Positions 1-64,000 of a stretch of 64,000 bases of DNA are shown here, piece by piece. Numbering within the stretch: position 1 is the first letter of the stretch; each line of letters opens with the position of its first letter. This DNA is from Modestobacter sp. VKM Ac-2982 (GTDB taxonomy: Bacteria; Actinomycetota; Actinomycetes; Mycobacteriales; Geodermatophilaceae). The notes below the pieces were generated by a model, which had not been told where the DNA came from, made no database searches, and saw nothing but the letters and a program-made list of their open reading frames with translations. The stretch is taken from contig NZ_JAPVBL010000001.1 in the NCBI RefSeq assembly GCF_026967935.1, forward strand, positions 496,001 to 560,000, given 5' to 3'. The position numbers and the translations under genes were made by a program.

Positions 1-384
1 CCGCAGCCAGCTCTGGTGCGGGTGCCGCCCCCGGGCGACCAGGTCGGCGACGGTGAGCCCCTCGGGCGCCAGCGGCGTCTGCGGCAGCAGGCCCAGCACC
101 TTGGCGACCTCGCGGGTCGGGGTGCTGGTGATCGCCCGGCCGTCGAGCAGCACGGTGCCCGAGGTGGGGCGCAGCAGCCTCCCCAGCGCCTTCAGCAGCG
201 TGGACTTGCCGCAGCCGTTGGGGCCGATGATCGCGGTGAACGACCCGTCGAGGAGCTGGAGGTCCAGGTCGTCGACGACCACGTTGTCGCCGTAGGCCAG
301 CCGGACGCCCTCGGCGGCCAGCCGGACGGCCGGGGGCTGGCCGAGGCCGGCGGGGGAGTCGGTGCGGGAGTCGGTCACGGTCAC
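1..384 (-). CDS. Iron-siderophore ABC transporter ATP-binding protein (partial)
   Basis: N-terminal 128 codons of an ABC ATPase of the FecE/FepC type; the gene runs off the window start. The translation holds Walker A GPNGCGKST at residues 54-62 and a Q-loop LLPQTP (Gln102). The family energises uptake of ferric siderophores by FecCD permeases at the cytoplasmic membrane. The GTG start overlaps the stop of the upstream permease by 4 nt (GTGA), so it is the third gene of a translationally coupled operon. Signature and Walker B motifs lie outside the window. The substrate-binding lipoprotein is not visible here. Confidence 0.93.
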   Translation of the reverse strand, partial: MTVTDSRTDSPAGLGQPPAVRLAAEGVRLAYGDNVVVDDLDLQLLDGSFTAIIGPNGCGKSTLLKALGRLLRPTSGTVLLDGRAITSTPTREVAKVLGLLPQTPLAPEGLTVADLVARGRHPHQSWLR

Positions 385-1475
385 AGGGTCGATCGCCGCC
401 TTCCGCGGACGAGGAGCCAGAGCAGGTACGGGGCGCCGACGATCGCGGTGATCACGCCGACGGGGAAGGACTCGGGCAGCACGGTCCGGGCGACCAGGTC
501 GCTGCTGACCAGCAACAGTGCGCCCAGCAGGGCGGAGGTGATCAGCGGGGGGCGTGAGCCGGCGGTCAGCCGGACGGCGATCTGCGGGACGACGAGGGCG
601 ACGAACTGGATCGGCCCGGCCGCCGAGACGGCGAAGGCGGCCAGGCAGACCGCGACCACCACGACGACGCCCTGGGCCAGCGGGACGCGCACGCCGAGCG
701 CCCGCGCCGTCTCGTCCCCGTACTGCAGGACGCCGAGCACCCGGCTGAGCGCGAGGGCTGCCGGGAGGAGCACCAGGAGCGCCACGGCCAGGGGCAGCGC
801 CTGGTCCCAGCCACGGCCGTTCAGCGACCCGGTGATCCACACGTTGGCGGCGGCGGCGTCCCAGATGGCGCTGCGGGTGAGCAGGTAGTTGACGATCGCG
901 TGGGCCATCGCGGACAGCGCGATGCCGATGAGCACCAGCCGGTAGCCATCGACCCCCTGCCGCCAGGCGAGCCCGAAGACCAGGAAGGCCACCACCATGC
1001 CGCCGAGCAGGGCCGCGGCGGGGACGCCGATCCCGCCCAGCACGCCGGCGGCGGTGGTGCCGGTGCCGCCCAGCACGATCACGCTCACCGCGCCGATCGC
1101 GGCCCCGCCGGTGACGCCCAGGATGTCGGGGCTGGCGAGCGGGTTGCGGGCGAAGGTCTGGATGAGCGCGCCGGACAGGCCGAGGGCCACGCCGACGAGC
1201 ACGGCCACCGCGATCCGGGGCGCGCGCAGCTCCAGCACGACCAGCCGCTGGGTCTCGTCGCCCAGCCCGACCAGGGTGCCGAGCACGTCGGGCACGCCGA
1301 TCGGGTAGTCGCCGCGACCGAGACTGACCGCGGCGGCCAGCACCAGGACCAGCAGGACCGCGATCGGCACCAGCACGTCGCGCACCCGGTAGGTGGTGGA
1401 GACGCGACCGAGCCGCAACGGCCGGCGGGGCCGGGAGCGGGGGGTGGTGGCCCGGACGGGCGCCGTGGCGCTCAC
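381..1475 (-). CDS. FecCD-family iron-siderophore ABC permease (second subunit)
   Basis: 364 aa, the usual FecCD length, with about ten hydrophobic segments after a basic N-terminus. Family-typical stretches include LSGALIQTFARNPLASPDI near residues 100-118 and the glycine-rich GPIQFVALVVPQIAVRL near 290. It forms the membrane channel for a ferric-siderophore or heme complex together with the preceding permease. Its ATG overlaps the previous stop by 4 nt and its own stop overlaps the ATPase start, so all three genes are coupled. FepG-like by order, but the siderophore cannot be told from sequence. Confidence 0.93.
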   Translation of the reverse strand: MSATAPVRATTPRSRPRRPLRLGRVSTTYRVRDVLVPIAVLLVLVLAAAVSLGRGDYPIGVPDVLGTLVGLGDETQRLVVLELRAPRIAVAVLVGVALGLSGALIQTFARNPLASPDILGVTGGAAIGAVSVIVLGGTGTTAAGVLGGIGVPAAALLGGMVVAFLVFGLAWRQGVDGYRLVLIGIALSAMAHAIVNYLLTRSAIWDAAAANVWITGSLNGRGWDQALPLAVALLVLLPAALALSRVLGVLQYGDETARALGVRVPLAQGVVVVVAVCLAAFAVSAAGPIQFVALVVPQIAVRLTAGSRPPLITSALLGALLLVSSDLVARTVLPESFPVGVITAIVGAPYLLWLLVRGRRRSTL

Positions 1476-2542
1476 AGCTGTACCAGCCGGCGGCGGCGGA
1501 TCAGCGCGATGAAGAACGGCGCGCCGACGACGGCCAGCACGATGCCGACCTGCAGCTCACCCGGCCGGGCCAGGACCCGGCCCAGCACGTCGGCCAGCAG
1601 CAGGAGAACCACGCCGAGCAGCGTGGAGTACGGGACCAGCCAGCGGTGGTCGGGGCCGGTGATCGCCCGGGCGACGTGCGGCACCACCAGCCCGACGAAG
1701 GCGATCGGGCCGCAGGCGGCGGTGGCGGCCCCGGTGAGCAGGGTGATCGCGCCCAGCCCCACCACGCGGGCCAGCCAGATCCGCTGGCCCAGGCCCCGGG
1801 CGACGTCCTCCCCGAGGCCCAGCAGGTTCAGCGCCGGGGCGTTGACCATGGCGAGCACCAGGCCCACCACGATGAAGGGGGCGACCTGGGTGAGGACCTC
1901 GGCGTCCCGCCCGGCCAGCGCGCCCACCACCCAGAAGCGGTAGGCGTCCAGCGCGGTCGTCTCGCGGATCGTGACCGCCTGCACCAGGGCGTAGAGCAGG
2001 TAGCTGATGGCCGCCCCCGCGAGCGCGAGGCTCACCGGGCTGGGCGCCCCCCGGCCCGCGGAGCCGATCAGGAAGACCGCGACGCTGCCCAGCAGTGCGC
2101 CGGCGAAGGCGAACCAGACGTACCCGCCGGCGGTGGTGATGCCGAGCAGCCAGATCGAGAGGACGACGGCGAACGACGCACCCGCGGTGACGCCGAGGAG
2201 GCCGGGATCGCCCAGCGGGTTGCGGGTGTGGCCCTGCATCAGCGCCCCGGAGACGGCCAGTGCCGAGCCGGCCAGGACGCCCAGCAGGGTCCGGGGCACC
2301 CGCAGTTCGCGGATGATGACCGTCTCGTCCCCGGGGGTGCTCGGGTCGATCAGGGCCTGCCACACGGTGCCGAGGCCGATCGGCCTCGTCCCGACGGCGA
2401 TGCTGAGCACGCAGACCGCCACGACGACGGCCAGCAGCAGCCACAGCCCCAGCACCCGCGGGGCGATGCCGCGCAGCAGTCCCTGGCGTGGCGCCGGGGG
2501 TGGCGCCTCCTGGGGTGGCCGGGTGGCCGTGCGGTGCACCAC
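1472..2542 (-). CDS. FecCD-family iron-siderophore ABC permease (first subunit)
   Basis: FecCD permease, 356 aa from the start chosen here. Landmarks are VSGALMQGHTRNPLGDPG in the first third and GPIAFVGLVVPHVARAI near residue 275, both typical of FepD/FecC-type channels. I place the start at GTG 2542 because AGGAG at 2549-2553 lies 6 nt upstream. An in-frame ATG at 2626 would add 28 residues, but those would be encoded across a DtxR/IdeR-type operator (2585-2603), so the longer form is unlikely. First gene of the iron-uptake operon. Confidence 0.92.
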   Translation of the reverse strand: MVHRTATRPPQEAPPPAPRQGLLRGIAPRVLGLWLLLAVVVAVCVLSIAVGTRPIGLGTVWQALIDPSTPGDETVIIRELRVPRTLLGVLAGSALAVSGALMQGHTRNPLGDPGLLGVTAGASFAVVLSIWLLGITTAGGYVWFAFAGALLGSVAVFLIGSAGRGAPSPVSLALAGAAISYLLYALVQAVTIRETTALDAYRFWVVGALAGRDAEVLTQVAPFIVVGLVLAMVNAPALNLLGLGEDVARGLGQRIWLARVVGLGAITLLTGAATAACGPIAFVGLVVPHVARAITGPDHRWLVPYSTLLGVVLLLLADVLGRVLARPGELQVGIVLAVVGAPFFIALIRRRRLVQL

Positions 2543-2584
2543 GAGCGGCTCCTGGGACGGCGGTGGGGCCGGGTCCCCCGGCCG

Positions 2585-2603
2585 GCAGGTGAGGCTCACC
2601 TTA
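2585..2603. promoter_or_regulatory. IdeR/DtxR-like iron box
   Basis: The 19-mer GCAGGTGAGGCTCACCTTA has a core palindrome AGGTGA-GGC-TCACCT and, by my alignment, agrees with the actinobacterial iron-box consensus TTAGGTTAGGCTAACCTAA at 14 of 19 positions. It lies 43 nt before the chosen start of the first permease gene, where iron-loaded IdeR/DtxR would block transcription. Repression by iron is inference from family knowledge. Confidence 0.8.
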
Positions 2604-2656
2604 CTCAGCTCCCAGGATCCCGCCACGGCCCGTCCTGAGGGAGGGCGGGTCCTCCC

Positions 2657-3247
2657 TCAGCGGGGGGCGATGCCGGTGACGACGAGGTCGGCGAGCTCCC
2701 GGTAGGCGGCGGCGTCGTCCAGCCCGGTGGTGGCCGTGACCTCACCGCGGTGGATCGCGCTCATCACCGAGGCCACCGCGACGCCCACGAACGAGGCGTG
2801 CACCGGGCGGACGGTGCCGGCGGTGACGCCCTCGCTGACCAGCTGCTGGACGCGGGCCGCGGCGGAGGAGGTGTTGCGCTGGTAGATCTCCCGGGCCGGG
2901 GCGAAGGCGGCCAGGTCGGCGAAGAACGCGGGGGAGGCCGGCTGCAGCTGCTCGGCGACCGCGAGCAGGTAGGCGGTGATCCGCTCGCGGTGGTCGTGCG
3001 GCTCGGCGGCCCGCTGCTCCACCGCGGTCGTCGCGCGCCGGAAGAACCGCTTCACCACGGCGACGACCAGCTGTTCCTTGCTCGCGGCCAGCCCGTAGAG
3101 GGTGCTCTTGGAGCAGCGCAGCCGGCGGGCCAGCTCGTCGAGGGTGAAGGTGGCGAAGCCCTCGGCCAGGAAGACCGCGACCAGCTCGTCCAGCAGCTCC
3201 TCGCGGCGTCCCGGGGCGCGGGCGCTGCGGTTCTCCAGTGACGTCAT
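2657..3247 (-). CDS. TetR-family transcriptional regulator
   Basis: 196 aa, normal TetR size. The N-terminal helix-turn-helix reads FTLDELARRLRCSKSTLYG near residues 38-56, followed by a variable all-helical ligand domain. It is divergent from an acyl-CoA dehydrogenase (start 3380) across 132 bp containing a GCAGTACTGC palindrome. By position it most likely controls itself and that dehydrogenase; the effector could be an acyl-CoA. The target and ligand are inferences. Confidence 0.9.
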   Translation of the reverse strand: MTSLENRSARAPGRREELLDELVAVFLAEGFATFTLDELARRLRCSKSTLYGLAASKEQLVVAVVKRFFRRATTAVEQRAAEPHDHRERITAYLLAVAEQLQPASPAFFADLAAFAPAREIYQRNTSSAAARVQQLVSEGVTAGTVRPVHASFVGVAVASVMSAIHRGEVTATTGLDDAAAYRELADLVVTGIAPR

Positions 3248-3294
3248 CGACCCTCCTCACCGAGCACCGGACCGTAGCAACGAACAGCGGTTGA

Positions 3295-3317
3295 GTACGG
3301 GCGGCAGTACTGCGTAC
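3295..3317. promoter_or_regulatory. Palindromic putative TetR operator
   Basis: The divergent gap holds the perfect 10-bp palindrome GCAGTACTGC (3304-3313), flanked by GTACG (3295-3299) and CGTAC (3313-3317). It lies between the regulator and the acyl-CoA dehydrogenase, where a TetR dimer site is expected. This is sequence symmetry only. Confidence 0.45.
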
Positions 3318-3379
3318 CGTCAAGGAGTACCGCAACCCCGGTCGGGACGGCGTCGTCCCGATCCTCCTGGAGGTGCCCC

Positions 3380-4549
3380 GTGCCCGTCCGTCGTCTGGTC
3401 CCCACGCAGGAGGCCGCCGACCTGCTCGACCTCACGCGGCAGCTGGCCCGCGACGAGCTCGCACCCCGGGCCGCGGCGGCGGAGGCGGCCGAGGAGTTCC
3501 CCCGCGACGTCTTCCGCACCCTGGGCCGGGCCGGGCTGCTGGGCCTCCCCTACGCCGAGGAGCTGGGCGGCGGCGGGCAGCCCTACGAGGTGTACCTGCA
3601 GGTGCTCGAGGAGATCGCCGCGGCGTGGGCCAGCGTCGGTGTCGGCGTGAGCGTGCACGGGCTGTCGTGCTTCGGGCTCGCCACCCGGGGCACGCCCGAG
3701 CAGCAGCAGTGGCTGCCGGAGATGCTCGGCGGTGAGCTGCTGGGCGCCTACTGCCTCTCCGAGCCGCACGCCGGCTCCGACCCGGCGGCGATGCGCACCC
3801 GGGCCGTGCGGGACGGCGACTCGTACGTCCTCACCGGGGAGAAGGCCTGGACCACCCACGGCGGGCACGCCGACTTCTACAAGGTCATGGCCCGCACCTC
3901 CGACGACGGCGCGCGCGGCATCTCCTGCTTCCTCGTGCCCGCCGACAGCGCGGGGCTCACCGCCGACACCGCCGAGCGCAAGATGGGGCTGACCGGCTCG
4001 ACCACCGCGACCATGCGGTTCGACGGCGTGCGGATCGACGCCGACCGGCGGCTGGGCGAGGAGGGCGAGGGGCTCTCGATCGCCCTCGCCGGGCTGGACG
4101 CCGGCCGGCTCGGGATCGCCGCCGTCGCCACCGGCCTGGCCCAGGGCGCGCTGGACGACGCGGTCGCCTACGCGCAGGAGCGGGAGACGTTCGGCAAGCC
4201 GATCATCGAGCACCAGGGGCTGGGCTTCCTGCTCGCCGACATGGCCGCCGCCGTCGAGAGCGCGCGGGCGACCTACCTGTCCGCGGCCCGGCTGCGCGAC
4301 GCCGGCCAGCCCTACGGCCAGCAGGCCTCGATCGCCAAGCTGGTGGCCACGGACAACGCGATGAAGGTGACCACCGACGCCGTCCAGGTGCTGGGCGGGT
4401 TCGGCTACACCCGGGACGCACCCGTAGAGCGGTACATGCGCGAGGCCAAGGTGATGCAGATCTTCGAGGGCACCAACCAGATCCAGCGCCTGGTGATCAG
4501 CCGCGCCCTGGCCCGCGGCGGCGCCCCCACCACCACCGTCGTCCCCTAG
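3380..4549 (+). CDS. Acyl-CoA dehydrogenase
   Basis: 389 aa flavoprotein of the acyl-CoA dehydrogenase family, which introduces a trans-2 double bond into acyl-CoA and passes electrons to ETF. Visible signatures are the FAD/substrate motif CLSEPHAGSD near residue 130 and the C-terminal YMREAKVMQIFEGTNQIQR, whose EGTNQIQ contains the usual catalytic-Glu position. The GTG start is preceded by a GGAGG-type site. The divergent TetR gene suggests inducible expression. Chain-length preference is not readable; a short- or branched-chain acyl-CoA substrate is as likely as a fatty one. Confidence 0.93.
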   Translation: MPVRRLVPTQEAADLLDLTRQLARDELAPRAAAAEAAEEFPRDVFRTLGRAGLLGLPYAEELGGGGQPYEVYLQVLEEIAAAWASVGVGVSVHGLSCFGLATRGTPEQQQWLPEMLGGELLGAYCLSEPHAGSDPAAMRTRAVRDGDSYVLTGEKAWTTHGGHADFYKVMARTSDDGARGISCFLVPADSAGLTADTAERKMGLTGSTTATMRFDGVRIDADRRLGEEGEGLSIALAGLDAGRLGIAAVATGLAQGALDDAVAYAQERETFGKPIIEHQGLGFLLADMAAAVESARATYLSAARLRDAGQPYGQQASIAKLVATDNAMKVTTDAVQVLGGFGYTRDAPVERYMREAKVMQIFEGTNQIQRLVISRALARGGAPTTTVVP

Positions 4550-4563
4550 GGGCTCCGCCTCGT

Positions 4564-4620
4564 CGAGTGACAGTCCAGCGGGGCATCGGCCCGCCGGGAA
4601 CCCCGCTCAGCTGTCACTCG
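4564..4620. terminator. Inverted repeat after acyl-CoA dehydrogenase
   Basis: CGAGTGACAG at 4564-4573 pairs with CTGTCACTCG at 4611-4620, and AGCGGGG pairs with CCCCGCT inside. It starts 15 nt after the dehydrogenase stop. No U-tract follows, as is common in high-GC actinobacteria. Likely transcription terminator; its GAGTG arm resembles hairpins at 26678 and 38467. Confidence 0.65.
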
Positions 4621-4640
4621 CCGTCGAGCGGGCCCCAGCC

Positions 4641-4668
4641 GACCACCGAGATGGCCATTTTGGTGGTC
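4641..4668. repeat. Near-perfect 28-bp palindrome with AGATGGCCAT core
   Basis: GACCACCGAGATGG and CCATTTTGGTGGTC are inverted complements with two G-U-type mismatches. It lies 25 nt upstream of the DUF2277 start. A similar palindrome with core AAGATGGCCATCTT is at 42447-42476. It may be a terminator, an operator or a repeated extragenic palindrome. Confidence 0.6.
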
Positions 4669-4693
4669 GGGGGGCGGGCCTACGCTGCCGGGC

Positions 4694-4963
4694 ATGTGTC
4701 GGAACATCCACGTCCTGCACAACCTGGAGCCCGCCACCACCTCCGACGAGGTCCGGGCGGCGGCGCTGCAGTACGTGCGCAAGGTGAGCGGGTCGACCAA
4801 GCCGTCGCAGGCGAACCAGGCGGCGTTCGACCGGGCGGTCGAGGAGATCGCGCACGCCACGGAGCACCTGCTCGCCGACCTGGTCACCACCGCGCCGCCC
4901 AAGGACCGCGAGGTGCTCGCCGCTCAGGCCCGCGCCCGCGCCGCCGTCCGCTACTCCCGCTGA
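4694..4963 (+). CDS. DUF2277 family protein
   Basis: 89 aa matching the DUF2277 pattern: start MCRNIHVLHNLEPATTSDEV, then a helix ending ALQYVRKVSGSTKPSQAN and a C-terminal ARAAVRYSR. The family is small, conserved in actinobacteria and some proteobacteria, and has no known function. Downstream of the acyl-CoA dehydrogenase but separated from it by two inverted repeats, so probably transcribed alone. Confidence 0.88.
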   Translation: MCRNIHVLHNLEPATTSDEVRAAALQYVRKVSGSTKPSQANQAAFDRAVEEIAHATEHLLADLVTTAPPKDREVLAAQARARAAVRYSR

Positions 4964-5044
4964 GACGCGCGACCACTCCCGCTGACGTACGACGGCCCCG
5001 GCCGACCCGGGTGGGTCGGCCGGGGCGGTCGTGGACGTGCGGGC

Positions 5045-7120
5045 CTACGCGGGCTGCAGCGAACCGAGCACGGCCAGGACGTCGGCCGGACTCTGGGCCG
5101 CCTCGAGGCGAGCGACCTGCGCGGGGTCGACGAAGACCTCCGCGATCCGGCCGAGCAGCTTGAGGTGGTCGTCCCCCGCGCCGGCGACGCCGATCACGAA
5201 CGACACCTCCTTGCCGTTCCAGTCGACGCCCGCGGGGTGCCGCACGAAGGAGATCGCGGTGCGCCGGATGGCCGGCTTGGCCTCGTTCGTGCCGTGCGGC
5301 AGCGCCAGGCGGTTGCCCATGTAGGTCGACACCGAGGTCTCCCGGTCGTGCATGGCCTGCACGTAGGAGGGGTCGACGGCGCCGGCCGCGACCAGCAGCT
5401 CGCCGGCCTCGGTGATCGCCTCGTCCCGGGTGGTGGCGGAGCCGTCCAGGACGATGCTCTCGAGGGCGAGCACGTCGGTGCCGTCGTCGTCGCCGTCCTC
5501 GGCCAGCCGGGAGAGGCCGCCGGCCGCGGCGGGGGCGGTGGCCTCGCGCCCGGGGACGGCGGCACCGTCGGGTGCGGCGGCCGCGGTGGCCTCCTCGGCC
5601 GAGGGCGCGGCGTTGGTCTGCTTCAGCATCTCGACGATCTCGTCGTAGCGCGGGCTGGACATGAAGTCCGACACCGACACGTGCACCGCCGACCCGGTCT
5701 TCTTCTCGGCCCGGTCCGTCAGGTCCTCGTGGGTGACGACGAGGTCGTAGTCGTCGGTCAGGTTGGAGATGGCCTTGTTGACCACGGTCACGTCGTCGAA
5801 GCCGGCGCCGTGCACCTTCTTGCGGAGCACCGAGGCCCCCATGGCCGACGAGCCCATGCCCGCGTCGCAGGCGAACACGATGGAGCGGATCGGGCCCTCG
5901 CTGCGGCCGGTGCGCGCACCGGTCAGGGCCGAGGAGACCGACGACTTCTTGCCCTTGTTCACCTCCATCGCCGCGGTGGCCGCGGTCAGGTCGCCGTCGT
6001 CGTCCTTGTCCAGCTTCAGCAGGAAGGCAGCGACCACGAAGGTGACACCCGCGGCGATCAGCACGGAGGCGGTGACGCCGAGCAGGCTGCTCGGCGGGGC
6101 GGTCGCCCACACGGCGATGATCGAGCCGGGGGACGCCGGCGAGCGCAGACCCGAGCCGAAGAGCACGTTGGTGGCCACGCCGGCCATGCCGCCGAGGATG
6201 ACCGCGAGGATCAGCTTCGGCTTGGCCAGCACGTACGGGAAGTAGATCTCGTGGATGCCGCCGACGAACTGGATGAGGATCGCGCCGGGTGCCGAGGCCT
6301 TGGCCACGCCGCGGCCGAACAGGGCGAAGGCGAGCAGCAGGCCCAGGCCCGGGCCGGGGTTGGCCTCGAGCAGGAACAGGATGGACTGGCCGACCTCGGC
6401 CGCCTCGGTGGTGCCCAGCGGGGTGAGGATGCCCTGGTTGATCGCGTTGTTGAGGAACAGGACCTTGGCCGGCTCGATGAAGATCGAGGTCAGCGGCAGC
6501 AGACCGTTCTCCACCAGGACGTCGACGAGGTTGGAGGCCAGGTCGCTGAAGGCCTGCACGAACGGGCCGGCGACCACGAAGCCGACGATGGCCAGGAAGC
6601 CGCCCCAGATGCCGGCGGAGAAGTTGTTGATCAGCATCTCGAAGCCGGGGCGGATCTTGTGCGCCCACAGCGCGTCGAGCTTCTTCATCGACCAGCCGCC
6701 GAGCGGGCCCATCACCATGGCGCCCAGGAACATCGGCACCGTGGAGCCGGTGATGGCGCCCATGGTGGCGATGGCGCCGACGACGCCGCCACGCAGGTTG
6801 TCGTCGTACATCATCCGGCCGCCGGTGTAGCCGATGAGCAGTGGCAGGAGGTACGTGATCATCGGGCCGACGATCCCGGTGCCCTCGGCGCCGGAGCCCC
6901 AGGCGCCGAGGTCCTCGACGAAGCCGTAGCCGCCGGTGTACCCGACCGCGTCGCCGATCAGGGTGATCCAGCCGGTCTCGATGAACAGGGCGGTGATCAG
7001 CCCCCACGCGATGAACGCGCCGATGTTGGGCAGCACCATGTTCGACAGGAAGGTGCCGAACCGCTGGACGTGCAGCCGCACCCCTCCCGAGCGCGCGGCT
7101 GGCTGGGTGGTCGTGGCCAT
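5045..7120 (-). CDS. mtlA: PTS mannitol-type transporter EIICBA
   Basis: 691 aa fused phosphotransferase permease that imports and phosphorylates mannitol or a related polyol at the membrane. EIIC is residues 1-~370 with many membrane spans (GTFLSNMVLPNIGAFIAWG near the start). EIIB is ~405-490 with FACDAGMGSSAMGASVLRKK and phospho-Cys418. An Ala-rich linker leads to EIIA at ~545-690, with LPHGTNEAK and phospho-His609. I chose ATG 7120, preceded by AGGAGGG about 7 nt away; an in-frame ATG at 7237 would read through a CRP-like site. Divergent from a zinc dehydrogenase. Confidence 0.93.
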   Translation of the reverse strand: MATTTQPAARSGGVRLHVQRFGTFLSNMVLPNIGAFIAWGLITALFIETGWITLIGDAVGYTGGYGFVEDLGAWGSGAEGTGIVGPMITYLLPLLIGYTGGRMMYDDNLRGGVVGAIATMGAITGSTVPMFLGAMVMGPLGGWSMKKLDALWAHKIRPGFEMLINNFSAGIWGGFLAIVGFVVAGPFVQAFSDLASNLVDVLVENGLLPLTSIFIEPAKVLFLNNAINQGILTPLGTTEAAEVGQSILFLLEANPGPGLGLLLAFALFGRGVAKASAPGAILIQFVGGIHEIYFPYVLAKPKLILAVILGGMAGVATNVLFGSGLRSPASPGSIIAVWATAPPSSLLGVTASVLIAAGVTFVVAAFLLKLDKDDDGDLTAATAAMEVNKGKKSSVSSALTGARTGRSEGPIRSIVFACDAGMGSSAMGASVLRKKVHGAGFDDVTVVNKAISNLTDDYDLVVTHEDLTDRAEKKTGSAVHVSVSDFMSSPRYDEIVEMLKQTNAAPSAEEATAAAAPDGAAVPGREATAPAAAGGLSRLAEDGDDDGTDVLALESIVLDGSATTRDEAITEAGELLVAAGAVDPSYVQAMHDRETSVSTYMGNRLALPHGTNEAKPAIRRTAISFVRHPAGVDWNGKEVSFVIGVAGAGDDHLKLLGRIAEVFVDPAQVARLEAAQSPADVLAVLGSLQPA

Positions 7121-7195
7121 GAGGGGCCCTCCTGAGCTGGATCGGCAACCGCGATCGACAGGGGTCGTTCGGGCGTCTGACTGAGCGGTCGATCG

Positions 7196-7211
7196 TGTGA
7201 CGGCGATCACC
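7196..7211. promoter_or_regulatory. CRP/GlxR-like operator
   Basis: TGTGACGGCGATCACC matches TGTGA-N6-TCACA except for the last base. It lies 76 nt upstream of the PTS gene and about 190 nt upstream of the divergent dehydrogenase. Actinobacterial CRP/GlxR proteins bind such sites near carbohydrate genes. cAMP-dependent control is inferred. Confidence 0.6.
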
Positions 7212-7400
7212 CGGATCTGTGTATGTCTGTGTATCAAGCCTTCAAGCCGGGGTCAAGCGCGGACAAACCCACACGATCGCAGAGAGACCCACCCAACCGG
7301 GTGTGTGGCCGCCGTCCTACAGTGATCGGCGACACCCAGTCAGTGGCCAGCCCCGCGGCGCCGGACGGCGTCACCGTCGACACAGCACTCGGAGGACGAC

Positions 7401-8459
7401 ATGAAGGCCCTGCGGTTCTACGCCCCTGAGGACGTGCGGCTCGAGGACGTCCCCGAGCCCGAGTGCGGCCCGGACGAGGTCAAGCTCAAGGTCAAGAACT
7501 GCTCGACCTGCGGCACCGACGTCAAGATCTTCCACAACGGCCACCAGAACCTCTCCCCGCCGCGCACCATCGGGCACGAGATCGCCGGCGAGGTGGTCGA
7601 GGTCGGCGCGAACGTCAACACGACCTACGGCAGCTCCTGGGCGCCGGGTGACCGGGCGCAGGTGATCGCCGCGGTGCCGTGCGGGGAGTGCCACGAGTGC
7701 CGCAAGGGCTGGATGGCGGTGTGCCAGAACCAGACCTCGGTGGGCTACCAGTACGACGGCGGGTTCGCCGAGTACATGATCGTCCCGCAGCAGGTGCTCA
7801 AGGTCGACGGCCTGAACCGGATCCCGGACAACGTCGGCTACGACGAGGCCTCGGCCGCCGAGCCGTTCGCCTGTGCCATCAACGCCCAGGAGCTCCTCGG
7901 CATCGAGGAGGGCGACACCCTCGTCGTCTTCGGCGCCGGGCCGATCGGCTGCATGCACATCCGGATCGCCCGCGGGGTGCACAAGGTCGGCACGGTCATC
8001 CTGGTCGACGTCAACGCCGAGCGGCTGGAGATGTCGGCCAAGGCCGTCCAGCCCGACGAGGTCATCAACGGCGCGGAGACCGACGTGGTCGCCCGGGTCA
8101 TGGAGCTCACCGGCGGCCGGGGCGCCGACGTCATCATCACCGCGACGGCGGCGAACGTCACCCAGGAGCAGGCCATCGCGATGGCCGCCCGCAACGGCCG
8201 GATCTCCTTCTTCGGCGGTCTGCCCAAGACGAACCCGACGATCACCTGCGACTCCAACGTCGTGCACTACCGGCAGCTGCACATCCACGGCGCGAACGGG
8301 TCCGCGCCGGAGCACAACAAGCGGGCGCTGGAGTACATCTCCACCGGCCAGGTGCCGGTCAAGGACCTGATCACCGAGCACCTGCCGCTGGACCGCGTCC
8401 TCGACGCCTTCTCCATCGTGCAGAAGGGCGAGGCGATCAAGGTCACCGTCGAGCCGTGA
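7401..8459 (+). CDS. Zinc-dependent alcohol/polyol dehydrogenase (MDR family)
   Basis: 352 aa medium-chain dehydrogenase. The catalytic zinc site is NCSTCGTD near residues 33-40 with GHEIAGEVVEVG near 59. The structural zinc lobe is PCGECHECRKGWMAVC (~93-108), and the NAD fold begins VVFGAGPIGCMH near 174. The family oxidises sorbitol, threonine or polyol phosphates. It is divergent from the PTS permease and shares its control region, so a polyol-phosphate dehydrogenase role (GatD-like) is plausible. It is not the classical MtlD fold, so substrate is inference. Confidence 0.88.
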   Translation: MKALRFYAPEDVRLEDVPEPECGPDEVKLKVKNCSTCGTDVKIFHNGHQNLSPPRTIGHEIAGEVVEVGANVNTTYGSSWAPGDRAQVIAAVPCGECHECRKGWMAVCQNQTSVGYQYDGGFAEYMIVPQQVLKVDGLNRIPDNVGYDEASAAEPFACAINAQELLGIEEGDTLVVFGAGPIGCMHIRIARGVHKVGTVILVDVNAERLEMSAKAVQPDEVINGAETDVVARVMELTGGRGADVIITATAANVTQEQAIAMAARNGRISFFGGLPKTNPTITCDSNVVHYRQLHIHGANGSAPEHNKRALEYISTGQVPVKDLITEHLPLDRVLDAFSIVQKGEAIKVTVEP

Positions 8460-8490
8460 CCTGTCGGCGCGGCCTCCGCGGGGGGCCGCG

Positions 8491-9750
8491 CTAGACCAGG
8501 AAGCGGTAGGCGGTCGTGCCCGGCGCGAGGAGCTGGATCTTCAGCGGGCCCGCCTCGATCCGGGCCAGCAGCGGTGCCAGGCCGTCGACGCTGCCCAGCT
8601 CGATGCCGGTCAGCGCCGCCCCGGTCTCCCGGTTGTCCCGCTTGACGTACTCGAACAGCACGATGTCGTCGTCCGGACCGAGCACCTCGTCGAGGAACCG
8701 GCGCAGCGCCCCGGGCTCCTGGGGGAACTCGACCAGGAAGTAGTGCTTGAGGCCCTGGTGCACCAGTGAGCGCTCGACCACCTCGGCGTACCGGCTGACG
8801 TCGTTGTTGCCGCCCGACAGCAGGGTGACGACGGTCTGGCCGGGCTCGACGAGGACCGAGCCGCCGGTCAGCGCGGCGCTGGCCAGGGCGCCGGCGGGCT
8901 CGGCGATCACCCCGTCGACCTGGTACAGGTCGAGCATCTCGGTGCAGACCTGCCCCTCGGGCACGGTCACCAGCTCCGCGCCCGAGTCGCGCACCAGCGG
9001 GAAGGTCACGTCGCCGGCCCGGCGCACCGACGCGCCGTCGACGAACGTGTCGATCTCGGCCAGCTCCACCGGCCGGCCCGCGGCCAGCGCCGCCGCCATG
9101 TTCGCCGCACCCGCCGGCTCCACCCCCACCAGCCGGACGCCGGGGACGTGCTCGCGCAGCCAGGTGCCGCAGCCGGCCAACAGCCCGCCCCCACCGACCG
9201 GCAGGACGACGACGTCCGGCGGGGTGTCCAGCTGGCTGAGCAGCTCCATCGCCACGGTGGCCTGACCGGCGACCGTCGACAGCGCGTCGAAGGCGGGCAC
9301 CAGCGTGGCCCCGGTCATCGTGGCGTGCTCGGCGGCAGCGGCGGCCGCGTCGTCGTAGGTGTCGCCGTGCACCACGAGCTCGACCATGTCCCCGCCGAGC
9401 GCGGCGATCCGCTGCCGCTTCTGCCGCGGCGTCGTCCCGGGCACGACGACCCGGCCCCGGACGCCGAGCACCCGGCAGGCGTAGGCGACGCCCTGGCCGT
9501 GGTTGCCGGCGCTGGCGGTGACCGCGCCGGCGGCCCGCCCGGCGGCGTCCAGCTGGCTGATCGTGTTGTAGGCGCCGCGCACCTTGTACGACCGACCGAC
9601 CTGCAGGTCCTCGCGCTTGACCCACACGGCGGCGCCGGTCAGCTCCGACAGCCGGGCGTTGCGCTGCAGCGGCGTCCGTTCGGCGACGCCGGCCAGCCGG
9701 GCGGCGGCGGCGGTGACCTCGGCGGAGAAGGAGGTGCGGAGGGCGGTCAC
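8491..9750 (-). CDS. ilvA: Threonine ammonia-lyase
   Basis: 419 aa PLP enzyme converting L-threonine to 2-oxobutyrate and ammonia, the first step of isoleucine synthesis. The PLP lysine is Lys56 in GRSYKVRGAYN; the phosphate-binding loop SAGNHGQG follows at 80-87, and the Gly-rich VVLPVGGGGLLAG near 180. A C-terminal ACT-like segment (~325-419, KHYFLVEFPQEPGALRRFL) indicates allosteric control, as in the short actinobacterial IlvA. GTG 9750 is chosen because GGGAGGA lies 7 nt upstream; an in-frame ATG at 9846 has no such support. Confidence 0.93.
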   Translation of the reverse strand: MTALRTSFSAEVTAAAARLAGVAERTPLQRNARLSELTGAAVWVKREDLQVGRSYKVRGAYNTISQLDAAGRAAGAVTASAGNHGQGVAYACRVLGVRGRVVVPGTTPRQKRQRIAALGGDMVELVVHGDTYDDAAAAAAEHATMTGATLVPAFDALSTVAGQATVAMELLSQLDTPPDVVVLPVGGGGLLAGCGTWLREHVPGVRLVGVEPAGAANMAAALAAGRPVELAEIDTFVDGASVRRAGDVTFPLVRDSGAELVTVPEGQVCTEMLDLYQVDGVIAEPAGALASAALTGGSVLVEPGQTVVTLLSGGNNDVSRYAEVVERSLVHQGLKHYFLVEFPQEPGALRRFLDEVLGPDDDIVLFEYVKRDNRETGAALTGIELGSVDGLAPLLARIEAGPLKIQLLAPGTTAYRFLV

Positions 9751-9788
9751 CGGCCCATCCTCCCCGACGCCCCGCGGGCGTCGAGTGG

Positions 9789-9980
9789 TCAGTGGTGGTC
9801 GCCCGCCTCCGCGTGTCGGCGCGGGTCGACGACCACGACTGCGCACTCGCGGGGAGTCCGCCGGCCGGGCGGACGACGGTGGGGTGGGCGGCGGCGGGCC
9901 TGGTGCCGCCGCTGCCGGGCCTCCTCGGCGAGCTGGCGGGCGGCCAGGACGCTGGCCGGCTCCGCGTCGTCCCAGGCCAT
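9789..9980 (-). CDS. Possible small arginine-rich protein, doubtful
   Basis: A 63-aa frame starting MAWDDAEPASVLAARQLAEE, then strongly Arg/His/Pro-rich. Its ATG overlaps the stop of the upstream DUF4190-like gene (TGATG), which would allow coupled translation. The basic tail looks like a GC-rich frame artefact and no family is recognised. Listed because the overlap is exact. Confidence 0.25.
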   Translation of the reverse strand: MAWDDAEPASVLAARQLAEEARQRRHQARRRPPHRRPPGRRTPRECAVVVVDPRRHAEAGDHH

Positions 9981-10288
9981 CAGGAGCCGGCGCCGAAGGC
10001 GGCCCACAGGACGAGCGCGACGACCCCGGCCAGCTGCAGCAGCGACACGGTCATCCCGGCGAGGGCGAGTCCGCGGCCGCGGGTACCGTCCCGGCGGGTG
10101 TTGCGCAGGCCCAGGGCGCTGAAGACGATCCCCAGCGGGAAGAGGACGAAGGCGAAGACCAGGCCGAGGACAGCCATGGCATCGGTGCCCACGGCCCGGA
10201 CGGGCCAGCTCTCCGGGTCGAGGTGGACGGTGGACCGCTGCGTGGCGTTCATGGCACCAGGCTGGCCGGGCCGGGCGGTCGCCGGCAT
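9980..10288 (-). CDS. DUF4190-like small membrane protein
   Basis: 102 aa with two hydrophobic helices: AVLGLVFAFVLFPLGIVFSA and LALAGMTVSLLQLAGVVALV, joined by the polar turn LGLRNTRRDGTRGRG. That layout (helix, Gly/Arg-rich turn, helix) is typical of DUF4190 proteins, whose role is unknown. The first ATG is used; ATG 10252 would give 90 aa and neither start has a clear ribosome site. Transcribed away from the two-component genes. Confidence 0.75.
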   Translation of the reverse strand: MPATARPGQPGAMNATQRSTVHLDPESWPVRAVGTDAMAVLGLVFAFVLFPLGIVFSALGLRNTRRDGTRGRGLALAGMTVSLLQLAGVVALVLWAAFGAGS

Positions 10289-10373
10289 CGCCCGGAGGTC
10301 CTCCGTCCGCTGCTACGAAAGTCGCAGGTCATCGACCCGGTCGTCAGCCCGTCGGGGGACGGCGCGGGGACGG

Positions 10374-11624
10374 ATGATCTCTACGCTCACCCCTGTGGAG
10401 ACGGGTCCTGGGGCGACGATCGACGAGTCCCGTGCCCGACGATGGCCCTGGGCGCGGCTGCGTGACCTGACCTTCGTGGCGCTCGGTGTGCTGGGGGTGG
10501 CCTCCCTCGTCGTCGGCGAGGGCCCGGTGGCCGACCTCGCTCCCCGGACGTGGCTGCAGGCCCTGGGGACGCTGGTGCTGGCCGTCGCCCTGTGGTGGCG
10601 CCGGCGGTACCCGGTGCACGTGGCGCTGCTGGGCTGCGTCGTCGGGGCTGCCGGGGGCTCGTGGCTGCCGGTGTGGCTGGCCCTGCTGACCGTGGCCATC
10701 CGGCGCCGCGACCGGTGGCTGGTGCTGGTGCTGTGCGCGGCGGTGACGGCGCTGGTGGTGAGCGCCGCGACCGAGGCGGGGCTCGACCCGGTGGTCCTGC
10801 TCGACCCCCTCTCGGCAGCGATCCTGGCCGCCTACGGGCTGGCCGCGGTCGTCTTCCCGGTGCTGCTGGGCGCCTACCTCGGGGCCCGCCGCGATCTCGT
10901 GCGGTCGCTGCAGGAGCGGGTCGTCCAGACCCGGGCCGAGCAGCGCCTGCGGGTCGAGCAGACCCGTCAGGCAGAACGCACCCGCATCGCCCGGGAGATG
11001 CACGACGTGCTGGCGCACCGGATGTCCCTGGTGGCGCTGCACGCCGGCGGCCTGGAGGTGAACCCGACGGCTGGTCCGGCAGAGGTCGAGCAGTCCGCCG
11101 CCCTGATCCGCACCACCGCCCGGCAGGCGCTGGAGGAGCTCCGCACCGTGCTGGGGGTGCTGCGGGCCGACACCGGCTCCGCACCCCAGGCCGACGCCGA
11201 GCTGCTGCCGCAGCCCACCCTCGCCGACGTCGACCGACTGGTCCGGGCGAGTTCGGCGGCGGGCGTCGCCGTGCACCTGCACCTCGACCTGCCCGAGGGG
11301 CAGACCCCGCCCCCGATCGTGGGCCGCACCGCGCACCGGGTCGTGCGGGAGGCGCTCACGAACGTGCACAAGCACGCCGCCGGCGGCACGGCCACCGTGC
11401 TGCTGGCCGGGGAGCCCGGCAGCGGCCTGCAGGTACGGGTGCACAACAGCGCCCCGACCACGGCGGCGGCACCCCTGGTGCCCGGGGCCGGCCTCGGGCT
11501 CCTGGGGCTGCGGGAACGGGTGGAGCTGGTGGGTGGCCGGCTCAGCACGGGGGCGCAGCCCGACGGCTTCCTGGTGCACGCCGACCTGCCCTGGCCCGAC
11601 GGCGGGGACGGGGAGCTCGCGTGA
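10374..11624 (+). CDS. NarL-type sensor histidine kinase
   Basis: 416 aa. Residues ~20-170 hold about five membrane segments. A short coiled coil (QERVVQTRAEQRLRVEQTRQ) then leads to the HisKA_3 dimerisation helix AREMHDVLAHRMSLV with phospho-acceptor His210. The HATPase_c domain shows the N-box VREALTNVHKHA and the G-box GAGLGLLGLRERV. It senses an unknown membrane or envelope cue and phosphorylates the next-encoded regulator, whose GTG overlaps its stop by 4 nt. ATG 10374 was chosen; GTG 10395 is an alternative. Confidence 0.92.
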   Translation: MISTLTPVETGPGATIDESRARRWPWARLRDLTFVALGVLGVASLVVGEGPVADLAPRTWLQALGTLVLAVALWWRRRYPVHVALLGCVVGAAGGSWLPVWLALLTVAIRRRDRWLVLVLCAAVTALVVSAATEAGLDPVVLLDPLSAAILAAYGLAAVVFPVLLGAYLGARRDLVRSLQERVVQTRAEQRLRVEQTRQAERTRIAREMHDVLAHRMSLVALHAGGLEVNPTAGPAEVEQSAALIRTTARQALEELRTVLGVLRADTGSAPQADAELLPQPTLADVDRLVRASSAAGVAVHLHLDLPEGQTPPPIVGRTAHRVVREALTNVHKHAAGGTATVLLAGEPGSGLQVRVHNSAPTTAAAPLVPGAGLGLLGLRERVELVGGRLSTGAQPDGFLVHADLPWPDGGDGELA

Positions 11625-12292
11625 GCGGGTCGGGAGCCGAGTCCGTGCGCCTGTTGCTGGTCGACGACGACGCGCTGGTGCGGGCGGGGCTGCGCGCCGT
11701 GCTCGCCAGCGCCCCGGACCTGCGTGTGGTCGGTGAGGCCGGGGACGGCGCGGAGGCGCTCGACGCCGCGCTCCGGTTCCGGCCGGACGTCGTCCTGATG
11801 GACGTGCGGATGCCGCGGATGGACGGGCTGGCCGCCACGGCCGCGCTCACCGCACGCCCCGACGCACCCCGGGTGCTGGTGCTGACCACCTTCGACCTGG
11901 ACGAGCACGTCTTCGGTGCGCTGCAGGCCGGCGCCAGCGGCTTCCTGCTCAAGGACACCCCGCCGCGGGAGCTGGTGCAGGCGGTCCGGGTGGTCGCCGC
12001 GGGTGAGGCCATGCTGTCCCCGACCGCCACCCGGAGGCTGATCACCCGCTACACCGACACGGGCGCCGACGCCCGCCGGCAGGAGGCGCGGGGACGGATC
12101 GAGACCCTCACCGAGCGGGAGCGCGAGGTGCTGCTCGCCGTGGGGCGCGGCCTGTCCAACGCCGAGATCGGCCGGGAGCTGTTCCTCAGCGAGGCCACGG
12201 TGAAGTCGCACGTCTCGCGGGTCTTCACCAAGCTGGGCACGGCCAACCGGGTCCAGGTGGCCATCCTCGCCCACGTCGCCGGGCTCCTCTGA
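11621..12292 (+). CDS. NarL/LuxR-type response regulator
   Basis: 223 aa. The receiver domain (1-~120) has the acidic pocket LLLVDDDALV and phospho-Asp61 in VVLMDVRMPRMDG. The C-terminal LuxR-type helix-turn-helix covers ~155-220 (LTEREREVLLAVGRGLSNAE, then LSEATVKSHVSRVFTKL). The GTG overlaps the kinase stop (GTGA), making a coupled pair. Targets are unknown and no transporter accompanies the pair. Confidence 0.94.
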   Translation: MSGSGAESVRLLLVDDDALVRAGLRAVLASAPDLRVVGEAGDGAEALDAALRFRPDVVLMDVRMPRMDGLAATAALTARPDAPRVLVLTTFDLDEHVFGALQAGASGFLLKDTPPRELVQAVRVVAAGEAMLSPTATRRLITRYTDTGADARRQEARGRIETLTEREREVLLAVGRGLSNAEIGRELFLSEATVKSHVSRVFTKLGTANRVQVAILAHVAGLL

Positions 12293-12303
12293 CCGACGGT
12301 CGG

Positions 12304-13224
12304 TCAGATGCCCCAGAAGCGGCCCCGGGTCGACTCCTTCTCCGGCACCGGCTCGAAGACGTTGCCGGTGGTGGTGGCCACCGAGTCGCGGGCCATGCCG
12401 AAGGCCTTGAGCAGCGGGCCGACCAGCGCGTCGAACACCGGCGGGAAGAGCCGGAACCCGGCGATGATCACCGGGTTGGTGAAGCCGGACTGCTTGAGCC
12501 GGCGCGGGTGCGCCACCCGGGCCAGGACCGCCCGGGCGACCCGCTCCGGGGTGTAGACCGGCGGCGGCGGGTGCCCGGTGTTGCCGAGCACGGTCGCGGC
12601 CTGGCCGTAGATCGGCGTCGTCGTCCCGCCCGGGGCGACCGCGGAGACGTGCACGTCGGGCAGCTCGCGCAGCTCCTGCTGCAGGGTGCGGATCAGCCCG
12701 AGCTGGCCCCACTTGGCGGCCACGTAGGCGCCCATCGTCGGCGCGGTGATCGAGGCCAGCAGCGAGCTGACGACGACGACGTGCCCCCGCCGCTGGGCCC
12801 GCAGCGCCGGCAGCGCCGCCTGGAAGACGTGGAAGGTGCCCTGGACCGCGGTGTCGACGACCCGCTGGAAGACGGCGGGGTCCATGTCCTCGATCCGGCC
12901 GTATGCCATCACCGTGGCGGAGTGGACGACGACGTCCAGCCGGCCGAAGCTGCCGGTCGCGCGGTCGACGGCGGACTGCACGGCCGCGGCGTCCAGGACG
13001 TCGGCCGGCACGCACTCGACGGCCGCGGCACCGGCGGCCCGGCAGTCGGCGGCGGCGTCGGCGAGCGCGGTGGCGCTGCGGGACACCAGCACGAGGGAGG
13101 CGCCGCGCCGGGCGAACCCGATCGCGCTGGCCCGGCCGATGCCGCTGGAGGCGCCGGTGACGAGCACGACCTCCTTCGGTGCGCGGGCGGAGGAGACGTC
13201 GTCAGCCGTGGTCTGGGCGGTCAC
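12304..13224 (-). CDS. Short-chain dehydrogenase/reductase
   Basis: 306 aa SDR with the NAD(P) motif TGASSGIGRA near residue 25 and the catalytic Tyr-x3-Lys as YVAAKWG near 167. Ser is at SSLLA, as in classical SDRs. It has a longer C-terminus than average, ending near VFEPVPEKE. GTG 13224 is preferred because the palindrome at 13261-13272 would otherwise lie inside the gene; GTG 13269 is the alternative. Divergent from pyruvate carboxylase. Substrate unknown. Confidence 0.87.
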   Translation of the reverse strand: MTAQTTADDVSSARAPKEVVLVTGASSGIGRASAIGFARRGASLVLVSRSATALADAAADCRAAGAAAVECVPADVLDAAAVQSAVDRATGSFGRLDVVVHSATVMAYGRIEDMDPAVFQRVVDTAVQGTFHVFQAALPALRAQRRGHVVVVSSLLASITAPTMGAYVAAKWGQLGLIRTLQQELRELPDVHVSAVAPGGTTTPIYGQAATVLGNTGHPPPPVYTPERVARAVLARVAHPRRLKQSGFTNPVIIAGFRLFPPVFDALVGPLLKAFGMARDSVATTTGNVFEPVPEKESTRGRFWGI

Positions 13225-13260
13225 GGACGGGGAGTACCCGGTGCAGCGGCCGGCACGCAC

Positions 13261-13272
13261 GTTGTGCACAAC
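13261..13272. promoter_or_regulatory. 12-bp perfect palindrome in the SDR/pyc gap
   Basis: GTTGTGCACAAC is a perfect palindrome placed between the divergent SDR and pyruvate carboxylase starts, 87 nt before the latter. Its symmetry suits a dimeric repressor or activator. No regulator is encoded next to it, so the binder is unknown. Confidence 0.4.
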
Positions 13273-13358
13273 GGGAACACCGGGCAGTCGGGTGCGCCGC
13301 TAGCGTCGGCCCTCCGAGGGCGTTGCGTGCCGGCGCTCCCCGACAGAGAGGGGCACCC

Positions 13359-16300
13359 GTGTTCGAGAAGGTCCTGGTCGCCAACCGCGGCGAGATCGCC
13401 GTCCGCGCCTTCCGCGCCGCCTACGAGCTGGGTGCCGGGACGGTCGCCGTCTTCCCGCACGAGGACCGCAACTCCGTCCACCGGCTCAAGGCCGACGAGA
13501 GCTACGAGATCGGCGAGCCGGGCCACCCGGTGCGGGCCTACCTGGACGTCGCCGAGATCGTCCGGGCCGCCCAGCGCGCCGGTGCCGACGCGGTGTACCC
13601 CGGCTACGGGTTCCTGTCGGAGAACCCCGACCTGGCCGAGGCCTGCGCGCGCGCCGGGATCACCTTCGTCGGCCCGTCGGCGGCGGTGCTCGAGCTCACC
13701 GGGGACAAGTCCCGGGCGATCGCCGCGGCCCGCGAGGCCGGCCTGCCGGTGCTGCAGGGCACCGACCCCAGCGACGACGTCGACACCCTGCTGGCCGCGG
13801 CGGACGCGATCGAGGGCCCGGTCTTCGTCAAGGCGGTGGCCGGGGGTGGCGGGCGCGGCATGCGCCGGGTCGAGCAGCGCGACCAGCTGCGCAGCGCGAT
13901 CGAGGCGGCGATGCGGGAGGCGGAGTCGGCCTTCGGGGACGCGACGGTCTTCCTCGAGCAGGCGGTGATCGACCCCCGGCACATCGAGGTGCAGATCCTG
14001 GCCGACGGGCAGGGGGACGTCATCCACCTCTACGAGCGCGACTGCTCGGTGCAGCGTCGGCACCAGAAGGTCATCGAGATCGCCCCGGCGCCGAACCTGG
14101 ACCCGGCCCTGCGCGAGCGGATCTGCGCCGACGCCGTCGCCTTCGCCCGGCAGATCGGCTACAGCTGCGCGGGCACGGTGGAGTTCCTGGTGGACCGCGA
14201 GGGCCGGCACGTCTTCATCGAGATGAACCCGCGGATCCAGGTGGAGCACACGGTGACCGAGGAGGTCACCGACGTCGACCTGGTGGGCAGCCAGCTGCGG
14301 ATCGCGGCGGGGGAGACGCTGGCCGACCTGGGGCTGACCCAGGAGTCGATCGTGCTCCGCGGGGCGGCGCTGCAGACCCGGATCACCACCGAGGACCCGG
14401 CCAACGGCTTCCGCCCGGACACCGGCCGGATCACCGCCTACCGCTCGCCCGGCGGCGCCGGGGTGCGGCTGGACGGCGCCGCCACCTTGGGCGCCGAGGT
14501 GGGCGCGCACTTCGACTCGATGCTGGTCAAGCTCACCTGCCGCGGCCGCACCTGGGACATCGCGGTCGCCCGGGCCCGCCGGGCGGTGGCCGAGTTCCGG
14601 ATCCGCGGGGTCTCGACGAACATCCCGTTCCTGCAGGCGGTGCTGGACGACCCGGACTTCCAGGCCGGCCGGGTGACGACGTCGTTCATCGAGGAACGCC
14701 CCGAGCTGCTCACCGCCCGATCCTCGGCCGACCGCGGCACCAAGATGCTCACCTACCTGGCCGACGTCACGGTCAACGCCCCGCACGGTGAGCGCCCGCA
14801 CCTGGTCGACCCGGTGGAGAAGCTCCCGCGGCTGGACCTGGCGCTGCACCCGCTGGACGGTTCCCGGGACCGGCTGCGCGAACTGGGGCCGGAGCGGTTC
14901 GCCGCCGACCTGCGTGCGCAGAAGGCGCTCGCGGTCACCGACACCACCTTCCGGGACGCGCACCAGTCGCTGCTGGCCACCCGGGTGCGCACCAAGGACC
15001 TGCTGGCCGTGGCCGGGCACGTGGCGCGGGCGACCCCGCAGCTGCTGTCGATCGAGGCCTGGGGCGGGGCGACCTACGACGTCGCGTTGCGGTTCCTGCA
15101 CGAGGACCCGTGGGAGCGGCTGGCCGCGCTGCGCGAGGCGGTGCCCAACATCTGCCTGCAGATGCTGCTGCGCGGCCGCAACACCGTCGGCTACACCCCC
15201 TACCCGGAGCAGGTGACGACGGCGTTCGTCGCCGAGGCCGCGCGCACCGGGATCGACGTCTTCCGGGTGTTCGACGCGCTCAACGACGTCGGGCAGATGC
15301 GCCCGGCGATCGACGCCGTCCGGGAGACCGGGACGGCGGTCGCCGAGGTCGCCCTCTGCTACACTGCCGACCTCTCCGACCCGGCCGAGCAGCTCTACGA
15401 CCTGGACTACTACCTGCGCCTGGCCGAGCAGATCGTCGAGGCCGGGGCGCACGTGCTGGCGATCAAGGACATGGCCGGGCTGCTCCGTCCGCCGGCGGCG
15501 GCCACCCTGGTCACCGCGCTGCGCGAGCGGTTCGACCTGCCGGTGCACCTGCACACCCACGACACCCCCGGCGGGCAGCTGGCCACGCTGATGGCGGCCT
15601 GGCAGGCCGGGGTCGACGCCGTGGACGGCGCCAGCGCGGCCCTGGCCGGGACGACGTCCCAGCCGGCGCTGAGCAGCATCGTCGCCGCCACCGACCACAC
15701 CGAGCGGGCCACCGGCCTGGACCTGACGCGCGTCAACGACCTGGAGCCGTACTGGGAGTCGGTCCGCCGGGTCTACGCGCCCTTCGAGTCCGGGCTGCCG
15801 GCCCCGACCGGGCGGGTCTACACCCACGAGATCCCCGGCGGGCAGCTGTCCAACCTGCGCCAGCAGGCGATCGCCCTCGGGCTGGGGCAGCGGTTCGAGG
15901 AGGTCGAGGCGATGTACGCCGCGGCCGACCGGCTGCTCGGCCGGCTGGTCAAGGTCACGCCGTCGTCGAAGGTGGTCGGCGACCTGGCGCTGCAGCTGGT
16001 CGGTGCCGGGGTGGCGGTCGAGGACTTCGCCGCCGACCCCGGGAAGCACGACCTGCCCGACTCGGTGGTCGGGTTCCTCCGCGGTGAGCTGGGCGACCCG
16101 CCCGGCGGCTGGCCGGAGCCGTTCCGGTCACGCGCGCTGGAGGGGCGGCGCCCGGCCGAGCCGCCGGCGGAGCTGTCGGAGGAGGACCTGACCGGTCTGG
16201 CGAAGGAGCCGCGGTCGACGCTGAACCGGCTGCTGTTCCCCGGCCCCACCACGGAGTTCCAGGCCCACCGGGAGGCCTACGGGGACACGTCGGTGCTGCC

Positions 16301-16733
16301 CAGCAAGGAGTTCCTCTACGGGCTGCGGCAGGGCGTGGAGCACTCGGTCGACCTGGAGCCCGGGGTGCGGCTGCTGATCGCGATCGAGGCGATCTCGGAC
16401 GCCGACGAGCGGGGGATGCGCACGGTGATGTGCACGCTCAACGGCCAGCTCCGGCCGGTGTCGGTGCGGGACCGGTCCGTCACCTCCGACGTCCAGCCCA
16501 CCGAGAAGGCCGACCGCAGCGACCCGGGGCAGGTGGCCGCGCCGTTCGCCGGGGTGGTCAGCCTGTCGGTCGCCGAGGGCGACACGGTCGAGGCCGGGGC
16601 GCAGCTGGCCACCATCGAGGCGATGAAGATGGAGGCCGCGATCACCGCCCCCCGGGCCGGCACGGTCTCCCGGGTGGCGATCAGCGCCGTCCAGCAGGTC
16701 GAGGGCGGTGACCTGCTCGTCGTCCTGAGCTGA
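13359..16733 (+). CDS. pyc: Pyruvate carboxylase
   Basis: 1124 aa, full length for the single-chain enzyme that makes oxaloacetate from pyruvate, bicarbonate and ATP. Biotin carboxylase domain 1-~450: VLVANRGEIAVRAFRAAYEL at the start, the glycine-rich KAVAGGGGRGMR and EMNPRIQVEHTVTEEV. Carboxyltransferase ~530-800: TDTTFRDAHQSLLATRVRT and metal-site HLHTHDTPGG. Biotinyl domain at the C-terminus with EAMKMEA and biotinyl-Lys1090. GTG start follows a GAGAGGGG stretch. With pckG at 45404 it supports anaplerosis and gluconeogenesis. Confidence 0.97.
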   Translation: MFEKVLVANRGEIAVRAFRAAYELGAGTVAVFPHEDRNSVHRLKADESYEIGEPGHPVRAYLDVAEIVRAAQRAGADAVYPGYGFLSENPDLAEACARAGITFVGPSAAVLELTGDKSRAIAAAREAGLPVLQGTDPSDDVDTLLAAADAIEGPVFVKAVAGGGGRGMRRVEQRDQLRSAIEAAMREAESAFGDATVFLEQAVIDPRHIEVQILADGQGDVIHLYERDCSVQRRHQKVIEIAPAPNLDPALRERICADAVAFARQIGYSCAGTVEFLVDREGRHVFIEMNPRIQVEHTVTEEVTDVDLVGSQLRIAAGETLADLGLTQESIVLRGAALQTRITTEDPANGFRPDTGRITAYRSPGGAGVRLDGAATLGAEVGAHFDSMLVKLTCRGRTWDIAVARARRAVAEFRIRGVSTNIPFLQAVLDDPDFQAGRVTTSFIEERPELLTARSSADRGTKMLTYLADVTVNAPHGERPHLVDPVEKLPRLDLALHPLDGSRDRLRELGPERFAADLRAQKALAVTDTTFRDAHQSLLATRVRTKDLLAVAGHVARATPQLLSIEAWGGATYDVALRFLHEDPWERLAALREAVPNICLQMLLRGRNTVGYTPYPEQVTTAFVAEAARTGIDVFRVFDALNDVGQMRPAIDAVRETGTAVAEVALCYTADLSDPAEQLYDLDYYLRLAEQIVEAGAHVLAIKDMAGLLRPPAAATLVTALRERFDLPVHLHTHDTPGGQLATLMAAWQAGVDAVDGASAALAGTTSQPALSSIVAATDHTERATGLDLTRVNDLEPYWESVRRVYAPFESGLPAPTGRVYTHEIPGGQLSNLRQQAIALGLGQRFEEVEAMYAAADRLLGRLVKVTPSSKVVGDLALQLVGAGVAVEDFAADPGKHDLPDSVVGFLRGELGDPPGGWPEPFRSRALEGRRPAEPPAELSEEDLTGLAKEPRSTLNRLLFPGPTTEFQAHREAYGDTSVLPSKEFLYGLRQGVEHSVDLEPGVRLLIAIEAISDADERGMRTVMCTLNGQLRPVSVRDRSVTSDVQPTEKADRSDPGQVAAPFAGVVSLSVAEGDTVEAGAQLATIEAMKMEAAITAPRAGTVSRVAISAVQQVEGGDLLVVLS

Positions 16734-16780
16734 GCGACGGCCCCAGCCGCCTCCCTATCCGCTCCCCACCCAGCGCTCGC

Positions 16781-16884
<104 letters not shown>

Positions 16885-16903
16885 GCGAGCGGGGGGTGCG
16901 GGG

Positions 16904-17668
16904 TCAGCGGGCGGTCCAGCCGCCGTCCACGGTCAGGGTGTGGCCGGTGACCAGGCTGGCGGCCGGGGAGGCCAGGAAGGCCACGGCGGTGGCGACCTCC
17001 TCCGGCCGGCCGATCCGGTGCAGCGCGGCGATCCGGTCGACGACGTCGGCGCGGAACGCCGGGTCCGACAGCGCCGGCTCGGTGCCCGGCGTCTCGATGA
17101 AGGTCGGTGCCACCGCGTTGACCCGGATGCCCAGCTCACCCCACTCCACGGCCAGGCAGCGGGTCAGGTGGATGACCGCGGCCTTCGCGGTGCAGTAGGC
17201 GGACTCGCCGGGCAGCGCGACCAGCCCGGCCTGGGAGGCGACGTTGACGATCGCCCCGCCACCGGCCCGGGCCATGTGCCGGGCGGCGTGCTGGGCCAGG
17301 AAGAACGTCGAGCGGGTGTTGCGGGACCAGACGGCGTCGAAGTCCGCCTCGGTCAGCTCCAGCGCCGAGGCCATCACCCCGCCGCCGGCGTTGTTGACCA
17401 GGACGTCGACCGACCCGAGCTCGTCGACCACCCGGTCGATCGCCGCCCGGCTCCGGTCCAGGTCGGTCACGTCCATCGGGACGGCGACCACCCGGCGTCC
17501 GAGCGCGGTGATCTCCCCGGTGAGCCCGCCGTCGGAGGTGGCGTCGCGGAGGCCCAGGCCGATGTCGGCCCCGGCGGCCGCCAGCTCCAGGGCGATCGCC
17601 CGGCCGAGGCCACGCGCCGCCCCGGTGACCAGCGCGACCTGGCCCGCGAGGGCACTGCTGTCCGTCAT
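16904..17668 (-). CDS. SDR family oxidoreductase (3-oxoacyl-ACP reductase-like)
   Basis: 254 aa classical SDR. NAD(P)-binding TGAARGLGRA lies near residue 17, NNAG near 91, and catalytic YCTAK near 158 with Ser in NVASQAG. The C-terminal PEEVATAVAFLASPAASLVT and GHTLTVDGGW are characteristic of FabG-like reductases. ATG 17668 has GAGAGGA 5 nt upstream. It probably reduces a beta-keto acyl or ketone substrate, but many SDRs of this class act on sugars or xenobiotics. Divergent from the NhaA fusion gene. Confidence 0.92.
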   Translation of the reverse strand: MTDSSALAGQVALVTGAARGLGRAIALELAAAGADIGLGLRDATSDGGLTGEITALGRRVVAVPMDVTDLDRSRAAIDRVVDELGSVDVLVNNAGGGVMASALELTEADFDAVWSRNTRSTFFLAQHAARHMARAGGGAIVNVASQAGLVALPGESAYCTAKAAVIHLTRCLAVEWGELGIRVNAVAPTFIETPGTEPALSDPAFRADVVDRIAALHRIGRPEEVATAVAFLASPAASLVTGHTLTVDGGWTAR

Positions 17669-17782
17669 CGTCGTCCTCTCGGTCCCTCGTCGACCGGACG
17701 GTCGTCCGGCGGGCAGCGTCGGGGCCACGGCGCGACGTCCGCCGGATCCCGCCCCGTCACATCCGCAGGGTAGGAAGACCGG

Positions 17783-20437
17783 GTGAGCGCACCAGTACGG
17801 ACCACCGCGCGGTCGGGGTCCGGTCACCTCATCGCCCAGCTGTCGGCGCAGGCCCGGCGCATGCTGCAGACCGAGGCGGCCAGCGCCGGCCTGCTCGTCG
17901 TGGCGACCGCCCTGGCGCTCATCTGGGCGAACTCGCCGTGGGGCGACAGCTACGAGGCCTTCTGGCACACCGAGCTCTCCTTCGAGTTCGGCTCGACCGG
18001 CGTCGCCATGGACCTGCGGCACTGGGTCAACGACGGCCTGATGGTGTTCTTCTTCTTCCTCATCGGCATGGAGGTGCGCCGCGAGCTGTCGATGGGGGAG
18101 CTGACCGAGCGCAGCCGGCTCTCCGTCCCGGCCCTCGGCGCGATCGCCGGGCTGGTGGTGCCCGCGGGTCTCTACCTCGCGATCAACGCCGGTGGTCCCG
18201 GTGCGCACGGCTGGGGCATCCCGATGGCCACCGACACCGCCTTCGTCCTCGGCGCGCTGGCGCTGGTCGGCTCCCGCTGCCCCACCCAGCTGCGGGTCTT
18301 CCTGCTGTCGCTCTCCGTCGTCGACGACATCGGCGCGCTCACCGTGATCGCGGTCTTCTACTCCGACGACATCGACCTCATCGCCCTCGGCGTCGCGGTG
18401 CTGTGCGTGGTCGCCTTCGGGCTGCTCACCCGGCTGCAGGTGTGGCGCGGGCCGGCCTACTTCGCCGTCGGCGTGGTCATGTGGCTGGCGATGCACGCCT
18501 CCGGGGTCCACGCCACGATCGGCGGCGTCGTGCTGGGCCTGCTGGTCAGCGCCTACACACCCCGCCGGGACGAGGTCGAGTCCGCCGGCACGCTGGCCCG
18601 CGCCTTCCGGCAGGCCCCCGACGTCGCGCTGGCCCGCCGGGCGAAGCTGTCGGTGGAGCGCGCCATCTCGCCGAACGAGCGGATCGGCGCGCTGCTGGTG
18701 CCGTGGAGCGGGTACGTCGTCGTCCCGGTGTTCGCGCTGGCCAACGCGGGCGTGCAGTTCGACACCGAGCTGCTGGACCGGGCGCTCACCTCCCCGATCA
18801 CCGTCGGCGTCTTCGTGGGCCTGGTCGTCGGCAAGTTCGTCGGCATCGGGCTGGCCTCGACCCTCGCCGTCCGCTTCGGCATGGGCTCGCTGCCGCCCGG
18901 GGTGACGCTGGCCGCCGTGTGGGGCGGGGCGGCGCTGTCCGGCCTGGGCTTCACCGTCTCGCTGTTCGTCGCCGACCTGGCCTTCGACGACCCGACGCTG
19001 CGTGAGGAGGCGATGGTCGGCGTCCTCGCCGCGGGCGTCGTCGCCGCCGCGCTGGGCGCGGTCTGGTTCTGGGCGCTGGGACGGCGCTCGCCCCAGGTGG
19101 CCCGCCCCGGCCCGCGGCAGCTGGACCCGCCGGTCGACCCGGCGGTCGACCACCTCCGCGGCCGGGTCGACGCACCGCTGACCCTGGTCGAGTACGGCGA
19201 TGTCGAGTGCCCCTTCTGCGGCCGGGCGACCGGGGTGGTCGAGGAGCTGCGGCACCGGTTCGGCGACGACCTGCGGTACGTCTTCCGGCACCTCCCGCTG
19301 CCCGACGTCCACCCGCACGCCGAGCTCGCCGCCGAGGCCACCGAGGCCGCCGGCGCGCAGGGCGCCTTCTGGACGATGCACGACCGGCTGTTCGCCCACC
19401 AGGACCAGCTGGAGGCCGACCAGCTGCTCGACCACGCCGCCGCGCTCGGGCTGGACCTCGGCCGGTTCGCCGCGGAGCTGGGCAGCGGCACCCACGCGGC
19501 CCGGGTTCGCAGCGACGTCGTCGGCGCCGAGGCCAGCGGCGCGCGGGGCACCCCGACGTTCTTCGTCAACGGCGTCGGGCACGACGGCCCGACCACCACC
19601 GAGTCGCTCGCCGCCGCCCTGGTCGCCTCCGACCCGCGTGGTCCGGGCCACGGCAGCCTGCTGCCGGCGGCCGAGCTGGTCGCGCCGGCACGGTCGTCGG
19701 TCGCCTTCTCCCCGGCCGCCGAGCTGCCGGCGATCAGCGTGCTGCCCGGCGAACGCCTCGCCGAGACCCCGGACGACGGCTCCTCCCCGCGACTGTCCGA
19801 GGAGCACATCGCCGTGCTGCGGCGGGTGGGGCGCCGGCAGCGCACCGTCCGCGGGCAGGTGCTGCTGCGCTCGGGGCAGGCGGAGTTCGACTTCTTCGCC
19901 GTCATCGGCGGCACCGTGGCGGTCGTCGAGGGGCCGCTGGACGGCGGTCCGGACGGCGGCAAGCGGGTCGTGGCCGTCCACGGGCCGGGCCGTTTCCTGG
20001 GCGGGCTGAACATGCTGGCCGGGCAGCGGCCGGTGCGCTCGCTGGTGGCCGCCGAGGACGGCGAGGTGCTGGTGCTCAGCCTGGAGCAGCTGCGCGCCGT
20101 CTTCACCCGGGACCGCGGGCTGGCCGACGTCATCACCCGGTCGTTCCTGCTGCGCCGGGCGATGCTCATCGGACAGGCGAGCGGGCTGCGGGTGGTCGGC
20201 GACCGGCGGTGGCCGGCCAGCGCCGCACTGCAGGCCCAGCTGGCCGAGGACGGTGTGCCGCACACCTGGCTGGACCCGGCCGAGGACGCCGCCGCCGCCC
20301 GGCTGCTCGCCGAGATCGGCGCCGAGGACGCCGGCTCCCCGGTCGTGCTCACCCCCGACGGCCGGGTGCTGGTCGAGCCGACCCGTGAGGAGCTGGCCCG
20401 CTCAGCCGGCGCCTCGCGCGACCTGACGACCACATGA
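17783..20437 (+). CDS. nhaA: NhaA antiporter fused to DsbA-like, cNMP-binding and glutaredoxin-like domains
   Basis: 884 aa multi-domain protein. Residues 1-~440 are a NhaA Na+/H+ antiporter with ATDTAFVLGALAL and SVVDDIGALTVIAVFY, whose DD is the ion-binding aspartate pair. Residues ~455-640 form a DsbA-like thioredoxin domain, GDVECPFCGRATGV with Cys476/Cys479 and cis-Pro GTPTFF. Residues ~670-790 resemble a cyclic-nucleotide-binding beta-roll (FFAVIGGTVAVVEG, GPGRFLGGLNMLAG). From ~802 a glutaredoxin-like tail lacking CxxC (GLRVVGDRRWPASAALQ, VPHTWLD) resembles one usually fused to thioredoxin reductases. The first two domains are a known pairing; the last two are unusual here. Confidence 0.9.
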   Translation: MSAPVRTTARSGSGHLIAQLSAQARRMLQTEAASAGLLVVATALALIWANSPWGDSYEAFWHTELSFEFGSTGVAMDLRHWVNDGLMVFFFFLIGMEVRRELSMGELTERSRLSVPALGAIAGLVVPAGLYLAINAGGPGAHGWGIPMATDTAFVLGALALVGSRCPTQLRVFLLSLSVVDDIGALTVIAVFYSDDIDLIALGVAVLCVVAFGLLTRLQVWRGPAYFAVGVVMWLAMHASGVHATIGGVVLGLLVSAYTPRRDEVESAGTLARAFRQAPDVALARRAKLSVERAISPNERIGALLVPWSGYVVVPVFALANAGVQFDTELLDRALTSPITVGVFVGLVVGKFVGIGLASTLAVRFGMGSLPPGVTLAAVWGGAALSGLGFTVSLFVADLAFDDPTLREEAMVGVLAAGVVAAALGAVWFWALGRRSPQVARPGPRQLDPPVDPAVDHLRGRVDAPLTLVEYGDVECPFCGRATGVVEELRHRFGDDLRYVFRHLPLPDVHPHAELAAEATEAAGAQGAFWTMHDRLFAHQDQLEADQLLDHAAALGLDLGRFAAELGSGTHAARVRSDVVGAEASGARGTPTFFVNGVGHDGPTTTESLAAALVASDPRGPGHGSLLPAAELVAPARSSVAFSPAAELPAISVLPGERLAETPDDGSSPRLSEEHIAVLRRVGRRQRTVRGQVLLRSGQAEFDFFAVIGGTVAVVEGPLDGGPDGGKRVVAVHGPGRFLGGLNMLAGQRPVRSLVAAEDGEVLVLSLEQLRAVFTRDRGLADVITRSFLLRRAMLIGQASGLRVVGDRRWPASAALQAQLAEDGVPHTWLDPAEDAAAARLLAEIGAEDAGSPVVLTPDGRVLVEPTREELARSAGASRDLTTT

Positions 20438-20793
20438 GGTCGCTCGACGAGGAGCTCACCGACCTGGCCGACCACTACCGCTGGTTCGCGCAGGTGGAGG
20501 CCGCGCCGCTCTCGCCGCGGTACGCCGCGCTCGCCGCCGCGGTCGCCGAGGACGCCGAGGTGCTGGCCTTCCTCGGCACCCTGCCGCGGCCCAAGCGGCA
20601 GGCCAACCTGCTGCTGGGTGCGCTCCAGTACGGGCCGCTGGTCAACGCCGGAGACGTGCGAGCCGTGTGGGCGGTGCTCGACCCCGGCCGTCAGCGCGCC
20701 GTGGTCGACGCGCTGAGGACGGTCACGCTGCATTCGCCGGGCCGGGGACGGCGCAACTTCGACGCCGAGTCGGTCGGGGTCACGCCGCGCTGA
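20434..20793 (+). pseudogene. Truncated DUF2332 family gene
   Basis: 119 aa resembling only the N-terminal third of DUF2332 proteins (about 330-350 aa): LADHYRWFAQVEAAPLSPRY, then LPRPKRQANLLLGALQYG. After about residue 95 the match ends and the frame closes in unrelated sequence (LHSPGRGRRNFDAE). Its ATG overlaps the NhaA stop (ATGA). The break coincides with the left edge of the atypical 20.8-24.0 kb segment, so an insertion or deletion probably removed the rest. Confidence 0.7.
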
Positions 20794-20817
20794 CGTCGGC
20801 CGTACCGCGCCGGCGGC

Positions 20818-21417
20818 GTGGCTGAAGAAAACTCCGTCTCTGAGCTGCATCGACCGCCCCTTGCTGATCCGGCGTACTCCGATCGGCTGCTGTTGGCAAT
20901 CGGTCACGTAGCGGCAAGCAGTGCCCAACTCGAAGACCTGCTGCCAGAGATGCTGGCGGACTTCGTCGGCCACCTGTGGGCCGGGGTCTTGTGGGAGAGG
21001 CAGTCGACCGAGTGGCTGTTGCGGTCGGCGTCGCGGCTCTTGTCCGAAACAGACCCGTACAACCGCGAGTACGCGGCCGGCCAGCACAAAGGCTTCTACG
21101 CACTGGTGGCCCAGGGGCGAAGGTTGAGTGGGCTTCGGAACTTTGTGGTGCATGGATGGTTCCGCCGTAACGGTGTGCTGGAAGACGACCTGATCTCGCG
21201 GCCCTGGGGCAACTGGGACTCTGAGACGCCGTTATTTTGCATGCCTTCTCGCACCGGCTCGCTCCTGCAAGAGCAGATGTTCGCCGTGACTGACGTTGAG
21301 CGACTGGCCGACGAGCTGAGCGACCTCGCGGTGCGCTGGGCGGCTCTCTGGCAGGAGATGCGCGGCGGCTGGGTCTTGCGTCGTTGGAATGTTGAGCCGG
21401 CCGAAGGAGACGCATGA
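20818..21417 (+). CDS. Uncharacterised HEPN-like helical protein
   Basis: 199 aa with no named family I can assign. It reads as mostly helical: RLLLAIGHVAASSAQLEDLL, then a long central helical stretch, then GLRNFVVHGWF near residue 108. R-N-F-V-V-H fits the Rx4-6H signature of HEPN domains with the usual polar residue after Arg; many HEPN proteins are RNases in toxin-antitoxin or defence systems. GTG start, no strong ribosome site. Codon use is visibly less GC-biased than neighbours, suggesting transfer. Function is inference from one motif. Confidence 0.6.
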   Translation: MAEENSVSELHRPPLADPAYSDRLLLAIGHVAASSAQLEDLLPEMLADFVGHLWAGVLWERQSTEWLLRSASRLLSETDPYNREYAAGQHKGFYALVAQGRRLSGLRNFVVHGWFRRNGVLEDDLISRPWGNWDSETPLFCMPSRTGSLLQEQMFAVTDVERLADELSDLAVRWAALWQEMRGGWVLRRWNVEPAEGDA

Positions 21418-21777
21418 GCACGACGGAGCTGGTCGTGTAGATCGTGGGCGCGTAGCAGATGCACCCCGCGCGGCTGGTGGTCGGCGAGCTGCGCCAGGGA
21501 GGAGCGCCTGGACCTGGCGGAGTCAAGCTTCGACGAGTAGGCAGCCGCGAATCGGTCGGTTGGAGCCGCCGACGCAGGGCCAGCCTCTGACATAGCTTGA
21601 CCGTGTGAGCGACTACAACGACGGGATCGTCCGGCGGTTCGTGTAGTTGAGACCTCGTCGAGCTAGACGCCACGACACCACGCGTCGGCGTTGGCTGCAC
21701 CCGGTCGCTTGATTGGTGCCGCCTATGTCGAGTACGCGTGTCGAGTGCCACTTTCCGGGCTGGAGAGGTCGTCGTGG
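21418..21777. other. Noncoding stretch in the insert
   Basis: 360 nt after the HEPN-like gene with stops in all frames and no convincing ORF, hairpin or repeat. It may be decayed coding sequence. Confidence 0.5.
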
Positions 21778-22722
21778 CTAGGGATTGCGAATGGACCGAA
21801 AGACTTCAACCGCTTCTCTAACATCCGACATGAGGCTTGGAGTGAGCCCAGCGCGTGCCAAGGCGAGGACTCCGAAAGCGGTCAAGGCCGTGATTACGGG
21901 CAACGTGTAGGAGCCGATATCGAGCGCGGCGAGGATCGTGGCGCCGATGAAGCACGCGACGGCGACGGCTCCCACCAGGATTCGTGTCCGCCAGGACGGA
22001 CCGGCTGGCATCGGTGCCGGCGTAACGGTGCGCACCAAGTGCCAATCGTTTGCCAGGACATGCGCGAAGTCCCGGGTCAACTCCTTCAGTATTAACGGGT
22101 AGTGTAGCGGGCTCAGAGTCTTGAACCGTCGTAACCGGGTGGCGATGCCTTTCGCCCAGTGCTCAAAATTCTGTGTTGCGACTGGATCACCTGGATCTAG
22201 GTGATGTGGTATGCGTTCAAACACTCTCGCTAAGGCTTCAAAACGTCGGTTCATCCTTGCCCTGCGGTCGAGCGTGGCTCCAGTCGTGCAACCCATATCA
22301 AGATCTCCCACGGCAATGCCGAGCCAAAGCAGTGCATCATGGGGGGCGGATCGCCGCATCGCACCTTTGTGCGCGCTGAAGAATGCAAGCAAGGCAAGTA
22401 GCAGAAATGGAACTAGGAGCCAAGCTGATACCAAAAGACTCTCGACGATACGCTGGGCCAGCGCAACTCCGGTCAGTCCGGCCGACCAGTGGTCATGGAT
22501 TGCCAAAGTCGCGACGGTGACGCTGAAGAGAGCGCCGAGGATGATCAGTGCGTAGAACACTAAGTAACTGGGGCGGTAGATCCGGGAACTCTTAGCGTCG
22601 GCGACCGCGAGGGCTTTCAAGATGTCTTCTTCACTCCGCGTCCGAGTCGCAGCAAGGCGGGCCGCACGATCGAGGGAGCCCTGGCGCTCTCGCAGGCGCG
22701 CCTTTCGCTTGCGACTAGCCAT
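21778..22722 (-). CDS. Uncharacterised multi-pass membrane protein
   Basis: 314 aa, not recognised. The N-terminus is highly basic (MASRKRKARLRERQGSLDR). Two membrane helices follow (LVFYALIILGALFSVTVATL and VESLLVSAWLLVPFLLLALL), then a cytosolic-looking region of ~130 residues with HHLDPGDPVATQNFEHWAKG, and a second pair near the C-terminus (LVGAVAVACFIGATILAALD onward). ATG 22722 has GAGGAG about 11 nt upstream; a frame from 23058 is open but unsupported. It converges on the HEPN-like gene. Base composition is foreign to the region. Confidence 0.65.
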   Translation of the reverse strand: MASRKRKARLRERQGSLDRAARLAATRTRSEEDILKALAVADAKSSRIYRPSYLVFYALIILGALFSVTVATLAIHDHWSAGLTGVALAQRIVESLLVSAWLLVPFLLLALLAFFSAHKGAMRRSAPHDALLWLGIAVGDLDMGCTTGATLDRRARMNRRFEALARVFERIPHHLDPGDPVATQNFEHWAKGIATRLRRFKTLSPLHYPLILKELTRDFAHVLANDWHLVRTVTPAPMPAGPSWRTRILVGAVAVACFIGATILAALDIGSYTLPVITALTAFGVLALARAGLTPSLMSDVREAVEVFRSIRNP

Positions 22723-23185
22723 GGCGCAGGATCTCCTCGGGTAGTTGGCTTGTCCGTCCTGCAGCCGCCTGGGGCGGCTTGAAGTCTCGCCGTAGTTGGC
22801 GCTGAGCCAACGGGCTGCGCTGAAAGCGTGCTCTCGCAGGAATCGTTCGGCGAATCCAGGCAGCGCACTGCCGTCGGTGGGGCCGCCACCTGCGGACCGG
22901 CCGTGCCTACTTGCCGCTACGCACACTGTCGCAGGAGCCGCGCATGCACGCAGGCGGCAGGATTGCTCCCGTGAACGTCGACACGCCCCTGTGGGTTCTC
23001 CTGACGCGAGCGCCTTCGGTGGTGCTGTACTCACTGGCCGGGTCACCCTGGGCACCAAGCTGCTCGATCTAAGGCATCGACACGACGCGACGAGGCGTGA
23101 TCCCTACGTGGAGGCGATGGCCGCGCTTGACTCTCTTCATCGGGCCTTGGTGGATGCATGCTGGTTGTAGGAGGATCAGGGGCCT
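22723..23185. other. Noncoding stretch in the insert
   Basis: 463 nt with no ORF I can support on either strand and no clear repeat. It would contain the promoters of the membrane protein (minus strand) and the small ORF at 23186. Confidence 0.4.
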
Positions 23186-23467
23186 GTGCCGTCTGACGCG
23201 GAGACGCCAACACCGCCTCTGCAGGAAGCCCTGGACGCACTGAATGCAGCTCGGCTGGCTGTGCTGAAGGTCAACCTCTCCGCGCCAACAAGAGTGGCCG
23301 CGCTCATGGTCGACGTCTATGTCGGCCTGCAGGCGGACTACAGGAGGATGGAGCATGCGTTCGAAGGTCAGCAGCTGGAGGAGCGGCTAGAGGCGCCTCC
23401 GTTCCCGGCGACGCTGTGGACGACTTGCGAGTTGCCGTCCGGCGTGATCTTGGTGTTAGGCGGCTGA
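23186..23467 (+). CDS. Possible small hypothetical protein
   Basis: 93 aa from a GTG with AGGAGG about 11 nt upstream. The N-terminal half looks like an amphipathic helix (LQEALDALNAARLAVLKVNL); the C-terminus is LWTTCELPSGVILVLGG. No family recognised. It lies inside the atypical insert and could be a fragment. Confidence 0.4.
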   Translation: MPSDAETPTPPLQEALDALNAARLAVLKVNLSAPTRVAALMVDVYVGLQADYRRMEHAFEGQQLEERLEAPPFPATLWTTCELPSGVILVLGG

Positions 23468-23617
23468 AGCTGAACTTCTAGTCCTTTCAGAAACCTGTGT
23501 AGTAGCTCTAGCTTTCCTTCTTGCCATGGAGGCCCGGGGGCATGCACCTGTGGCGGTGCCTGCCTCGCGTCGCGCCGTTAAGTTCGCTGGGCCGACTACC
23601 GTGCGGTAAAGGTTTAG

Positions 23618-24019
23618 ATGGACCCGGTGCAGCACGCCGCCCTGTCGCGGTGGCACAACACTTGGCCAATTTCTTGGTGCCGTATCGATCGTGGCCCCCG
23701 GGTGGTCGCCCGGGTCAGTACACGTCCGGGAACCGGGCTCGTCGTCGGAATAGTCCTTGTGGTGCTTCTTGGAGCCCTAGGACTGGTGCTGCGGGGACTC
23801 GGCGGGCTGAAACAGTCCCCGAGAGTGAATGCCTACGGCTACTTCGTCGGGGCGGTGGCGTACGCGGCCACGACTTCAGACACTTCCAAATGGTTTGCCG
23901 GTTTTCACGCAGTCGTAGCAAGGTCGCTGCCTCGCGGTTCGAATCGGGGCGACCGTAGCAATCTGTGCACTAGATCTGGCTACTTGCTGCGGTGCGTCTG
24001 CCTGATGTCTTGCCCTTGA
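23618..24019 (+). CDS. Doubtful single-span membrane ORF
   Basis: 133 aa frame whose only notable feature is one hydrophobic stretch, GLVVGIVLVVLLGALGLVL near residues 40-58. The flanks are low-complexity and Cys-rich at the end. No ribosome site and no family. The surrounding 23468-24054 segment is otherwise empty. Confidence 0.2.
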   Translation: MDPVQHAALSRWHNTWPISWCRIDRGPRVVARVSTRPGTGLVVGIVLVVLLGALGLVLRGLGGLKQSPRVNAYGYFVGAVAYAATTSDTSKWFAGFHAVVARSLPRGSNRGDRSNLCTRSGYLLRCVCLMSCP

Positions 24020-24054
24020 AGGCGTGCCCACCCGCACCGTGACGGCGGTCGGAC

Positions 24055-25317
24055 TCAGGCCGACCAGGTGGTGTTCGGCGGGCGGCGGTGGTCGATGGTG
24101 TGCGGCACGAAGAACGACAGGTCGTCGGTGATCAGCCCGTCGGACTCGCGGATGCCCAGGCCTGCGGCCTCGCCGTCGACCACCCAGGTGCCGAGCACCG
24201 GGTGGTGCGGGCCGTCGGGGCCGGCGAAGTCCGGGAGTGCGCACAGTTGCTGCACGACCCAGCCCTCCGCGCCGTACTTCCCACCGAGTGAGGCCAGGGG
24301 CTCGCCCCCGGGGGCGAACAGCTCGACGTTGTTGCCCTCCCGGCCGAACAGCGGCTTGCGGGCGTAGCCGGTCTGCTCCAGCTCGGCCGCCCGGGGATCG
24401 TCGGCGAAGTACGCCCGGAGCAGGTGCTTGCCGATCACCGGGTCGTCGGCGTAGCGCTGCCACAGCACCGGCAGCAGCCCCTTGTTCGACCACAGCATCT
24501 TCCAGATCGGCTCGATCCAGGTCGTGCCGTCGGGGGTCCACAGGTCGGCGATGACCGAGGGGCCGTACGCGTCCTCGAGCAGCCACTCCCAGGGGTAGAG
24601 CTTGAAGAGGACGTCGATCCGGTTGCCCTTGGGGTCGTAGAACCGGGCGTCCCCGGTGTCCAGGGCGAGCTCCTCGGTGGTGAGCACCACCGTTTCGTAG
24701 CCGGCCCGCTGGACGGTGTCGGCCAGGTAGGCCACCGTCATCCAGTCCTCACCGCTGCGGTCGCCGTCGGTCCAGGCCAGGTGCACCCGGGGACGGCGGC
24801 CGTGCTCGGCCTCCCAGCGGGACAGGTTGCGCCGCCAGGCGTCCACCAGTCGGTCGTCCAGCTGGTTCCACTGGTCGCGGCCCTGGCCGGTCTCCAGGTG
24901 CCAGGCCCACTGCACGACCGCGGCCTCGACCAGCGAGGTCGGGGTGTCGGCGTTGAACTCCAGCAGCCGGACGGCGCCCTCGCCGTCCCACCACAGGTCG
25001 AAGCGGCCGTAGACGCTGGGCGGCTCGGCCTCCCAGGTGGCCTTGATGACCTCGCGGGCGTCGCGCGGGATCCGCATCCGGTCCAGCAGCCGCTCGTCGG
25101 CCAGCGCCACATCACCGGCCTCCACGCAGGCGGCGAAGAGCTGGTCGGTCACGTCGGCCAGGTGGTCGATCTGGGCGGCGGTGAAGTCGTAGAACACGTC
25201 CTCGCGCCAGTACGAGCGGGTCTCACCGCCCGGGACGGTCGTCTTGTTGTAGACCAGCCCCTGGCTCTCGATCTCGGCCTCCCAGCCGCGCCGGGCCGTG
25301 CCGTAGAGCCGTCTCAT
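24055..25317 (-). CDS. Glutathionylspermidine synthase family ATP-grasp ligase
   Basis: 420 aa, matching the synthetase domain of glutathionylspermidine synthase and E. coli YgiC/YjfC. Visible landmarks are VYGRFDLWWDGEGAVRLLEF, then NADTPTSLVEAA near residues 115-150, DVLFKLYPWEWLLEDAYG near 245, and the ATP-grasp core KPLFGREGNNVELF near 330. The family forms amide bonds between a peptide-like carboxylate and an amine. Actinobacteria generally use mycothiol rather than glutathione, so the substrate is open. ATGA overlap with the upstream lipoprotein gene indicates a functional pair. Confidence 0.9.
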   Translation of the reverse strand: MRRLYGTARRGWEAEIESQGLVYNKTTVPGGETRSYWREDVFYDFTAAQIDHLADVTDQLFAACVEAGDVALADERLLDRMRIPRDAREVIKATWEAEPPSVYGRFDLWWDGEGAVRLLEFNADTPTSLVEAAVVQWAWHLETGQGRDQWNQLDDRLVDAWRRNLSRWEAEHGRRPRVHLAWTDGDRSGEDWMTVAYLADTVQRAGYETVVLTTEELALDTGDARFYDPKGNRIDVLFKLYPWEWLLEDAYGPSVIADLWTPDGTTWIEPIWKMLWSNKGLLPVLWQRYADDPVIGKHLLRAYFADDPRAAELEQTGYARKPLFGREGNNVELFAPGGEPLASLGGKYGAEGWVVQQLCALPDFAGPDGPHHPVLGTWVVDGEAAGLGIRESDGLITDDLSFFVPHTIDHRRPPNTTWSA

Positions 25318-25739
25318 GAGCCGACGCTCCCGCTCCCGACCCGGCCCGAGCCGATCCCGCCGGAGATCCGGGTGCCGGAGGTCACCCGGCCGCTGCCGGG
25401 CAGCCCGGCCCGGGTCCGCGCGGTGGTGTCGGCGGGGTTCACCCGGGTCGCGGCACCGGTGTACTGCTGCGGGATGGTCTGCCCGACCGCGTACCGGTTG
25501 CCGCCGAAGCCACCCAGCAGGAAGAAGTAGGGCACCCCGCCGATGAAGCCGCCGTTGCGCTCGGCCTCCTCACACTGCTCCTCGTCGACGACCTGGTCCT
25601 GGTCGTCGACGCAGTAGACCCGCTCGGCCTCCTGCTCCTCGCCTCCGGTGCCGCAGGCGGACAGGAAGCCCATCGCCGCACCGGTCAGGCTGACCGTGCC
25701 GATCGCCGCCCGCACCCGGTTGCTCCTCGACGTGCTCAC
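25314..25739 (-). CDS. YgiB-like (DUF1190-type) lipoprotein
   Basis: 141 aa with a basic signal peptide and lipobox LSAC near residues 26-29, so probably lipid-anchored outside the membrane. An acidic segment follows (CVDDQDQVVDEEQCEEAE), then a hydrophobic Gly-rich patch (YFFLLGGFGG), then a Ser/Gly/Arg tail. E. coli YgiB/YjfM lipoproteins have the same plan and sit beside YgiC/YjfC; here the stop overlaps the ligase start by 4 nt. Assignment rests on architecture and neighbourhood, not on strong sequence match. Confidence 0.75.
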   Translation of the reverse strand: MSTSRSNRVRAAIGTVSLTGAAMGFLSACGTGGEEQEAERVYCVDDQDQVVDEEQCEEAERNGGFIGGVPYFFLLGGFGGNRYAVGQTIPQQYTGAATRVNPADTTARTRAGLPGSGRVTSGTRISGGIGSGRVGSGSVGS

Positions 25740-25884
25740 CGTCCGCGCTCCTCACCTGGGCGTCCACCGTGTCCCCGGACCGCACATGCTGTCGGACCCG
25801 GCGCCCTCCGGTGCACCCGACCCCTCGCATCATCCTCGGGACCGGCTGTGGGGTGCCGCAGCACCGCCGGGGTAGGGGACGGCG

Positions 25885-26673
25885 ATGGACCTCGCAACGC
25901 ACCGGACCGGCTCCGGCGACCCCCTCGTCCTCGTGCACGGGCTCGGTGGGTCCTGGCGCTCCTGGGACCCGGTGCTCCCCGGCCTGGCCGCGGCGCGCGA
26001 GGTGGTGGCGGTGGACCTGCCCGGCTTCGCCGGCGACACCCCACCACTGGCGGACCCCACCTTCGGCTCGCTCACCGACGCCGTGGCCGACTGGCTCCGG
26101 GCCGAGGGGCTGGCCGACGCCCCGCTGGTCGGCAGCTCGCTCGGGGCCCGGATGGTGCTGGAGCTGTCCCGGCGGGGGCTGGGCGGGGATGCCGTCGCCC
26201 TCGACCCGGGCGGGTTCTGGACCGACCGGGAGGCTGCGGTCTTCCTCGCGAGCCTGCGCGCCTCGATCGCGCTGGTGCGCCGGGTGCGGCCGGCGCTCCC
26301 TGCCGTGCTGGGCAACCCGGCCGGGCGGACGGCGCTGCTGGCCCAGTTCTCCGCCCGTCCGTGGGCGCTGGACCCAGACGTGGTCACCCGCGAGTTGACC
26401 GGGTACGCGCTGTCGCCCTCCTTCGACGCCGTCCTCACCGACCTCGCCCGCGGGCCCCGCCAGCAGGGCGCCCCGGCCGGGTCGCTGCCCGGCCGGCTGA
26501 CCATCGGCTGGGGACGGCGGGACCGGGTGACCCTCGCCCGCCAGGCGGCGCGGGCCGTCGAGGCCTTCCCTGACGCCGAGCTGCACTGGTTCGACGGCTC
26601 CGGCCACTTCCCGATGTGGGACGTGCCGGCCGAGACCGTCGACCTGGTCCTCGCCGCCACGGCCCGGGGCTGA
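25885..26673 (+). CDS. Alpha/beta-fold hydrolase
   Basis: 262 aa. Oxyanion-hole motif LVHGLGGSWRSW near residue 13, nucleophile Ser85 in VGSSLGARM, and catalytic His241 in DGSGHFPMWDVP complete the expected triad, with an acidic residue likely in the IGWGRRD strand near 210. Such enzymes cleave esters, epoxides or C-C bonds; the substrate is unknown. It stands alone between a divergent lipoprotein gene and a convergent DUF1348 gene. Confidence 0.9.
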   Translation: MDLATHRTGSGDPLVLVHGLGGSWRSWDPVLPGLAAAREVVAVDLPGFAGDTPPLADPTFGSLTDAVADWLRAEGLADAPLVGSSLGARMVLELSRRGLGGDAVALDPGGFWTDREAAVFLASLRASIALVRRVRPALPAVLGNPAGRTALLAQFSARPWALDPDVVTRELTGYALSPSFDAVLTDLARGPRQQGAPAGSLPGRLTIGWGRRDRVTLARQAARAVEAFPDAELHWFDGSGHFPMWDVPAETVDLVLAATARG

Positions 26674-26677
26674 CCAA

Positions 26678-26741
26678 CGCCGAGTGACGAGTCCTGTACG
26701 CCTCCCGGGGGGGCGAGGCGCGCACAGGTCGCCACTCGGCG
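26678..26741. terminator. Bidirectional terminator hairpin
   Basis: CGCCGAGTG (26678-26686) pairs with CACTCGGCG (26733-26741), with CCTGT/ACAGG and CGCCTC/GAGGCG inside. It fills the gap between the converging hydrolase and DUF1348 genes. The GAGTG arm resembles those at 4564 and 38467. Confidence 0.7.
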
Positions 26742-26743
26742 GC

Positions 26744-27196
26744 TCAGTGCAGCGGGATCTCCGGCTCGTCCGGGGTGCGCGGACCGGTCAGCCGCCGCTC
26801 GGCCTCGGTGATCGGGACGTCGTTGATGCTGGCCTCCCGCCGCCGCATCAGCCCGTGCGCGTCGAACTCCCAGTTCTCGTTGCCGTAGCTGCGCCACCAC
26901 TGCCCGGCGGCGTCGTGCCACTCGTACTGGAACCGGACGGCGATCCGGTCGTCGGAGAACGCCCACAGCGACTTGCGCAGCACGTAGTCCTGCTCGCGCG
27001 CCCACTTGGCGGTGAGGAAGGCGACGATCTCGGCGCGGCCGGTGAGGAAGGTGTCCCGGTTCCGCCACACCGAGTCCTCGGTGTAGGCCAGGGAGACCCG
27101 CTCGGGGTCACGGCTGTTCCAGGCGTCCTCGGCCGCCTGCACCTTCGCGGCGGCGGTCTCGGCGGTGAACGGGGGCAGCGGCGGGCGGTCGGTCAC
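26744..27196 (-). CDS. DUF1348 / SnoaL-like NTF2-fold protein
   Basis: 150 aa of the DUF1348 family, a small alpha+beta NTF2-like fold: [20 protein letters not shown] at the start, [20 protein letters not shown] in the middle, and the conserved [20 protein letters not shown]. Function is unknown, though NTF2-like proteins often bind small hydrophobic ligands. GTG 27196 has AGGA 7 nt upstream; an in-frame start at 27217 is weaker. A DUF2237 gene lies 28 nt upstream of it. Confidence 0.9.
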
Positions 27197-27223
27197 CGGC
27201 CCATCCTGGACCAGCACTGCAGG

Positions 27224-27622
27224 TCAGAGCGAGGAGAGGTCGTCCGGGACGTCGACGGCCTGGGACCGGAGCGCGTCCAGCGGCACGACCTCCAGGGCCC
27301 GGGCGTTGGTGGCGGCCAGCACCACGCCGGCCGGCGCACCGGCCTGGAGGGCCTGGAACCAGCGGACGGCGACCACGCACCAGCGGTCGCCGGGTCGCAG
27401 GCCGGGGAAGGAGTGCTCCGGGCGCGGGGTGACCAGGTCGTTGCCCAGCTCGCGCTGCATCTGGAGGAACTCGGCGGAGACCACCGCGCACACCGTGTGG
27501 CTGCCCAGGTCGGCCGGGCCGGTGCGGCACGACCCGTCCCGGGTGAAGCCGGTCATCGGGTCGGTGCTGCACGGCTCCAGCGGGCCACCGAGCACGTTGC
27601 GGTCCTCGCCGGGGTCGGTCAT
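27224..27622 (-). CDS. DUF2237 family protein
   Basis: 132 aa with the family hallmark NVLGGPLEPCSTDPMTGFTR near the start and PGLRPGDRWCVVAVRWFQAL in the second half; length is typical. Function unknown. ATG 27622 is chosen by family alignment; upstream in-frame sequence to 27730 would overlap the divergent gene at 27711. Probably co-transcribed with the DUF1348 gene. Confidence 0.9.
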   Translation of the reverse strand: MTDPGEDRNVLGGPLEPCSTDPMTGFTRDGSCRTGPADLGSHTVCAVVSAEFLQMQRELGNDLVTPRPEHSFPGLRPGDRWCVVAVRWFQALQAGAPAGVVLAATNARALEVVPLDALRSQAVDVPDDLSSL

Positions 27623-27710
27623 GGGGTGATCATCGCGCCGCCGGAGCCCGCCTGCTGGGTGGGTGGTGTGCCCCTGAGTCGCGCCCGACCGGCCTGACCG
27701 GGAGGCTGGG

Positions 27711-28640
27711 GTGGTGCGAGTACTGGTCACTGGGGCGTCGGGGTTCGTCGGCAGCAGGCTGGCGCCTGCTCTGGAGGAGGCCGGGCACGAGGTCCGGGCG
27801 ATGACCCGGCACCCGGACAGCTACTCCGGGGCCGGCACGGCGGTGCAGGGGGACGTCGGTGACGAGGCGTCGCTGCGCGCCGCGCTCGCCGACTGCGAGG
27901 CCGCCTACTACCTGGTCCACTCGCTGGACTCGGCGGACTTCCAGGAGAAGGACGCCAAGGCCGCCCGCTCCTTCGCCCGGGCCGCAGCCGATGCCGGGAT
28001 CCGCCGGATCGTGTACCTGGGCGGGCTCGGCAACGACTCCGACGACCTCTCCGCCCACCTGCGCAGCCGTCGCCAGGTCGAGCGGCTGCTGGGCGAGACC
28101 GGCGTGCCGGTCACCGCGCTGCGGGCCGGGATCGTGGTCGGCCACGGTGGGGTCTCCTGGGAGATGACCCGGCAGCTCGTCGCCCACCTGCCGGCGATGG
28201 TCACCCCGCGCTGGGTGCACACCCGGACCCAGCCGATCGCGATCGCGGACGTCGTCCGGTACCTGGTCGGGGTGCTGGAGGCCCCGGAGGCCGAGGGCCG
28301 GGCGTTCGACGTGGGCGGCCCCGAGGTGCTGGAGTACCTGGAGATGCTCACCCGGGTCGCGGAGATCCAGGGGCGCCGGCTGCTGATCGTCCCGGTGCCG
28401 CTGCTGAGCCCGAAGCTCTCCTCCTACTGGCTGTCGCTGGTCACCGACGTCGACGTGCAGACCGGCCGGTCGCTGATCGACTCGATGACCAACGAGGTGG
28501 TGGTGAAGGACGACTCCATCCGCCGGGTCGTCCCGTTCGAGCCGATGCCCTACGACGAGGCGGTGCTGACCGCGCTGGGCGAACGCGCCCGGGCGCGCCG
28601 GGACGCCCGGGGGTCGAAGACGGCGGGACTGGCCGGATGA
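27711..28640 (+). CDS. NAD(P)-binding epimerase/NmrA-like protein
   Basis: 309 aa Rossmann-fold protein: VLVTGASGFVGSRLAPALEE at the N-terminus binds NAD(P). The YYLVHSLDSADFQEKD segment and the FDVGGPEVLEYLEML region are those of the extended/atypical SDR group related to NmrA and complex-I-assembly-like proteins. The classical Tyr-x3-Lys pair is not evident, so it may sense redox state rather than catalyse. Stop overlaps the CPBP protease start (ATGA). Confidence 0.85.
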   Translation: MVRVLVTGASGFVGSRLAPALEEAGHEVRAMTRHPDSYSGAGTAVQGDVGDEASLRAALADCEAAYYLVHSLDSADFQEKDAKAARSFARAAADAGIRRIVYLGGLGNDSDDLSAHLRSRRQVERLLGETGVPVTALRAGIVVGHGGVSWEMTRQLVAHLPAMVTPRWVHTRTQPIAIADVVRYLVGVLEAPEAEGRAFDVGGPEVLEYLEMLTRVAEIQGRRLLIVPVPLLSPKLSSYWLSLVTDVDVQTGRSLIDSMTNEVVVKDDSIRRVVPFEPMPYDEAVLTALGERARARRDARGSKTAGLAG

Positions 28641-29431
28641 CCCGCACCGAGCGGCGGCCGGGGCAGGCGGTGCTGTCCGACGCCCGGCTGACCCGGTTGC
28701 TGCGCCGGGCGCCGTCCTGGCTGGTGGACAAGGTGCCGCGCGACCACCGCGAGTCCGACGAGGCCTTCCGCCGTCGCCGGCGGGTGACCGCCGGGGTCTC
28801 GCTGGCCGGCGCCGGGCTGCTCGGGGTGTCGCTGTCGCAGAAGCCGGGCTCGACGTCGTTCTACGCGCTGACCCTCGGCGTGGCGGGCACCTGGGTGGCC
28901 GGCGGCCTCGCCTCCGGGCCGCTGCACCTGGGCTGGGTGCAGACCCCGAAGGCCACGTTGCGGCGTCCGCTGCTCACCCCGGTCGTGGCCGGGGCGGCGG
29001 CCTTCGCGTCCTTCTACGGCGCGGCGCTGGTCGCCAAGCGCATCCCGCCGCTGGACGCGGCGATCTCCCGGGTGCTGCGCTACGCCCAGCAGGGCTCCGC
29101 ACCGCTGGTGCTCACCACGACGCTGGCCAACGGCATCGCCGAGGAGGTCTTCTTCCGCGGGGCTCTGTACGCGGCGGCCGGCGTCCACCACCCGGTGCTC
29201 AAGTCCTCCGCCGTCTACACGCTGGCCACCGTCGCGACCCGCAACCCGGCGCTGGTGATCGCCTCGGTGCCGATGGGCCTGATGTTCGCGCTGCAGCGGC
29301 GGGTCACCGGCGGCATCCAGGCGCCGGTGCTCACCCACGCCACCTGGTCGGTGCTGATGCTGCGGTTCCTGCCGCCGCTGTTCGCCGACGAGCCCTCGGT
29401 GGACGACCCGCACCCGGCTCAGGAGCTCTGA
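28637..29431 (+). CDS. CPBP-family intramembrane metalloprotease
   Basis: 264 aa membrane protein with about six hydrophobic segments. The CPBP (Abi) motifs are present: EEVFFRG with Glu169, Glu170 and Arg174, and a later His in APVLTHATWSVLML. These residues form the metal site of Rce1-like prenyl-protein proteases. In bacteria the family is linked to bacteriocin immunity and peptide processing; no peptide gene is visible nearby. Coupled to the preceding SDR-like gene. Confidence 0.88.
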   Translation: MTRTERRPGQAVLSDARLTRLLRRAPSWLVDKVPRDHRESDEAFRRRRRVTAGVSLAGAGLLGVSLSQKPGSTSFYALTLGVAGTWVAGGLASGPLHLGWVQTPKATLRRPLLTPVVAGAAAFASFYGAALVAKRIPPLDAAISRVLRYAQQGSAPLVLTTTLANGIAEEVFFRGALYAAAGVHHPVLKSSAVYTLATVATRNPALVIASVPMGLMFALQRRVTGGIQAPVLTHATWSVLMLRFLPPLFADEPSVDDPHPAQEL

Positions 29432-29437
29432 CCCCGC

Positions 29438-30472
29438 TCAGGCCGCGCGGGCCAGCAGTTCCTTCAGGGCCCGGTCGATGAACTCGTTGTCGGCCGGATG
29501 CTGACCCAGGCCCGCGAAGTGCCCGTAGATCGTCGGGATCACCCGGACCTCACCGTTCGGGATGAACTGCGACGCCCACTCCTCGTCCTCGGGCGGGAAG
29601 TACAGGTCGGTCCTGGCCGGCATGGCCAGCAGTGGGCAGCGGATCGAGCGCAGCGCCGCCTCGGTGTCGCCGTCGAAGCCCGGGGTCTTCCCGACGTCGC
29701 CGTGCTCCCAGGTCCACAGCATCCCCAGCAGGTCGTTGGGGTCCCGGTCGTCGAGCCAGAAGCCCTCCCAGAACCCGACGAGGAAGTCCTCGAGGGAGGA
29801 GAAGCCCAGGTTGCGATACTCGCGCTGCCAGTAGAAGGCCTGCGACAGGCCCCAGCCGGCGTAGATCCGGGCGAAGGCCCGCAAGCCGGCGGTGGGGAGC
29901 GCGTCGGGCCGGTAGCGGCCGCCCGCGAACGCCGGGTCGAGGGTGAGGGCGGCGCGCAGGCTCTTCAGGAAGACCTGGTTGTGCTCGCTGGTGACCGCCG
30001 ACCCGACGATCGGCGCCGCCCGCTTCACCATCTCGGGGTGGCTGACCGCCCACTGGTAGGTCTGGCCGGCGCCCATGGAGGAGCCGAGGACCAGCTCGAC
30101 GGTCTCGATCCCCCACTTCTGCGTGAGCAGCCGGTGCTGCACGTCGACCTGGTCGTAGAAGGTGACCGGCGGGAAGGCAGGCCCGTCGTAGGGCGGCGGG
30201 GTGTTGCTCGGCGACGTCGACAGGCCGTTGTTCAGCTGGTTGGGCATCACGATGAAGTACTCGTCGGGGTCGCAGGCCAGGCCCGGTCCGACCGACCACT
30301 CGTTGGCGTCGTGCCAGGCGCTGTACCAGGTGGGGTGCACTATCACGTTGGACTTCTCGGCGTTCAGCGTGCCGTACGTCTTGTAGGCGAGCTGGGCTCC
30401 GCGCAGGGTCGCGCCGCCCTGCAGGACGACGTCCCCCAGGTCGAAGAGCTCGTGGTCGGTGGGCCGCGGCAT
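29438..30472 (-). CDS. MetX-like alpha/beta-fold hydrolase/acyltransferase
   Basis: 344 aa of the homoserine O-acetyltransferase-like alpha/beta family. Visible are AYKTYGTLNAEKSNVIVHPT near residue 30, a nucleophile elbow GSSMGAGQTYQWAVSHPEM near 143 (MetX usually has GGSMGG), MPARTDLYFPPEDEE for the acid and IYGHFAGLG for the His. It follows the formamidase gene by 29 nt, so it may hydrolyse a related amide or ester rather than make O-acetylhomoserine. True MetX activity is not supported by context. Confidence 0.8.
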   Translation of the reverse strand: MPRPTDHELFDLGDVVLQGGATLRGAQLAYKTYGTLNAEKSNVIVHPTWYSAWHDANEWSVGPGLACDPDEYFIVMPNQLNNGLSTSPSNTPPPYDGPAFPPVTFYDQVDVQHRLLTQKWGIETVELVLGSSMGAGQTYQWAVSHPEMVKRAAPIVGSAVTSEHNQVFLKSLRAALTLDPAFAGGRYRPDALPTAGLRAFARIYAGWGLSQAFYWQREYRNLGFSSLEDFLVGFWEGFWLDDRDPNDLLGMLWTWEHGDVGKTPGFDGDTEAALRSIRCPLLAMPARTDLYFPPEDEEWASQFIPNGEVRVIPTIYGHFAGLGQHPADNEFIDRALKELLARAA

Positions 30473-30501
30473 CGCTGCTCCTCAGGACTCGGGGCGGGCG
30501 G

Positions 30502-31755
30502 TCAGAAGCTCGATCGGGGGACGCCCATGCCCGGGTCGATCCGCGTCGGTCCGGACGCCGAGGGGGTGACGTCGACGTCGAAGATCCCGGTGGGGAGGTA
30601 GACGGTGGCGCAGGAGTTGGGGATGTCGACGACCCCGGACAGCCGGCCCTCGATCGGCGCGGCGCCGAGGATCATGTACGCCTGCTCGGGCGACCAGCCG
30701 AACTTCGTCAGGTAGTCGATCGCGTGCAGGCAGGCCCGCTGGTAGGCCAGGTGCGAGTCCAGGTAGCGCTGCTCGTCGTCCAGCGTCACCGACGTCCCGG
30801 AGAAGGCCAGCCACTTCTCGTACCGGGGGTCGACGTTGCCGGGCATGAAGATGGCGTTCTCGCCGACCCCGTAGGTCTCCATGCCGCCCTTGATCAGGTC
30901 GACGTGCAGGTCGATGAAGCCGCCCATCTCGATCGCCCCGCAGAAGGTGATCTCGCCGTCGCCCTGGGAGAAGTGCAGATCGCCCAGCGACAGCTTCGCC
31001 CCGGGGACGTAGACGGGGTAGAAGACCCGGCTGCCCTTGGTCAGGTTCTTGATGTCCTGGTTGCCGCCGTTCTCCCGCGGCGGAGCGGTGCGGGCGGCCT
31101 CGCCGGCGACGCGGTCGAACTCGGCCCCGGTCAGGCCGGACAGGATGGCGTCCTGCGGCAGCGGGGGCAGCGCCAGCGGCGGGACCCGGTCGGGATCGGT
31201 GGCGATCAACGCACCCTCGCGCCGGTTCCAGCGGGCCAGCAGCTCCGCCGACGGCGCGGTGCCCATCAGGCCGGGGTGCACGATGCCGGTGAACGACACG
31301 TGCGGGACGTGCCGGGAGGTCGCGGTCTGCCCGGCGAAGTCCCAGATCACCTTGTAGGCGTCGGGGAACTGGTCGGTCAGGAAGCCGCCGCCGTTCTGCT
31401 TGGCGAAGATGCCCGTGTACCCCCAGCCCTGCCCGGCGAGCGGGCCGGAGTCCTCCTGCGGGATCGGCCCGACGTCGAGGATGTCGACGATCAGCAGGTC
31501 ACCGGGCTCGGCACCCTCCACGGCGAAGGGGCCGCTGAGCACGTGCACCGTGGACAGCGGCGCGTCCCGGATGTCGTCGGCGGAGTCGTCGTTGTGGATC
31601 GCCCCGTCGAACCACTCGCGGCAGTCGACCCGGAAGGTGTCCCCGGGCCGGACGGTCACCTGGGCCGGGATGTCGGGGTGCCAGCGGTTGTGGCCGATGT
31701 GCTGCTGCTCGGTGAACGGCTTGCTGGAGTCGAGGGGGAACAGGCGCTCGGGCAT
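30502..31755 (-). CDS. fmdA: Formamidase/acetamidase
   Basis: 417 aa, full length for FmdA/AmdA formamidases, which release ammonia from formamide or acetamide. Family stretches include HIGHNRWHPDIPAQVTVRPG near residue 20, the FDGAIHNDDSADDI loop, and FSQGDGEITFCGAIEMGG near 265. ATG 31755 has AGGAG 6 nt upstream. It lies between an FmdB-like zinc-ribbon gene (113 nt upstream) and a hydrolase gene, suggesting a nitrogen-scavenging operon. Confidence 0.93.
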   Translation of the reverse strand: MPERLFPLDSSKPFTEQQHIGHNRWHPDIPAQVTVRPGDTFRVDCREWFDGAIHNDDSADDIRDAPLSTVHVLSGPFAVEGAEPGDLLIVDILDVGPIPQEDSGPLAGQGWGYTGIFAKQNGGGFLTDQFPDAYKVIWDFAGQTATSRHVPHVSFTGIVHPGLMGTAPSAELLARWNRREGALIATDPDRVPPLALPPLPQDAILSGLTGAEFDRVAGEAARTAPPRENGGNQDIKNLTKGSRVFYPVYVPGAKLSLGDLHFSQGDGEITFCGAIEMGGFIDLHVDLIKGGMETYGVGENAIFMPGNVDPRYEKWLAFSGTSVTLDDEQRYLDSHLAYQRACLHAIDYLTKFGWSPEQAYMILGAAPIEGRLSGVVDIPNSCATVYLPTGIFDVDVTPSASGPTRIDPGMGVPRSSF

Positions 31756-31868
31756 GGCTGGCTCCTGGGCTCGGGTCGGGCTGCGGGCGTCTGGCCGGCG
31801 GTCCGGTGCGGGGCCGCACGCCGCCGGGGGTGGGTCGGGTTCGCCGTCGGATCGGCAGGAGAGCGACC

Positions 31869-32159
31869 TCAGGGCCGCGGCAGCCGACTCAGGGCCGGGT
31901 TGCGCAGCACGTCGGCCCGGCGGCCGGCGCGCGGACCGGGGGGCGGGGCGGAGACGACGTCGGGCTGGTCGCTGGTGCGCTCCGTGCGCTCGAGCAGCCC
32001 ACGACGCACCGGGGAGCCGAACGAGAGGCGGGGTGCGGTGAACACCCGGGCGGCGGTCGAGCCGCAGGTGGGGCACGGGACCGTGGGTGGAGCGGCGCCC
32101 ATGGCGCAGCGGGCCTCGGTCGTGCCGTGGTGGGTGCAGCGGTACAGGTAGACGGCGAT
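31869..32159 (-). CDS. FmdB-like zinc-ribbon protein with apparent ATC start
   Basis: 96 aa. The FmdB/CxxC_CXXC_SSSS fold is seen as x-A-V-Y-L-Y-R-C followed by C8xxH11 and C29PTC32, then a long Pro/Arg-rich tail. FmdB is associated with formamidase expression in Methylophilus, fitting the downstream fmdA. The frame has no ATG, GTG or TTG near the expected first residue. The codon there is ATC (32157-32159), 6 nt after a perfect GGAGG, so either ATC initiates or the base is a sequence error. The frame is open far upstream. Confidence 0.75.
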   Translation of the reverse strand: MAVYLYRCTHHGTTEARCAMGAAPPTVPCPTCGSTAARVFTAPRLSFGSPVRRGLLERTERTSDQPDVVSAPPPGPRAGRRADVLRNPALSRLPRP

Positions 32160-32451
32160 GTCGGACCTCCGGGTGACCGGCGGAGGGTCACTCGGCCCTC
32201 CGGACCAGGCGCACGCTCGTCCCGCCGCGAGGAGGTGGTCAAGGCGCGACAGAGCCTGGATCGGCGCTGTGCACGTCGCCTCGCGGCGCGTCGTCACCGA
32301 CCGGGTGGCGTCGTCCGGCATGTCGCGGTCGGCGCGGACCGGTCCGTCACGCTGGGTGGAGCTGTTGCCTCGGTCACGTAGGCGTGCATCGGGGCGCTGG
32401 TTACCCGACAGTAGGTCGATCCGGACTCCCCCGAACCAGGAGGCACCGACG

Positions 32452-33705
32452 ATGACGTCGACCGCCAGCCGCCCCGCCGAGATCGACGACACCTGGCCGC
32501 CCCAGCCACCCGTCCTGCACTCCCCGTGGCACACGCCCGAGCGGGCCGCGCTGATGGAGCAGGCGCGCCGGTTCGCCATGGACGAGGTGCTGCCGGTCGC
32601 GAACGAGCTCGACCCGCAGAAGGGCGAGATCCCGCAGCACCTCCTCGAACGGCTCGGCGAGCTCGGGTGGTTCGGCATCACCGTTGCCGCGGCCGACGGT
32701 GGGCTGGGGCTCGGCGTCTTCGAGTACTGCATGGTCAGCGAGGAGCTGGCCCGGGCGTGGATGAGCGTGGCCAGCATCCTGGCCCGGTCGCAGGGCATGG
32801 GGACGGCGGTCGCCGACCCCGACCGCCGCCGAGAGCTGCTGCGGCGCAGCGCCGGTGGCTCCTGGATCGGCGCGGTGGCGCTGTCGGAGCCCGAGGCCGG
32901 CTCTGACCTGGCGAACGTGCAGACCCGCGCGGTGCGCGACGGCGACGACTGGGTGGTCACCGGGCGCAAGCGCTGGTGCGGCAACGCCAAGGCCGCCGAC
33001 TTCATCCAGGTGCTGGTCCGGGTGGCCGATCCGCAGCCGGGGGAGTCCCGTTCCCGGGGGCTGCGGAACCTGCTGCTGGTCAAGGAGCGCGGCGCGTTCC
33101 CGCCCGGGCTGTCCGGCCACGCCATCGACAAGGTCGGCTACCACGGCTTCCTGACCTGGGACCTCACCTTCGACGGGGTCCGCATCCCGGCCGCGGACCT
33201 GATCGTCGCCCCCGGCGAGGGCGGCTCGGACTCCGGCGCCGGGTTCCGCGAGGCGCAGGCCTTCCTGAACACCGCCCGGGTGCACACCGCCGCCCGCGCC
33301 GTCGGCCTGGCCCGGGCCGCGGTCGAGGACTGCGTGCTCTACCTGCAGGAGCGCGCGCAGTTCGGCCACCCGATCGGTGACTTCCAGGCGCTGCGGTTCG
33401 CGCTGGCCGAGATGGCCGCGGACGTGGAGCAGGCGCGGGCGTTCTACCGCCAGGTGGCCCACCTGCTCGACGAGGGCGTGCCGTGCGAGCGGGAGGCGGC
33501 GATGGTGAAGCTGCAGGCCACCGAGATGGCGGTGCGGGTCACCAACCAGGCCATGCAGCTGCACGGTGGCAACGGCTACACCACCGAACGGCAGGTGGAG
33601 CGGCACTGGCGGGACGCCCGGCTCACCACGATCTTCGAGGGCACCAGCGAGATCCAGAAGCGGATCATCAGCAACACGATGCTCCCGCGCAGCCCGCTGG
33701 GCTGA
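32452..33705 (+). CDS. Acyl-CoA dehydrogenase
   Basis: 417 aa. FAD/substrate motif VALSEPEAGSDLANVQTRAV near residue 143 and C-terminal IFEGTSEIQKRIISN with the catalytic-Glu region are those of the ACAD family. ATG 32452 has AGGAGG 8 nt upstream. Divergent from fmdB across a 292-nt gap in which I see no strong operator. Only distantly like the 3380 gene. It ends inside a tandem 24-nt repeat that supplies its last codons and stop. Confidence 0.92.
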   Translation: MTSTASRPAEIDDTWPPQPPVLHSPWHTPERAALMEQARRFAMDEVLPVANELDPQKGEIPQHLLERLGELGWFGITVAAADGGLGLGVFEYCMVSEELARAWMSVASILARSQGMGTAVADPDRRRELLRRSAGGSWIGAVALSEPEAGSDLANVQTRAVRDGDDWVVTGRKRWCGNAKAADFIQVLVRVADPQPGESRSRGLRNLLLVKERGAFPPGLSGHAIDKVGYHGFLTWDLTFDGVRIPAADLIVAPGEGGSDSGAGFREAQAFLNTARVHTAARAVGLARAAVEDCVLYLQERAQFGHPIGDFQALRFALAEMAADVEQARAFYRQVAHLLDEGVPCEREAAMVKLQATEMAVRVTNQAMQLHGGNGYTTERQVERHWRDARLTTIFEGTSEIQKRIISNTMLPRSPLG

Positions 33706-33776
33706 CGGGAGAGCAGCCCGCTGGGCTGACGGGAGAGCAGCCCGCTGGGCTGACGGGAGAGCAGCCCGCTGGGCTG
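33690..33776. repeat. 24-bp tandem repeat, 3.6 copies, each a hairpin
   Basis: The unit CAGCCCGCTGGGCTGACGGGAGAG repeats exactly at 33690, 33714 and 33738, with a partial fourth copy 33762-33776. Each unit contains CAGCCC-GCT-GGGCTG, a 6-bp stem with a 3-nt loop, so four small hairpins stack. The first copy overlaps the end and stop of the acyl-CoA dehydrogenase. Probable terminator or mRNA-stabilising array. Confidence 0.9.
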
Positions 33777-33933
33777 CCTGTGAGTCCGGCCGGGTTCGGT
33801 GTCGGCCGGGGATCGACTGGGCAGGAGAGGGCCGCGCCACCGGCGTGCCACGCGGACTCGCCGGGCACGCCCATCTCCTCAGCACCGGGGGATCCAGCGC
33901 CGGTCCCCGCTCGTCCCGGGGAAGGAGACGCAC

Positions 33934-35211
33934 GTGTCATCGCAGCACGACCAGCCACCGTCGGCGGGCCCGCCGACCGACGCCTCCGCCAGCGGACAGG
34001 CGGGGACGGCGACCGACGCCGGTGTGCCCGCTGGGGTCCGGACCGCCGGGATGTGGTGCCTCTGGACGCTGGCGATCGGCGCCGTCGTCTACTTCGCGGT
34101 GCAGCTGGCCGTCGTCCTGGGCACCGTGGTGCTCACCTTCCTGGGCGGTCTGCTGCTGACCGCGCTCCTGCGGCCGGTCGCCTCCTGGCTGGACCGGACC
34201 GGGCTGCCCCGCCTGGCGGCGACCTGGCTGGTGATGGTGCTCTTCCTCGTCCTGCTGGGCGGGGTCGGCTACTTCCTGCAGCAACGGGTCGCCCGGGAGT
34301 GGGCCAGCCTGCGCCCCACCCTGGTCAGCGGGCTGGACCGGGTGCGCACCAGCCTGGTCGAGACGCTCGGCCTGCCCCGGGAACGGGTCAACTCGATCAT
34401 CGACGGGCTGATCGCCCAGCTGACCGGCGGGTTCGGGGGTGGCGCCGGCGGGCCGGGGATGGTGGTGACCGGTGCCACGACCGCGGTCACCGTGGCGGCA
34501 GGGCTGGTCCTCGCCCTGTTCACCGCGTTCTGGCTGATCTACGACGGGGCCCGGATCTGGCGGCTGTGCCTCCGGATCGTGCCGGCCGACCGCCGGGCGG
34601 CCGCCGACGACGCGGGGAACGGCGCCTGGCACACCCTGGGTGGATACCTGCGGGGCACCACGGCCGTCGCGCTCATCGACGCCGTCGGCATCGGCCTGGC
34701 GCTGCTGCTCATCGGCGTGCCGCTCGCCTTCGCCCTGGCCGTGCTGACCTTCCTCGGCGCCTACATCCCGGTCGTCGGTGCATTCGTGGCGGGGCTGGCC
34801 GCGGTGGTGGTCGCCTTTGCCGCGGGCGGGCTGACCGACGCCCTGCTCGTGCTGGGTGCAGTGGTCGTGGTCCAGCAGATCGAGGGCAACCTCCTGCAGC
34901 CGCTGATCATGCGGCGGACCGTCTTCCTGCACCCCCTGGGGATCGTCTACGCCCTCACCGTCGGCGGCCTGCTGTGGGGGATCGGTGGGGCGGTGATCGC
35001 CGTGCCGCTGGCCGCCGTGGTGTACGCGATCGCCGTCGCCCTGGCCGACCGCAAGGGCGGCGAGGAGCCAGAACCGCGTCCGCGGGGCCTCCGTCTCCGG
35101 ACCGGCGGTGCCTCCCGGGCCGACGCGCCGTCCGCCGACGGCCGGCCGGCCGTCGGCAACGGGGGACCTAGCCGCCGGGACCAGGCAGCGGAGGCGTCCG
35201 AGGGCTCCTGA
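33934..35211 (+). CDS. AI-2E family transporter (permease)
   Basis: 425 aa. About seven to eight membrane helices with family-typical segments: FLGGLLLTALLRPVASWLDR near residue 70, LTFLGAYIPVVGAFVAGLAA near 270 and VVQQIEGNLLQPLIMRRTVF near 310. Members export small molecules or ions (AI-2, Na+/H+). GTG 33934 has AAGGAG 6 nt upstream. A charged C-terminal tail (~370-425) is unusually long. Its 3' end overlaps the converging kinase gene by 44 nt. Confidence 0.92.
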   Translation: MSSQHDQPPSAGPPTDASASGQAGTATDAGVPAGVRTAGMWCLWTLAIGAVVYFAVQLAVVLGTVVLTFLGGLLLTALLRPVASWLDRTGLPRLAATWLVMVLFLVLLGGVGYFLQQRVAREWASLRPTLVSGLDRVRTSLVETLGLPRERVNSIIDGLIAQLTGGFGGGAGGPGMVVTGATTAVTVAAGLVLALFTAFWLIYDGARIWRLCLRIVPADRRAAADDAGNGAWHTLGGYLRGTTAVALIDAVGIGLALLLIGVPLAFALAVLTFLGAYIPVVGAFVAGLAAVVVAFAAGGLTDALLVLGAVVVVQQIEGNLLQPLIMRRTVFLHPLGIVYALTVGGLLWGIGGAVIAVPLAAVVYAIAVALADRKGGEEPEPRPRGLRLRTGGASRADAPSADGRPAVGNGGPSRRDQAAEASEGS

Positions 35212-37867
35212 TCGTCACGGTGGTGCCCTCCGGGCCGGGGACGACGGTGACGTCGGCGAACGCGGTCATCAACGTCGCCCCCCGCCCGCGGTCCATGCTC
35301 GGCACCCGTTCCCGCCACTGCCCGTGGTCCCGCACGGTGATCTCCACGCCGTCGACGGAGGCCTCGATGGTCACCTCGATGACCGGCTGGGTCGGGTGCT
35401 GGGCGTGCTCCACCGCGTTGGTGGCGGCCTCGCAGGCGGCCAGCAGCAGGTCGTAGACCTGGTCCTCGTCCAGCCCGGCGGCGGTCAGGACCCGGCGCAG
35501 GGCCCGGCGCAGCCCGGGGATGGCCCGGGGTACGGCGGGGAAACGCCAGTGCTCCTGGAGCACCGGTGCGGTCGTCGGGTGCCGGGGCGTGGCCGGCGGC
35601 CGGCAGACCGGCACCAGCGCACGGACCTCGGCCGGTCCGGCCGGGACGGGCGGCGTCGGCACCGGCGGAACGGGGACCGGTCCGGCGGCGGCTGCGTCGC
35701 GGGCACCCGAGCCCCGCTCGACCGCGACGCGCACCCGGGCGATCAGCTCGGCGGCCTGGAACGGCTTGGCGAGGTGGTCGTCGACCCCGGCGGCGAACCC
35801 CTCGACCGCGGCCTCCTGACCGGCCCGGGCGGTCAGCATGATCACCGGGATGGTGCGGGTGGCGGGGTCGGCGCGCAGCCGGCGCAGCAGTTCGAAGCCG
35901 TCCACGCGCGGCATCATCACGTCGGTGAGGACGACGTCGGGCCGGTGCTCGGCCGCGGCCGCCAGTGCCTCCTCACCGTTGGTGCAGGTCCGCACCCGCC
36001 AGATCGGCGCCAGCAGCCTCGTCAGGTAGCTGCGCATGTCGGCGTTGTCGTCGACGACCAGGATCGTGGCCGTCGCGTCGGAGGGCGCGTCCGGCAGCTC
36101 GTCGGGGGTCACGTCGGCGACCCAGGAGGCGGCGGTGCCGTGCGCGGTCACCGAGGGGGTGGCCGACGCGACCGCGTCGGCGGACGTGTCGGGGCTGCCG
36201 TAGGGGACGGCGACGGTGAAGGTGCTCCCGGCGCCCGGTTCGCTCTCCACCGTCACGGTGCCGCCGTGCAGGCCGACCAGCTCGCGGACCAGGGCCAGCC
36301 CGATCCCGGTGCCCTCCCGGGTGCGTGCCGAGGAGCCCCGCACCCGGTGGAAGCGGTCGAACACCAGCGGCAGCTCGGCGGCCGGGATGCCGATCCCGGT
36401 GTCGGCGACGGTGAGGACCACCTGGTCGGCCTCACCGCGCAGGGTCAGCTCGATGCGGCCGACGAAGGTGTACTTCACCGCGTTGGTGAGCAGGTTGAGG
36501 ACCACCTTCTCCCACATCCGCGGGTCGACGTGCACCGGCCGGTCCAGCGGGGGGCAGTCGACCGACAGCTGCAGGCCGGCCCGCTCGGCGGCGGCCCGCA
36601 ACACCCCGGCCAGCTCGGCGGTGAAGGCGGCGACGTCGGTCTCCACCCGGACGGCCTCGGCCCGGCCGGCCTCGATGCTGGCGACGTCCATCAGGTCGTT
36701 GACCAGGCGCTGCAGGCGCTGCCCGTTCCGCAACGCCAGCTCCAGCTGGTCGCGGGCTCCGCGGGGCAGTTGGTCGGAGGTGTCGGCCAGGACGTCGCTG
36801 ATCGGCCCGAGCAGCAGGGTGAGCGGGGTGCGCAGCTCGTGGCTCACGTCGGAGAAGAACGCCGTCTTCGCCCGGTCGAGCTCGGCCAGCGACTCGGCCC
36901 GCTGCCGTTCGGACTCGAACGCCCGGGCGTTGCCCAGGGCGCTGGTGAACTGCCCGGCGACCAGGTCCAGGAAGGTGCGGTACTCGGGGTCCAGTGCGCG
37001 GTTCGGGCTGATCCCGGCGACCAGGACGCCGATCCGCTCCTCACCCGCGGCGCCGCCCAGCGGCAGCACGGCGGCATCGCGCACCGGGTCCTGCCAGAAC
37101 CCGCCGACCAGCCCCAGCCCGCCGACCGGTCCGGGCAGCGCGGCGGCGTCGGGGACGGACGCGGGCAGCAGGTCGGCCGGGCAGCCGACCGTGCCGGCCC
37201 GCCGGAGGCCGTCGCCCTCGTCGAGGTAGACGGCGGCGAACGGCACGTCGAGCGGGTCGCTGCCCAGGGTGCGGCACAGCCCGGCGAGCACGGCCTCCTC
37301 GTCCCCGCGCTCCGCCTCGGTGCAGGACAGCTCGTGCAGGAGTCTCTGGCGCCGTTCGCCGAGCACCTCGTTGGTCACCTCGGTGCAGACGGCGTGCATC
37401 CCGGCGACGAGCCCGTCGTCGCCGAAGGCCGGCGCGTGGGAGACGGTGAAGTAGGTCTCCTCGCGGTAGCCGGCGCGCTCCAGCAGCAGGGGCAGCCGGG
37501 GCAGCCAGGACGCCTCGCGGGTGGTGATCGCGTGCTCGACCGGCCCCTGGAGCACGCCCCACCCCTCGGCCTGGGTGACCCGCAGGTCGCGCCCGAGGGC
37601 CCCGGGGTGCTTGGCGCCGATCAGGGTGGCGTAGCCGTCGTTGTACAGCTGGGTGTACTCGGGGCCCCAGGTGAGGATCATGGGGAAGCGCGAGGCCAGG
37701 ATGGTGCGGACGGCGTACCGGAGGCTCGCCGGCCACCCCTCGACCGGGCCCACCGGCGTCGCGGACCAGTCGAGCCCGGCCAGCAGCCGGCCGGTCTCGC
37801 CGCCACCGGCGAAGAGGTCGGCGGCGGAGGGTGACCCCGGCGCGGCAGAGGTCGGATCGGGGGCCAC
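35168..37867 (-). CDS. Hybrid sensor kinase with receiver and RsbW-like C-terminal domain
   Basis: 899 aa cytosolic-looking sensor. Residues ~20-160 are PAS-like (MILTWGPEYTQLYNDGY), ~165-330 GAF-like, then HisKA with His343 in FSDVSHELRTPL and a HATPase_c domain (NLLTNAVKY, GTGIGLALVRELV). A receiver carries phospho-Asp649 in VVLTDVMMPRVDG. A Pro-rich linker (~690-750) leads to a second, RsbW-type ATPase (~780-899: LLLAACEAATNAVEHAQHP, DRGRGATLMTAF). Such a domain usually controls anti-sigma partners. GTG 37867 follows GGAGG at 5 nt; ATG 37912 is possible. Confidence 0.9.
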   Translation of the reverse strand: MAPDPTSAAPGSPSAADLFAGGGETGRLLAGLDWSATPVGPVEGWPASLRYAVRTILASRFPMILTWGPEYTQLYNDGYATLIGAKHPGALGRDLRVTQAEGWGVLQGPVEHAITTREASWLPRLPLLLERAGYREETYFTVSHAPAFGDDGLVAGMHAVCTEVTNEVLGERRQRLLHELSCTEAERGDEEAVLAGLCRTLGSDPLDVPFAAVYLDEGDGLRRAGTVGCPADLLPASVPDAAALPGPVGGLGLVGGFWQDPVRDAAVLPLGGAAGEERIGVLVAGISPNRALDPEYRTFLDLVAGQFTSALGNARAFESERQRAESLAELDRAKTAFFSDVSHELRTPLTLLLGPISDVLADTSDQLPRGARDQLELALRNGQRLQRLVNDLMDVASIEAGRAEAVRVETDVAAFTAELAGVLRAAAERAGLQLSVDCPPLDRPVHVDPRMWEKVVLNLLTNAVKYTFVGRIELTLRGEADQVVLTVADTGIGIPAAELPLVFDRFHRVRGSSARTREGTGIGLALVRELVGLHGGTVTVESEPGAGSTFTVAVPYGSPDTSADAVASATPSVTAHGTAASWVADVTPDELPDAPSDATATILVVDDNADMRSYLTRLLAPIWRVRTCTNGEEALAAAAEHRPDVVLTDVMMPRVDGFELLRRLRADPATRTIPVIMLTARAGQEAAVEGFAAGVDDHLAKPFQAAELIARVRVAVERGSGARDAAAAGPVPVPPVPTPPVPAGPAEVRALVPVCRPPATPRHPTTAPVLQEHWRFPAVPRAIPGLRRALRRVLTAAGLDEDQVYDLLLAACEAATNAVEHAQHPTQPVIEVTIEASVDGVEITVRDHGQWRERVPSMDRGRGATLMTAFADVTVVPGPEGTTVTIRSPRTPPLPGPGG

Positions 37868-38074
37868 GCACACCTCCAGCCGGGACACCAGCACGCCTGC
37901 GAGCCCGGGCATCGCTGTACCCGGAGGCGGTCGCCAGCGACCCACCCGCAGCGTGCAACCTACCTCCGGCAGGCGGCGCCTGCCCTGAGGCCAGCTGTGC
38001 CCCCGGACGGCCGGGCGGGTTGGATGGGGCAGAACCGCCGGGAGAGCCCTGGCGCCGACCCCGAGGAGACCCCC

Positions 38075-38452
38075 GTGGCAGAGCTGACCCGTCCCGACGT
38101 CGAGCCCCCCACCGGGCCTGCCCCGTCCGACCTGGTGATCGAGGACCTGGTGGTCGGTGAGGGCGCCGAGGCCACCGCCGGCAGCCTGGTGAGCGCGCAC
38201 TACGTGGGCGTCACCCACGACGGCGGCGAGCAGTTCGACGCCTCCTGGGACCGTGGCGACCCGCTGGAGTTCCGGATCGGCGTCGGCATGGTCATCCAGG
38301 GCTGGGACGAGGGCATCGTCGGCATGAAGGTCGGCGGCCGCCGCCGGCTGACCATCCCGCCGCACAAGGCCTACGGCGAGCGCGGGGCCGGCGGCGTCAT
38401 CAAGCCCGGCGCCACCCTGGTCTTCGTGGTGGACCTCGTCGGCGTCCGCTGA
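38075..38452 (+). CDS. FKBP-type peptidyl-prolyl isomerase
   Basis: 125 aa single FKBP domain, cytosolic as no signal peptide is seen. Active-site features are DGGEQFDASWDRGDPLEFRI, then VIQGWDEGIVGMKVGGRRRL and the GATLVFVVDLVGV C-terminal strand. It accelerates cis-trans Pro isomerisation during folding. GTG 38075 is preceded by GAGGAG. Divergent from the hybrid kinase; ended by a strong hairpin at 38467. Confidence 0.94.
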   Translation: MAELTRPDVEPPTGPAPSDLVIEDLVVGEGAEATAGSLVSAHYVGVTHDGGEQFDASWDRGDPLEFRIGVGMVIQGWDEGIVGMKVGGRRRLTIPPHKAYGERGAGGVIKPGATLVFVVDLVGVR

Positions 38453-38466
38453 CGGGAACCGACCCA

Positions 38467-38513
38467 GTGCGCTGAGTGCCAGGTCCGCGCGCCGGACCTG
38501 GCACTCAGCGCAC
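38467..38513. terminator. Perfect 21-bp inverted repeat terminator
   Basis: Arms 38467-38487 and 38493-38513 are exact reverse complements (starting GTGCGCTGAGTGCC) around a 5-nt loop. It lies 14 nt after the FKBP stop and 5 nt before the convergent SDR stop, so it can terminate both. No U-tract. Confidence 0.85.
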
Positions 38514-38517
38514 ACCG

Positions 38518-39222
38518 TCAGATCGCGAGCTGGCCGTAGAACTCGCGGGGGTCGGCGGACAGGGCGGCCTTGACGCCTCGGCTCCAGTCGTCGACCAGCA
38601 CCTCCCACTCGCCGGCCTGGACGCCGTCGAGGGCGGCCCGGACGACGTCGGCCGGGTCGCTCATCGGGCCGGTGTAGCCGGCCATCATGTCGGTGTCGGC
38701 GGCTCCCAGCACGACCCCGGTGACCGCCGTGCCCTGCTCGGTGAGCTCGATCCGGACGCCGTTGGTCAGGCTCCACTCCGCGGCCTTGGCGGCGCTGTAG
38801 GCGTTGGCGCCGGCGGTGGAGAACCAGGAGAGCGCCGAGAGCACGTTGGCGATCGCGCCCCCGCCGTTGCGGGCGAGCACCGGCGCGAACGCCCGGATGA
38901 CGCCCAGCGTGCCGAAGAAGTGCGTCTCCATCTCCAGCCGGACGTCGGCCAGGTCGCCGGTGACCAGGTCGGCCCGGGTCGTGAGGCCGGCGTTGTTGAC
39001 CAGCAGCGTGACGTCGCCGGCGGCCGCGGCTGCGGCGGCGATCGACCCCGGGTCGGTGACGTCCAGCCGCAGCACCTCCACGCCCGGGACGTCGACGAGC
39101 TCGGGGCGGCGGGAGGTGGCGTAGACCTTGGCTGCGCCGCGCTCGAGCAGCTGCTGGGCGAAGTGGCGGCCCAGGCCGCGGTTCGCGCCGGTGACCAGGG
39201 CGACGGATCCGGTGATGTCCAT
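38518..39222 (-). CDS. SDR family oxidoreductase under MerR control
   Basis: 234 aa SDR. TGANRGLGRHFAQQLLERGA near residue 13 binds NAD(P), NNAG lies near 75, and YSAAK near 148 holds the catalytic Tyr/Lys with an Ser-containing VLSALSW before it. Short for an SDR and lacking long insertions, like many actinobacterial stress-linked reductases. Divergent from a MerR gene; its promoter has the 19-bp spacer typical of MerR targets. Substrate unknown. Confidence 0.9.
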   Translation of the reverse strand: MDITGSVALVTGANRGLGRHFAQQLLERGAAKVYATSRRPELVDVPGVEVLRLDVTDPGSIAAAAAAAGDVTLLVNNAGLTTRADLVTGDLADVRLEMETHFFGTLGVIRAFAPVLARNGGGAIANVLSALSWFSTAGANAYSAAKAAEWSLTNGVRIELTEQGTAVTGVVLGAADTDMMAGYTGPMSDPADVVRAALDGVQAGEWEVLVDDWSRGVKAALSADPREFYGQLAI

Positions 39223-39258
39223 GGTGGTTCTCCTTGCGTTCGGGTGGGCTGCCGAGGA

Positions 39259-39289
39259 CGCTAAGACCTGACGTTGACGTCAGAGTCAA
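39259..39289 (-). promoter_or_regulatory. MerR-type promoter with 19-bp spacer and palindrome
   Basis: Reading the minus strand, -35 TTGACT (39289-39284) is followed by 19 nt and a -10-like TTAGCG (39264-39259). The spacer contains the perfect dyad CTGACGT-CA-ACGTCAG (39268-39283). MerR activators typically bind such a dyad in an over-long spacer and untwist the DNA. It would drive the SDR gene. The -10 match is weak. Confidence 0.7.
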
Positions 39290-39317
39290 TGGTGAGGTCG
39301 ATCACTGAGGGGGTCCG

Positions 39318-39701
39318 GTGCTGCGCATCGGAGAGGTCGCCGCCCGCGCCGGCGTGAGCGTGCGGGCGCTGCGCTACTACGAGGAGCAGGGTCTGTTGGA
39401 GGCCGAGCGCACCCCGAGCGGGCAGCGCCGGTACCCGGAGAGCGCCGTGGGTCGGGTCCGGTTCATCCAGCAGATGTACGCCGCGGGGCTGGGCAGCGCG
39501 GACGTCCTGGAGGTGCTGCCGTGCGTGCACACCGGCGTCGCGACGCCGGAGATGCTGGACCGGCTGGTCGAGCAGCGGGACGGCATCGACCGGCAGATCG
39601 CCGAGCTGACCCAGGCCCGCGAGCGGCTGGACGAGATCATCCGGATAGGCGCGGAGCACGTGCCGGGGGCCCGGGCGGCGACCCGGTCTCCTCGGCGATG
39701 A
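39318..39701 (+). CDS. MerR-family transcriptional regulator
   Basis: 127 aa. N-terminal winged helix IGEVAARAGVSVRALRYYEE and YPESAVGRVRFIQQMYAAGL, then a C-terminal coiled coil (DGIDRQIAELTQARERLDEI). One Cys sits at LPCVHTG, near where metal or redox-sensing MerRs have effector Cys, but a single Cys is not diagnostic. Divergent from the SDR whose promoter carries the operator. Likely senses an aldehyde, redox agent or small hydrophobic effector. Confidence 0.92.
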   Translation: MLRIGEVAARAGVSVRALRYYEEQGLLEAERTPSGQRRYPESAVGRVRFIQQMYAAGLGSADVLEVLPCVHTGVATPEMLDRLVEQRDGIDRQIAELTQARERLDEIIRIGAEHVPGARAATRSPRR

Positions 39702-39730
39702 GTTCCGGCCGTCCCGGGGGTCTTCCCGGC

Positions 39731-40024
39731 ATGACCACCGCAGCGCACCCCGCCCAGCCGCTCGACGCCGTCTTCCGCTGCGTCATCGAGAAGGACGGCG
39801 CCTTCCCCACCTACCTGGAGCTGCCGGGCTCGGCCGAGGTGCTCGGCACCCGGCGGGCGGTGAAGGTCGCCGGCACCCTGGACGGGCACCCCTTCGCCGC
39901 CACGCTCATGCCCTCGGGGCAGGGGCCGCACTGGCTCCCGCTGCGGAAGGCGCTGTGCGCGGGGATCGGCAAGAGCGAGGCCGGGGCCCCGGTGCTGGTC
40001 CACCTGGAGGAGCGCCTCAGCTGA
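39731..40024 (+). CDS. DUF1905 family protein
   Basis: 97 aa small beta-barrel-like protein of the DUF1905 family: LDAVFRCVIEKDGAFPTYLE at the start, VKVAGTLDGHPFAATLMPSG in the middle and LPLRKALCAGIGKSEAG at the end. Function unknown; related proteins often carry a YdeI-type partner, which is absent here. Starts 29 nt after the MerR gene, so possibly co-transcribed. Confidence 0.88.
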   Translation: MTTAAHPAQPLDAVFRCVIEKDGAFPTYLELPGSAEVLGTRRAVKVAGTLDGHPFAATLMPSGQGPHWLPLRKALCAGIGKSEAGAPVLVHLEERLS

Positions 40025-40145
40025 CCGGCGGGCCGCTGTCGCCCCCGGACACCCGGTGCGGGTGCTCGTCGATCAGCGAGCCGGGCATCCTCTCCGGCCG
40101 GGTGACCACCGGAATGCCCGGCACGACCAGCGGGTTGGGCGGGGC

Positions 40146-40838
40146 ATGCAGGTCGAGGTGTGGTCCGACGTCGTGTGCCCGTGGTGCTACATCGGCAAGC
40201 GCAAGCTGGAGACGGCGCTCTCCCGCTTCCCGCACGCCGATCAGGTCGAGGTGGTCTGGCGGTCGTTCCAGCTCGACCCGAGCGTCCCCGAGGGCCACAC
40301 CGAGCCCACCCTGCCGGCGCTGGCCGCCAAGTACGGGCGCAGCGTCGAGGAGATGGCCGGTCAGATGCGCCGGGTCGAGGAGGTCGCCGCCGCCGAGGGG
40401 CTGCAGTACGACCTCGTCCAGGGCGTCAGCGGCAACACCCTGCTCGCCCACCAGCTCCTCCACCTCGCTGCCGAGCGGGGCCTGGGCGATGCGATGAAGG
40501 AGCGCCTGCTGCACGCGCACTTCACCGAGCACCGTTCGGTGTTCGACGTCGAGGGGCTCGTGCCGCTCGCCGTGGAGGTCGGCCTGGCCGAGGACGAGGT
40601 CCGGGCCGCGCTGGCCGACCGTCGGTACCTGCCCGCCGTCCACTCCGACATCGAGACCGCGCGGGCGCTCGGCGCGACCGGCGTCCCGTTCTTCGTCGTC
40701 GACCGCACCTACGGGGCCGCCGGGGCACAGCCGGCCGAGCAGCTGCTGCAGCTGCTCGAGCGCGCCTGGGCCGACACCCACCCGCTCACCACCGTCCCCG
40801 CCGCCGAGGGCTGCGAGGACGGGAGCTGCCGGACCTGA
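40146..40838 (+). CDS. DsbA-family oxidoreductase, FrnE-like
   Basis: 230 aa thioredoxin-fold protein without a signal peptide. Active-site Cys11-Pro-Trp-Cys14 in VVCPWCYIGKRK, helical insertion in the middle, and cis-Pro region ATGVPFFVVDRTYG near residue 180. A second Cys pair is at the C-terminus (EGCEDGSCRT). FrnE proteins act as cytosolic disulfide oxidoreductases or isomerases and are linked to oxidative-stress tolerance. Probably monocistronic or downstream of DUF1905. Confidence 0.92.
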   Translation: MQVEVWSDVVCPWCYIGKRKLETALSRFPHADQVEVVWRSFQLDPSVPEGHTEPTLPALAAKYGRSVEEMAGQMRRVEEVAAAEGLQYDLVQGVSGNTLLAHQLLHLAAERGLGDAMKERLLHAHFTEHRSVFDVEGLVPLAVEVGLAEDEVRAALADRRYLPAVHSDIETARALGATGVPFFVVDRTYGAAGAQPAEQLLQLLERAWADTHPLTTVPAAEGCEDGSCRT

Positions 40839-40854
40839 TCGGCACGCCCCTCTG

Positions 40855-41817
40855 CTAGCCGAGCAGGCGGGGGGCGCGCTCCAGGGCCTTGCGGGCGTCG
40901 GCGGCCAGCCGGCGGACGACGTCGCTCGCCGACTCCTCGGCGGTGACCAGCCCGACCGACTCCCCGGCGTAGACCGGCGCGTGGTCGAGGTCGCCCTCCG
41001 CCCGGGCGCGGCGGACGAGGTCGGCCGCGGCGGTGTCGCCGCGCAGCTCGGTCTCCCGGCCGTGCCAGAGCTGGGTGAACTCGTTCACCAGCGCCCGCCC
41101 GGGCCAGCGCGCCGGCCAGGGCAGCCCCTGGGCGATGTCGAACGCGCTGGTCAGGACGGTGTCGTCGCCGCCCGCGGCCCGGATCCGCTCCCGGGCGGCC
41201 GGGGAGTTGGCCGCCTCGGTGCAGGACAGGAACGGGGTGCCGATCCAGGCCCCTGCGGCGCCGGCAACCAGGACGGCGGCCAGCCCCGCACCGGTGGCCA
41301 CCCCGCCCGCGGCGAGCACCGGCCGGTCGGTCGCGGCCAGCACCTCCTGCAGCAGCGGCAGGGTGGCCCGCTGCCCGGTGTGCCCGCCGGCCTCGGTGCC
41401 CTGGGCCACGATGACGTCGGCCCCGGCCGCCACGGCACGGTCCAGGTCGGCCAGCGAGTTCACCGCGGTGGCCACCGCGATGCCGGCGTCGTGCAGCGGC
41501 CCCACGAACGGCTCCGGGTCGCCGAAGGAGACCGAGACCAGGGCCGGCTCGGTGGCGATCGCCGCGGCCAGCAGCTCCGGGCGCTGCTCCAGGGCCCAGA
41601 CCATCAGGCCGACCCCGAAGGAGACGTCCGCCTCCGTGGGCAGCCGCGCCTGTTCGGCCAGCCACTCCACCGGGGTGTCGGACCCGACGCCGATCATGCC
41701 CAGCCCGCCGCCGAGGGAGACGGCGCGGGCCAGCTCCCCGCCGGCCACCCCGGCCATCGGGGCACCGAAGACCGGCACGTCGAGGTCGAACCAGCGGGTC
41801 AGCGGGGTCTTGATCAC
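40855..41817 (-). CDS. Nitronate monooxygenase (2-nitropropane dioxygenase-like)
   Basis: 320 aa FMN-binding TIM-barrel. Family landmarks are [20 protein letters not shown] near residue 17, the flavin-site [17 protein letters not shown] near 139 (catalytic His in GGHTG), and [10 protein letters not shown]-like and [13 protein letters not shown] strands. It oxidises alkyl nitronates such as propionate-3-nitronate. GTG 41817 is chosen as the first start before the barrel. Followed upstream by an FBP zinc-finger gene on the same strand. Confidence 0.9.
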
Positions 41818-41858
41818 CCGACCATCGTCGTCCCTCGCCCCGCGGGGCGCAGCGGCGG

Positions 41859-42359
41859 TCAGCGGCGGGTGACGTCGGCGGTGAAGGCCTGGAGCCGCTT
41901 GCGCAGGCCGATGGCCTGCTCCTCGATCGCGAGGGCCTGCAGCTCCTCGTCGAGGTGCTGCGCCGACGGCGGGACGGCGGTCACCCGGCTCGCGCAGTCC
42001 AGGTCGGCGCAGATGTAGGTGCCCACGGTGTTGCCGTTGCGCCCCGCCTCGCCGACCCGCCGAGCGGTGAACAGCGAGACTTCGGCGGCCGACTGCACCG
42101 AGTGGCACAGCAGGCACATCGCCGACCGGCGGCTGGACATCTTCGTGTCGGCGGCCCGCAGCGCGATGCCGATCGGGTCGCCGTCCTGTTCGTGCACCAG
42201 GTACCCGCGCAGCTCGGCCTTGGCGTCCCGCCAGCCGAGCACGTCGAGCGACGCCCAGTCCAGCTCGTCCAGGTCGCGCGGCGGCGTGAGGGACGCGGCC
42301 TCGCTGCGGGAGCAGTTGACCATCGAGCGGCGGATCGCCGCCTCGGTCAGGGCGTGCAC
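41859..42359 (-). CDS. FBP-domain treble-clef zinc-finger protein
   Basis: 166 aa. The N-terminal half includes FNCSR-like VNCSRSEAASL and LDELDWASLDVLGWRD; the C-terminal half carries two Cys pairs, MCLLCHS and ICADLDC, as in the FBP (fibronectin-binding/EF-G-binding) C-terminal zinc finger that contacts EF-G in fusidic-acid-resistance proteins. Many actinobacteria encode such stand-alone proteins; a ribosome-related role is inferred. Confidence 0.85.
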   Translation of the reverse strand: MHALTEAAIRRSMVNCSRSEAASLTPPRDLDELDWASLDVLGWRDAKAELRGYLVHEQDGDPIGIALRAADTKMSSRRSAMCLLCHSVQSAAEVSLFTARRVGEAGRNGNTVGTYICADLDCASRVTAVPPSAQHLDEELQALAIEEQAIGLRKRLQAFTADVTRR

Positions 42360-42446
42360 GGGGACCTCCAGCGACGTCGGGACGGGACGGCCGCAGAGGT
42401 TACGTACCGCGCCCGTCCCGACGCACCCGGATTTCCCAACCCCCCC

Positions 42447-42476
42447 GTCCCACCAAGATGGCCATCTTGGTGGGAC
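42447..42476. repeat. Perfect 30-bp palindrome with AAGATGGCCATCTT core
   Basis: Arms 42447-42461 and 42462-42476 are exact reverse complements with no loop. It lies 5 nt beyond the stop of the 80-aa gene and about 90 nt upstream of the FBP gene, both on the minus strand. Likely terminator for the former; it shares its core with 4641-4668. Confidence 0.8.
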
Positions 42477-42481
42477 CGGGG

Positions 42482-42724
42482 TCAGCTGGTGGCTGGGCCG
42501 CCGTGCTCGGTGCCGGAGAGGTTGCGCAGCAGCTCGTGGGCGCGCTCGGCGCGCTTCGAGTCCTGCTCCATCACCTCGCGGAAGAACGCGGCGATGTCGT
42601 CCAGGCCGGCGTTCTCGGCGTCCCGGACGTACTGGCCGTAGTCGTGCCCGGCCTTGAGGGAGTGGTACTGGACGGAGATCAGGTCGAACGTGACGTCGGC
42701 GAAGCCGGTCTCACCGGTGGCCAT
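42482..42724 (-). CDS. Conserved small ferritin-like/helical protein
   Basis: 80 aa, mostly helical: VTFDLISVQYHSLKAGHDYG, then DAENAGLDDIAAFFREVMEQ and DSKRAERAHELL. The pattern (short helix, QYxxDAExxG, FFREVxxxD) recurs in small conserved actinobacterial and cyanobacterial proteins of unknown function that resemble half a rubrerythrin bundle. ATG has GGAGG just upstream (AGGAGGACCC). No metal-ligand set is complete. Confidence 0.8.
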   Translation of the reverse strand: MATGETGFADVTFDLISVQYHSLKAGHDYGQYVRDAENAGLDDIAAFFREVMEQDSKRAERAHELLRNLSGTEHGGPATS

Positions 42725-42833
42725 GGGTCCTCCTCTGGAGTGCGCCGGGGCCGTTGCTGGGCCTCTGGGTCGGACGCTCTCGCGCTACCCGGGCCTCCGG
42801 CGGGTGACACACGCCGGGTCGGACCGGTCCGTC

Positions 42834-43070
42834 TCAGGTCTGGTCGTTGGTCGGGGCCTCGCCCACCGCGCCGGCGAACCCGCCGGTGACGTCGCCGCCG
42901 CCGGCCTCGTCGGTCTCGGTGCGGGAGGTGGCGAGCTCGTCCTCGCCGCTCGTGACCTCGTCGTCCTCGGTGGAGGCGAGGTCCTCGCCCTCGCCGAGGG
43001 CGCCGGGGTCGGCCTGCAGGGTGCGTGGGTCGTTGAGCGGGTCGGGGACGTCGGGATCGGTGACGGTCAT
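42834..43070 (-). CDS. Small acidic, probably disordered protein
   Basis: 78 aa, rich in Asp, Glu, Gly and Thr (LGEGEDLASTEDDEVTSGED), with no hydrophobic core and no family I recognise. Such acidic low-complexity proteins are common in this lineage and may be real, but it could also be a chance GC-rich frame. Divergent from the ArsR gene. Confidence 0.55.
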   Translation of the reverse strand: MTVTDPDVPDPLNDPRTLQADPGALGEGEDLASTEDDEVTSGEDELATSRTETDEAGGGDVTGGFAGAVGEAPTNDQT

Positions 43071-43111
43071 GCCTGGACCGTGCCCCGGTGGTGCGCCGTC
43101 CGAACGTACGT

Positions 43112-43123
43112 AACTGGACAGTT
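43112..43123. promoter_or_regulatory. Putative ArsR operator in AT-rich promoter
   Basis: AACTG-GA-CAGTT is an interrupted palindrome followed directly by AATTAAGG, an A/T island unusual in this DNA. It lies 29 nt upstream of the ArsR start, overlapping the expected promoter, as autoregulatory ArsR sites do. Confidence 0.5.
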
Positions 43124-43151
43124 AATTAAGGAACCTGTTACACATCGCGGC

Positions 43152-43481
43152 ATGGAGGCTCTCGCGGCGCTGGCCGACCCGACCCGGCGGCAGATCGTCT
43201 CCCTGCTCGCCGCCGGTGAGCGGGGTGCCGGCGAGCTGGCCGGGCAGTTCCCGGTCAGCCGTCCGGCGATCAGCCGGCACCTGCGGGTGCTCCGCGAGGC
43301 CGGGCTGGTGCAGGTCCGGGTGGAGGGGCAGCGCCGGGTCTACGCGCTGGACCCGGCACCGCTGTCGGAGCTGGACGCCTGGCTGGCCCCCTACCGGCGG
43401 CTGTGGGCGCAGCGGCTGGACGCGCTGGACACCGAGATCGCCCGCGGACGGCGGGCCCGAACGCAGGAGGACGGTCGATGA
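43152..43481 (+). CDS. ArsR-family transcriptional regulator
   Basis: 109 aa winged helix-turn-helix: ALADPTRRQIVSLLAAGERG at the start, recognition helix SRPAISRHLRVLREAGLVQV near residues 38-57, wing RVEGQRRVYALDP. No metal-binding Cys set, so a non-metal ArsR such as those paired with SRPBCC/AHSA1 genes. Its stop overlaps the SRPBCC start (ATGA), the common arrangement. Confidence 0.93.
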   Translation: MEALAALADPTRRQIVSLLAAGERGAGELAGQFPVSRPAISRHLRVLREAGLVQVRVEGQRRVYALDPAPLSELDAWLAPYRRLWAQRLDALDTEIARGRRARTQEDGR

Positions 43482-43981
43482 CGACACCGGACGAGCGGCT
43501 GGGGCAGGTCACCGAACTGCCGGAGGGGGTGCGGCTGCAGTTCCGTCGCAGCTGGCCGGACCCGATCGACGACGTCTGGGCGGCGCTCACCGAGCCCGAC
43601 CGGATGGTCCGCTGGATCGGCACCTACGAGGGGGAGCGGCGGGCCGGCGGGGCGGGCAGGTTCACCATGACGCACGAGGAGACGCCGATCGGTGAGCCGA
43701 TGCGGATCGTGGAGTGCGAGGCGCCGCGCCGGCTGGTGGTCGACTGGGACACCGAGGAGGGCTGGCGGGTCGAACTGGACCTGACCGCCCAGGACGGCGA
43801 GACGGTCCTGCTCTTCACCCAGCTCTTCCCGCCGGGCACCCAGGTCACCGACTACGTGCTGGGCTGGCACTGGTACCTGGACAAGTTCGACGCCGAGGTG
43901 GGCGACCGCCCGGCGCCCGGCGACTGGGACGGTTTCCTCGCCGCCACCGGCCCGGCCTACGGGCGCGCCCCGCAGGGCTGA
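43478..43981 (+). CDS. SRPBCC (AHSA1-like) domain protein
   Basis: 167 aa START/Bet v1-like fold: VRLQFRRSWPDPIDDVWAAL and LTEPDRMVRWIGTYEGERRA at the N-terminus, GEPMRIVECEAPRRLVVDWD in the middle, and a C-terminal helix GWHWYLDKFDAEV. Such proteins bind hydrophobic ligands or act with Hsp90-like partners; here the coupled ArsR gene suggests a ligand-handling partner. Ends before a strong hairpin. Confidence 0.9.
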   Translation: MTTPDERLGQVTELPEGVRLQFRRSWPDPIDDVWAALTEPDRMVRWIGTYEGERRAGGAGRFTMTHEETPIGEPMRIVECEAPRRLVVDWDTEEGWRVELDLTAQDGETVLLFTQLFPPGTQVTDYVLGWHWYLDKFDAEVGDRPAPGDWDGFLAATGPAYGRAPQG

Positions 43982-43992
43982 GCCGGTTGGCC

Positions 43993-44028
43993 GACCGTGG
44001 AGCCGGGTCGCGTCGCGGCTCCACGGTC
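43993..44028. terminator. Bidirectional terminator hairpin
   Basis: GACCGTGGAGCCG (43993-44005) pairs exactly with CGGCTCCACGGTC (44016-44028) across a 10-nt loop, between the SRPBCC stop and the convergent oxidoreductase stop. Confidence 0.85.
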
Positions 44029-44039
44029 GGGTGGGTGGC

Positions 44040-45212
44040 TCAGGCCTGGGCGGCCCGGGCGGGCTGGACGTGGACCGGGTCCGGTCCGGTCCACGGGCCC
44101 AGCCGGTGCAGCAGCCGGTCGCGGGAGGCCAGCCGCGGGCCGGCCTGGACCGGGTACGCGTCGTAGGAGCTGGTCAGGGCACGGGCGGCGTGCAGGGCGA
44201 AGTTCGGGTCGTCCTGGGCCTCCCGGGCGACGGCGACCAGGTCGGCCTGCCCGGTGGCGACGACGGCGTCTGCCTGCTGCGGGTCGACGAGCAGGCCCAC
44301 GGCCATGGTCGGGATGCCGACCTGCTCCTTGATCGCGGCGGCGAAGGGCACCTGGTACCCGTAGCCGATCGGGTGCTCCCAGCCGCTGCCGATGCCCCCG
44401 CCGGAGACGTCGATCGCGTCCACCCCGAGGGCCTTCAGCTCGCGACAGAAGGCGATCGTGTCGGCCAGCGTCGTCCCGTCGCGGGTCGCGTCGACGGCGG
44501 AGACCCGCACCATCAGCGGCAGGTCGGCCGGCCAGACGGCGCGCACGGCCTCGACCACCTCGAGCGGGAACCGCATCCGGTTCTCCAGCGACCCGCCGTA
44601 GGCGTCGGTGCGGGTGTTGGTCAGCGGGGAGAGGAACTCGTTGAGCAGGTAGCCGTGCGCGGTGTGCACCTCGGCGACCTGGAACCCGGCGGTCAGCGCC
44701 CGGCGCGCGGCGGCGACGAACGCGTCGCGCACCGCGGGGAGCTCCTCCAGCGCCAGCGCGCGGGGGGCCGGCCAGCCCTCGCCCATCGGCACGCCGCTGG
44801 GGGAGACCGGCGTCCACGGGACGTCGCCGGGCCGGGCGTTCTCCGCGGTGACCGGGCCGTCGCCGTCCCAGGGGCGGAGCGTGCTGCCCTTGCCGCCGGC
44901 GTGCGCCAGCTGGATCGCCGCCACGCTGCCGTGCTCGCGCAGGAAGGCGGCGACGCGGGCCAGGCCGGGCACCTGCTCGTCGTTCCACAGGCCGACGTCG
45001 CCGGGGCTGATCCGGCCCTCGGCGGTCACGCCGGTGGCCTCGACCAGCACCAGGCCGAAGCCGCCGAGGGCGAACCGGCCCAGGTGGGCCAGGTGGTAGT
45101 CGCCGACCACCCCGTCGGAGACGCAGTACTGGCACATCGGCGCGACCGCCAGGCGGTTGGGGAGGGTGACCCCGCGCAGGGTCAGGGGCTGCAGGAGCTG
45201 AGGTGTGCTCAC
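44040..45212 (-). CDS. NADH:flavin oxidoreductase (old yellow enzyme, YqjM-like)
   Basis: 390 aa FMN TIM-barrel. Signatures: LPNRLAVAPMCQYCVSDGVV near residue 16 (the Cys of this segment tunes FMN in YqjM-type enzymes), IQLAHAGGKGS near 98, AEVHTAHGYLLNEFLSPLTN near 175 and YGGSLENRMRFPLEVV near 200. It reduces activated C=C bonds of enones or nitro compounds. GTG 45212 is chosen by family N-terminus; the ribosome site is weak. Divergent from pckG. Confidence 0.93.
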   Translation of the reverse strand: MSTPQLLQPLTLRGVTLPNRLAVAPMCQYCVSDGVVGDYHLAHLGRFALGGFGLVLVEATGVTAEGRISPGDVGLWNDEQVPGLARVAAFLREHGSVAAIQLAHAGGKGSTLRPWDGDGPVTAENARPGDVPWTPVSPSGVPMGEGWPAPRALALEELPAVRDAFVAAARRALTAGFQVAEVHTAHGYLLNEFLSPLTNTRTDAYGGSLENRMRFPLEVVEAVRAVWPADLPLMVRVSAVDATRDGTTLADTIAFCRELKALGVDAIDVSGGGIGSGWEHPIGYGYQVPFAAAIKEQVGIPTMAVGLLVDPQQADAVVATGQADLVAVAREAQDDPNFALHAARALTSSYDAYPVQAGPRLASRDRLLHRLGPWTGPDPVHVQPARAAQA

Positions 45213-45274
45213 GACCGCCGTCAACCGCGCGGTGGCCGGGAGGCATTCCGCAGGGAGGTACGTCACACTCTTGG

Positions 45275-45290
45275 TAGACGTTCTAGACGT
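45275..45290. promoter_or_regulatory. Direct repeat TAGACGT x2 upstream of pckG
   Basis: TAGACGT occurs at 45275-45281 and again at 45284-45290, a 9-nt period, in the 191-nt gap between the reductase and pckG. It may be an activator site or part of a promoter; no regulator is implicated. Confidence 0.3.
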
Positions 45291-45403
45291 ACGCCTTTCG
45301 ACCGGTAGCCTGGCCCGATCCCCCCGGCCCCAGCGTTGCGGTCGGGGGTCGACACAACGCCGGTGCGACACCCACGCCGGCGGCACCCGAAGGAGGAGAC
45401 GCC

Positions 45404-47218
<1,815 letters not shown>

Positions 47219-47276
47219 CAGGCCGCCCCTCCGGGCGCCATGGACCGGGTCGGCCGCCGCGGATGCCGACCCTCGG

Positions 47277-47324
47277 GACGAGGTCCCGCTCACCGACAGC
47301 GTCGTCGGGGGGCGGGACCTCGTC
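47277..47324. terminator. pckG terminator hairpin
   Basis: GACGAGGTCCCGC (47277-47289) pairs exactly with GCGGGACCTCGTC (47312-47324), 58 nt after the pckG stop; CCGAC/GTCGG inside extends the stem. Confidence 0.8.
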
Positions 47325-47423
47325 GCATCCGGCGACGCTCCGCTCCCGTGCCGCGGGTGACGGCGCCGCCGGGTTAGCGTGGCGAGGGCGCGCCCACCCC
47401 TTGTGACGGAGGCCAGTCCGCTC

Positions 47424-48638
47424 GTGCCCAACCCGTACCTGCACGTGCTGCGGACCCCGCATGCTCTGCCGATGGTGCTGGCCGCGTTCATCGGCCGGCT
47501 GCCGCTGTCGATGATCGGCCTGGGCAGCGTGCTGCTCGTCCAGTCCGAGACGGGTTCCTACGGACTGGGTGGTGCGGTTGCCGCCGTCGGTGCGGTCGCC
47601 ACCGCGATCGCCGGGCCGGTGATCGGCCGGCTGGCCGACACCCACGCCCAGCGCCGGGTGCTGCTGGCCGTGCTGGCGGTCTTCGTCGTCTCGGGGGTGG
47701 GCTTCCTCTGGTCGGTCCGCGGCGGCTGGCCGCTGTGGACGGTGTTCCTCACCGCCGCCGCGGCCGGGGCGAGCATCCCGCCGGTCTCCTCGATGATCCG
47801 GGTGCGCTGGACCCACCTGCTCCGCGGCACCCCCCGGCTGCCCACCGCGCTGGCCATGGAGTCGGTGGTCGACGAGTTCGTCTTCATCGTCGGGCCGGTG
47901 CTGGTCACCTTCCTGTCCACCACCGGGCACACCACCTCCGGCGTCGTCACCGCGTTCACGCTGGCCGCCGTGGGCAGCCTGCTCTTCGCCGCACAGGGCC
48001 ACACCGAGCCGCCGCCGGCCGCGCACGGGCACCGGCGCGGGGCCTCGGCGATCCGGGTCCGCGGGCTACGGGTGCTGTTCGTGGTGGGAGCCGCGGTCGG
48101 CGCCATCCTCGGCGCGCTGGAGATCGGTCTGGTCGCCTTCGCCGACGAGGTGGGGCAGCGGTCGCTGTCCGGGCTGCTCATCGCCGGGCTGGCCGCCGGC
48201 TCGATGTTCGCCGGCATCGGCTGGGGCGTCGTGCACTGGAAGGTGCGGTTGCGGCACCGGCTCGTCGCTGCCCTCGTCGTCCTGACCGTGCTCACCGTGC
48301 CGCTGGTGCTGGTCACCAGCTACTGGCTGATGCTGCCGCTGGTCGTGGTCGCCGGCATCGCCGTCTCGCCCTCGTTGATCAGCGCCTTCACCCTGGCCGA
48401 GGTGCTGGTGCCCCGATCTGCGGTCACCGAGGCGTTCACCTGGATCGGCACCGCGCTGGCCCTGGGGGTGGCGATCGGGGCGTCGGTCGCCGGGAAGATC
48501 GTGGACACCGTGGGGGCGAACGCCAGCTTCCTGGTCGCCACCGTGGCGGCGGGCCTGGCGGCGGTGGTGGTCGGCCTGGGGCAGCGGACGCTGCACGTGC
48601 CGGCCGAGCACGCCGCCTCCCCGGCGTTGGCCCACTGA
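47424..48638 (+). CDS. MFS transporter
   Basis: 404 aa with about twelve hydrophobic segments. The family loop between helices 2 and 3 is seen as GPVIGRLADTHAQRRVLLAV near residues 65-84. FIVGPVLVTFLSTTGHTTSG and a large cytosolic linker with GHRRGASAIRVRG around 195-210 divide the halves. Resembles YfcJ/YcaD-like drug or sugar exporters; substrate unknown. GTG 47424 follows GGAGG at about 10 nt; GTG 47403 is the alternative. Confidence 0.88.
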   Translation: MPNPYLHVLRTPHALPMVLAAFIGRLPLSMIGLGSVLLVQSETGSYGLGGAVAAVGAVATAIAGPVIGRLADTHAQRRVLLAVLAVFVVSGVGFLWSVRGGWPLWTVFLTAAAAGASIPPVSSMIRVRWTHLLRGTPRLPTALAMESVVDEFVFIVGPVLVTFLSTTGHTTSGVVTAFTLAAVGSLLFAAQGHTEPPPAAHGHRRGASAIRVRGLRVLFVVGAAVGAILGALEIGLVAFADEVGQRSLSGLLIAGLAAGSMFAGIGWGVVHWKVRLRHRLVAALVVLTVLTVPLVLVTSYWLMLPLVVVAGIAVSPSLISAFTLAEVLVPRSAVTEAFTWIGTALALGVAIGASVAGKIVDTVGANASFLVATVAAGLAAVVVGLGQRTLHVPAEHAASPALAH

Positions 48639-48726
48639 AGGAGGACGCCGTCCTCCCCACCCCTCGCACGCTCGCGGTGGGACCCGGGAGGAGGCCGGGC
48701 GGGCCTGCTGCTGCGATGCTCCGCGG

Positions 48727-49395
48727 ATGACCTCCCCCCGCCCCGCCGCCGGCGGCGGCCGCCTGCTCGGGGTCGCCCCGGAGCGGCTGGACCGCTGGCT
48801 GGACGGCGTCGCGCAGCGGCACGGCGCGTTCACCGACGTGCAGGTCGACGACGCGGGCGTGGTCACCGTGACCTGTCAGGACACCACCACGGTGCGGCTG
48901 ACCGCCCCCTACGGCTGGACGCCGGGACCGGCGCCGCTGACCGCCTTCACCGCCGCGGCCAAGGTGCCGCGGCGCACCGCCGTCCTGCTGGTCCGGCGCG
49001 GCCGCTGGGCGGTCGGGGTGTTCGACGGCGCGGACCTCGTCGTCTCCAAGGTCGACACCCGCCAGGTGCAGGGCCGCACGGCCGCCGGCGGCTGGTCGCA
49101 GCAGCGCTTCGCCCGCCGGCGCGGGCACCAGACCGACGCCGTCGTCAGCCACGCCGCGGACACCGCCGCCCGGGTGCTGCTGCCGCACGCCGGCACGCTG
49201 GACGCGCTGGCGCCGGGCGGGGACAAGGGCCTGGCCGCGGAGGTCCTCACCGACCCGCGGCTGCGCCCGCTGGCCGACCTCCCGCGCCTGCCCGCGCTGG
49301 ACGTCGGCGAGCCGACGAAGGTGGTGCTGCTGGCGACCCCGGCTCAGTTCCGGGCCGTGCGGGTGCACATCGTGGAGCCCACCGACCGCAGCTGA
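48727..49395 (+). CDS. acVLRF1-family peptidyl-tRNA hydrolase
   Basis: 222 aa, a homologue of the eRF1-like VLRF1 release-factor family of actinobacteria. The loop that replaces the GGQ motif is GRTAAGGWSQQRFARRRGHQ near residues 115-134, with the diagnostic GGWSQQRFARRR. The family is proposed to cleave stalled peptidyl-tRNA during ribosome-associated quality control. Divergent/independent of its neighbours; convergent with the flavin monooxygenase. Confidence 0.88.
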   Translation: MTSPRPAAGGGRLLGVAPERLDRWLDGVAQRHGAFTDVQVDDAGVVTVTCQDTTTVRLTAPYGWTPGPAPLTAFTAAAKVPRRTAVLLVRRGRWAVGVFDGADLVVSKVDTRQVQGRTAAGGWSQQRFARRRGHQTDAVVSHAADTAARVLLPHAGTLDALAPGGDKGLAAEVLTDPRLRPLADLPRLPALDVGEPTKVVLLATPAQFRAVRVHIVEPTDRS

Positions 49396-49419
49396 GCGGC
49401 CCTGTGGACACCTGCCCCC

Positions 49420-51249
49420 TCAGCAGGTGTGGTGCACCTCCTGGAGCCGGTGCACCCGGGTCGGGATGCCCACCTGCCGGGCCTTGAGCTGCAGCGCCAG
49501 GTAGAGCGAGTAGTGCCGGGACTGGTGCAGGTTGCCGCCGTGGAACCACAGCGCCTCCTGCTGGGTGGGCTTCCACATGTTGCGCTGTTCGCCCTCCCAC
49601 GGGCCCGGGTCCTTGGTGGTGTCCGAGCCCAGCCCCCAGACCTTGCCCACCCGGTCGGCGACCTCCTGGCTGATCAGGTCGGCGGCCCAGCCGTTCATCG
49701 AGCCGTACCCGGTCGCGTAGACGACCAGGTCGGCCGGCAGCTGCGTGCCGTCGGCCAGCACGACCGAGTCCTCGGTCAGGTGGTCGACCTGCCCCTTGAC
49801 CAGCCGGACGTCGCCGTTCGCGACGAGGTCGGCCGCGCCCACGTCGATGTAGTAGCCCGAGCCGCGGCGCAGGTACTTCATGAACAGGCCCGACCCGTCC
49901 TCGCCCCAGTCGTGGTCGAACCCGGCGGCCTCGAGCCGCTGGTAGAAGTCGGCGTCCCGCTCCCGCATCTGGTCGTACAGCGGGATCTGGAACTCGTGCA
50001 TGATCCGGTAGGGCAGCGAGGCGAAGGTGAGGTCGGCCTTCTCCGTCGTCATGCCGCCGGCGACGGCCTCCTCGGAGTACAGCGCACCCAGCCCGATCTC
50101 CATCAGCGACTCCGACCGGACGATGTGGGTCGAGGAGCGCTGGACCATCGTGACGTCGGCGCCGTTCTCCCACAGCGCTCCGCAGATGTCGAAGGCGGAG
50201 TTGTTGGAGCCGATGACCACGCACCTCTTGCCGCGGTAGGCGTCCGGGCCCGGGTGGGCCGAGGAGTGGTGCTGGTCGCCGCGGAAGACGTCCTGGCCGG
50301 GCAGCACCGGGACGTTCGGCTTGCCCGACATCCCGGTCGCCAGCACCAGCTGCGTCGGGCGCAGCTCCACCGGCACGCCGTCCCGCTCGACGGTGACCCG
50401 CCACTCCTGGGTCGCCTCGTCGTAGGCGGCGCTGATCGCCCGGGTGTTCGACCAGTAGTTGAGCTCCATCACCCGGGTGTAGGACTCCAGCCAGTCGGCG
50501 ATCTTGTCCTTGGGGGCGAACACCGGCCAGTTGTCGGGGAACTTGATGTAAGGCAGGTGGTCGTACCAGACGGGGTCGTGCAGGCACAGCGACTTGTAGC
50601 GGCTGCGCCACTGGTCGCCGGGCCGGGGGTGCTTGTCGATCACGATGGCGGGGACGTCGAGCTGCCGCAGTCGGGCCCCGAGGGCGATCCCGCCCTGCCC
50701 GCCACCGACCACGAGCACGTACGGCTGGGTCTGGTAGCCCAGCTCCCGGGCCTCCCGCTCGCGCCGGTCCAGCCAGGTCTCCCGGTCGCGGTGGATGCCG
50801 TGCTCGGCGCCCATCGGCCGCCGGTCGCGCACCGGCTCCTCGTGCCCGGTCAGCTCGTACAGCGTGGTCAGCAGGGTCCAGGCCCGCCCGTCCTGCAGGC
50901 GCAGGTGCCCCCGCCCACGGCCGACGGCGGTCTGGAAGGTGATCCACGCCTCGTCGACGCCGTCGGCGCCGGTGGGCGGCTCGGCGGCCGTGAAGCCCTG
51001 CGGGTCGGTGTGGTCGAGCGTGGCCTCCAGCAGGTCACGGACGCCGTCGTGCCCCTCCACCGTGGTGATGTTCCAGCTGAACGAGACCAGGTCGCGCCAG
51101 AAGCAGGTCGGCGCGAACAGCTCGACCACCCGGTCGACGTCCCGGGCGGTCAGCGCGGACTGGAAGGCTTCCAGCCAGGCGGCCACCCGGCTGCCCGGGT
51201 CGTCCGCTCCGGTGGTCGGGGTGTCGGTCGGGTCCAGGGTCTGGGTCAC
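49420..51249 (-). CDS. Flavin-containing monooxygenase with N-terminal SnoaL-like domain
   Basis: 609 aa. Residues ~15-140 form a SnoaL/NTF2-like domain (VAAWLEAFQSALTARDVDRV and VELFAPTCFWRDLV). Then an FMO: FAD site VLVVGGGQGGIALGARLRQL near 170, NADPH site CVVIGSNNSAFDICGALWEN near 345, and the linker DVFRGDQHHSSAH where FMOs carry FxGxxxH. It inserts one oxygen into N, S or carbonyl substrates. GTG 51249 has AGGAG 7 nt upstream. The zinc dehydrogenase gene lies upstream beyond a terminator. Confidence 0.9.
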   Translation of the reverse strand: MTQTLDPTDTPTTGADDPGSRVAAWLEAFQSALTARDVDRVVELFAPTCFWRDLVSFSWNITTVEGHDGVRDLLEATLDHTDPQGFTAAEPPTGADGVDEAWITFQTAVGRGRGHLRLQDGRAWTLLTTLYELTGHEEPVRDRRPMGAEHGIHRDRETWLDRREREARELGYQTQPYVLVVGGGQGGIALGARLRQLDVPAIVIDKHPRPGDQWRSRYKSLCLHDPVWYDHLPYIKFPDNWPVFAPKDKIADWLESYTRVMELNYWSNTRAISAAYDEATQEWRVTVERDGVPVELRPTQLVLATGMSGKPNVPVLPGQDVFRGDQHHSSAHPGPDAYRGKRCVVIGSNNSAFDICGALWENGADVTMVQRSSTHIVRSESLMEIGLGALYSEEAVAGGMTTEKADLTFASLPYRIMHEFQIPLYDQMRERDADFYQRLEAAGFDHDWGEDGSGLFMKYLRRGSGYYIDVGAADLVANGDVRLVKGQVDHLTEDSVVLADGTQLPADLVVYATGYGSMNGWAADLISQEVADRVGKVWGLGSDTTKDPGPWEGEQRNMWKPTQQEALWFHGGNLHQSRHYSLYLALQLKARQVGIPTRVHRLQEVHHTC

Positions 51250-51411
51250 CGTGCGGCTCCTGCGTCCTCGGAGGAGTGGCCGCCGCGACCGGCGTCCGTG
51301 AGCAGCTGACCACCCTGCCGCCACCCGGTGAGAGAGCTCCGGAGGAGTCGCCCCGTCCCCGTCGAGCGCCGCCACCGTCTGTGTGATCCGAGACACACTC
51401 AGTGACGCCGA

Positions 51412-51441
51412 GAGGGGCCAAAGTCGCGATCTTGGCCCCTC
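51412..51441. terminator. Terminator hairpin of the zinc dehydrogenase gene
   Basis: GAGGGGCCAA (51412-51421) pairs exactly with TTGGCCCCTC (51432-51441) with a 10-nt loop, immediately after the minus-strand stop at 51448 and upstream of the monooxygenase gene. Confidence 0.8.
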
Positions 51442-51447
51442 ATGGGG

Positions 51448-52473
51448 TCAGGGCTGGAGGACCAGTCGGATCGGGTCGCCCTCCTTGCGGGACAGCCGGT
51501 CGACCGCCGTCGCCGCCTCGCTGAGCGGCAGGGTGTCGCTGACCGAGCGGGCGAAGTCGATCCGGTGGTGGCGCACCAGCTGCACCAGTTCCAGCACGTG
51601 CTCGGGCATCGACCCGTAGTGGCCCAGCACCTTCTGGCCGAAGTAGCTGAACGCCGTCCCGTCCTCGATCGTCAGCGGCTGCCTGGTCAGGCCGACCAGC
51701 ACCAGCGCGCCACCGACGCCGAGCGCGCGCACCGCCTGCTCGCGCACCGCGGCGACCCCGGCGAAGTCGAAGGCGAACGCCAGACCGGCCCCACCGGTCG
51801 CGGCTCGCACCTGGTCGACCAGGTCGTCGGCGGCGGGGTCCAGGGCCACGTCCGCGCCGAACTGCAGCGCCCGTTCCCGGGCGGCCGGCACCGGGTCGAC
51901 GGCGATGATCGGCGCCGCCCCGGCCAGCCGGAGCAGCTGCACGCCGTGCGCGCCCAGCCCGCCGATGCCCCAGACGCCCACCGACTGGGCCGGCCGGACC
52001 CCGGCGGTGGCGGTGATCGCCCCCCACGGGGTGGAGACCGCGTCGGGCACGATGCAGGCCTGCTCCAGCGGCAGGTCGTCGGGGACGGCGACCAGCGTGT
52101 CCGCCCGCGCCACCGCGTACTGGGCCCACCCGCCGTCGTAGTCGACACCGCGGGTGTGCACGACGCCGTGCCGCTCCTCCCCCGCCTGCAGCAGCACCCG
52201 CTGGTCGGCGGCCCAACCGGTCACGCCGTCGCCCAGCGCCGCCACGGTGCCGGCCACCTCGTGGCCCAGGGTCACCGTGTCCCCGGGCAGGAACAGCGGG
52301 GTCAGCTCGCCCTCGATGAGGTGGACGTCGGACAGGCAGACGCCGGCGGCGCGCACCCGGACGAGCACCTCGCCGGGGCCCGGGGTCGGCACGGGCACCT
52401 CGGTGACGGCGAAGTCGCGGGTCCGGACGTTCAGCCGCCCGGCGAGCATGGAGTCAGGGATCGTCTCGGCCAT
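51448..52473 (-). CDS. Zinc-dependent alcohol dehydrogenase (MDR family)
   Basis: 341 aa. Catalytic zinc ligands: Cys in RAAGVCLSDVHLIEG near residue 47, then GHEVAGTVAALG near 69. The structural-zinc four-Cys lobe is absent, replaced by LLQAGEERHGVVHTRG, so it binds at most the catalytic zinc. NAD(P) fold SVGVWGIGGLGAHGVQLLRL near 166. Oxidises or reduces an alcohol/aldehyde of unknown identity. ATG 52473; ribosome site unclear. Confidence 0.88.
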   Translation of the reverse strand: MAETIPDSMLAGRLNVRTRDFAVTEVPVPTPGPGEVLVRVRAAGVCLSDVHLIEGELTPLFLPGDTVTLGHEVAGTVAALGDGVTGWAADQRVLLQAGEERHGVVHTRGVDYDGGWAQYAVARADTLVAVPDDLPLEQACIVPDAVSTPWGAITATAGVRPAQSVGVWGIGGLGAHGVQLLRLAGAAPIIAVDPVPAARERALQFGADVALDPAADDLVDQVRAATGGAGLAFAFDFAGVAAVREQAVRALGVGGALVLVGLTRQPLTIEDGTAFSYFGQKVLGHYGSMPEHVLELVQLVRHHRIDFARSVSDTLPLSEAATAVDRLSRKEGDPIRLVLQP

Positions 52474-52528
52474 CACCCCACCCTGCCCCCGGCCGTGCAG
52501 GCCCGCCGTCCGGGGGTAGGGGAGCGCG

Positions 52529-53215
52529 GTGTCTCCTTCCTCACGAGCGGCGGACGGCCGCCTGGACAGCCGCCCCGACCAGCAGCCGACCGGCCCTGCC
52601 CCCGTTCCGGGGGTCTCCCGGCTCGACCTGGGGCCGGGAGCGGAGGCGTTGCTCGCCGTCCCGGCCGGTGACCCGCAGCCGCGCCCCCTGCTGGTGTTCT
52701 TCCACGGTGCCGGCGGGACGGCGGAGCAGTCGCTGGCCGCGGTCGGCGCGGCGGCCACCGACCGGGGGGTGCTCGTGCTCGCCCCGACGTCGGCGGCCAC
52801 CACCTGGGACCTGATCGCCGGCGGGCTGGGCCGGGACGTCGCCGTCCTGGACGCGGCGCTCGGCCACGTCTTCGCCACCTGCCCGGTGAGCCGGGTGGCC
52901 GTGGCCGGGTTCTCCGACGGCGGCTCGTACGCGCTGTCGCTGGGCGTGGCCAACGGCGACCTGGCCGAGGCCGTGCTGGCCTTCTCCCCGGGCTTCGTCT
53001 CCTCGCCCGGCCGGTACGGCCGGCCCCGGTTCTGGCTCAGCCACGGCAGCGCGGACCCGGTCCTGCCGGTGGACCGGTGTGGGCGGCGGGTCTCCGCCGA
53101 ACTGCTCGCCGACGGCTACGACGTGACCTACGAGGAGTTCGCCGGTGGCCACGTGATCACCCCGGAGCTGGTCACCGCGGGGCTGGACTGGTGGCTCGGC
53201 GCCCCGGCCGGCTGA
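52529..53215 (+). CDS. Alpha/beta-fold hydrolase (phospholipase/carboxylesterase type)
   Basis: 228 aa. LLVFFHGAGGTAEQSLAAVG near residue 53 forms the oxyanion hole, Ser129 in VAGFSDGGSYALSLGV is the nucleophile, Asp in HGSADPVLPVDR and His in FAGGHVITPE complete the triad. This is the PldB/YpfH esterase group. A Pro-rich N-terminal 30 residues precede the fold, so the real start could be later. Divergent from the zinc dehydrogenase across 55 nt. Confidence 0.9.
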   Translation: MSPSSRAADGRLDSRPDQQPTGPAPVPGVSRLDLGPGAEALLAVPAGDPQPRPLLVFFHGAGGTAEQSLAAVGAAATDRGVLVLAPTSAATTWDLIAGGLGRDVAVLDAALGHVFATCPVSRVAVAGFSDGGSYALSLGVANGDLAEAVLAFSPGFVSSPGRYGRPRFWLSHGSADPVLPVDRCGRRVSAELLADGYDVTYEEFAGGHVITPELVTAGLDWWLGAPAG

Positions 53216-53229
53216 CCGGGGCGGCCGGC

Positions 53230-54000
53230 TCAGCTGCGCGGCGTGTCGTCGGTGGTGAGCTCGACCTCTTCGTGCCGCAGCTGCTCGGTGACCGTCGACT
53301 GCTCGGTCTCCCACGAGGTGGTCAGCCGCACCCGCTCGGCCGGCACCCGCTCCAGGGAGACCCGGGGCTCCTCGGCGTAGAGGGTGACCCACCCGGTGCT
53401 CCGGGAGGGCTGGCGCTCTCCCGAAGAGGGGTCCTGGCCTGCCTCGCGACCGTCGTGGGCCAGCGGGAGGTGCTCGATCCGGGCGCGCTGCCGGGTGATC
53501 GTCACCGGCACCAGCACCTCCTCGCTGACCTCCTCGATGCGGAGCACGGCCCGCGTCCAGGGCTCGACCACGGTGGTGACGTCCAGCTGCTCCTCGGCGC
53601 GGGTCATCGCGCCGTCGCCGTCACCGGTCCGGGTCGGCACCGCGGCGGGGGGTGTGGCCCGGGTCCGGGCCGTGGTCGGCTCGCGGTAGTGCTCGAGCAG
53701 TGCCGACTCCTCGTCCGGGCTCAGGTGGTCCGCTCGGGTGGCCCGGGGAGCGGAGTCGACGGCGGCCGAGTCGACGGCCAGCTGCAGCCGGCCGTCGGTG
53801 AACTCGGACCCGGCGACCGGGGCGATGGTCGGCACCTCGTCGGTGTCCGGCGCCGCGTGCGTCCCCGGGGTGAGGCCCACCCACGTGGGCTGCTGGGTGG
53901 CGTCGTCGAGGTAGACCGCGGTGATCGTGCCCAGCGGCTTCCCGTCGCGGTCGTGGGCGATCGCCCCGATGACAGAGGGCGGAGTCGGGTCACTGGCCAT
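53230..54000 (-). CDS. PRC-barrel and DUF2382 domain stress protein
   Basis: 256 aa. The N-terminal ~85 residues are PRC-barrel-like (IGAIAHDRDGKPLGTITAVY, then WVGLTPGTHAAP). The C-terminal ~110 residues are DUF2382-like: RAEEQLDVTTVVEPWTRAVL, RQRARIEHLPL and the closing QLRHEEVELTT. Paired PRC/DUF2382 proteins are common in desiccation- and oxidation-tolerant actinobacteria and cyanobacteria; exact function unknown. ATG 54000; HelD gene starts divergently 102 nt away. Confidence 0.88.
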   Translation of the reverse strand: MASDPTPPSVIGAIAHDRDGKPLGTITAVYLDDATQQPTWVGLTPGTHAAPDTDEVPTIAPVAGSEFTDGRLQLAVDSAAVDSAPRATRADHLSPDEESALLEHYREPTTARTRATPPAAVPTRTGDGDGAMTRAEEQLDVTTVVEPWTRAVLRIEEVSEEVLVPVTITRQRARIEHLPLAHDGREAGQDPSSGERQPSRSTGWVTLYAEEPRVSLERVPAERVRLTTSWETEQSTVTEQLRHEEVELTTDDTPRS

Positions 54001-54102
54001 GCCAGGTGGGTGATCCGGAAGGCGCTGGTCTACACATCGCCCGGCGGGTCGTACGAGAAGTCGGTTGAGCCGGGCACGGACCGCGCGTAGCGTCCTCCGA
54101 CC

Positions 54103-56172
54103 GTGTCCGTGCCGTCCGCCCCGGCCCATCCCCCCGCCGCCGACCCGACCGATCTCGTCCTCACCGCCGAGCGCGACCACCTGCTCCGCGCGGCGGAGTG
54201 CCTGACCTTCATGCGCGCCGCCGCCGTCTCGGTCACCGACGCCGGCGTCGACGCCTGGGCCTCCGAACGGCTCGGTGCCGCCCGGGCCGAACGACTCCTC
54301 GCCCTCGCCGCCGACCCGGGCGTCCCGGCCTTCTTCGGCCGGACCGACGGCGCCGGCGACACCGGCCCGGAGAGCTTCCACATCGGCCGCCGCCACGTGC
54401 GCGACGCGGCCGGCGACCCGGTGGTCATCGACTGGCGTGCGCCGATGAGCCGGCCGTTCTACCAGGCCAGCGCTGCTGATCCGCAGGGTCTGCTGCGCCG
54501 CCGGCGGTTCGGGTTCGCCGGCGGGGAGCTGACCAGCTACGAGGACGAGCGGCTCGCCGACGGCGAGGACGCCGGTCAGGCCTCCCAGCTGCTGCGTCAG
54601 GAGATCGAGCGCCCGCGCAGCGGCCCGATGCGCGACATCGTGGCCACGATCCAGCCCGACCAGGACGACATCGTGCGTGCGCCGCTGGCCGAGTCGATCT
54701 GCGTGCAGGGTGCCCCGGGCACCGGCAAGACGGCGGTCGGGCTGCACCGGGCGGCCTACCTGCTCTACACACACGGCGACCAGCTGGCGCGCACGGGCGT
54801 GCTGGTGGTCGGGCCGAACCGGGCCTTCCTGCGGTACATCGAGCAGGTGCTGCCGGCGCTCGGCGAGGTGGAGGTCGACCAGGCGACGGTCGCGAGCCTC
54901 ACCGCCCGGGTGACGGTCCGCGCGCAGGACGAGCCGGCGGTCGCCGTCCTCAAGGGCGACCCGCGGATGGCCGACGTGCTGCGCCGGGCGCTGTGGGGCG
55001 GCATCCGCAAGCCGGTGGACTCGGTGCAGGTGTCGCTGGCCGGCCGGAAGTACCGGATCGGGGAGGACCGGCTCAAGCGCTTCGTGGACGACCTGCGCCG
55101 GGCCGGCACCAGCGGCGTCGACGAGCAGCAGCTGGTGCACTACGCCGCCGGCCGGGAGCGGCTGGCGATGTCCCTGGCCGAGTACGCCCGGCGGCTGAAG
55201 GAGGCCGGCGGTGGGAGCCCGTCCGACGCGGAGACGCGCCGGACCGCCCGCAGCGCCGAGGTGCGGGCCTTCTGCGACGCCGTCTGGCCGGCAGTGGACG
55301 CCGCCGGGCTGGTGCACGACCTGTTCACCGACCCCGAGCGGCTGGCCCGGGCGGCCCGGGGCGTGCTGACCGAGGAGGAGCAGGCACTGCTGCACTGGCC
55401 ACGCGCACCGCGGTCGGTGCGCGCCGCGCGGTGGACGCCCGCGGACGCGGTGCTGGTCGACGAGGTGGCCGGGATGCTGGACCGGACCCCGGGCTACGGG
55501 CACGTGGTGGTGGACGAGGCGCAGGACCTCTCCCCGATGGAGTGCCGTGCCGTCGCCCGCCGGCTGGGCGCAGGCTCGCTGACCGTGCTCGGCGACCTGG
55601 CCCAGGCCACCAGCCCCTGGTCGGTGGCGGACTGGTCGCAGACGCTGGCGGCGCTCGGCCGGCCAGCCACGACCGTGCGGCCGCTGACCCGGGGCTACCG
55701 GGTGCCGGGGGAGGTGCTCGACTTCGCCAACCGGCTGCTGCCCGCGATCGCCCCCGGGCTGGCCGCGGCCACCGCGGCCCGCCGGGAGCCGGGTGCGCTG
55801 CAGCTGCGGCCGGTCGGCACGCTGGCCGGACCGCTGGCCGAGGTGGTCGGTGGACTGGCGGCCACCGCCGGCTCGACCGGGGTCGTCTGCGCCGACGCCT
55901 CGGTCGCCGAGGTGGTCGCGATGCTCGCCGCGGCGGGGCTGGACGTGGCGCCGCTGGCCGACGACGGCGCCGCGCCCGCCCGGGTGTCCGTCGTCCCGGC
56001 CGGGTTGGTGAAGGGGCTGGAGTTCGACCACGTCGTGGTGGTGGAGCCGGCTGCGATCGTAGCCGCGGAGCCGCGCGGGCTGCACCGGCTCTACGTCGTC
56101 CTCACCCGGGCGGTGAGCAGCCTGGTCGTGCTGCACCACGCCGACCTCCCCGACCTCCTGGTCGAGGCGTAG
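54103..56172 (+). CDS. helD: HelD-like superfamily I helicase, RNA polymerase recycling factor
   Basis: 689 aa of the HelD/UvrD-like family. N-terminal coiled region, then the P-loop GAPGTGKT at residues 203-210, Walker B VVVDEAQDLSP with Asp471, and later motifs GDLAQATSPW, RPLTRGYRVP, VKGLEFDHVVVVEP and YVVLTRAVSSLVVL (motif VI). HelD inserts into RNA polymerase to strip it from DNA and confers rifampicin tolerance in actinobacteria. Whether it also moves on DNA is not known. GTG start; ended by a 21-bp hairpin. Confidence 0.9.
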   Translation: MSVPSAPAHPPAADPTDLVLTAERDHLLRAAECLTFMRAAAVSVTDAGVDAWASERLGAARAERLLALAADPGVPAFFGRTDGAGDTGPESFHIGRRHVRDAAGDPVVIDWRAPMSRPFYQASAADPQGLLRRRRFGFAGGELTSYEDERLADGEDAGQASQLLRQEIERPRSGPMRDIVATIQPDQDDIVRAPLAESICVQGAPGTGKTAVGLHRAAYLLYTHGDQLARTGVLVVGPNRAFLRYIEQVLPALGEVEVDQATVASLTARVTVRAQDEPAVAVLKGDPRMADVLRRALWGGIRKPVDSVQVSLAGRKYRIGEDRLKRFVDDLRRAGTSGVDEQQLVHYAAGRERLAMSLAEYARRLKEAGGGSPSDAETRRTARSAEVRAFCDAVWPAVDAAGLVHDLFTDPERLARAARGVLTEEEQALLHWPRAPRSVRAARWTPADAVLVDEVAGMLDRTPGYGHVVVDEAQDLSPMECRAVARRLGAGSLTVLGDLAQATSPWSVADWSQTLAALGRPATTVRPLTRGYRVPGEVLDFANRLLPAIAPGLAAATAARREPGALQLRPVGTLAGPLAEVVGGLAATAGSTGVVCADASVAEVVAMLAAAGLDVAPLADDGAAPARVSVVPAGLVKGLEFDHVVVVEPAAIVAAEPRGLHRLYVVLTRAVSSLVVLHHADLPDLLVEA

Positions 56173-56220
56173 GAAGCTGTGCACCCGGTCTGGACGCCGA
56201 GACCGGGTGCACAGCTTCCT
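56171..56220. terminator. Perfect 21-bp inverted repeat after helD
   Basis: Arms 56171-56191 and 56200-56220 are exact reverse complements (begins AGGAAGCTGTGCACCC) with an 8-nt loop; the left arm overlaps the last bases of the helD stop codon. Isolates helD from the PPK2 gene on the same strand. Confidence 0.9.
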
Positions 56221-56282
56221 GTGTCTGTGGCCGGGGTTTGTGCCTGCGCGGGGGCGGTGGTCGGCGTCCCTAGGCTTCCGGC

Positions 56283-57137
56283 GTGTCCGACTCCCTGCGC
56301 CGCGCCCTGCGCGCCCCCGCCGCCCCGATCGAGCTGCGTGAGATCGACCCGCGGTCGACCCCGCTGGCCCCCGGCGACAAGGAGCGCACCCGGGAGGGGA
56401 CGCGGCTGGACGCCGGCCACCTCGCCGAACTGCAGCAGCGGCTGTACGCGGAGGGCAGCGGCGGCAGCCGGCGGCGGGTGCTCCTCGTGCTGCAGGGGAT
56501 GGACACCAGCGGCAAGGGCGGGGTGGTCAAGCACGTCGTCGGTGCGATGGAGCCGCACGGCGTCACGGTGGCCAGCTTCGGCAAGCCGACGCCGGAGGAG
56601 CTGCGGCACTCCTTCCTCTGGCGGGTGCGCCGGGCGCTGCCCGGGCCGGGGAAGGTCGGCGTCTTCGACCGCTCGCACTACGAGGACGTGCTGATCGGCC
56701 GGGTGCGGGAGCTGGCGACCCCCGAGGTGATCGAGCGCCGCCACCGGGAGATCGTGCGGTTCGAGCGGCAGCTCGTCGCCGACGACGTCACCGTGGTCAA
56801 GGTGTTCCTGCACCTGTCGCCGTGGGAGCAGAAGCAGCGCCTGCTGGCCCGGCTCGACGACTCCAGCAAGCGCTGGAAGTTCGATCCCGCGGACGTCGAC
56901 GAGCGGGCGCTGTGGCCGCAGTACCAGCAGGCGTACGCCACCGCCCTGGAGCGCACCGACACCGACACCGCACCCTGGTACGTCGTCCCGGCCGACCGGA
57001 AGTGGTACCGGAACTGGGCGGTCGGCCGGCTGCTGCTGGAGACGCTGACCGAGCTGCAGCCCCGGCTGCCGGAGCCGCCCTGGGACGTCGACGAGCAGCG
57101 CGACCGGCTGATCGAGGAGCACCCGATCAGCTGGTGA
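56283..57137 (+). CDS. PPK2-family polyphosphate kinase
   Basis: 284 aa, single-domain PPK2. Walker A GMDTSGKGG at residues 72-80, HVVGAMEPHGVTVASFGKPT, and Walker B/lid VFDRSHYEDVLIGRVREL near 130, with WKFDPADVDERALWPQYQQA downstream. Transfers phosphate between polyphosphate and nucleotides; class (I, II or III) is not decided here. GTG start. Its last 11 nt overlap the convergent yihY-like gene. Confidence 0.93.
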   Translation: MSDSLRRALRAPAAPIELREIDPRSTPLAPGDKERTREGTRLDAGHLAELQQRLYAEGSGGSRRRVLLVLQGMDTSGKGGVVKHVVGAMEPHGVTVASFGKPTPEELRHSFLWRVRRALPGPGKVGVFDRSHYEDVLIGRVRELATPEVIERRHREIVRFERQLVADDVTVVKVFLHLSPWEQKQRLLARLDDSSKRWKFDPADVDERALWPQYQQAYATALERTDTDTAPWYVVPADRKWYRNWAVGRLLLETLTELQPRLPEPPWDVDEQRDRLIEEHPISW

Positions 57138-57960
57138 ACGGCGTCCCGCGGGCGAGGCGCTCGTCCAGGGCCTGGGTGAACAGCCAGCCGCCGATCAGCA
57201 CGAACTGCAGCAGGAACAGCCAGAAGCCGATGGCGATCACGCCGCCGACCACGGTGAGCCCGCCGAACGGGGCGCCGAGGTCCAGCGGCAGGGCGAGGAA
57301 GAGGACGAACCCCTGCAGGAAGCCGGACAGGCAGGCGGCGGTGAACAGCGCCCCAGCGACCACGGCGCGCCAGCCCAGCCGGCTGACCGCGACCACCCGG
57401 AAGATCCACGCCAGCGGCAGGGTGAGGGCGAACAGCACGGAGTAGTAGCCGGCGGCGAACCCGCCGACCGCCGCGGCGAACCCCGGGGTCTCGGCCAGGC
57501 GCGCCAGCACCCCCGCGACCAGGAGGAGCGGGTACAGCAGCAGCGGTGCCAGCACCAGCAGCGGCAGGGCCAGCGCCCGGCCCCGCCAGGCGGTGAACCG
57601 GTCGTGCGACGGGCTGAAGCGCAGCAGGGCCCGGCGCAGCCCCTCGCCGTAGAGCGAGATGGGCAGCAGGGTCAGCAGGGCGCCGACCACGTCGAGGCCC
57701 GTGCCGGCCTCCGCCAGCCGGTCCACCGCGCGCGGGGCTCCCAGCGCACCGGGCAGCACCTCGGTCAGCCGGCCGGTGAGGTCCCGCACGGTGTCGGCAC
57801 CGGCCAGCCAGCTGGTCAGGCCGAGGGACAGCACGAGCGCCGGGACGACGGCGATCCCGGCGTAGAAGGTGAGCCCGGCGGCGATGAGCGCGGTGTCCCG
57901 CTGGCGCATCCGGGCCCGCATCGCCTGGAGCAGGCCGCGCGCCTCCCTCGCCACCTGCAT
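57127..57960 (-). CDS. YihY/BrkB-family membrane protein
   Basis: 277 aa with about six hydrophobic helices (ALIAAGLTFYAGIAVVPALV onward, LPISLYGEGLRRALLRFSPS, VIAIGFWLFLLQFVLIGGWL). The FYxxxAxxPxL pattern at the start and the YGEGLRRA loop are typical of the YihY family, once misnamed ribonuclease BN. Transport function unknown. Convergent overlap of 11 nt with the PPK2 gene. Confidence 0.9.
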   Translation of the reverse strand: MQVAREARGLLQAMRARMRQRDTALIAAGLTFYAGIAVVPALVLSLGLTSWLAGADTVRDLTGRLTEVLPGALGAPRAVDRLAEAGTGLDVVGALLTLLPISLYGEGLRRALLRFSPSHDRFTAWRGRALALPLLVLAPLLLYPLLLVAGVLARLAETPGFAAAVGGFAAGYYSVLFALTLPLAWIFRVVAVSRLGWRAVVAGALFTAACLSGFLQGFVLFLALPLDLGAPFGGLTVVGGVIAIGFWLFLLQFVLIGGWLFTQALDERLARGTPFTS

Positions 57961-58017
57961 CAGGTCATGTGATCAGGTCTGGGTCGGGCGCGCTCGGCGG
58001 CGCGCCCGGCGCATCGG

Positions 58018-58173
58018 TCAGGGAACCGAGTTGGACGAGCCCACCAGGATCATGAAGGTGAAGGCCACCACCAGGATCAGCAGGAAGGTGCCGACGATCA
58101 GCAGGCGTGCGCGGTTCTTGGGCAACCGGCCCTGCCCGGTGCGGTCGGGTCGGTCGTCGGGTCGCTCGCTCAT
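58018..58173 (-). CDS. Small single-span membrane protein
   Basis: 51 aa: a charged N-terminus (MSERPDDRPDRTGQGRLPKN) then one transmembrane helix (RLLIVGTFLLILVVAFTFMI) and a short Ser tail. ATG has GGGAGGA 3 nt upstream, a very good site. No family known; tail-anchored layout. Lies between yihY-like and crtI-like genes on the same strand. Confidence 0.7.
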   Translation of the reverse strand: MSERPDDRPDRTGQGRLPKNRARLLIVGTFLLILVVAFTFMILVGSSNSVP

Positions 58174-58235
58174 CGGTCCTCCCGGACGTCGTGTCAGGCC
58201 GCGGGACGCGGTGGCCGGCTCCGCCAGCCCCGGGG

Positions 58236-58263
58236 CGTCGCCTGCGCGGACGAGCAGGCGACG
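58236..58263. terminator. Hairpin after the CrtI-like gene
   Basis: CGTCGCCTGC (58236-58245) pairs exactly with GCAGGCGACG (58254-58263), 8-nt loop. It lies about 60 nt beyond the minus-strand stop at 58323 and upstream of the 51-aa gene. Confidence 0.8.
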
Positions 58264-58322
58264 GTGCCCGGTGCCTGCCCACTTCCACCGACCCTCACGC
58301 CTGCCGCGGGCGCCCACTCCGG

Positions 58323-59891
58323 TCAGCGACCGCCGAGCAGGTGCTGCGCCGCCGCGAAGCCGCCCAGGCCGCTGACCGCACCGCCGCGCACCGTGCCGCC
58401 CGAGGACGCGGCGACCACCCGCGGGTGCGCCGTCGCCACGCCCCAGGTGCCGACGGCGGCCGGGTCGGGGGCGACCGGCCACGAGAGGTCGCCGTGGAAG
58501 ATGTGCCCGCCCGGCATCGCCAGCGACGCCTCGACGTCCAGCGGCGAGGACGCCTGCAGGCACGGTCGCCCCTCGCCGTCGGTGGCGAGGCAGTCGGTCA
58601 GTGGCTCGGTCAGGTGTCCGTCCAGCTGGGCGACCACCCGGCGCACCGCCTCGGCCCGGGTGCCGGCGGGGTCGGCCGCGTAGAGCTCGGCCGGCGTGTG
58701 CAGTCCGAAGAGCGTCAGGGTGTGCAGTCCGGTGCCGCCGACGATCGAGGGGTCGGTGAGCGAGTGGCAGTAGACCTCGAACGGGATCACCTCGGGCAGC
58801 CGCCCGGCCGCGGCCTGCGCGTACGCGGCGTCGATCTGACCGGCGGCCTCGTCGACGTGCACGGTCCCGCTGAAGACCCGGCGGGGGTCGGCGCCCGACC
58901 GCAGGCCGGGCAGCCGGCTCAGCACCATGTTGACCTTCAGCTGCGACCCCGACGGCCGCGGTGCCGGGGCGGTGCCCAGCAGCTCGTCGAGCACGGCAGG
59001 GGCCGCGCCGCTGACCAGGTGCCCGGCGTCGGCGGCGTGCGCCGTCCCGTCGGCGTCGGTCCAGTGCACGGTGACCCCGTCGCCCCGGGTCTCGACCGCG
59101 GTGACCTCGGTGCGGGTGTGCAGTGCGGCGCCCCCGGCCCGCGCCGCGTCGGCGAGCGCACCGCTGACCGCTCCCATGCCACCGACCGGCACCCGCCAGC
59201 GACCCGTGCCGTTGCCGATCAGGTGGTAGAGGAAGCACCGGCCGGCCACGCCGTCCGCGGCGTGCACGTCGGCGAACGTGCCGATCAGCCCGTCGGTGAG
59301 CGCGATGCCCCGGACGTCGTCGTCGGTGAGGTGGTCGGCCACGACGTCGGCCAGCGGCCGCTCCCGCAGGTCGTGCCACATCCCCGGGTCACGCAGGCGT
59401 GCGGTGAGCTCGGCCTCGCTGGGCAGCGGACCGGTCAGGGTGGGGGCCAGGTCCTCGGCGAGGGTGGTCAGCCGGCCGTAGAACCGCTGCCAGCCGGCGA
59501 ACTCGGCGTCCGAGCCGGTGAGGGCCCGGAAGGCGGCCGCCGTCTCCGGCCCCTCGTCCCGCTCGACCAGCAGCCCGGTGGCCGCGCCGCCGCGGCGCAC
59601 GGGGGTGTACGAGGCGACGGCGCGGTCGACCAGGGTGATCGGCAGCGCCAGGTCGGCGACGATCCGGTCGGGCAGCAGGCTGACCAGGTAGGAGTACGCC
59701 GAGAGCCGGACGTCGACGCCCGGGAAGACCTGCTCGCTGACCGCGGCGCCGCCGAGCACGGCCCGCCGCTCCAGCACCAGCACCGACCAGCCCGCGCGGG
59801 CCAGGTAGGCGGCGGCGACCAGCCCGTTGTGGCCGCCGCCCACCACGATCGCGTCGTACCGGGCGGCGGTGGTCGTGCCAGAGGTGCTCAC
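58323..59891 (-). CDS. CrtI-like NAD(P)/FAD-dependent oxidoreductase
   Basis: 522 aa of the phytoene-desaturase/FAD-amine-oxidase-like family. Dinucleotide site DAIVVGGGHNGLVAAAYLAR near residue 13, then VLERRAVLGGAAVSEQVFPG near 39, and a C-terminal flavin region VRGGAVSGLGGFAAAQHLLG. The H in GGGHNG and the Y/F pattern match the group of predicted carotenoid-like desaturases that occur without a carotenoid cluster. Substrate unknown. Its GTG overlaps the GNAT stop (GTGA). Confidence 0.85.
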   Translation of the reverse strand: MSTSGTTTAARYDAIVVGGGHNGLVAAAYLARAGWSVLVLERRAVLGGAAVSEQVFPGVDVRLSAYSYLVSLLPDRIVADLALPITLVDRAVASYTPVRRGGAATGLLVERDEGPETAAAFRALTGSDAEFAGWQRFYGRLTTLAEDLAPTLTGPLPSEAELTARLRDPGMWHDLRERPLADVVADHLTDDDVRGIALTDGLIGTFADVHAADGVAGRCFLYHLIGNGTGRWRVPVGGMGAVSGALADAARAGGAALHTRTEVTAVETRGDGVTVHWTDADGTAHAADAGHLVSGAAPAVLDELLGTAPAPRPSGSQLKVNMVLSRLPGLRSGADPRRVFSGTVHVDEAAGQIDAAYAQAAAGRLPEVIPFEVYCHSLTDPSIVGGTGLHTLTLFGLHTPAELYAADPAGTRAEAVRRVVAQLDGHLTEPLTDCLATDGEGRPCLQASSPLDVEASLAMPGGHIFHGDLSWPVAPDPAAVGTWGVATAHPRVVAASSGGTVRGGAVSGLGGFAAAQHLLGGR

Positions 59892-60346
59892 GCCAGCTCC
59901 CGGGCGAAGAAGACGGCGTACGGGTCGTCGGCGTCGACGTAGTGCCCGAACGCCTCGACCGGCCGGTAGCCCGCCGACGTGTACAGCGCGACCGCCTCCG
60001 GCTGCCGGACCCCGGTCTCCAGGCGCACCGTCGTCCACCCGCGGCGGAGCGCCTCGGCCTCCAGGCCGGCGAGCAGCAGCCGGGAGATGCCGCGACCGCG
60101 CGCCGGCGGGACGACGTACATGCGCTTGACCTCGGCCTCGGTGTCCCCGAGCGACCGCAGCGCGCCGCAGCCGACCGGCGTGCCGTCGTCGTCCCGGGCG
60201 AGCAGCACGACGGCCACGTCGGCGGCCGACGGCGGCACCCCCGGCTCGCCCGCACCGTCGTAGCGGGCCCGTAGCTCGAGCTGCTGGGCGGCGGTCAGCG
60301 CGGCGACGTCCGGGTCGTCCCAGGAGGCGGTGGAGAGGGTCGGCAC
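59888..60346 (-). CDS. GNAT-family N-acetyltransferase
   Basis: 152 aa. The acetyl-CoA loop VVPPARGRGISRLLLAGLEA near residues 80-100 contains the R/Q-x-x-G-x-G/A motif, and the C-terminal YTSAGYRPVEAFGHYVD is family-typical. Acetylates an unknown amine. GTG 60346 has AGGA 7 nt upstream. Between a hypothetical gene (4 nt upstream) and the CrtI-like gene (overlap), so all three form an operon. Confidence 0.88.
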   Translation of the reverse strand: MPTLSTASWDDPDVAALTAAQQLELRARYDGAGEPGVPPSAADVAVVLLARDDDGTPVGCGALRSLGDTEAEVKRMYVVPPARGRGISRLLLAGLEAEALRRGWTTVRLETGVRQPEAVALYTSAGYRPVEAFGHYVDADDPYAVFFARELA

Positions 60347-60350
60347 CGGG

Positions 60351-60896
60351 TCATCCTGGCGGGCCGTCGTCCACCCGCTGCAGCAGCCCCCAGACGAACT
60401 GCGCGCGCAACCCCCGGGGCAGGTGCACCTCGAAGCGGCTCGGGACGCCGGGGTCGACACCGGCCGCGTCGGGCAGACCGAGGACGTCGTCCAGCACGTG
60501 CTCCCAGACGCGCAGTGCGTCTGGGGTGGCGGCCGGGACCGGCGAGTCGGGGGCGCGCACCAGCTGCTCGTGCAGCACCGAGCCGTCGGGGCCGCACAGC
60601 ACCTCCCACCGCAGGAACGGCCACAGCGGCAGCGGCCAGCGCCGGACGGTGAGGTCCACGTCACCGAACCGCCTGCCTTCCACCTGGTCGGCGGGGCCCA
60701 GTACGGCCGCCCGCAGCGCAACCCCGCGAGGCGCTCGCTCTGCGTGATGGAGAGCTCGCCAGCGACGGTGCGCGAGACGCGCCTCGGCCCGGTCGGCACC
60801 CAGTCGGGGCAACGCCTCGGCGACCAGGTCGGGTCGCGTGTCGGCCATCCGGCGGAGCAGTACGAGACAGAACTCCCGGCGGCCCAACCCCTGCAC
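60351..60896 (-). CDS. Hypothetical protein of the crtI-GNAT operon
   Basis: 181 aa from the first start, or 165 aa from ATG 60848 ([20 protein letters not shown]); neither has a good ribosome site. No family recognised. The second half has conserved-looking hydrophobic/aromatic strands ([20 protein letters not shown] and [20 protein letters not shown]). First gene of the three-gene operon. Composition is normal for the region, so it is probably real. Confidence 0.6.
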
Positions 60897-61054
60897 CCGG
60901 CGAGCCTGTCACCCTCGGTGAGCGTGTTGAATCACCCGGCCGGAGTTTCTGCACAAATGTGCCCCGGCCGTTTGTCACGAGCTCATAACGCACGTACGGT
61001 CACCAGCGGTCCTGACGGGCAGCGCAGTCGCCCACCCGGGTGACGACCGACAGG
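60897..61054. other. Promoter-containing gap before the riboswitch
   Basis: Upstream of the c-di-AMP riboswitch and divergent from the 181-aa gene. No precise promoter can be assigned with confidence; AT-richer bases near 60921-60990 (GTTGAATCACCC, CATAACGCACG) are the likely location. Confidence 0.35.
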
Positions 61055-61211
61055 ACCGCCGCCGAACCACACGGCTCGCCGCAACACTCGCGGGCTCGTG
61101 GACCGGGGACCCACCGCAGCACTGGGGTGAAGCTCCGCACGGCCCGTTCGCGGGCCCGAGGAGCCGGGCGACTTCCCGCCCGAACCCGTCAGCTAACTCG
61201 GTAGGCGGCAG
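61055..61211 (+). ncRNA. ydaO/yuaA-type cyclic di-AMP riboswitch
   Basis: 5' leader of the NlpC/P60 gene. The outer stem pairs GCCGCC (61058-61063) with GGCGGC (61204-61209). Conserved ydaO-like stretches are present: CCGCCGAACC near the start, GGGGTGAAGCTCCGCACGG around 61124, and CCGCCCGAACCC then GTCAGCTAACTCGGTAGGCG near the 3' end. An internal hairpin GGCCCG-TTCG-CGGGCC is at 61141-61156. In actinobacteria this class sits before resuscitation-factor and NlpC/P60 genes and turns expression off at high c-di-AMP. Confidence 0.88.
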
Positions 61212-61238
61212 GTGGAAGAAAGGACACACCCGCCGAAC

Positions 61239-62417
61239 ATGGCGAGTTCGCACACCTCCGTCCGTCATGGCCGCAACGGCCGACGGGCCCTGCTCACCCT
61301 GTTCATCGCGGGTGGCGTAGCCCTTGCCCCAGTGCCCGCACTGGCGGCTCCTGAAACCCCCACCACCTCGCAGGAGGCGGCCGAGCTCATCGCCGCCCGC
61401 GGTCACGACCTCGAGGTCGTGACCGAGAAGATGCACGAGGCGACCGACGTGCTGACCAGCATGAAGGCCGCCTCGGACGCCGCAGCCGCCGAGCTCGTCG
61501 CCGCTGAGGCATCCGTCGTCGAGGCCCGCGACCACGTGCGTCAGGTCGCCCGCAGCGCCTACACCGGTGAGCAGCTCTCCTCGCTGCAGGCCATGCTGAC
61601 CAGCTCCTCCGCCGACGAGATGCTCGACCGGATGGGCACGCTGGACAGCATCGCCGGGCACAACAACGAGGTCCTCGGCGTCGCACAGCAGGCGAGCGTC
61701 GCTGCCGACGAGGCGAAGGCCGCGGCCGCGAAGGCCGCCGCCGACGCGGAGGCCCAGGTCGCCGAGGTCGCCGCCCAGCAGGCCGACCTCAACGAGCAGA
61801 TCGCCGAGTACCAGGCCGAGTACGACCGGCTCTCCGCCGAGGAGCGGGAGCGCGCCCGGATCCTGGCCGAGCAGCACGCGGCCGCGGAAGCGGCTGCGGC
61901 CGCAGCCGAGCGCGAGGCGCAGGCGGCCGCCGCCGCCGAGCGCAGCAGCCAGGCCGCCTCGCGCGACGAGCGGACCGCTGCCCCGGCTCCCGCCCCCGCT
62001 CGCTCGTCCGCGCCCAGCGCGGTGGCCGCCCCGGCGCCGTCCGCCCCGGTCGTGGCCAGCAGCGGCGCTGCCGCCACCGCGGTGAACACCGCCATGGCCC
62101 AGCGCGGCAAGCCCTACGTGTGGGGCGCGACCGGTCCGAACTCCTACGACTGCTCGGGTCTGGTGAAGTACTCCTACGCCTCGGCCGGGGTCAACCTCCC
62201 CCGCAGCAGCAGCCAGCAGGCACAGGCGGGGCGTGCGGTCTCTCGTGGCGAGCTGCAGCCGGGCGACCTGATCGCCTTCTACTCGCCCGTGAGCCACATC
62301 GGCATCTACATCGGTGGCGGCCAGATGGTCCACGCGCCGACGTCGGGTGACGTGGTCAAGGTCGCCAGCATCGACGCCATGGGGCCCATCACCGCCATGC
62401 GTCGGGTCGCCGGCTGA
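61239..62417 (+). CDS. Secreted NlpC/P60 peptidoglycan endopeptidase
   Basis: 392 aa. Signal peptide with hydrophobic core ALLTLFIAGGVALAPVPALA; residues ~45-240 are a long Ala/Glu-rich coiled coil (the PcsB-like regulatory stalk); an Ala/Pro linker precedes the C40 domain. Catalytic Cys305 in YDCSGLVKYSYASAGVNLPR, His353 in VSHIGIYIGGGQMVHAP. Cleaves stem peptides during growth or division. ATG 61239 is preferred; GTG 61212 touches the riboswitch stem. Its leader is a c-di-AMP riboswitch. Confidence 0.93.
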   Translation: MASSHTSVRHGRNGRRALLTLFIAGGVALAPVPALAAPETPTTSQEAAELIAARGHDLEVVTEKMHEATDVLTSMKAASDAAAAELVAAEASVVEARDHVRQVARSAYTGEQLSSLQAMLTSSSADEMLDRMGTLDSIAGHNNEVLGVAQQASVAADEAKAAAAKAAADAEAQVAEVAAQQADLNEQIAEYQAEYDRLSAEERERARILAEQHAAAEAAAAAAEREAQAAAAAERSSQAASRDERTAAPAPAPARSSAPSAVAAPAPSAPVVASSGAAATAVNTAMAQRGKPYVWGATGPNSYDCSGLVKYSYASAGVNLPRSSSQQAQAGRAVSRGELQPGDLIAFYSPVSHIGIYIGGGQMVHAPTSGDVVKVASIDAMGPITAMRRVAG

Positions 62418-62586
62418 CGCCTGCACCACCCTGCGACACCCACCGGTGCCCCGGTCGCCTCACGGCGGCCGGGGCGCCGGTGCGTCCGGGCCCGGTGGCG
62501 ACGATCACGCGGACCCGGGCACCGGCGCCCCGTCCCGCCGGGCACCATGGGGCACGGTCCAGCCACGTCCGACCCCGAGGAGCACC

Positions 62587-62934
62587 GTGCCCGCCGCACT
62601 GACCGACCCGAGGAGGGTCGCCCGCGCCTTCCGCGCCGTCGCCATCGCCGAGGCCGTCTCCTGGGTGCTGTTGCTGGCCGGCATGTTCGTCAAGCGGGTC
62701 CTGGACGCCTCCGAGCTGGGCGTGCAGGTGTTCGGCCCGGTCCACGGGGCGGTGTTCGTCGTCTACGTCGCCGTGACCCTCGTGGCCTGGCGGGTGCTCC
62801 GCTGGACCCCGGCCACCGGGCTGCTGGCGCTGGCCGCCTCGGTGCCGCCGCTGGTGACGATCTGGTTCGAGCGCTGGGCCCGGCGCACCGGCCGGCTGCC
62901 GGTCGACGCCGCCACGCCGGCGCGGGCCGGCTGA
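62587..62934 (+). CDS. DUF3817 small membrane protein
   Basis: 115 aa, three helices: FRAVAIAEAVSWVLLLAGMF, then GPVHGAVFVVYVAVTLVAWR and ATGLLALAASVPPLVTIWFE. AExxSxxLLxxGMxxK and the GxxHGxxF motif are DUF3817 signatures. Unknown function. GTG start after GAGGAGCACC. Followed 8 nt later by the serine hydrolase gene, likely co-transcribed. Confidence 0.9.
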   Translation: MPAALTDPRRVARAFRAVAIAEAVSWVLLLAGMFVKRVLDASELGVQVFGPVHGAVFVVYVAVTLVAWRVLRWTPATGLLALAASVPPLVTIWFERWARRTGRLPVDAATPARAG

Positions 62935-62941
62935 CCGCCCG

Positions 62942-64000
62942 ATGACCACGCCCGTCCTGCCCGCCACCGCTCGCACGCTGCTGGCCCGCACCGCTCGGGT
63001 CCAGCGCGACGGCCGGGCCCCCAGCCTGGTCGCGGGCGTCGTCCGGGACGGCGGGCTGGCCTGGTCGGCCGGTCGTGGAGACGTCGCCGAGCCGCACGCC
63101 GACGTGCAGTACCGGCTCGGCTCGATCAGCAAGACGGTGACGGCTCTGGTCGTGCTGCGGCTGCGGGACGAGGGCCGGCTGGGGCTGGACGACCCGCTCG
63201 AGGAGCACGTCCCCGGCACGCCGTTCGGTGAGCGCACCGTCGGTCAGCTGCTGTCCCACCTCGCCGGCGCCAGCTCGGAGAGCCCCGGCGGCTGGTGGGA
63301 GCGCGTCCCCGGCGGGTCGCTGGCCGAGCTCCGGCTCACCGAGGACGACGTCGTCCTGGGCACCGCACGGCGCTTCCACTACTCGAACCTGGGCTTCGGG
63401 CTGCTCGGCGAACTGGTCGCCCGGCACCGCGAGCGGCCCTGGGCCGAGGTGGTGCGGGACGAGGTGCTGCTGCCCCTGGGCATGGACCGCACCACCCCGC
63501 GGCCCACCGGCAGGGCGGCGCGCGGCGCGGCGGTGCACCCCTGGGCCGACGTCGTCCTGCCCGAGCCCGAGCACGACGCCGGGGTCATGGCCGCGGCCGG
63601 CCAGCTGTGGGCGACGCTGGCCGATCTCGGCAGGTTCGCCGCGTTCCTGCTCGGTGACACCGGCGACGTGCTGTCCCCGGCGACGCTGGAGGAGATGACC
63701 GTGCCGGCCGGGATCGACCACTCGGTGTCCGGGTGGTCGGCCTACGGGCTGGGGCTGCAGGTGCTGCGGGTCAACGGGCACACCCTGGTCGGTCACGGCG
63801 GCTCGATGCCCGGTTTCCTGGCCGGGGTCTTCGTCGACCGGTCCGAGCAGGCCGGCGCGGTGATGCTGGCCAACACGACCAGCGGGCTCGACCCGCTGGT
63901 GCCCGGGTTGCTGGCCGACCTGCGGACCGCCGAGCCCCGGGTCGTCGACGCCTGGGCGCCGTCCCCGCCGCCGGTGCCGCTGGACCTGCTCGGCGTCTGG
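62942..64000 (+). CDS. Serine hydrolase, class C beta-lactamase-like (partial)
   Basis: At least 353 aa; frame open to the window end. Ser61-Ile-Ser-Lys64 is the SxxK active site, Tyr147 in FHYSNLGFG the YxN equivalent, and LVGHGGSMPGF near 282 the HxG motif. No signal peptide, so a cytosolic esterase or D-aminopeptidase is as likely as a beta-lactamase. Resembles EstB/LACTB-like actinobacterial hydrolases. C-terminus missing. Confidence 0.88.
   Translation, partial: MTTPVLPATARTLLARTARVQRDGRAPSLVAGVVRDGGLAWSAGRGDVAEPHADVQYRLGSISKTVTALVVLRLRDEGRLGLDDPLEEHVPGTPFGERTVGQLLSHLAGASSESPGGWWERVPGGSLAELRLTEDDVVLGTARRFHYSNLGFGLLGELVARHRERPWAEVVRDEVLLPLGMDRTTPRPTGRAARGAAVHPWADVVLPEPEHDAGVMAAAGQLWATLADLGRFAAFLLGDTGDVLSPATLEEMTVPAGIDHSVSGWSAYGLGLQVLRVNGHTLVGHGGSMPGFLAGVFVDRSEQAGAVMLANTTSGLDPLVPGLLADLRTAEPRVVDAWAPSPPPVPLDLLGVW

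Follow-up and report, generated by a model that had tools for sequence, protein, structure and literature searches.

NhaA is a textbook antiporter whose control is attributed chiefly to pH. Two described transporters offer parallels to the protein reported here. The sperm Na+/H+ exchanger SLC9C1 carries a C-terminal domain of the cyclic nucleotide-binding (CNB) type (PMC6052114, PMC10620091), and the bacterial K+/H+ antiporter KefC is controlled via its cytosolic C-terminal domains by thiol and electrophile chemistry (PMC11150392, PMC10224563). In Modestobacter, we find an open reading frame of 884 residues that joins an NhaA antiporter, a DsbA-like domain with a CPFC motif, a CRP-type beta-roll and a glutaredoxin (Grx)-like domain devoid of cysteine. 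It resembles SLC9C1 as a Na+/H+ exchanger that ends in a CNB-type domain, but SLC9C1 belongs to another antiporter family, possesses a voltage sensor and a real cAMP site, and has no thiol domain; Pfam detects no voltage-sensor domain in the fusion, and its binding cassette lacks the Glu/Arg signature of a functional cyclic-nucleotide site of the SLC9C type. The two are a parallel design rather than relatives. KefC shares with the fusion the control, in our case proposed, of a bacterial antiporter by thiol chemistry through a cytosolic C-terminus, whereas it is from a different transporter family and employs a KTN (Rossmann) domain and glutathione instead of DsbA-like and CNB/Grx domains; its architecture, too, is unrelated to that of the fusion. 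In the open-access literature we found no paper on NhaA-thioredoxin or NhaA-CNB fusions.

The gene occupies positions 17783-20437 on the forward strand of the window, by which we mean the whole 64,000-nucleotide stretch that was analyzed, and it begins with GTG and ends with TGA. A divergent gene for a short-chain dehydrogenase (SDR; family named from sequence motifs only) lies upstream (16904-17668, reverse strand), the start codons of the two genes being about 114 bp apart, and a DUF2332 gene lies downstream (20434-20793, forward strand), its start overlapping the stop of the fusion as ATGA. Third-position GC is 0.95-1.00 throughout the reading frame and gives no hint of a junction between two genes near 19750. 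Full-length orthologues with the same C-terminus (69-97% identity) occur in Modestobacter and other genera of the family, including 19 of 23 sampled Modestobacter genomes. A sequencing frameshift near 19750, which the earlier note had named as a possible undoing of the fusion, is excluded, as is an assembly join, by this even third-position GC and by the full-length orthologues in many species. The chance that a sequencing or assembly error created the fusion is negligible, and that explanation is already refuted, given an identical full-length architecture across many independent assemblies and a codon composition that runs evenly through the junction. Every folded domain is under purifying selection: dN/dS is 0.11-0.24 in NhaA and 0.09-0.29 in the beta-roll, and the Grx-like part, at 0.12-0.56, is the least constrained of them. 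The four-domain protein is real and conserved.

The NhaA domain (residues 26-428; 17858-19066, forward strand) covers the whole of the Pfam model Na_H_antiport_1 (PF06965; E 2e-136, 455 bits), and the NCBIfam equivalog TIGR00773 (NhaA) scores 345 bits against a cut-off of 254. The ion-path residues D133, D163, D164 and K300 of E. coli NhaA, whose roles are established, have their counterparts in D151, D181, D182 and K351 of the fusion, which are invariant in A1. Judged from its sequence, the NhaA domain would still transport. The window's genome also encodes a second, ordinary NhaA of 465 residues without extra domains (L002, C1:742767-743948, reverse strand).

The DsbA/Thioredoxin_4-like domain (residues 456-613; 19148-19621, forward strand) matches Pfam Thioredoxin_4 and DSBA (E 1e-18 and 6e-15) and has solved relatives in 4pwp, 7unn and 3gyk. 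Its CPFC motif (residues 476-479; 19208-19219, forward strand) and cis-Pro motif GTP (residues 589-591) are both invariant, and the only two of the protein's four cysteines that never vary are C476 and C479. No hydrophobic segment was found after residue 440. Both termini of E. coli NhaA are cytosolic, and because of this homologous topology the three extra domains of the fusion are likely to reside in the cytosol, including the DsbA-like domain, whereas classical DsbA is periplasmic. The earlier note had recognized NhaA followed by a CPFC thioredoxin domain as a known actinobacterial fusion; this two-domain actinobacterial pair is indeed widespread in the class. These NhaA-DsbA antiporters share the NhaA and CPFC domains with our protein (45-58% identity over 600 residues) but stop after the DsbA-like domain, whereas the fusion continues into a beta-roll and a Grx-like tail. 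Separate NhaA and DsbA-like genes also occur as convergent neighbors at three loci (L111, L112 and L113), in genomes or copies that lack the fusion.

A variable linker (residues 621-660; 19643-19762, forward strand), with lower conservation and dN/dS of up to 0.98, leads into the tail. The beta-roll with its C-helix (residues 661-798; 19763-20176, forward strand) was recognized by Pfam (cNMP_binding at residues 690-776, E 1e-9, over its cut-off), AlphaFold2 and Foldseek. The AlphaFold2 model of residues 655-884, built from a 65-row alignment, has a mean pLDDT of 79.6 and consists of a CRP-type beta-roll and a long C-helix followed by beta-alpha-beta-alpha-beta-beta-alpha; a full-length model reached a pLDDT of 47 and was not used. 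Searched against the PDB with Foldseek, the two-domain tail returned CRP/CNB folds (for example 5h5o, TM 0.82 over the target) and CNB matches only. The remaining segment (residues 801-876; 20183-20410, forward strand) matches no Pfam model. From its secondary-structure order, profile matches and weak matches to viral glutaredoxins (E about 0.02-0.03), it appears to be a glutaredoxin/mycoredoxin-like domain: when the 80 C-terminal residues are searched as a profile, mycoredoxin-1 Rv3198.1 (2lqo) is the best PDB match (E 7e-6), and the NCBIfam mycoredoxin model is matched below its cut-off by 24 of 32 members, with a weak match at residues 811-870 of the fusion. No family model reaches its curated cut-off in this domain. 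Mycoredoxin-1 has an active CxxC, whereas the fusion has WPAS at that position (residues 810-813), so that no redox chemistry is possible there; neither CxxC nor CxxS is present, and the whole tail module contains no cysteine. All four domain names given in the earlier note were correct, as were its expectations that the C-terminal 200 residues fold as cNMP-binding and Grx-like domains and that the latter lacks CxxC.

The phosphate-binding-cassette region (residues 734-758, GPGRFLGGLNMLAGQRPVRSLVAAE; 19982-20056, forward strand) departs from that of a cyclic-nucleotide sensor. In all 14 close antiporter orthologues, Gly replaces the ligand-binding Glu and Pro occupies the canonical Arg position, while the stretch is otherwise invariant. 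With the Glu/Arg pair lost from the cassette and no cysteine in the tail, the module is itself redox-dead and unlikely to sense cyclic nucleotides in the canonical manner; the beta-roll probably lacks the customary mode of binding cAMP or cGMP.

The origin of the tail was traced by a scan of named genomes in a public collection with residues 655-884 as the query, keeping the best 80 loci. Thirteen of these are antiporter fusions, all from Modestobacter or an unclassified member of the Geodermatophilaceae, and every one of the 67 others is a cNMP-Grx-TrxR-like flavoprotein from Actinomycetota or Ktedonobacter, in agreement with the earlier suggestion that the tail resembles the N-terminal module of thioredoxin reductase (TrxR)-like fusions. 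A zf-UBP gene is found near 43 of these 67 flavoprotein loci, mostly less than 400 bases upstream. The first 220 or so residues of the flavoproteins correspond to the tail and are homologous to its beta-roll (38-42% identity between the tail and their N-terminal half), but the flavoproteins are of a soluble type, keep the cassette Glu and carry SPDT at the Grx active-site position in place of the WPAS of the fusion. The fusion has no C-terminal FAD/NAD(P) domain; its reading frame ends after the Grx-like domain, and this end is conserved in relatives. Among 51 cNMP-Grx flavoproteins from loci L127-L193, the cassette Glu is present in all and the canonical Arg in none. The TrxR CxxC is likewise present in none of the 51, nor in the REC-Grx flavoproteins (L094); one Cys is retained in most of the TrxR-like domains, where it forms part of EAxxC shortly ahead of GGGNSAG. 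This family of cNMP/REC-Grx-TrxR-like flavoproteins without CxxC looks unstudied, and the present data point to it as a signaling rather than a thiol-reducing system.

The same domain order was sought in other genomes, as the earlier note had proposed, and was found in two forms that are 52% identical to each other. Form A occurs in Modestobacter and two other genera (g11 and g12), and form B in Geodermatophilus (g5, including Geodermatophilus ruber, NZ_FOSW01000002.1), in g7 and as a second copy in one further genome (G021). The four-domain proteins found in 299 genomes of the order all belong to Geodermatophilaceae, with two-domain NhaA-DsbA proteins elsewhere; a sample of 297 genomes from the class added one further four-domain protein, from another order (G513). 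Its NhaA-DsbA part shares 62% identity with two-domain proteins, and its tail shares 50% with flavoproteins. With that protein included, placing every four-domain protein in a single clade is rejected for the NhaA-DsbA tree (AU p 3e-5) but not for the tail alone (AU p 0.36). The NhaA-DsbA result implies that the tail was acquired on two or more occasions, or else that it was gained early and then lost many times. For forms A and B alone a single origin is not rejected (AU p 0.675 for the tail and 0.378 for NhaA-DsbA), and these two may share one origin.

Examination of gene neighborhoods revealed a link to flavoprotein and kinase genes in form B. An MFS transporter gene is directly upstream in 18 of 21 form-B loci, and eight of the 21 show the order MFS, fusion, REC-Grx-TrxR-like, cNMP histidine kinase (cNMP-HK). 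In all eight, the last codons of the fusion contain AGGAGG at a distance of 11 bases from the stop, and this stop shares bases with the start of the following gene, as ATGA or GTGA; judging by sequence, the fusion and REC-Grx-TrxR-like genes look translationally coupled. The conserved C-terminal end of these form-B proteins (L064 and L083-L089), with Q-E near the last residues, encodes the CAGGAGG ribosome-binding site of the next gene. Downstream of two-domain NhaA-DsbA genes, REC-Grx-TrxR-like and cNMP-HK genes come next at 9 of 58 loci, all nine in a single genus of another order (g115); at one of them (L249) the gap is 43 bases, and at others an alpha/beta hydrolase gene intervenes. At a further locus (L269), a cNMP-Grx-TrxR-like gene lies divergently at about 3 kb from a two-domain gene. 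Since form-B and two-domain loci share these REC-Grx-TrxR-like and cNMP-HK neighbors, the linkage of NhaA-DsbA to the flavoprotein/kinase set occurs both with and without the tail. The linked histidine kinase (L094 9032-10465, L249 9480-10898) begins with a cNMP-type domain, and from the cassette of this domain, too, the Glu/Arg signature is missing. At another two-domain locus (L232), the gene for a CPA1-type Na+/H+ exchanger that carries zf-UBP as its C-terminal domain (5186-7060) ends 27 bases before the NhaA-DsbA gene (7087-8967). No flavoprotein or kinase gene adjoins form A, the form in the window, whose neighbors are the divergent SDR and DUF2332 genes; in the window's genome, the REC-Grx-TrxR-like and cNMP-HK genes are on another contig (L094), together with one small gene of the zf-UBP cluster.

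Together, these observations suggest a model, to which we give about even weight, in which the NhaA antiporter would be controlled by the thiol/flavin redox state of the cytosol through the CPFC motif and a cysteine-free adaptor tail. The CPFC pair would engage in thiol-disulfide exchange and serve as a cytosolic thiol switch. The tail, a CRP-type beta-roll with a dead glutaredoxin fold, would have been taken from the front half of cNMP-Grx-TrxR-like flavoproteins; it may dock to, or mimic, the REC-Grx/cNMP-Grx flavoproteins and the cNMP histidine kinase, receive a conformational signal from that system and hand it on to the antiporter. The homology of the tail to flavoproteins at all 67 non-antiporter loci among the best 80 suggests such a role, as do its attachment to NhaA-DsbA in both family forms and in the G513 protein from outside the order, the flavoprotein/kinase linkage in form B (8/21) and at two-domain loci (9/58), the convergent adjacency of NhaA and DsbA genes where these are unfused, and the invariance of the NhaA ion-path residues and CPFC alongside the loss of ligand residues from the cassette. 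Against the model, form A, the window's own, is not beside flavoprotein or kinase genes, and gene linkage may reflect shared regulation without contact between the products. Since no TrxR CxxC is present in the partner flavoproteins, electrons cannot be presumed to reach CPFC by an ordinary route; the same result weakens a thioredoxin-reductase electron relay as the mechanism. More tentatively, these proteins could constitute a recurrent class of bacterial antiporters set by NAD(P)H/flavin redox and built up repeatedly from an NhaA-DsbA scaffold, with CPFC as the switch and the degenerate CNB-Grx tail as a plug-in docking unit that they have in common with the CxxC-less flavoproteins linked to two-component genes. 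If true, this redox-set design would parallel eukaryotic SLC9C1 without cyclic nucleotides. A single chain of NhaA, thiol and sensor domains, gene-linked to flavoproteins and a histidine kinase, offers a testable route by which redox could set Na+ and pH balance.

A different possibility, somewhat improbable in our estimate, is that the DsbA-like domain is a working, membrane-tethered cytosolic thiol-disulfide oxidoreductase, with the tail docking a reducing flavoprotein and NhaA being a passenger or a source of local pH. The invariant CPFC and cis-Pro, the gene linkage to flavoproteins and the separate DsbA-like gene that adjoins NhaA in some genomes would all suit such an enzyme, but the invariant ion-path residues of NhaA and the strong purifying selection on it count against this reading, as does the absence of CxxC from the partner flavoproteins. 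The earlier note had instead proposed a transporter that reads both redox state and a cyclic nucleotide. Its redox half stands in part and is still inference: with no cysteine in the tail, such reading is possible only through CPFC, and gene order links the protein to redox and two-component genes. Its cyclic-nucleotide half, in which the beta-roll would bind the nucleotide and gate the transporter together with redox, as in SLC9C1, is unlikely. Although Pfam cNMP_binding exceeds its cut-off, the best structural matches are CRP/CNB folds, and a cassette so strictly conserved in close orthologues may bind something, the replacement of Glu by Gly in 14 of 14 and the Pro at the Arg position speak against this reading, and form B retains the Glu but lacks the Arg, while the cNMP domain of the kinase is also without the signature.

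That the tail is instead a functionless relic of gene fusion seems quite improbable. The loss of the ligand Glu and of all cysteines, and the position of the Grx-like part as the least constrained folded domain, are as expected of a relic, but the dN/dS values of the beta-roll and Grx-like domains, the retention of the tail across several genera and its repeated joining or loss are not.

Downstream of the fusion, positions 20631-24055 of the window form a stretch of lower GC (0.57-0.72) that takes the place of about 0.87 kb in the nearest relative (L114, 6887-7755). No tRNA was found in the window. This stretch cuts off the DUF2332 gene after about 79 matching residues, and the truncated product has 119 residues, compared with about 330 in relatives.

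Follow-up and report, generated by a model that had tools for sequence, protein, structure and literature searches.

A Modestobacter minisatellite probably derived from an acyl-CoA dehydrogenase gene end

Bacterial minisatellites (VNTRs) consist of near-identical head-to-tail units of about 10–100 nt. Those of Mycobacterium tuberculosis include the MIRUs, described in PMC2734929 as 100-bp repeats at 41 scattered places, and the same account reports that fpg1 is preceded by a variable array of tandem repeats, the length of which correlates with the expression of this gene. In 13 genomes, hairpin clusters located just past stop codons have been reported to act as units of termination, in an account that describes the poly-U trail as not being a universal need among bacteria (PMC8355165). 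Hairpins are also associated with quasipalindrome-type mutations, which involve a fold-back template switch. Here we compare these systems with a tandem array at the end of an acyl-CoA dehydrogenase gene in a 64-kb stretch of DNA from Modestobacter sp. VKM Ac-2982, the whole of which is referred to below as the window. The array points to no new system, and is very probably an ordinary minisatellite born from the dehydrogenase gene's own 3′ end.

The acyl-CoA dehydrogenase gene occupies positions 32446–33705 on the plus strand, and encodes 419 residues with the C-terminus MLPRSPLG. The Pfam domains PF00441, PF02771, and PF02770, assigned in Pfam/NCBIfam scans, bear out the gene identity given in an earlier note on this DNA. 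Relatives of the enzyme at E≤0.001 are present in all 59 genomes searched, its own genome included, and a close orthologue (at least 90% identity) occurs in 12 other Modestobacter genomes. A separate search gave 166 relatives, of which the best 80 were retained. Tandem Repeats Finder identifies a plus-strand array at 33689–33776 with a period of 24 nt, 3.7 copies (3.67 units), 100% matches, and no indels, which agrees within one base with the 3.6 copies at 33690–33776 noted earlier. The array exceeds chance, and its score of 176 is the highest among the 12 rows for the window. Each copy contains a 15-nt core, CAGCCCGCTGGGCTG, at positions 33690–33704, 33714–33728, 33738–33752, and 33762–33776, respectively. 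The final 17 bases of the dehydrogenase gene, stop included, form part of copy 1, and the core of this coding parent copy comprises the last base of the Arg codon, the Ser-Pro-Leu-Gly codons, and the first two bases of the TGA. Core copies 2–4 (33714–33776) are untranslated and lie 3′ of the stop. An exact search of the 4.78-Mb Modestobacter genome returned four matches to the core, on one strand and all within the array, and none to a reversed-pattern control. This single genomic place rules out a dispersed repeat, and a REP/MIRU-like element would be expected at many genomic sites.

Downstream of the array, an AI-2E family transporter gene is located at 33934–35211 on the plus strand (Pfam PF01594, E 9.6e-51; end taken from the ORF). 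Its GTG start at 33934, placed on the basis of the preceding GGAAGGAG, is 157 nt 3′ of the array. In the sequence 5′ of the transporter gene, CTCCTCAGC..CGGG at 33875–33891 is kept in six Modestobacter species as judged by eye, in contrast to a good part of the intergenic sequence around it. With three genome-wide matches versus seven for the reversed control, it can be dismissed as a widespread motif. The transporter gene of Modestobacter sp. VKM Ac-2985 has a tandem 18-nt direct repeat, GCGTCCACCGGCGGGCAG, in its first codons, and no array of this type was seen by eye at that position in the other five aligned species.

The ending RSPLx-stop is common to 67 of 85 orthologous gene ends, mostly from Geodermatophilaceae, which identifies copy 1 as the old gene end, i.e., the native dehydrogenase 3′ end (Arg-Ser-Pro-Leu-Gly-stop) and not an inserted element. 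The array thus begins inside the coding region, on the final codons, as had been claimed, but it does not supply the stop from outside, since the TGA of copy 1 is native and copies 2–4 were duplicated from copy 1. Copy number was compared among 87 distinct gene ends, which remained from 103 orthologue rows after subtraction of 15 rows for loci already counted under another identifier and one incomplete row. For 84 of the 87, the gene's own last 15 bases are not repeated within 200 nt when up to two mismatches are allowed. The window has three extra copies, the first of them exact and 8 nt past the stop. In Modestobacter sp. VKM Ac-2984 there is a single extra copy, which carries one mismatch and lies 9 nt past the stop, for a period of 25 nt. 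The remaining case, from a distant MAG, is a chance-like match with two mismatches 173 nt from the gene end. Adjacent extra copies are therefore confined to two of the 87 ends, which suggests that the gene end was duplicated in a small clade and then expanded in the window.

The window and VKM Ac-2984 have in common the right flank past the last copy, CCTGTGAGTCCGGCC, but their linkers differ (ACGGGAGAG vs. ACTGCGGGAG, respectively), for which reason the first duplication would not have been a clean slippage of today's unit. A doubled exact core was found in only one of 112 genomes of the family, the window's own, and is absent from the remaining 111; VKM Ac-2984 escapes this search because its second copy departs from the exact pattern by one mismatch. 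Some DNA match was obtained in 19 of 23 genomes of the genus, in several of them only at the coding end or at unrelated places. Of all the gene ends compared, the window alone shows the expansion to nearly four identical copies.

Based on these copy-number states, the following course of events can be proposed. The last five codons of the dehydrogenase and its stop spell a near-palindrome through codon choice. This gene end would have been tandemly duplicated just past the stop in the ancestry of the window strain and VKM Ac-2984, and a later rise from two copies of the 24-nt unit to nearly four would have taken place in the window strain. Polymerase slippage or unequal recombination between identical copies is the presumed mechanism, perhaps aided by the hairpin, which could stall the polymerase. 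The protein remains unchanged because copy 1 keeps its own stop, and the expansion was probably close to neutral with respect to selection. Three points support the recent slippage expansion suggested in the earlier note: the copies here are identical, one close relative has two of them, and the other orthologues compared have no adjacent second copy. What the locus offers is a clean series of three states, with one, two, and nearly four copies, for the way in which a gene end can seed a minisatellite across its stop; the array may also serve as a strain marker.

The order of these events depends on how three species are related. Across about 9.3 kb in four blocks, the window and VKM Ac-2984 are 95.1% identical and form the closest pair of the trio, VKM Ac-2985 being 94.0% identical to the window and 93.8% identical to VKM Ac-2984. 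A maximum-likelihood tree built from these blocks groups the trio at 100/100, but within it joins the window with the single-copy VKM Ac-2985 at weak support (SH-aLRT 87.5/bootstrap 79), so that identity and tree disagree on the sister species of the window. If the tree is correct, the minisatellite explanation requires either that VKM Ac-2985 lost its second copy or that the events were separate. Most simply, the duplication would have arisen in the ancestry of the trio or within it, with loss in VKM Ac-2985 as a possibility.

Near-perfect arrays (at least 95% match, a period of at least 9, and about three or more copies) are no rarity in this genome and number four in 304 kb, with the studied array included; this total comprises twelve other stretches of the same genome and the window, the latter selected owing to the studied array. 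One array of 13 nt × 4.5 (97%) lies between two minus-strand ORFs (stretch L142, positions 16686–16743). Another, of 27 nt × 5.3 (98%; stretch L138, positions 12140–12282), lies close to the start of a 350-residue minus-strand ORF, in which it encodes the proline-rich repeat PPPPPPGSW.

As for secondary structure, a single core folds into a 6-bp stem capped by a GCT loop, at −8.8 kcal/mol as RNA. The earlier proposal that each copy folds as CAGCCC-GCT-GGGCTG holds for a core taken in isolation, but in the predicted fold of the whole array (−62.6 kcal/mol, z −3.8; none of 200 shuffles as stable) neighbouring copies pair with each other instead of forming four separate hairpins. Perfect stems of at least 6 bp (loops of 3–8 nt) number 348 in the window, the array's own included, compared with 307–345 in five mononucleotide shuffles, and a single 6-bp hairpin of the array type is hardly above background in this GC-rich sequence. 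Among orthologues, stems with loops of 3–5 nt were counted at the 67 RSPLx-stop ends of the 85 examined, i.e., 13 from Modestobacter, the window included, and 54 others, the remaining 18 ends (one incomplete row among them) lying outside the count. Seven of the 13 Modestobacter ends have stems of 6 bp or longer; codon usage predicts 0.6, and the observed number was reached in none of 500 draws. This excess is not counted as selection because related species use the same codons. In the six other Modestobacter orthologues the terminal Gly is replaced, by Ser in five and Ala in one, which breaks the 6-bp stem. Outside Modestobacter, a 6-bp stem occurs in none of the 54 ends (0.5 expected from codon usage) and a 5-bp stem in one (1.5 expected). 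The hairpin is accordingly a product of codon choice in the gene end. A conserved RNA hairpin is ruled out by the lack of a 6-bp stem in the 54 ends and its retention in only part of the genus, as is a known RNA family, the only two Rfam matches (a snoRNA model and a miRNA model) being far below their gathering scores.

The first copy can form a longer structure. The predicted stem CTCCCG-(CG)-CAGCCC-GCT-GGGCTG-(A)-CGGGAG at 33682–33711 on the plus strand has a folding energy of −21.3 kcal/mol as RNA (z −3.45) and −13.1 as DNA (z −3.95), and its outer part is limited to copy 1 because CTCCCG precedes this copy only. The corresponding fold in VKM Ac-2984 reaches −12.9 as DNA (z −3.16), and the single-copy end in VKM Ac-2985, which has no outer stem, −8.3 (z 0.15). 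In both multi-copy species, complementarity between the bases past the first stop and the codons preceding the hairpin lengthens the first stem.

In a variant of the minisatellite explanation with the same outcome, not simple slippage but fold-back template switching at the hairpin would have given rise to the first duplication, with the linker as an inverted copy of the upstream codons. In the window, the linker CGGGAG is the reverse complement of the CTCCCG just 5′ of the hairpin; the VKM Ac-2984 linker contains GGGAG and, together with the first bases of copy 2, a 7-base match (GGGAGCA) to the reverse complement of the upstream codons. However, for matches within the linker of this length or more (6 bases in the window and 5 in VKM Ac-2984), the frequencies are 1.8% and 8.0%, respectively, among random genome stretches and 7.5% and 16.7% among shuffled linkers, and the two linkers are not independent tests as they are possibly related. 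Furthermore, the linker may partly be old flank, since two single-copy relatives have CTGCGG soon past the stop. With a linker match that is only mildly unusual, a template-switch origin is a weak candidate that we consider unlikely.

Turning from the origin of the minisatellite to a possible function, the array could act as a multi-hairpin terminator without U-tract, or as a stabiliser of the mRNA 3′ end, with copy number strengthening the insulation of the AI-2E transporter gene. The hairpin clusters of PMC8355165 give precedent for such units, the array folds better than all 200 shuffles, the extended first stem is stable, and 6-bp stems exceed the codon-usage expectation within Modestobacter, although that excess is inflated by shared ancestry. 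On the other hand, a simple scan detected no terminator-like site with a T-run in 33300–34300, a classical intrinsic terminator is ruled out as the array has no U-tract, the size of the stem is near its background frequency in GC-rich sequence, and the stem is disrupted by Ser or Ala in nearly half of the Modestobacter orthologues and all but missing elsewhere. These points make the proposal improbable as an account of the array, yet the array may have a mild role of this kind, given that PMC8355165 proposes poly-U-free hairpin-cluster termination after stop codons. More specific, and more improbable still, is the de novo evolution of a terminator without U-tract out of coding sequence in this high-GC actinobacterium, the palindromic gene end being amplified to a 3′ UTR of several hairpins and an outer stem being created around the stop. 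It is very unlikely that the copies are bound by a protein, be it a regulator of the downstream transporter or a DNA-organising factor. The near-palindromic unit, the 24-nt spacing, and the fpg1 precedent fit such a role, but the core is absent elsewhere in the genome, copy 1 lies inside coding sequence whose peptide is kept, and most gene ends have no second copy nearby. The earlier suggestion of an expanded terminator or protein-binding array lacks support in view of the missing U-tract, the rarity of 5- and 6-bp stems in other genera, and the restriction of the doubled exact core to one genome of the family; that neither the stem nor the extra copies appear conserved speaks against an established function. 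An assembly artefact is scarcely credible, since the 88 bp are embedded in a contig of 1.4 Mb, the genome is 99.99% complete in 14 contigs, and a two-copy form is present in the assembly of another species.

Compared with the described systems, the minisatellite reading of the array finds its closest match in the MIRU-VNTR loci of Mycobacterium tuberculosis. As in these, a short unit is present in identical copies at a gene border, and copy number differs between close relatives, with four core copies in the window and two in VKM Ac-2984, although all differences here are between species. Unlike the MIRUs as described in PMC2734929, the array has a shorter unit and occupies one place. Similar to the hairpin-cluster intrinsic terminators of PMC8355165, it has several hairpin-capable units less than 80 nt past the stop, and that account requires no U-tract; the array ends 71 nt past the stop. 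It differs in that its predicted hairpin derives from codon choice, and that the structure is not kept among orthologues (6-bp stem in 7/13 Modestobacter and 0/54 others). The complementarity between post-stop and pre-hairpin bases in both multi-copy species resembles quasipalindrome template-switch mutations, but the array is a direct duplication, not only a repair of hairpin arms, and the statistical support for the likeness is weak.
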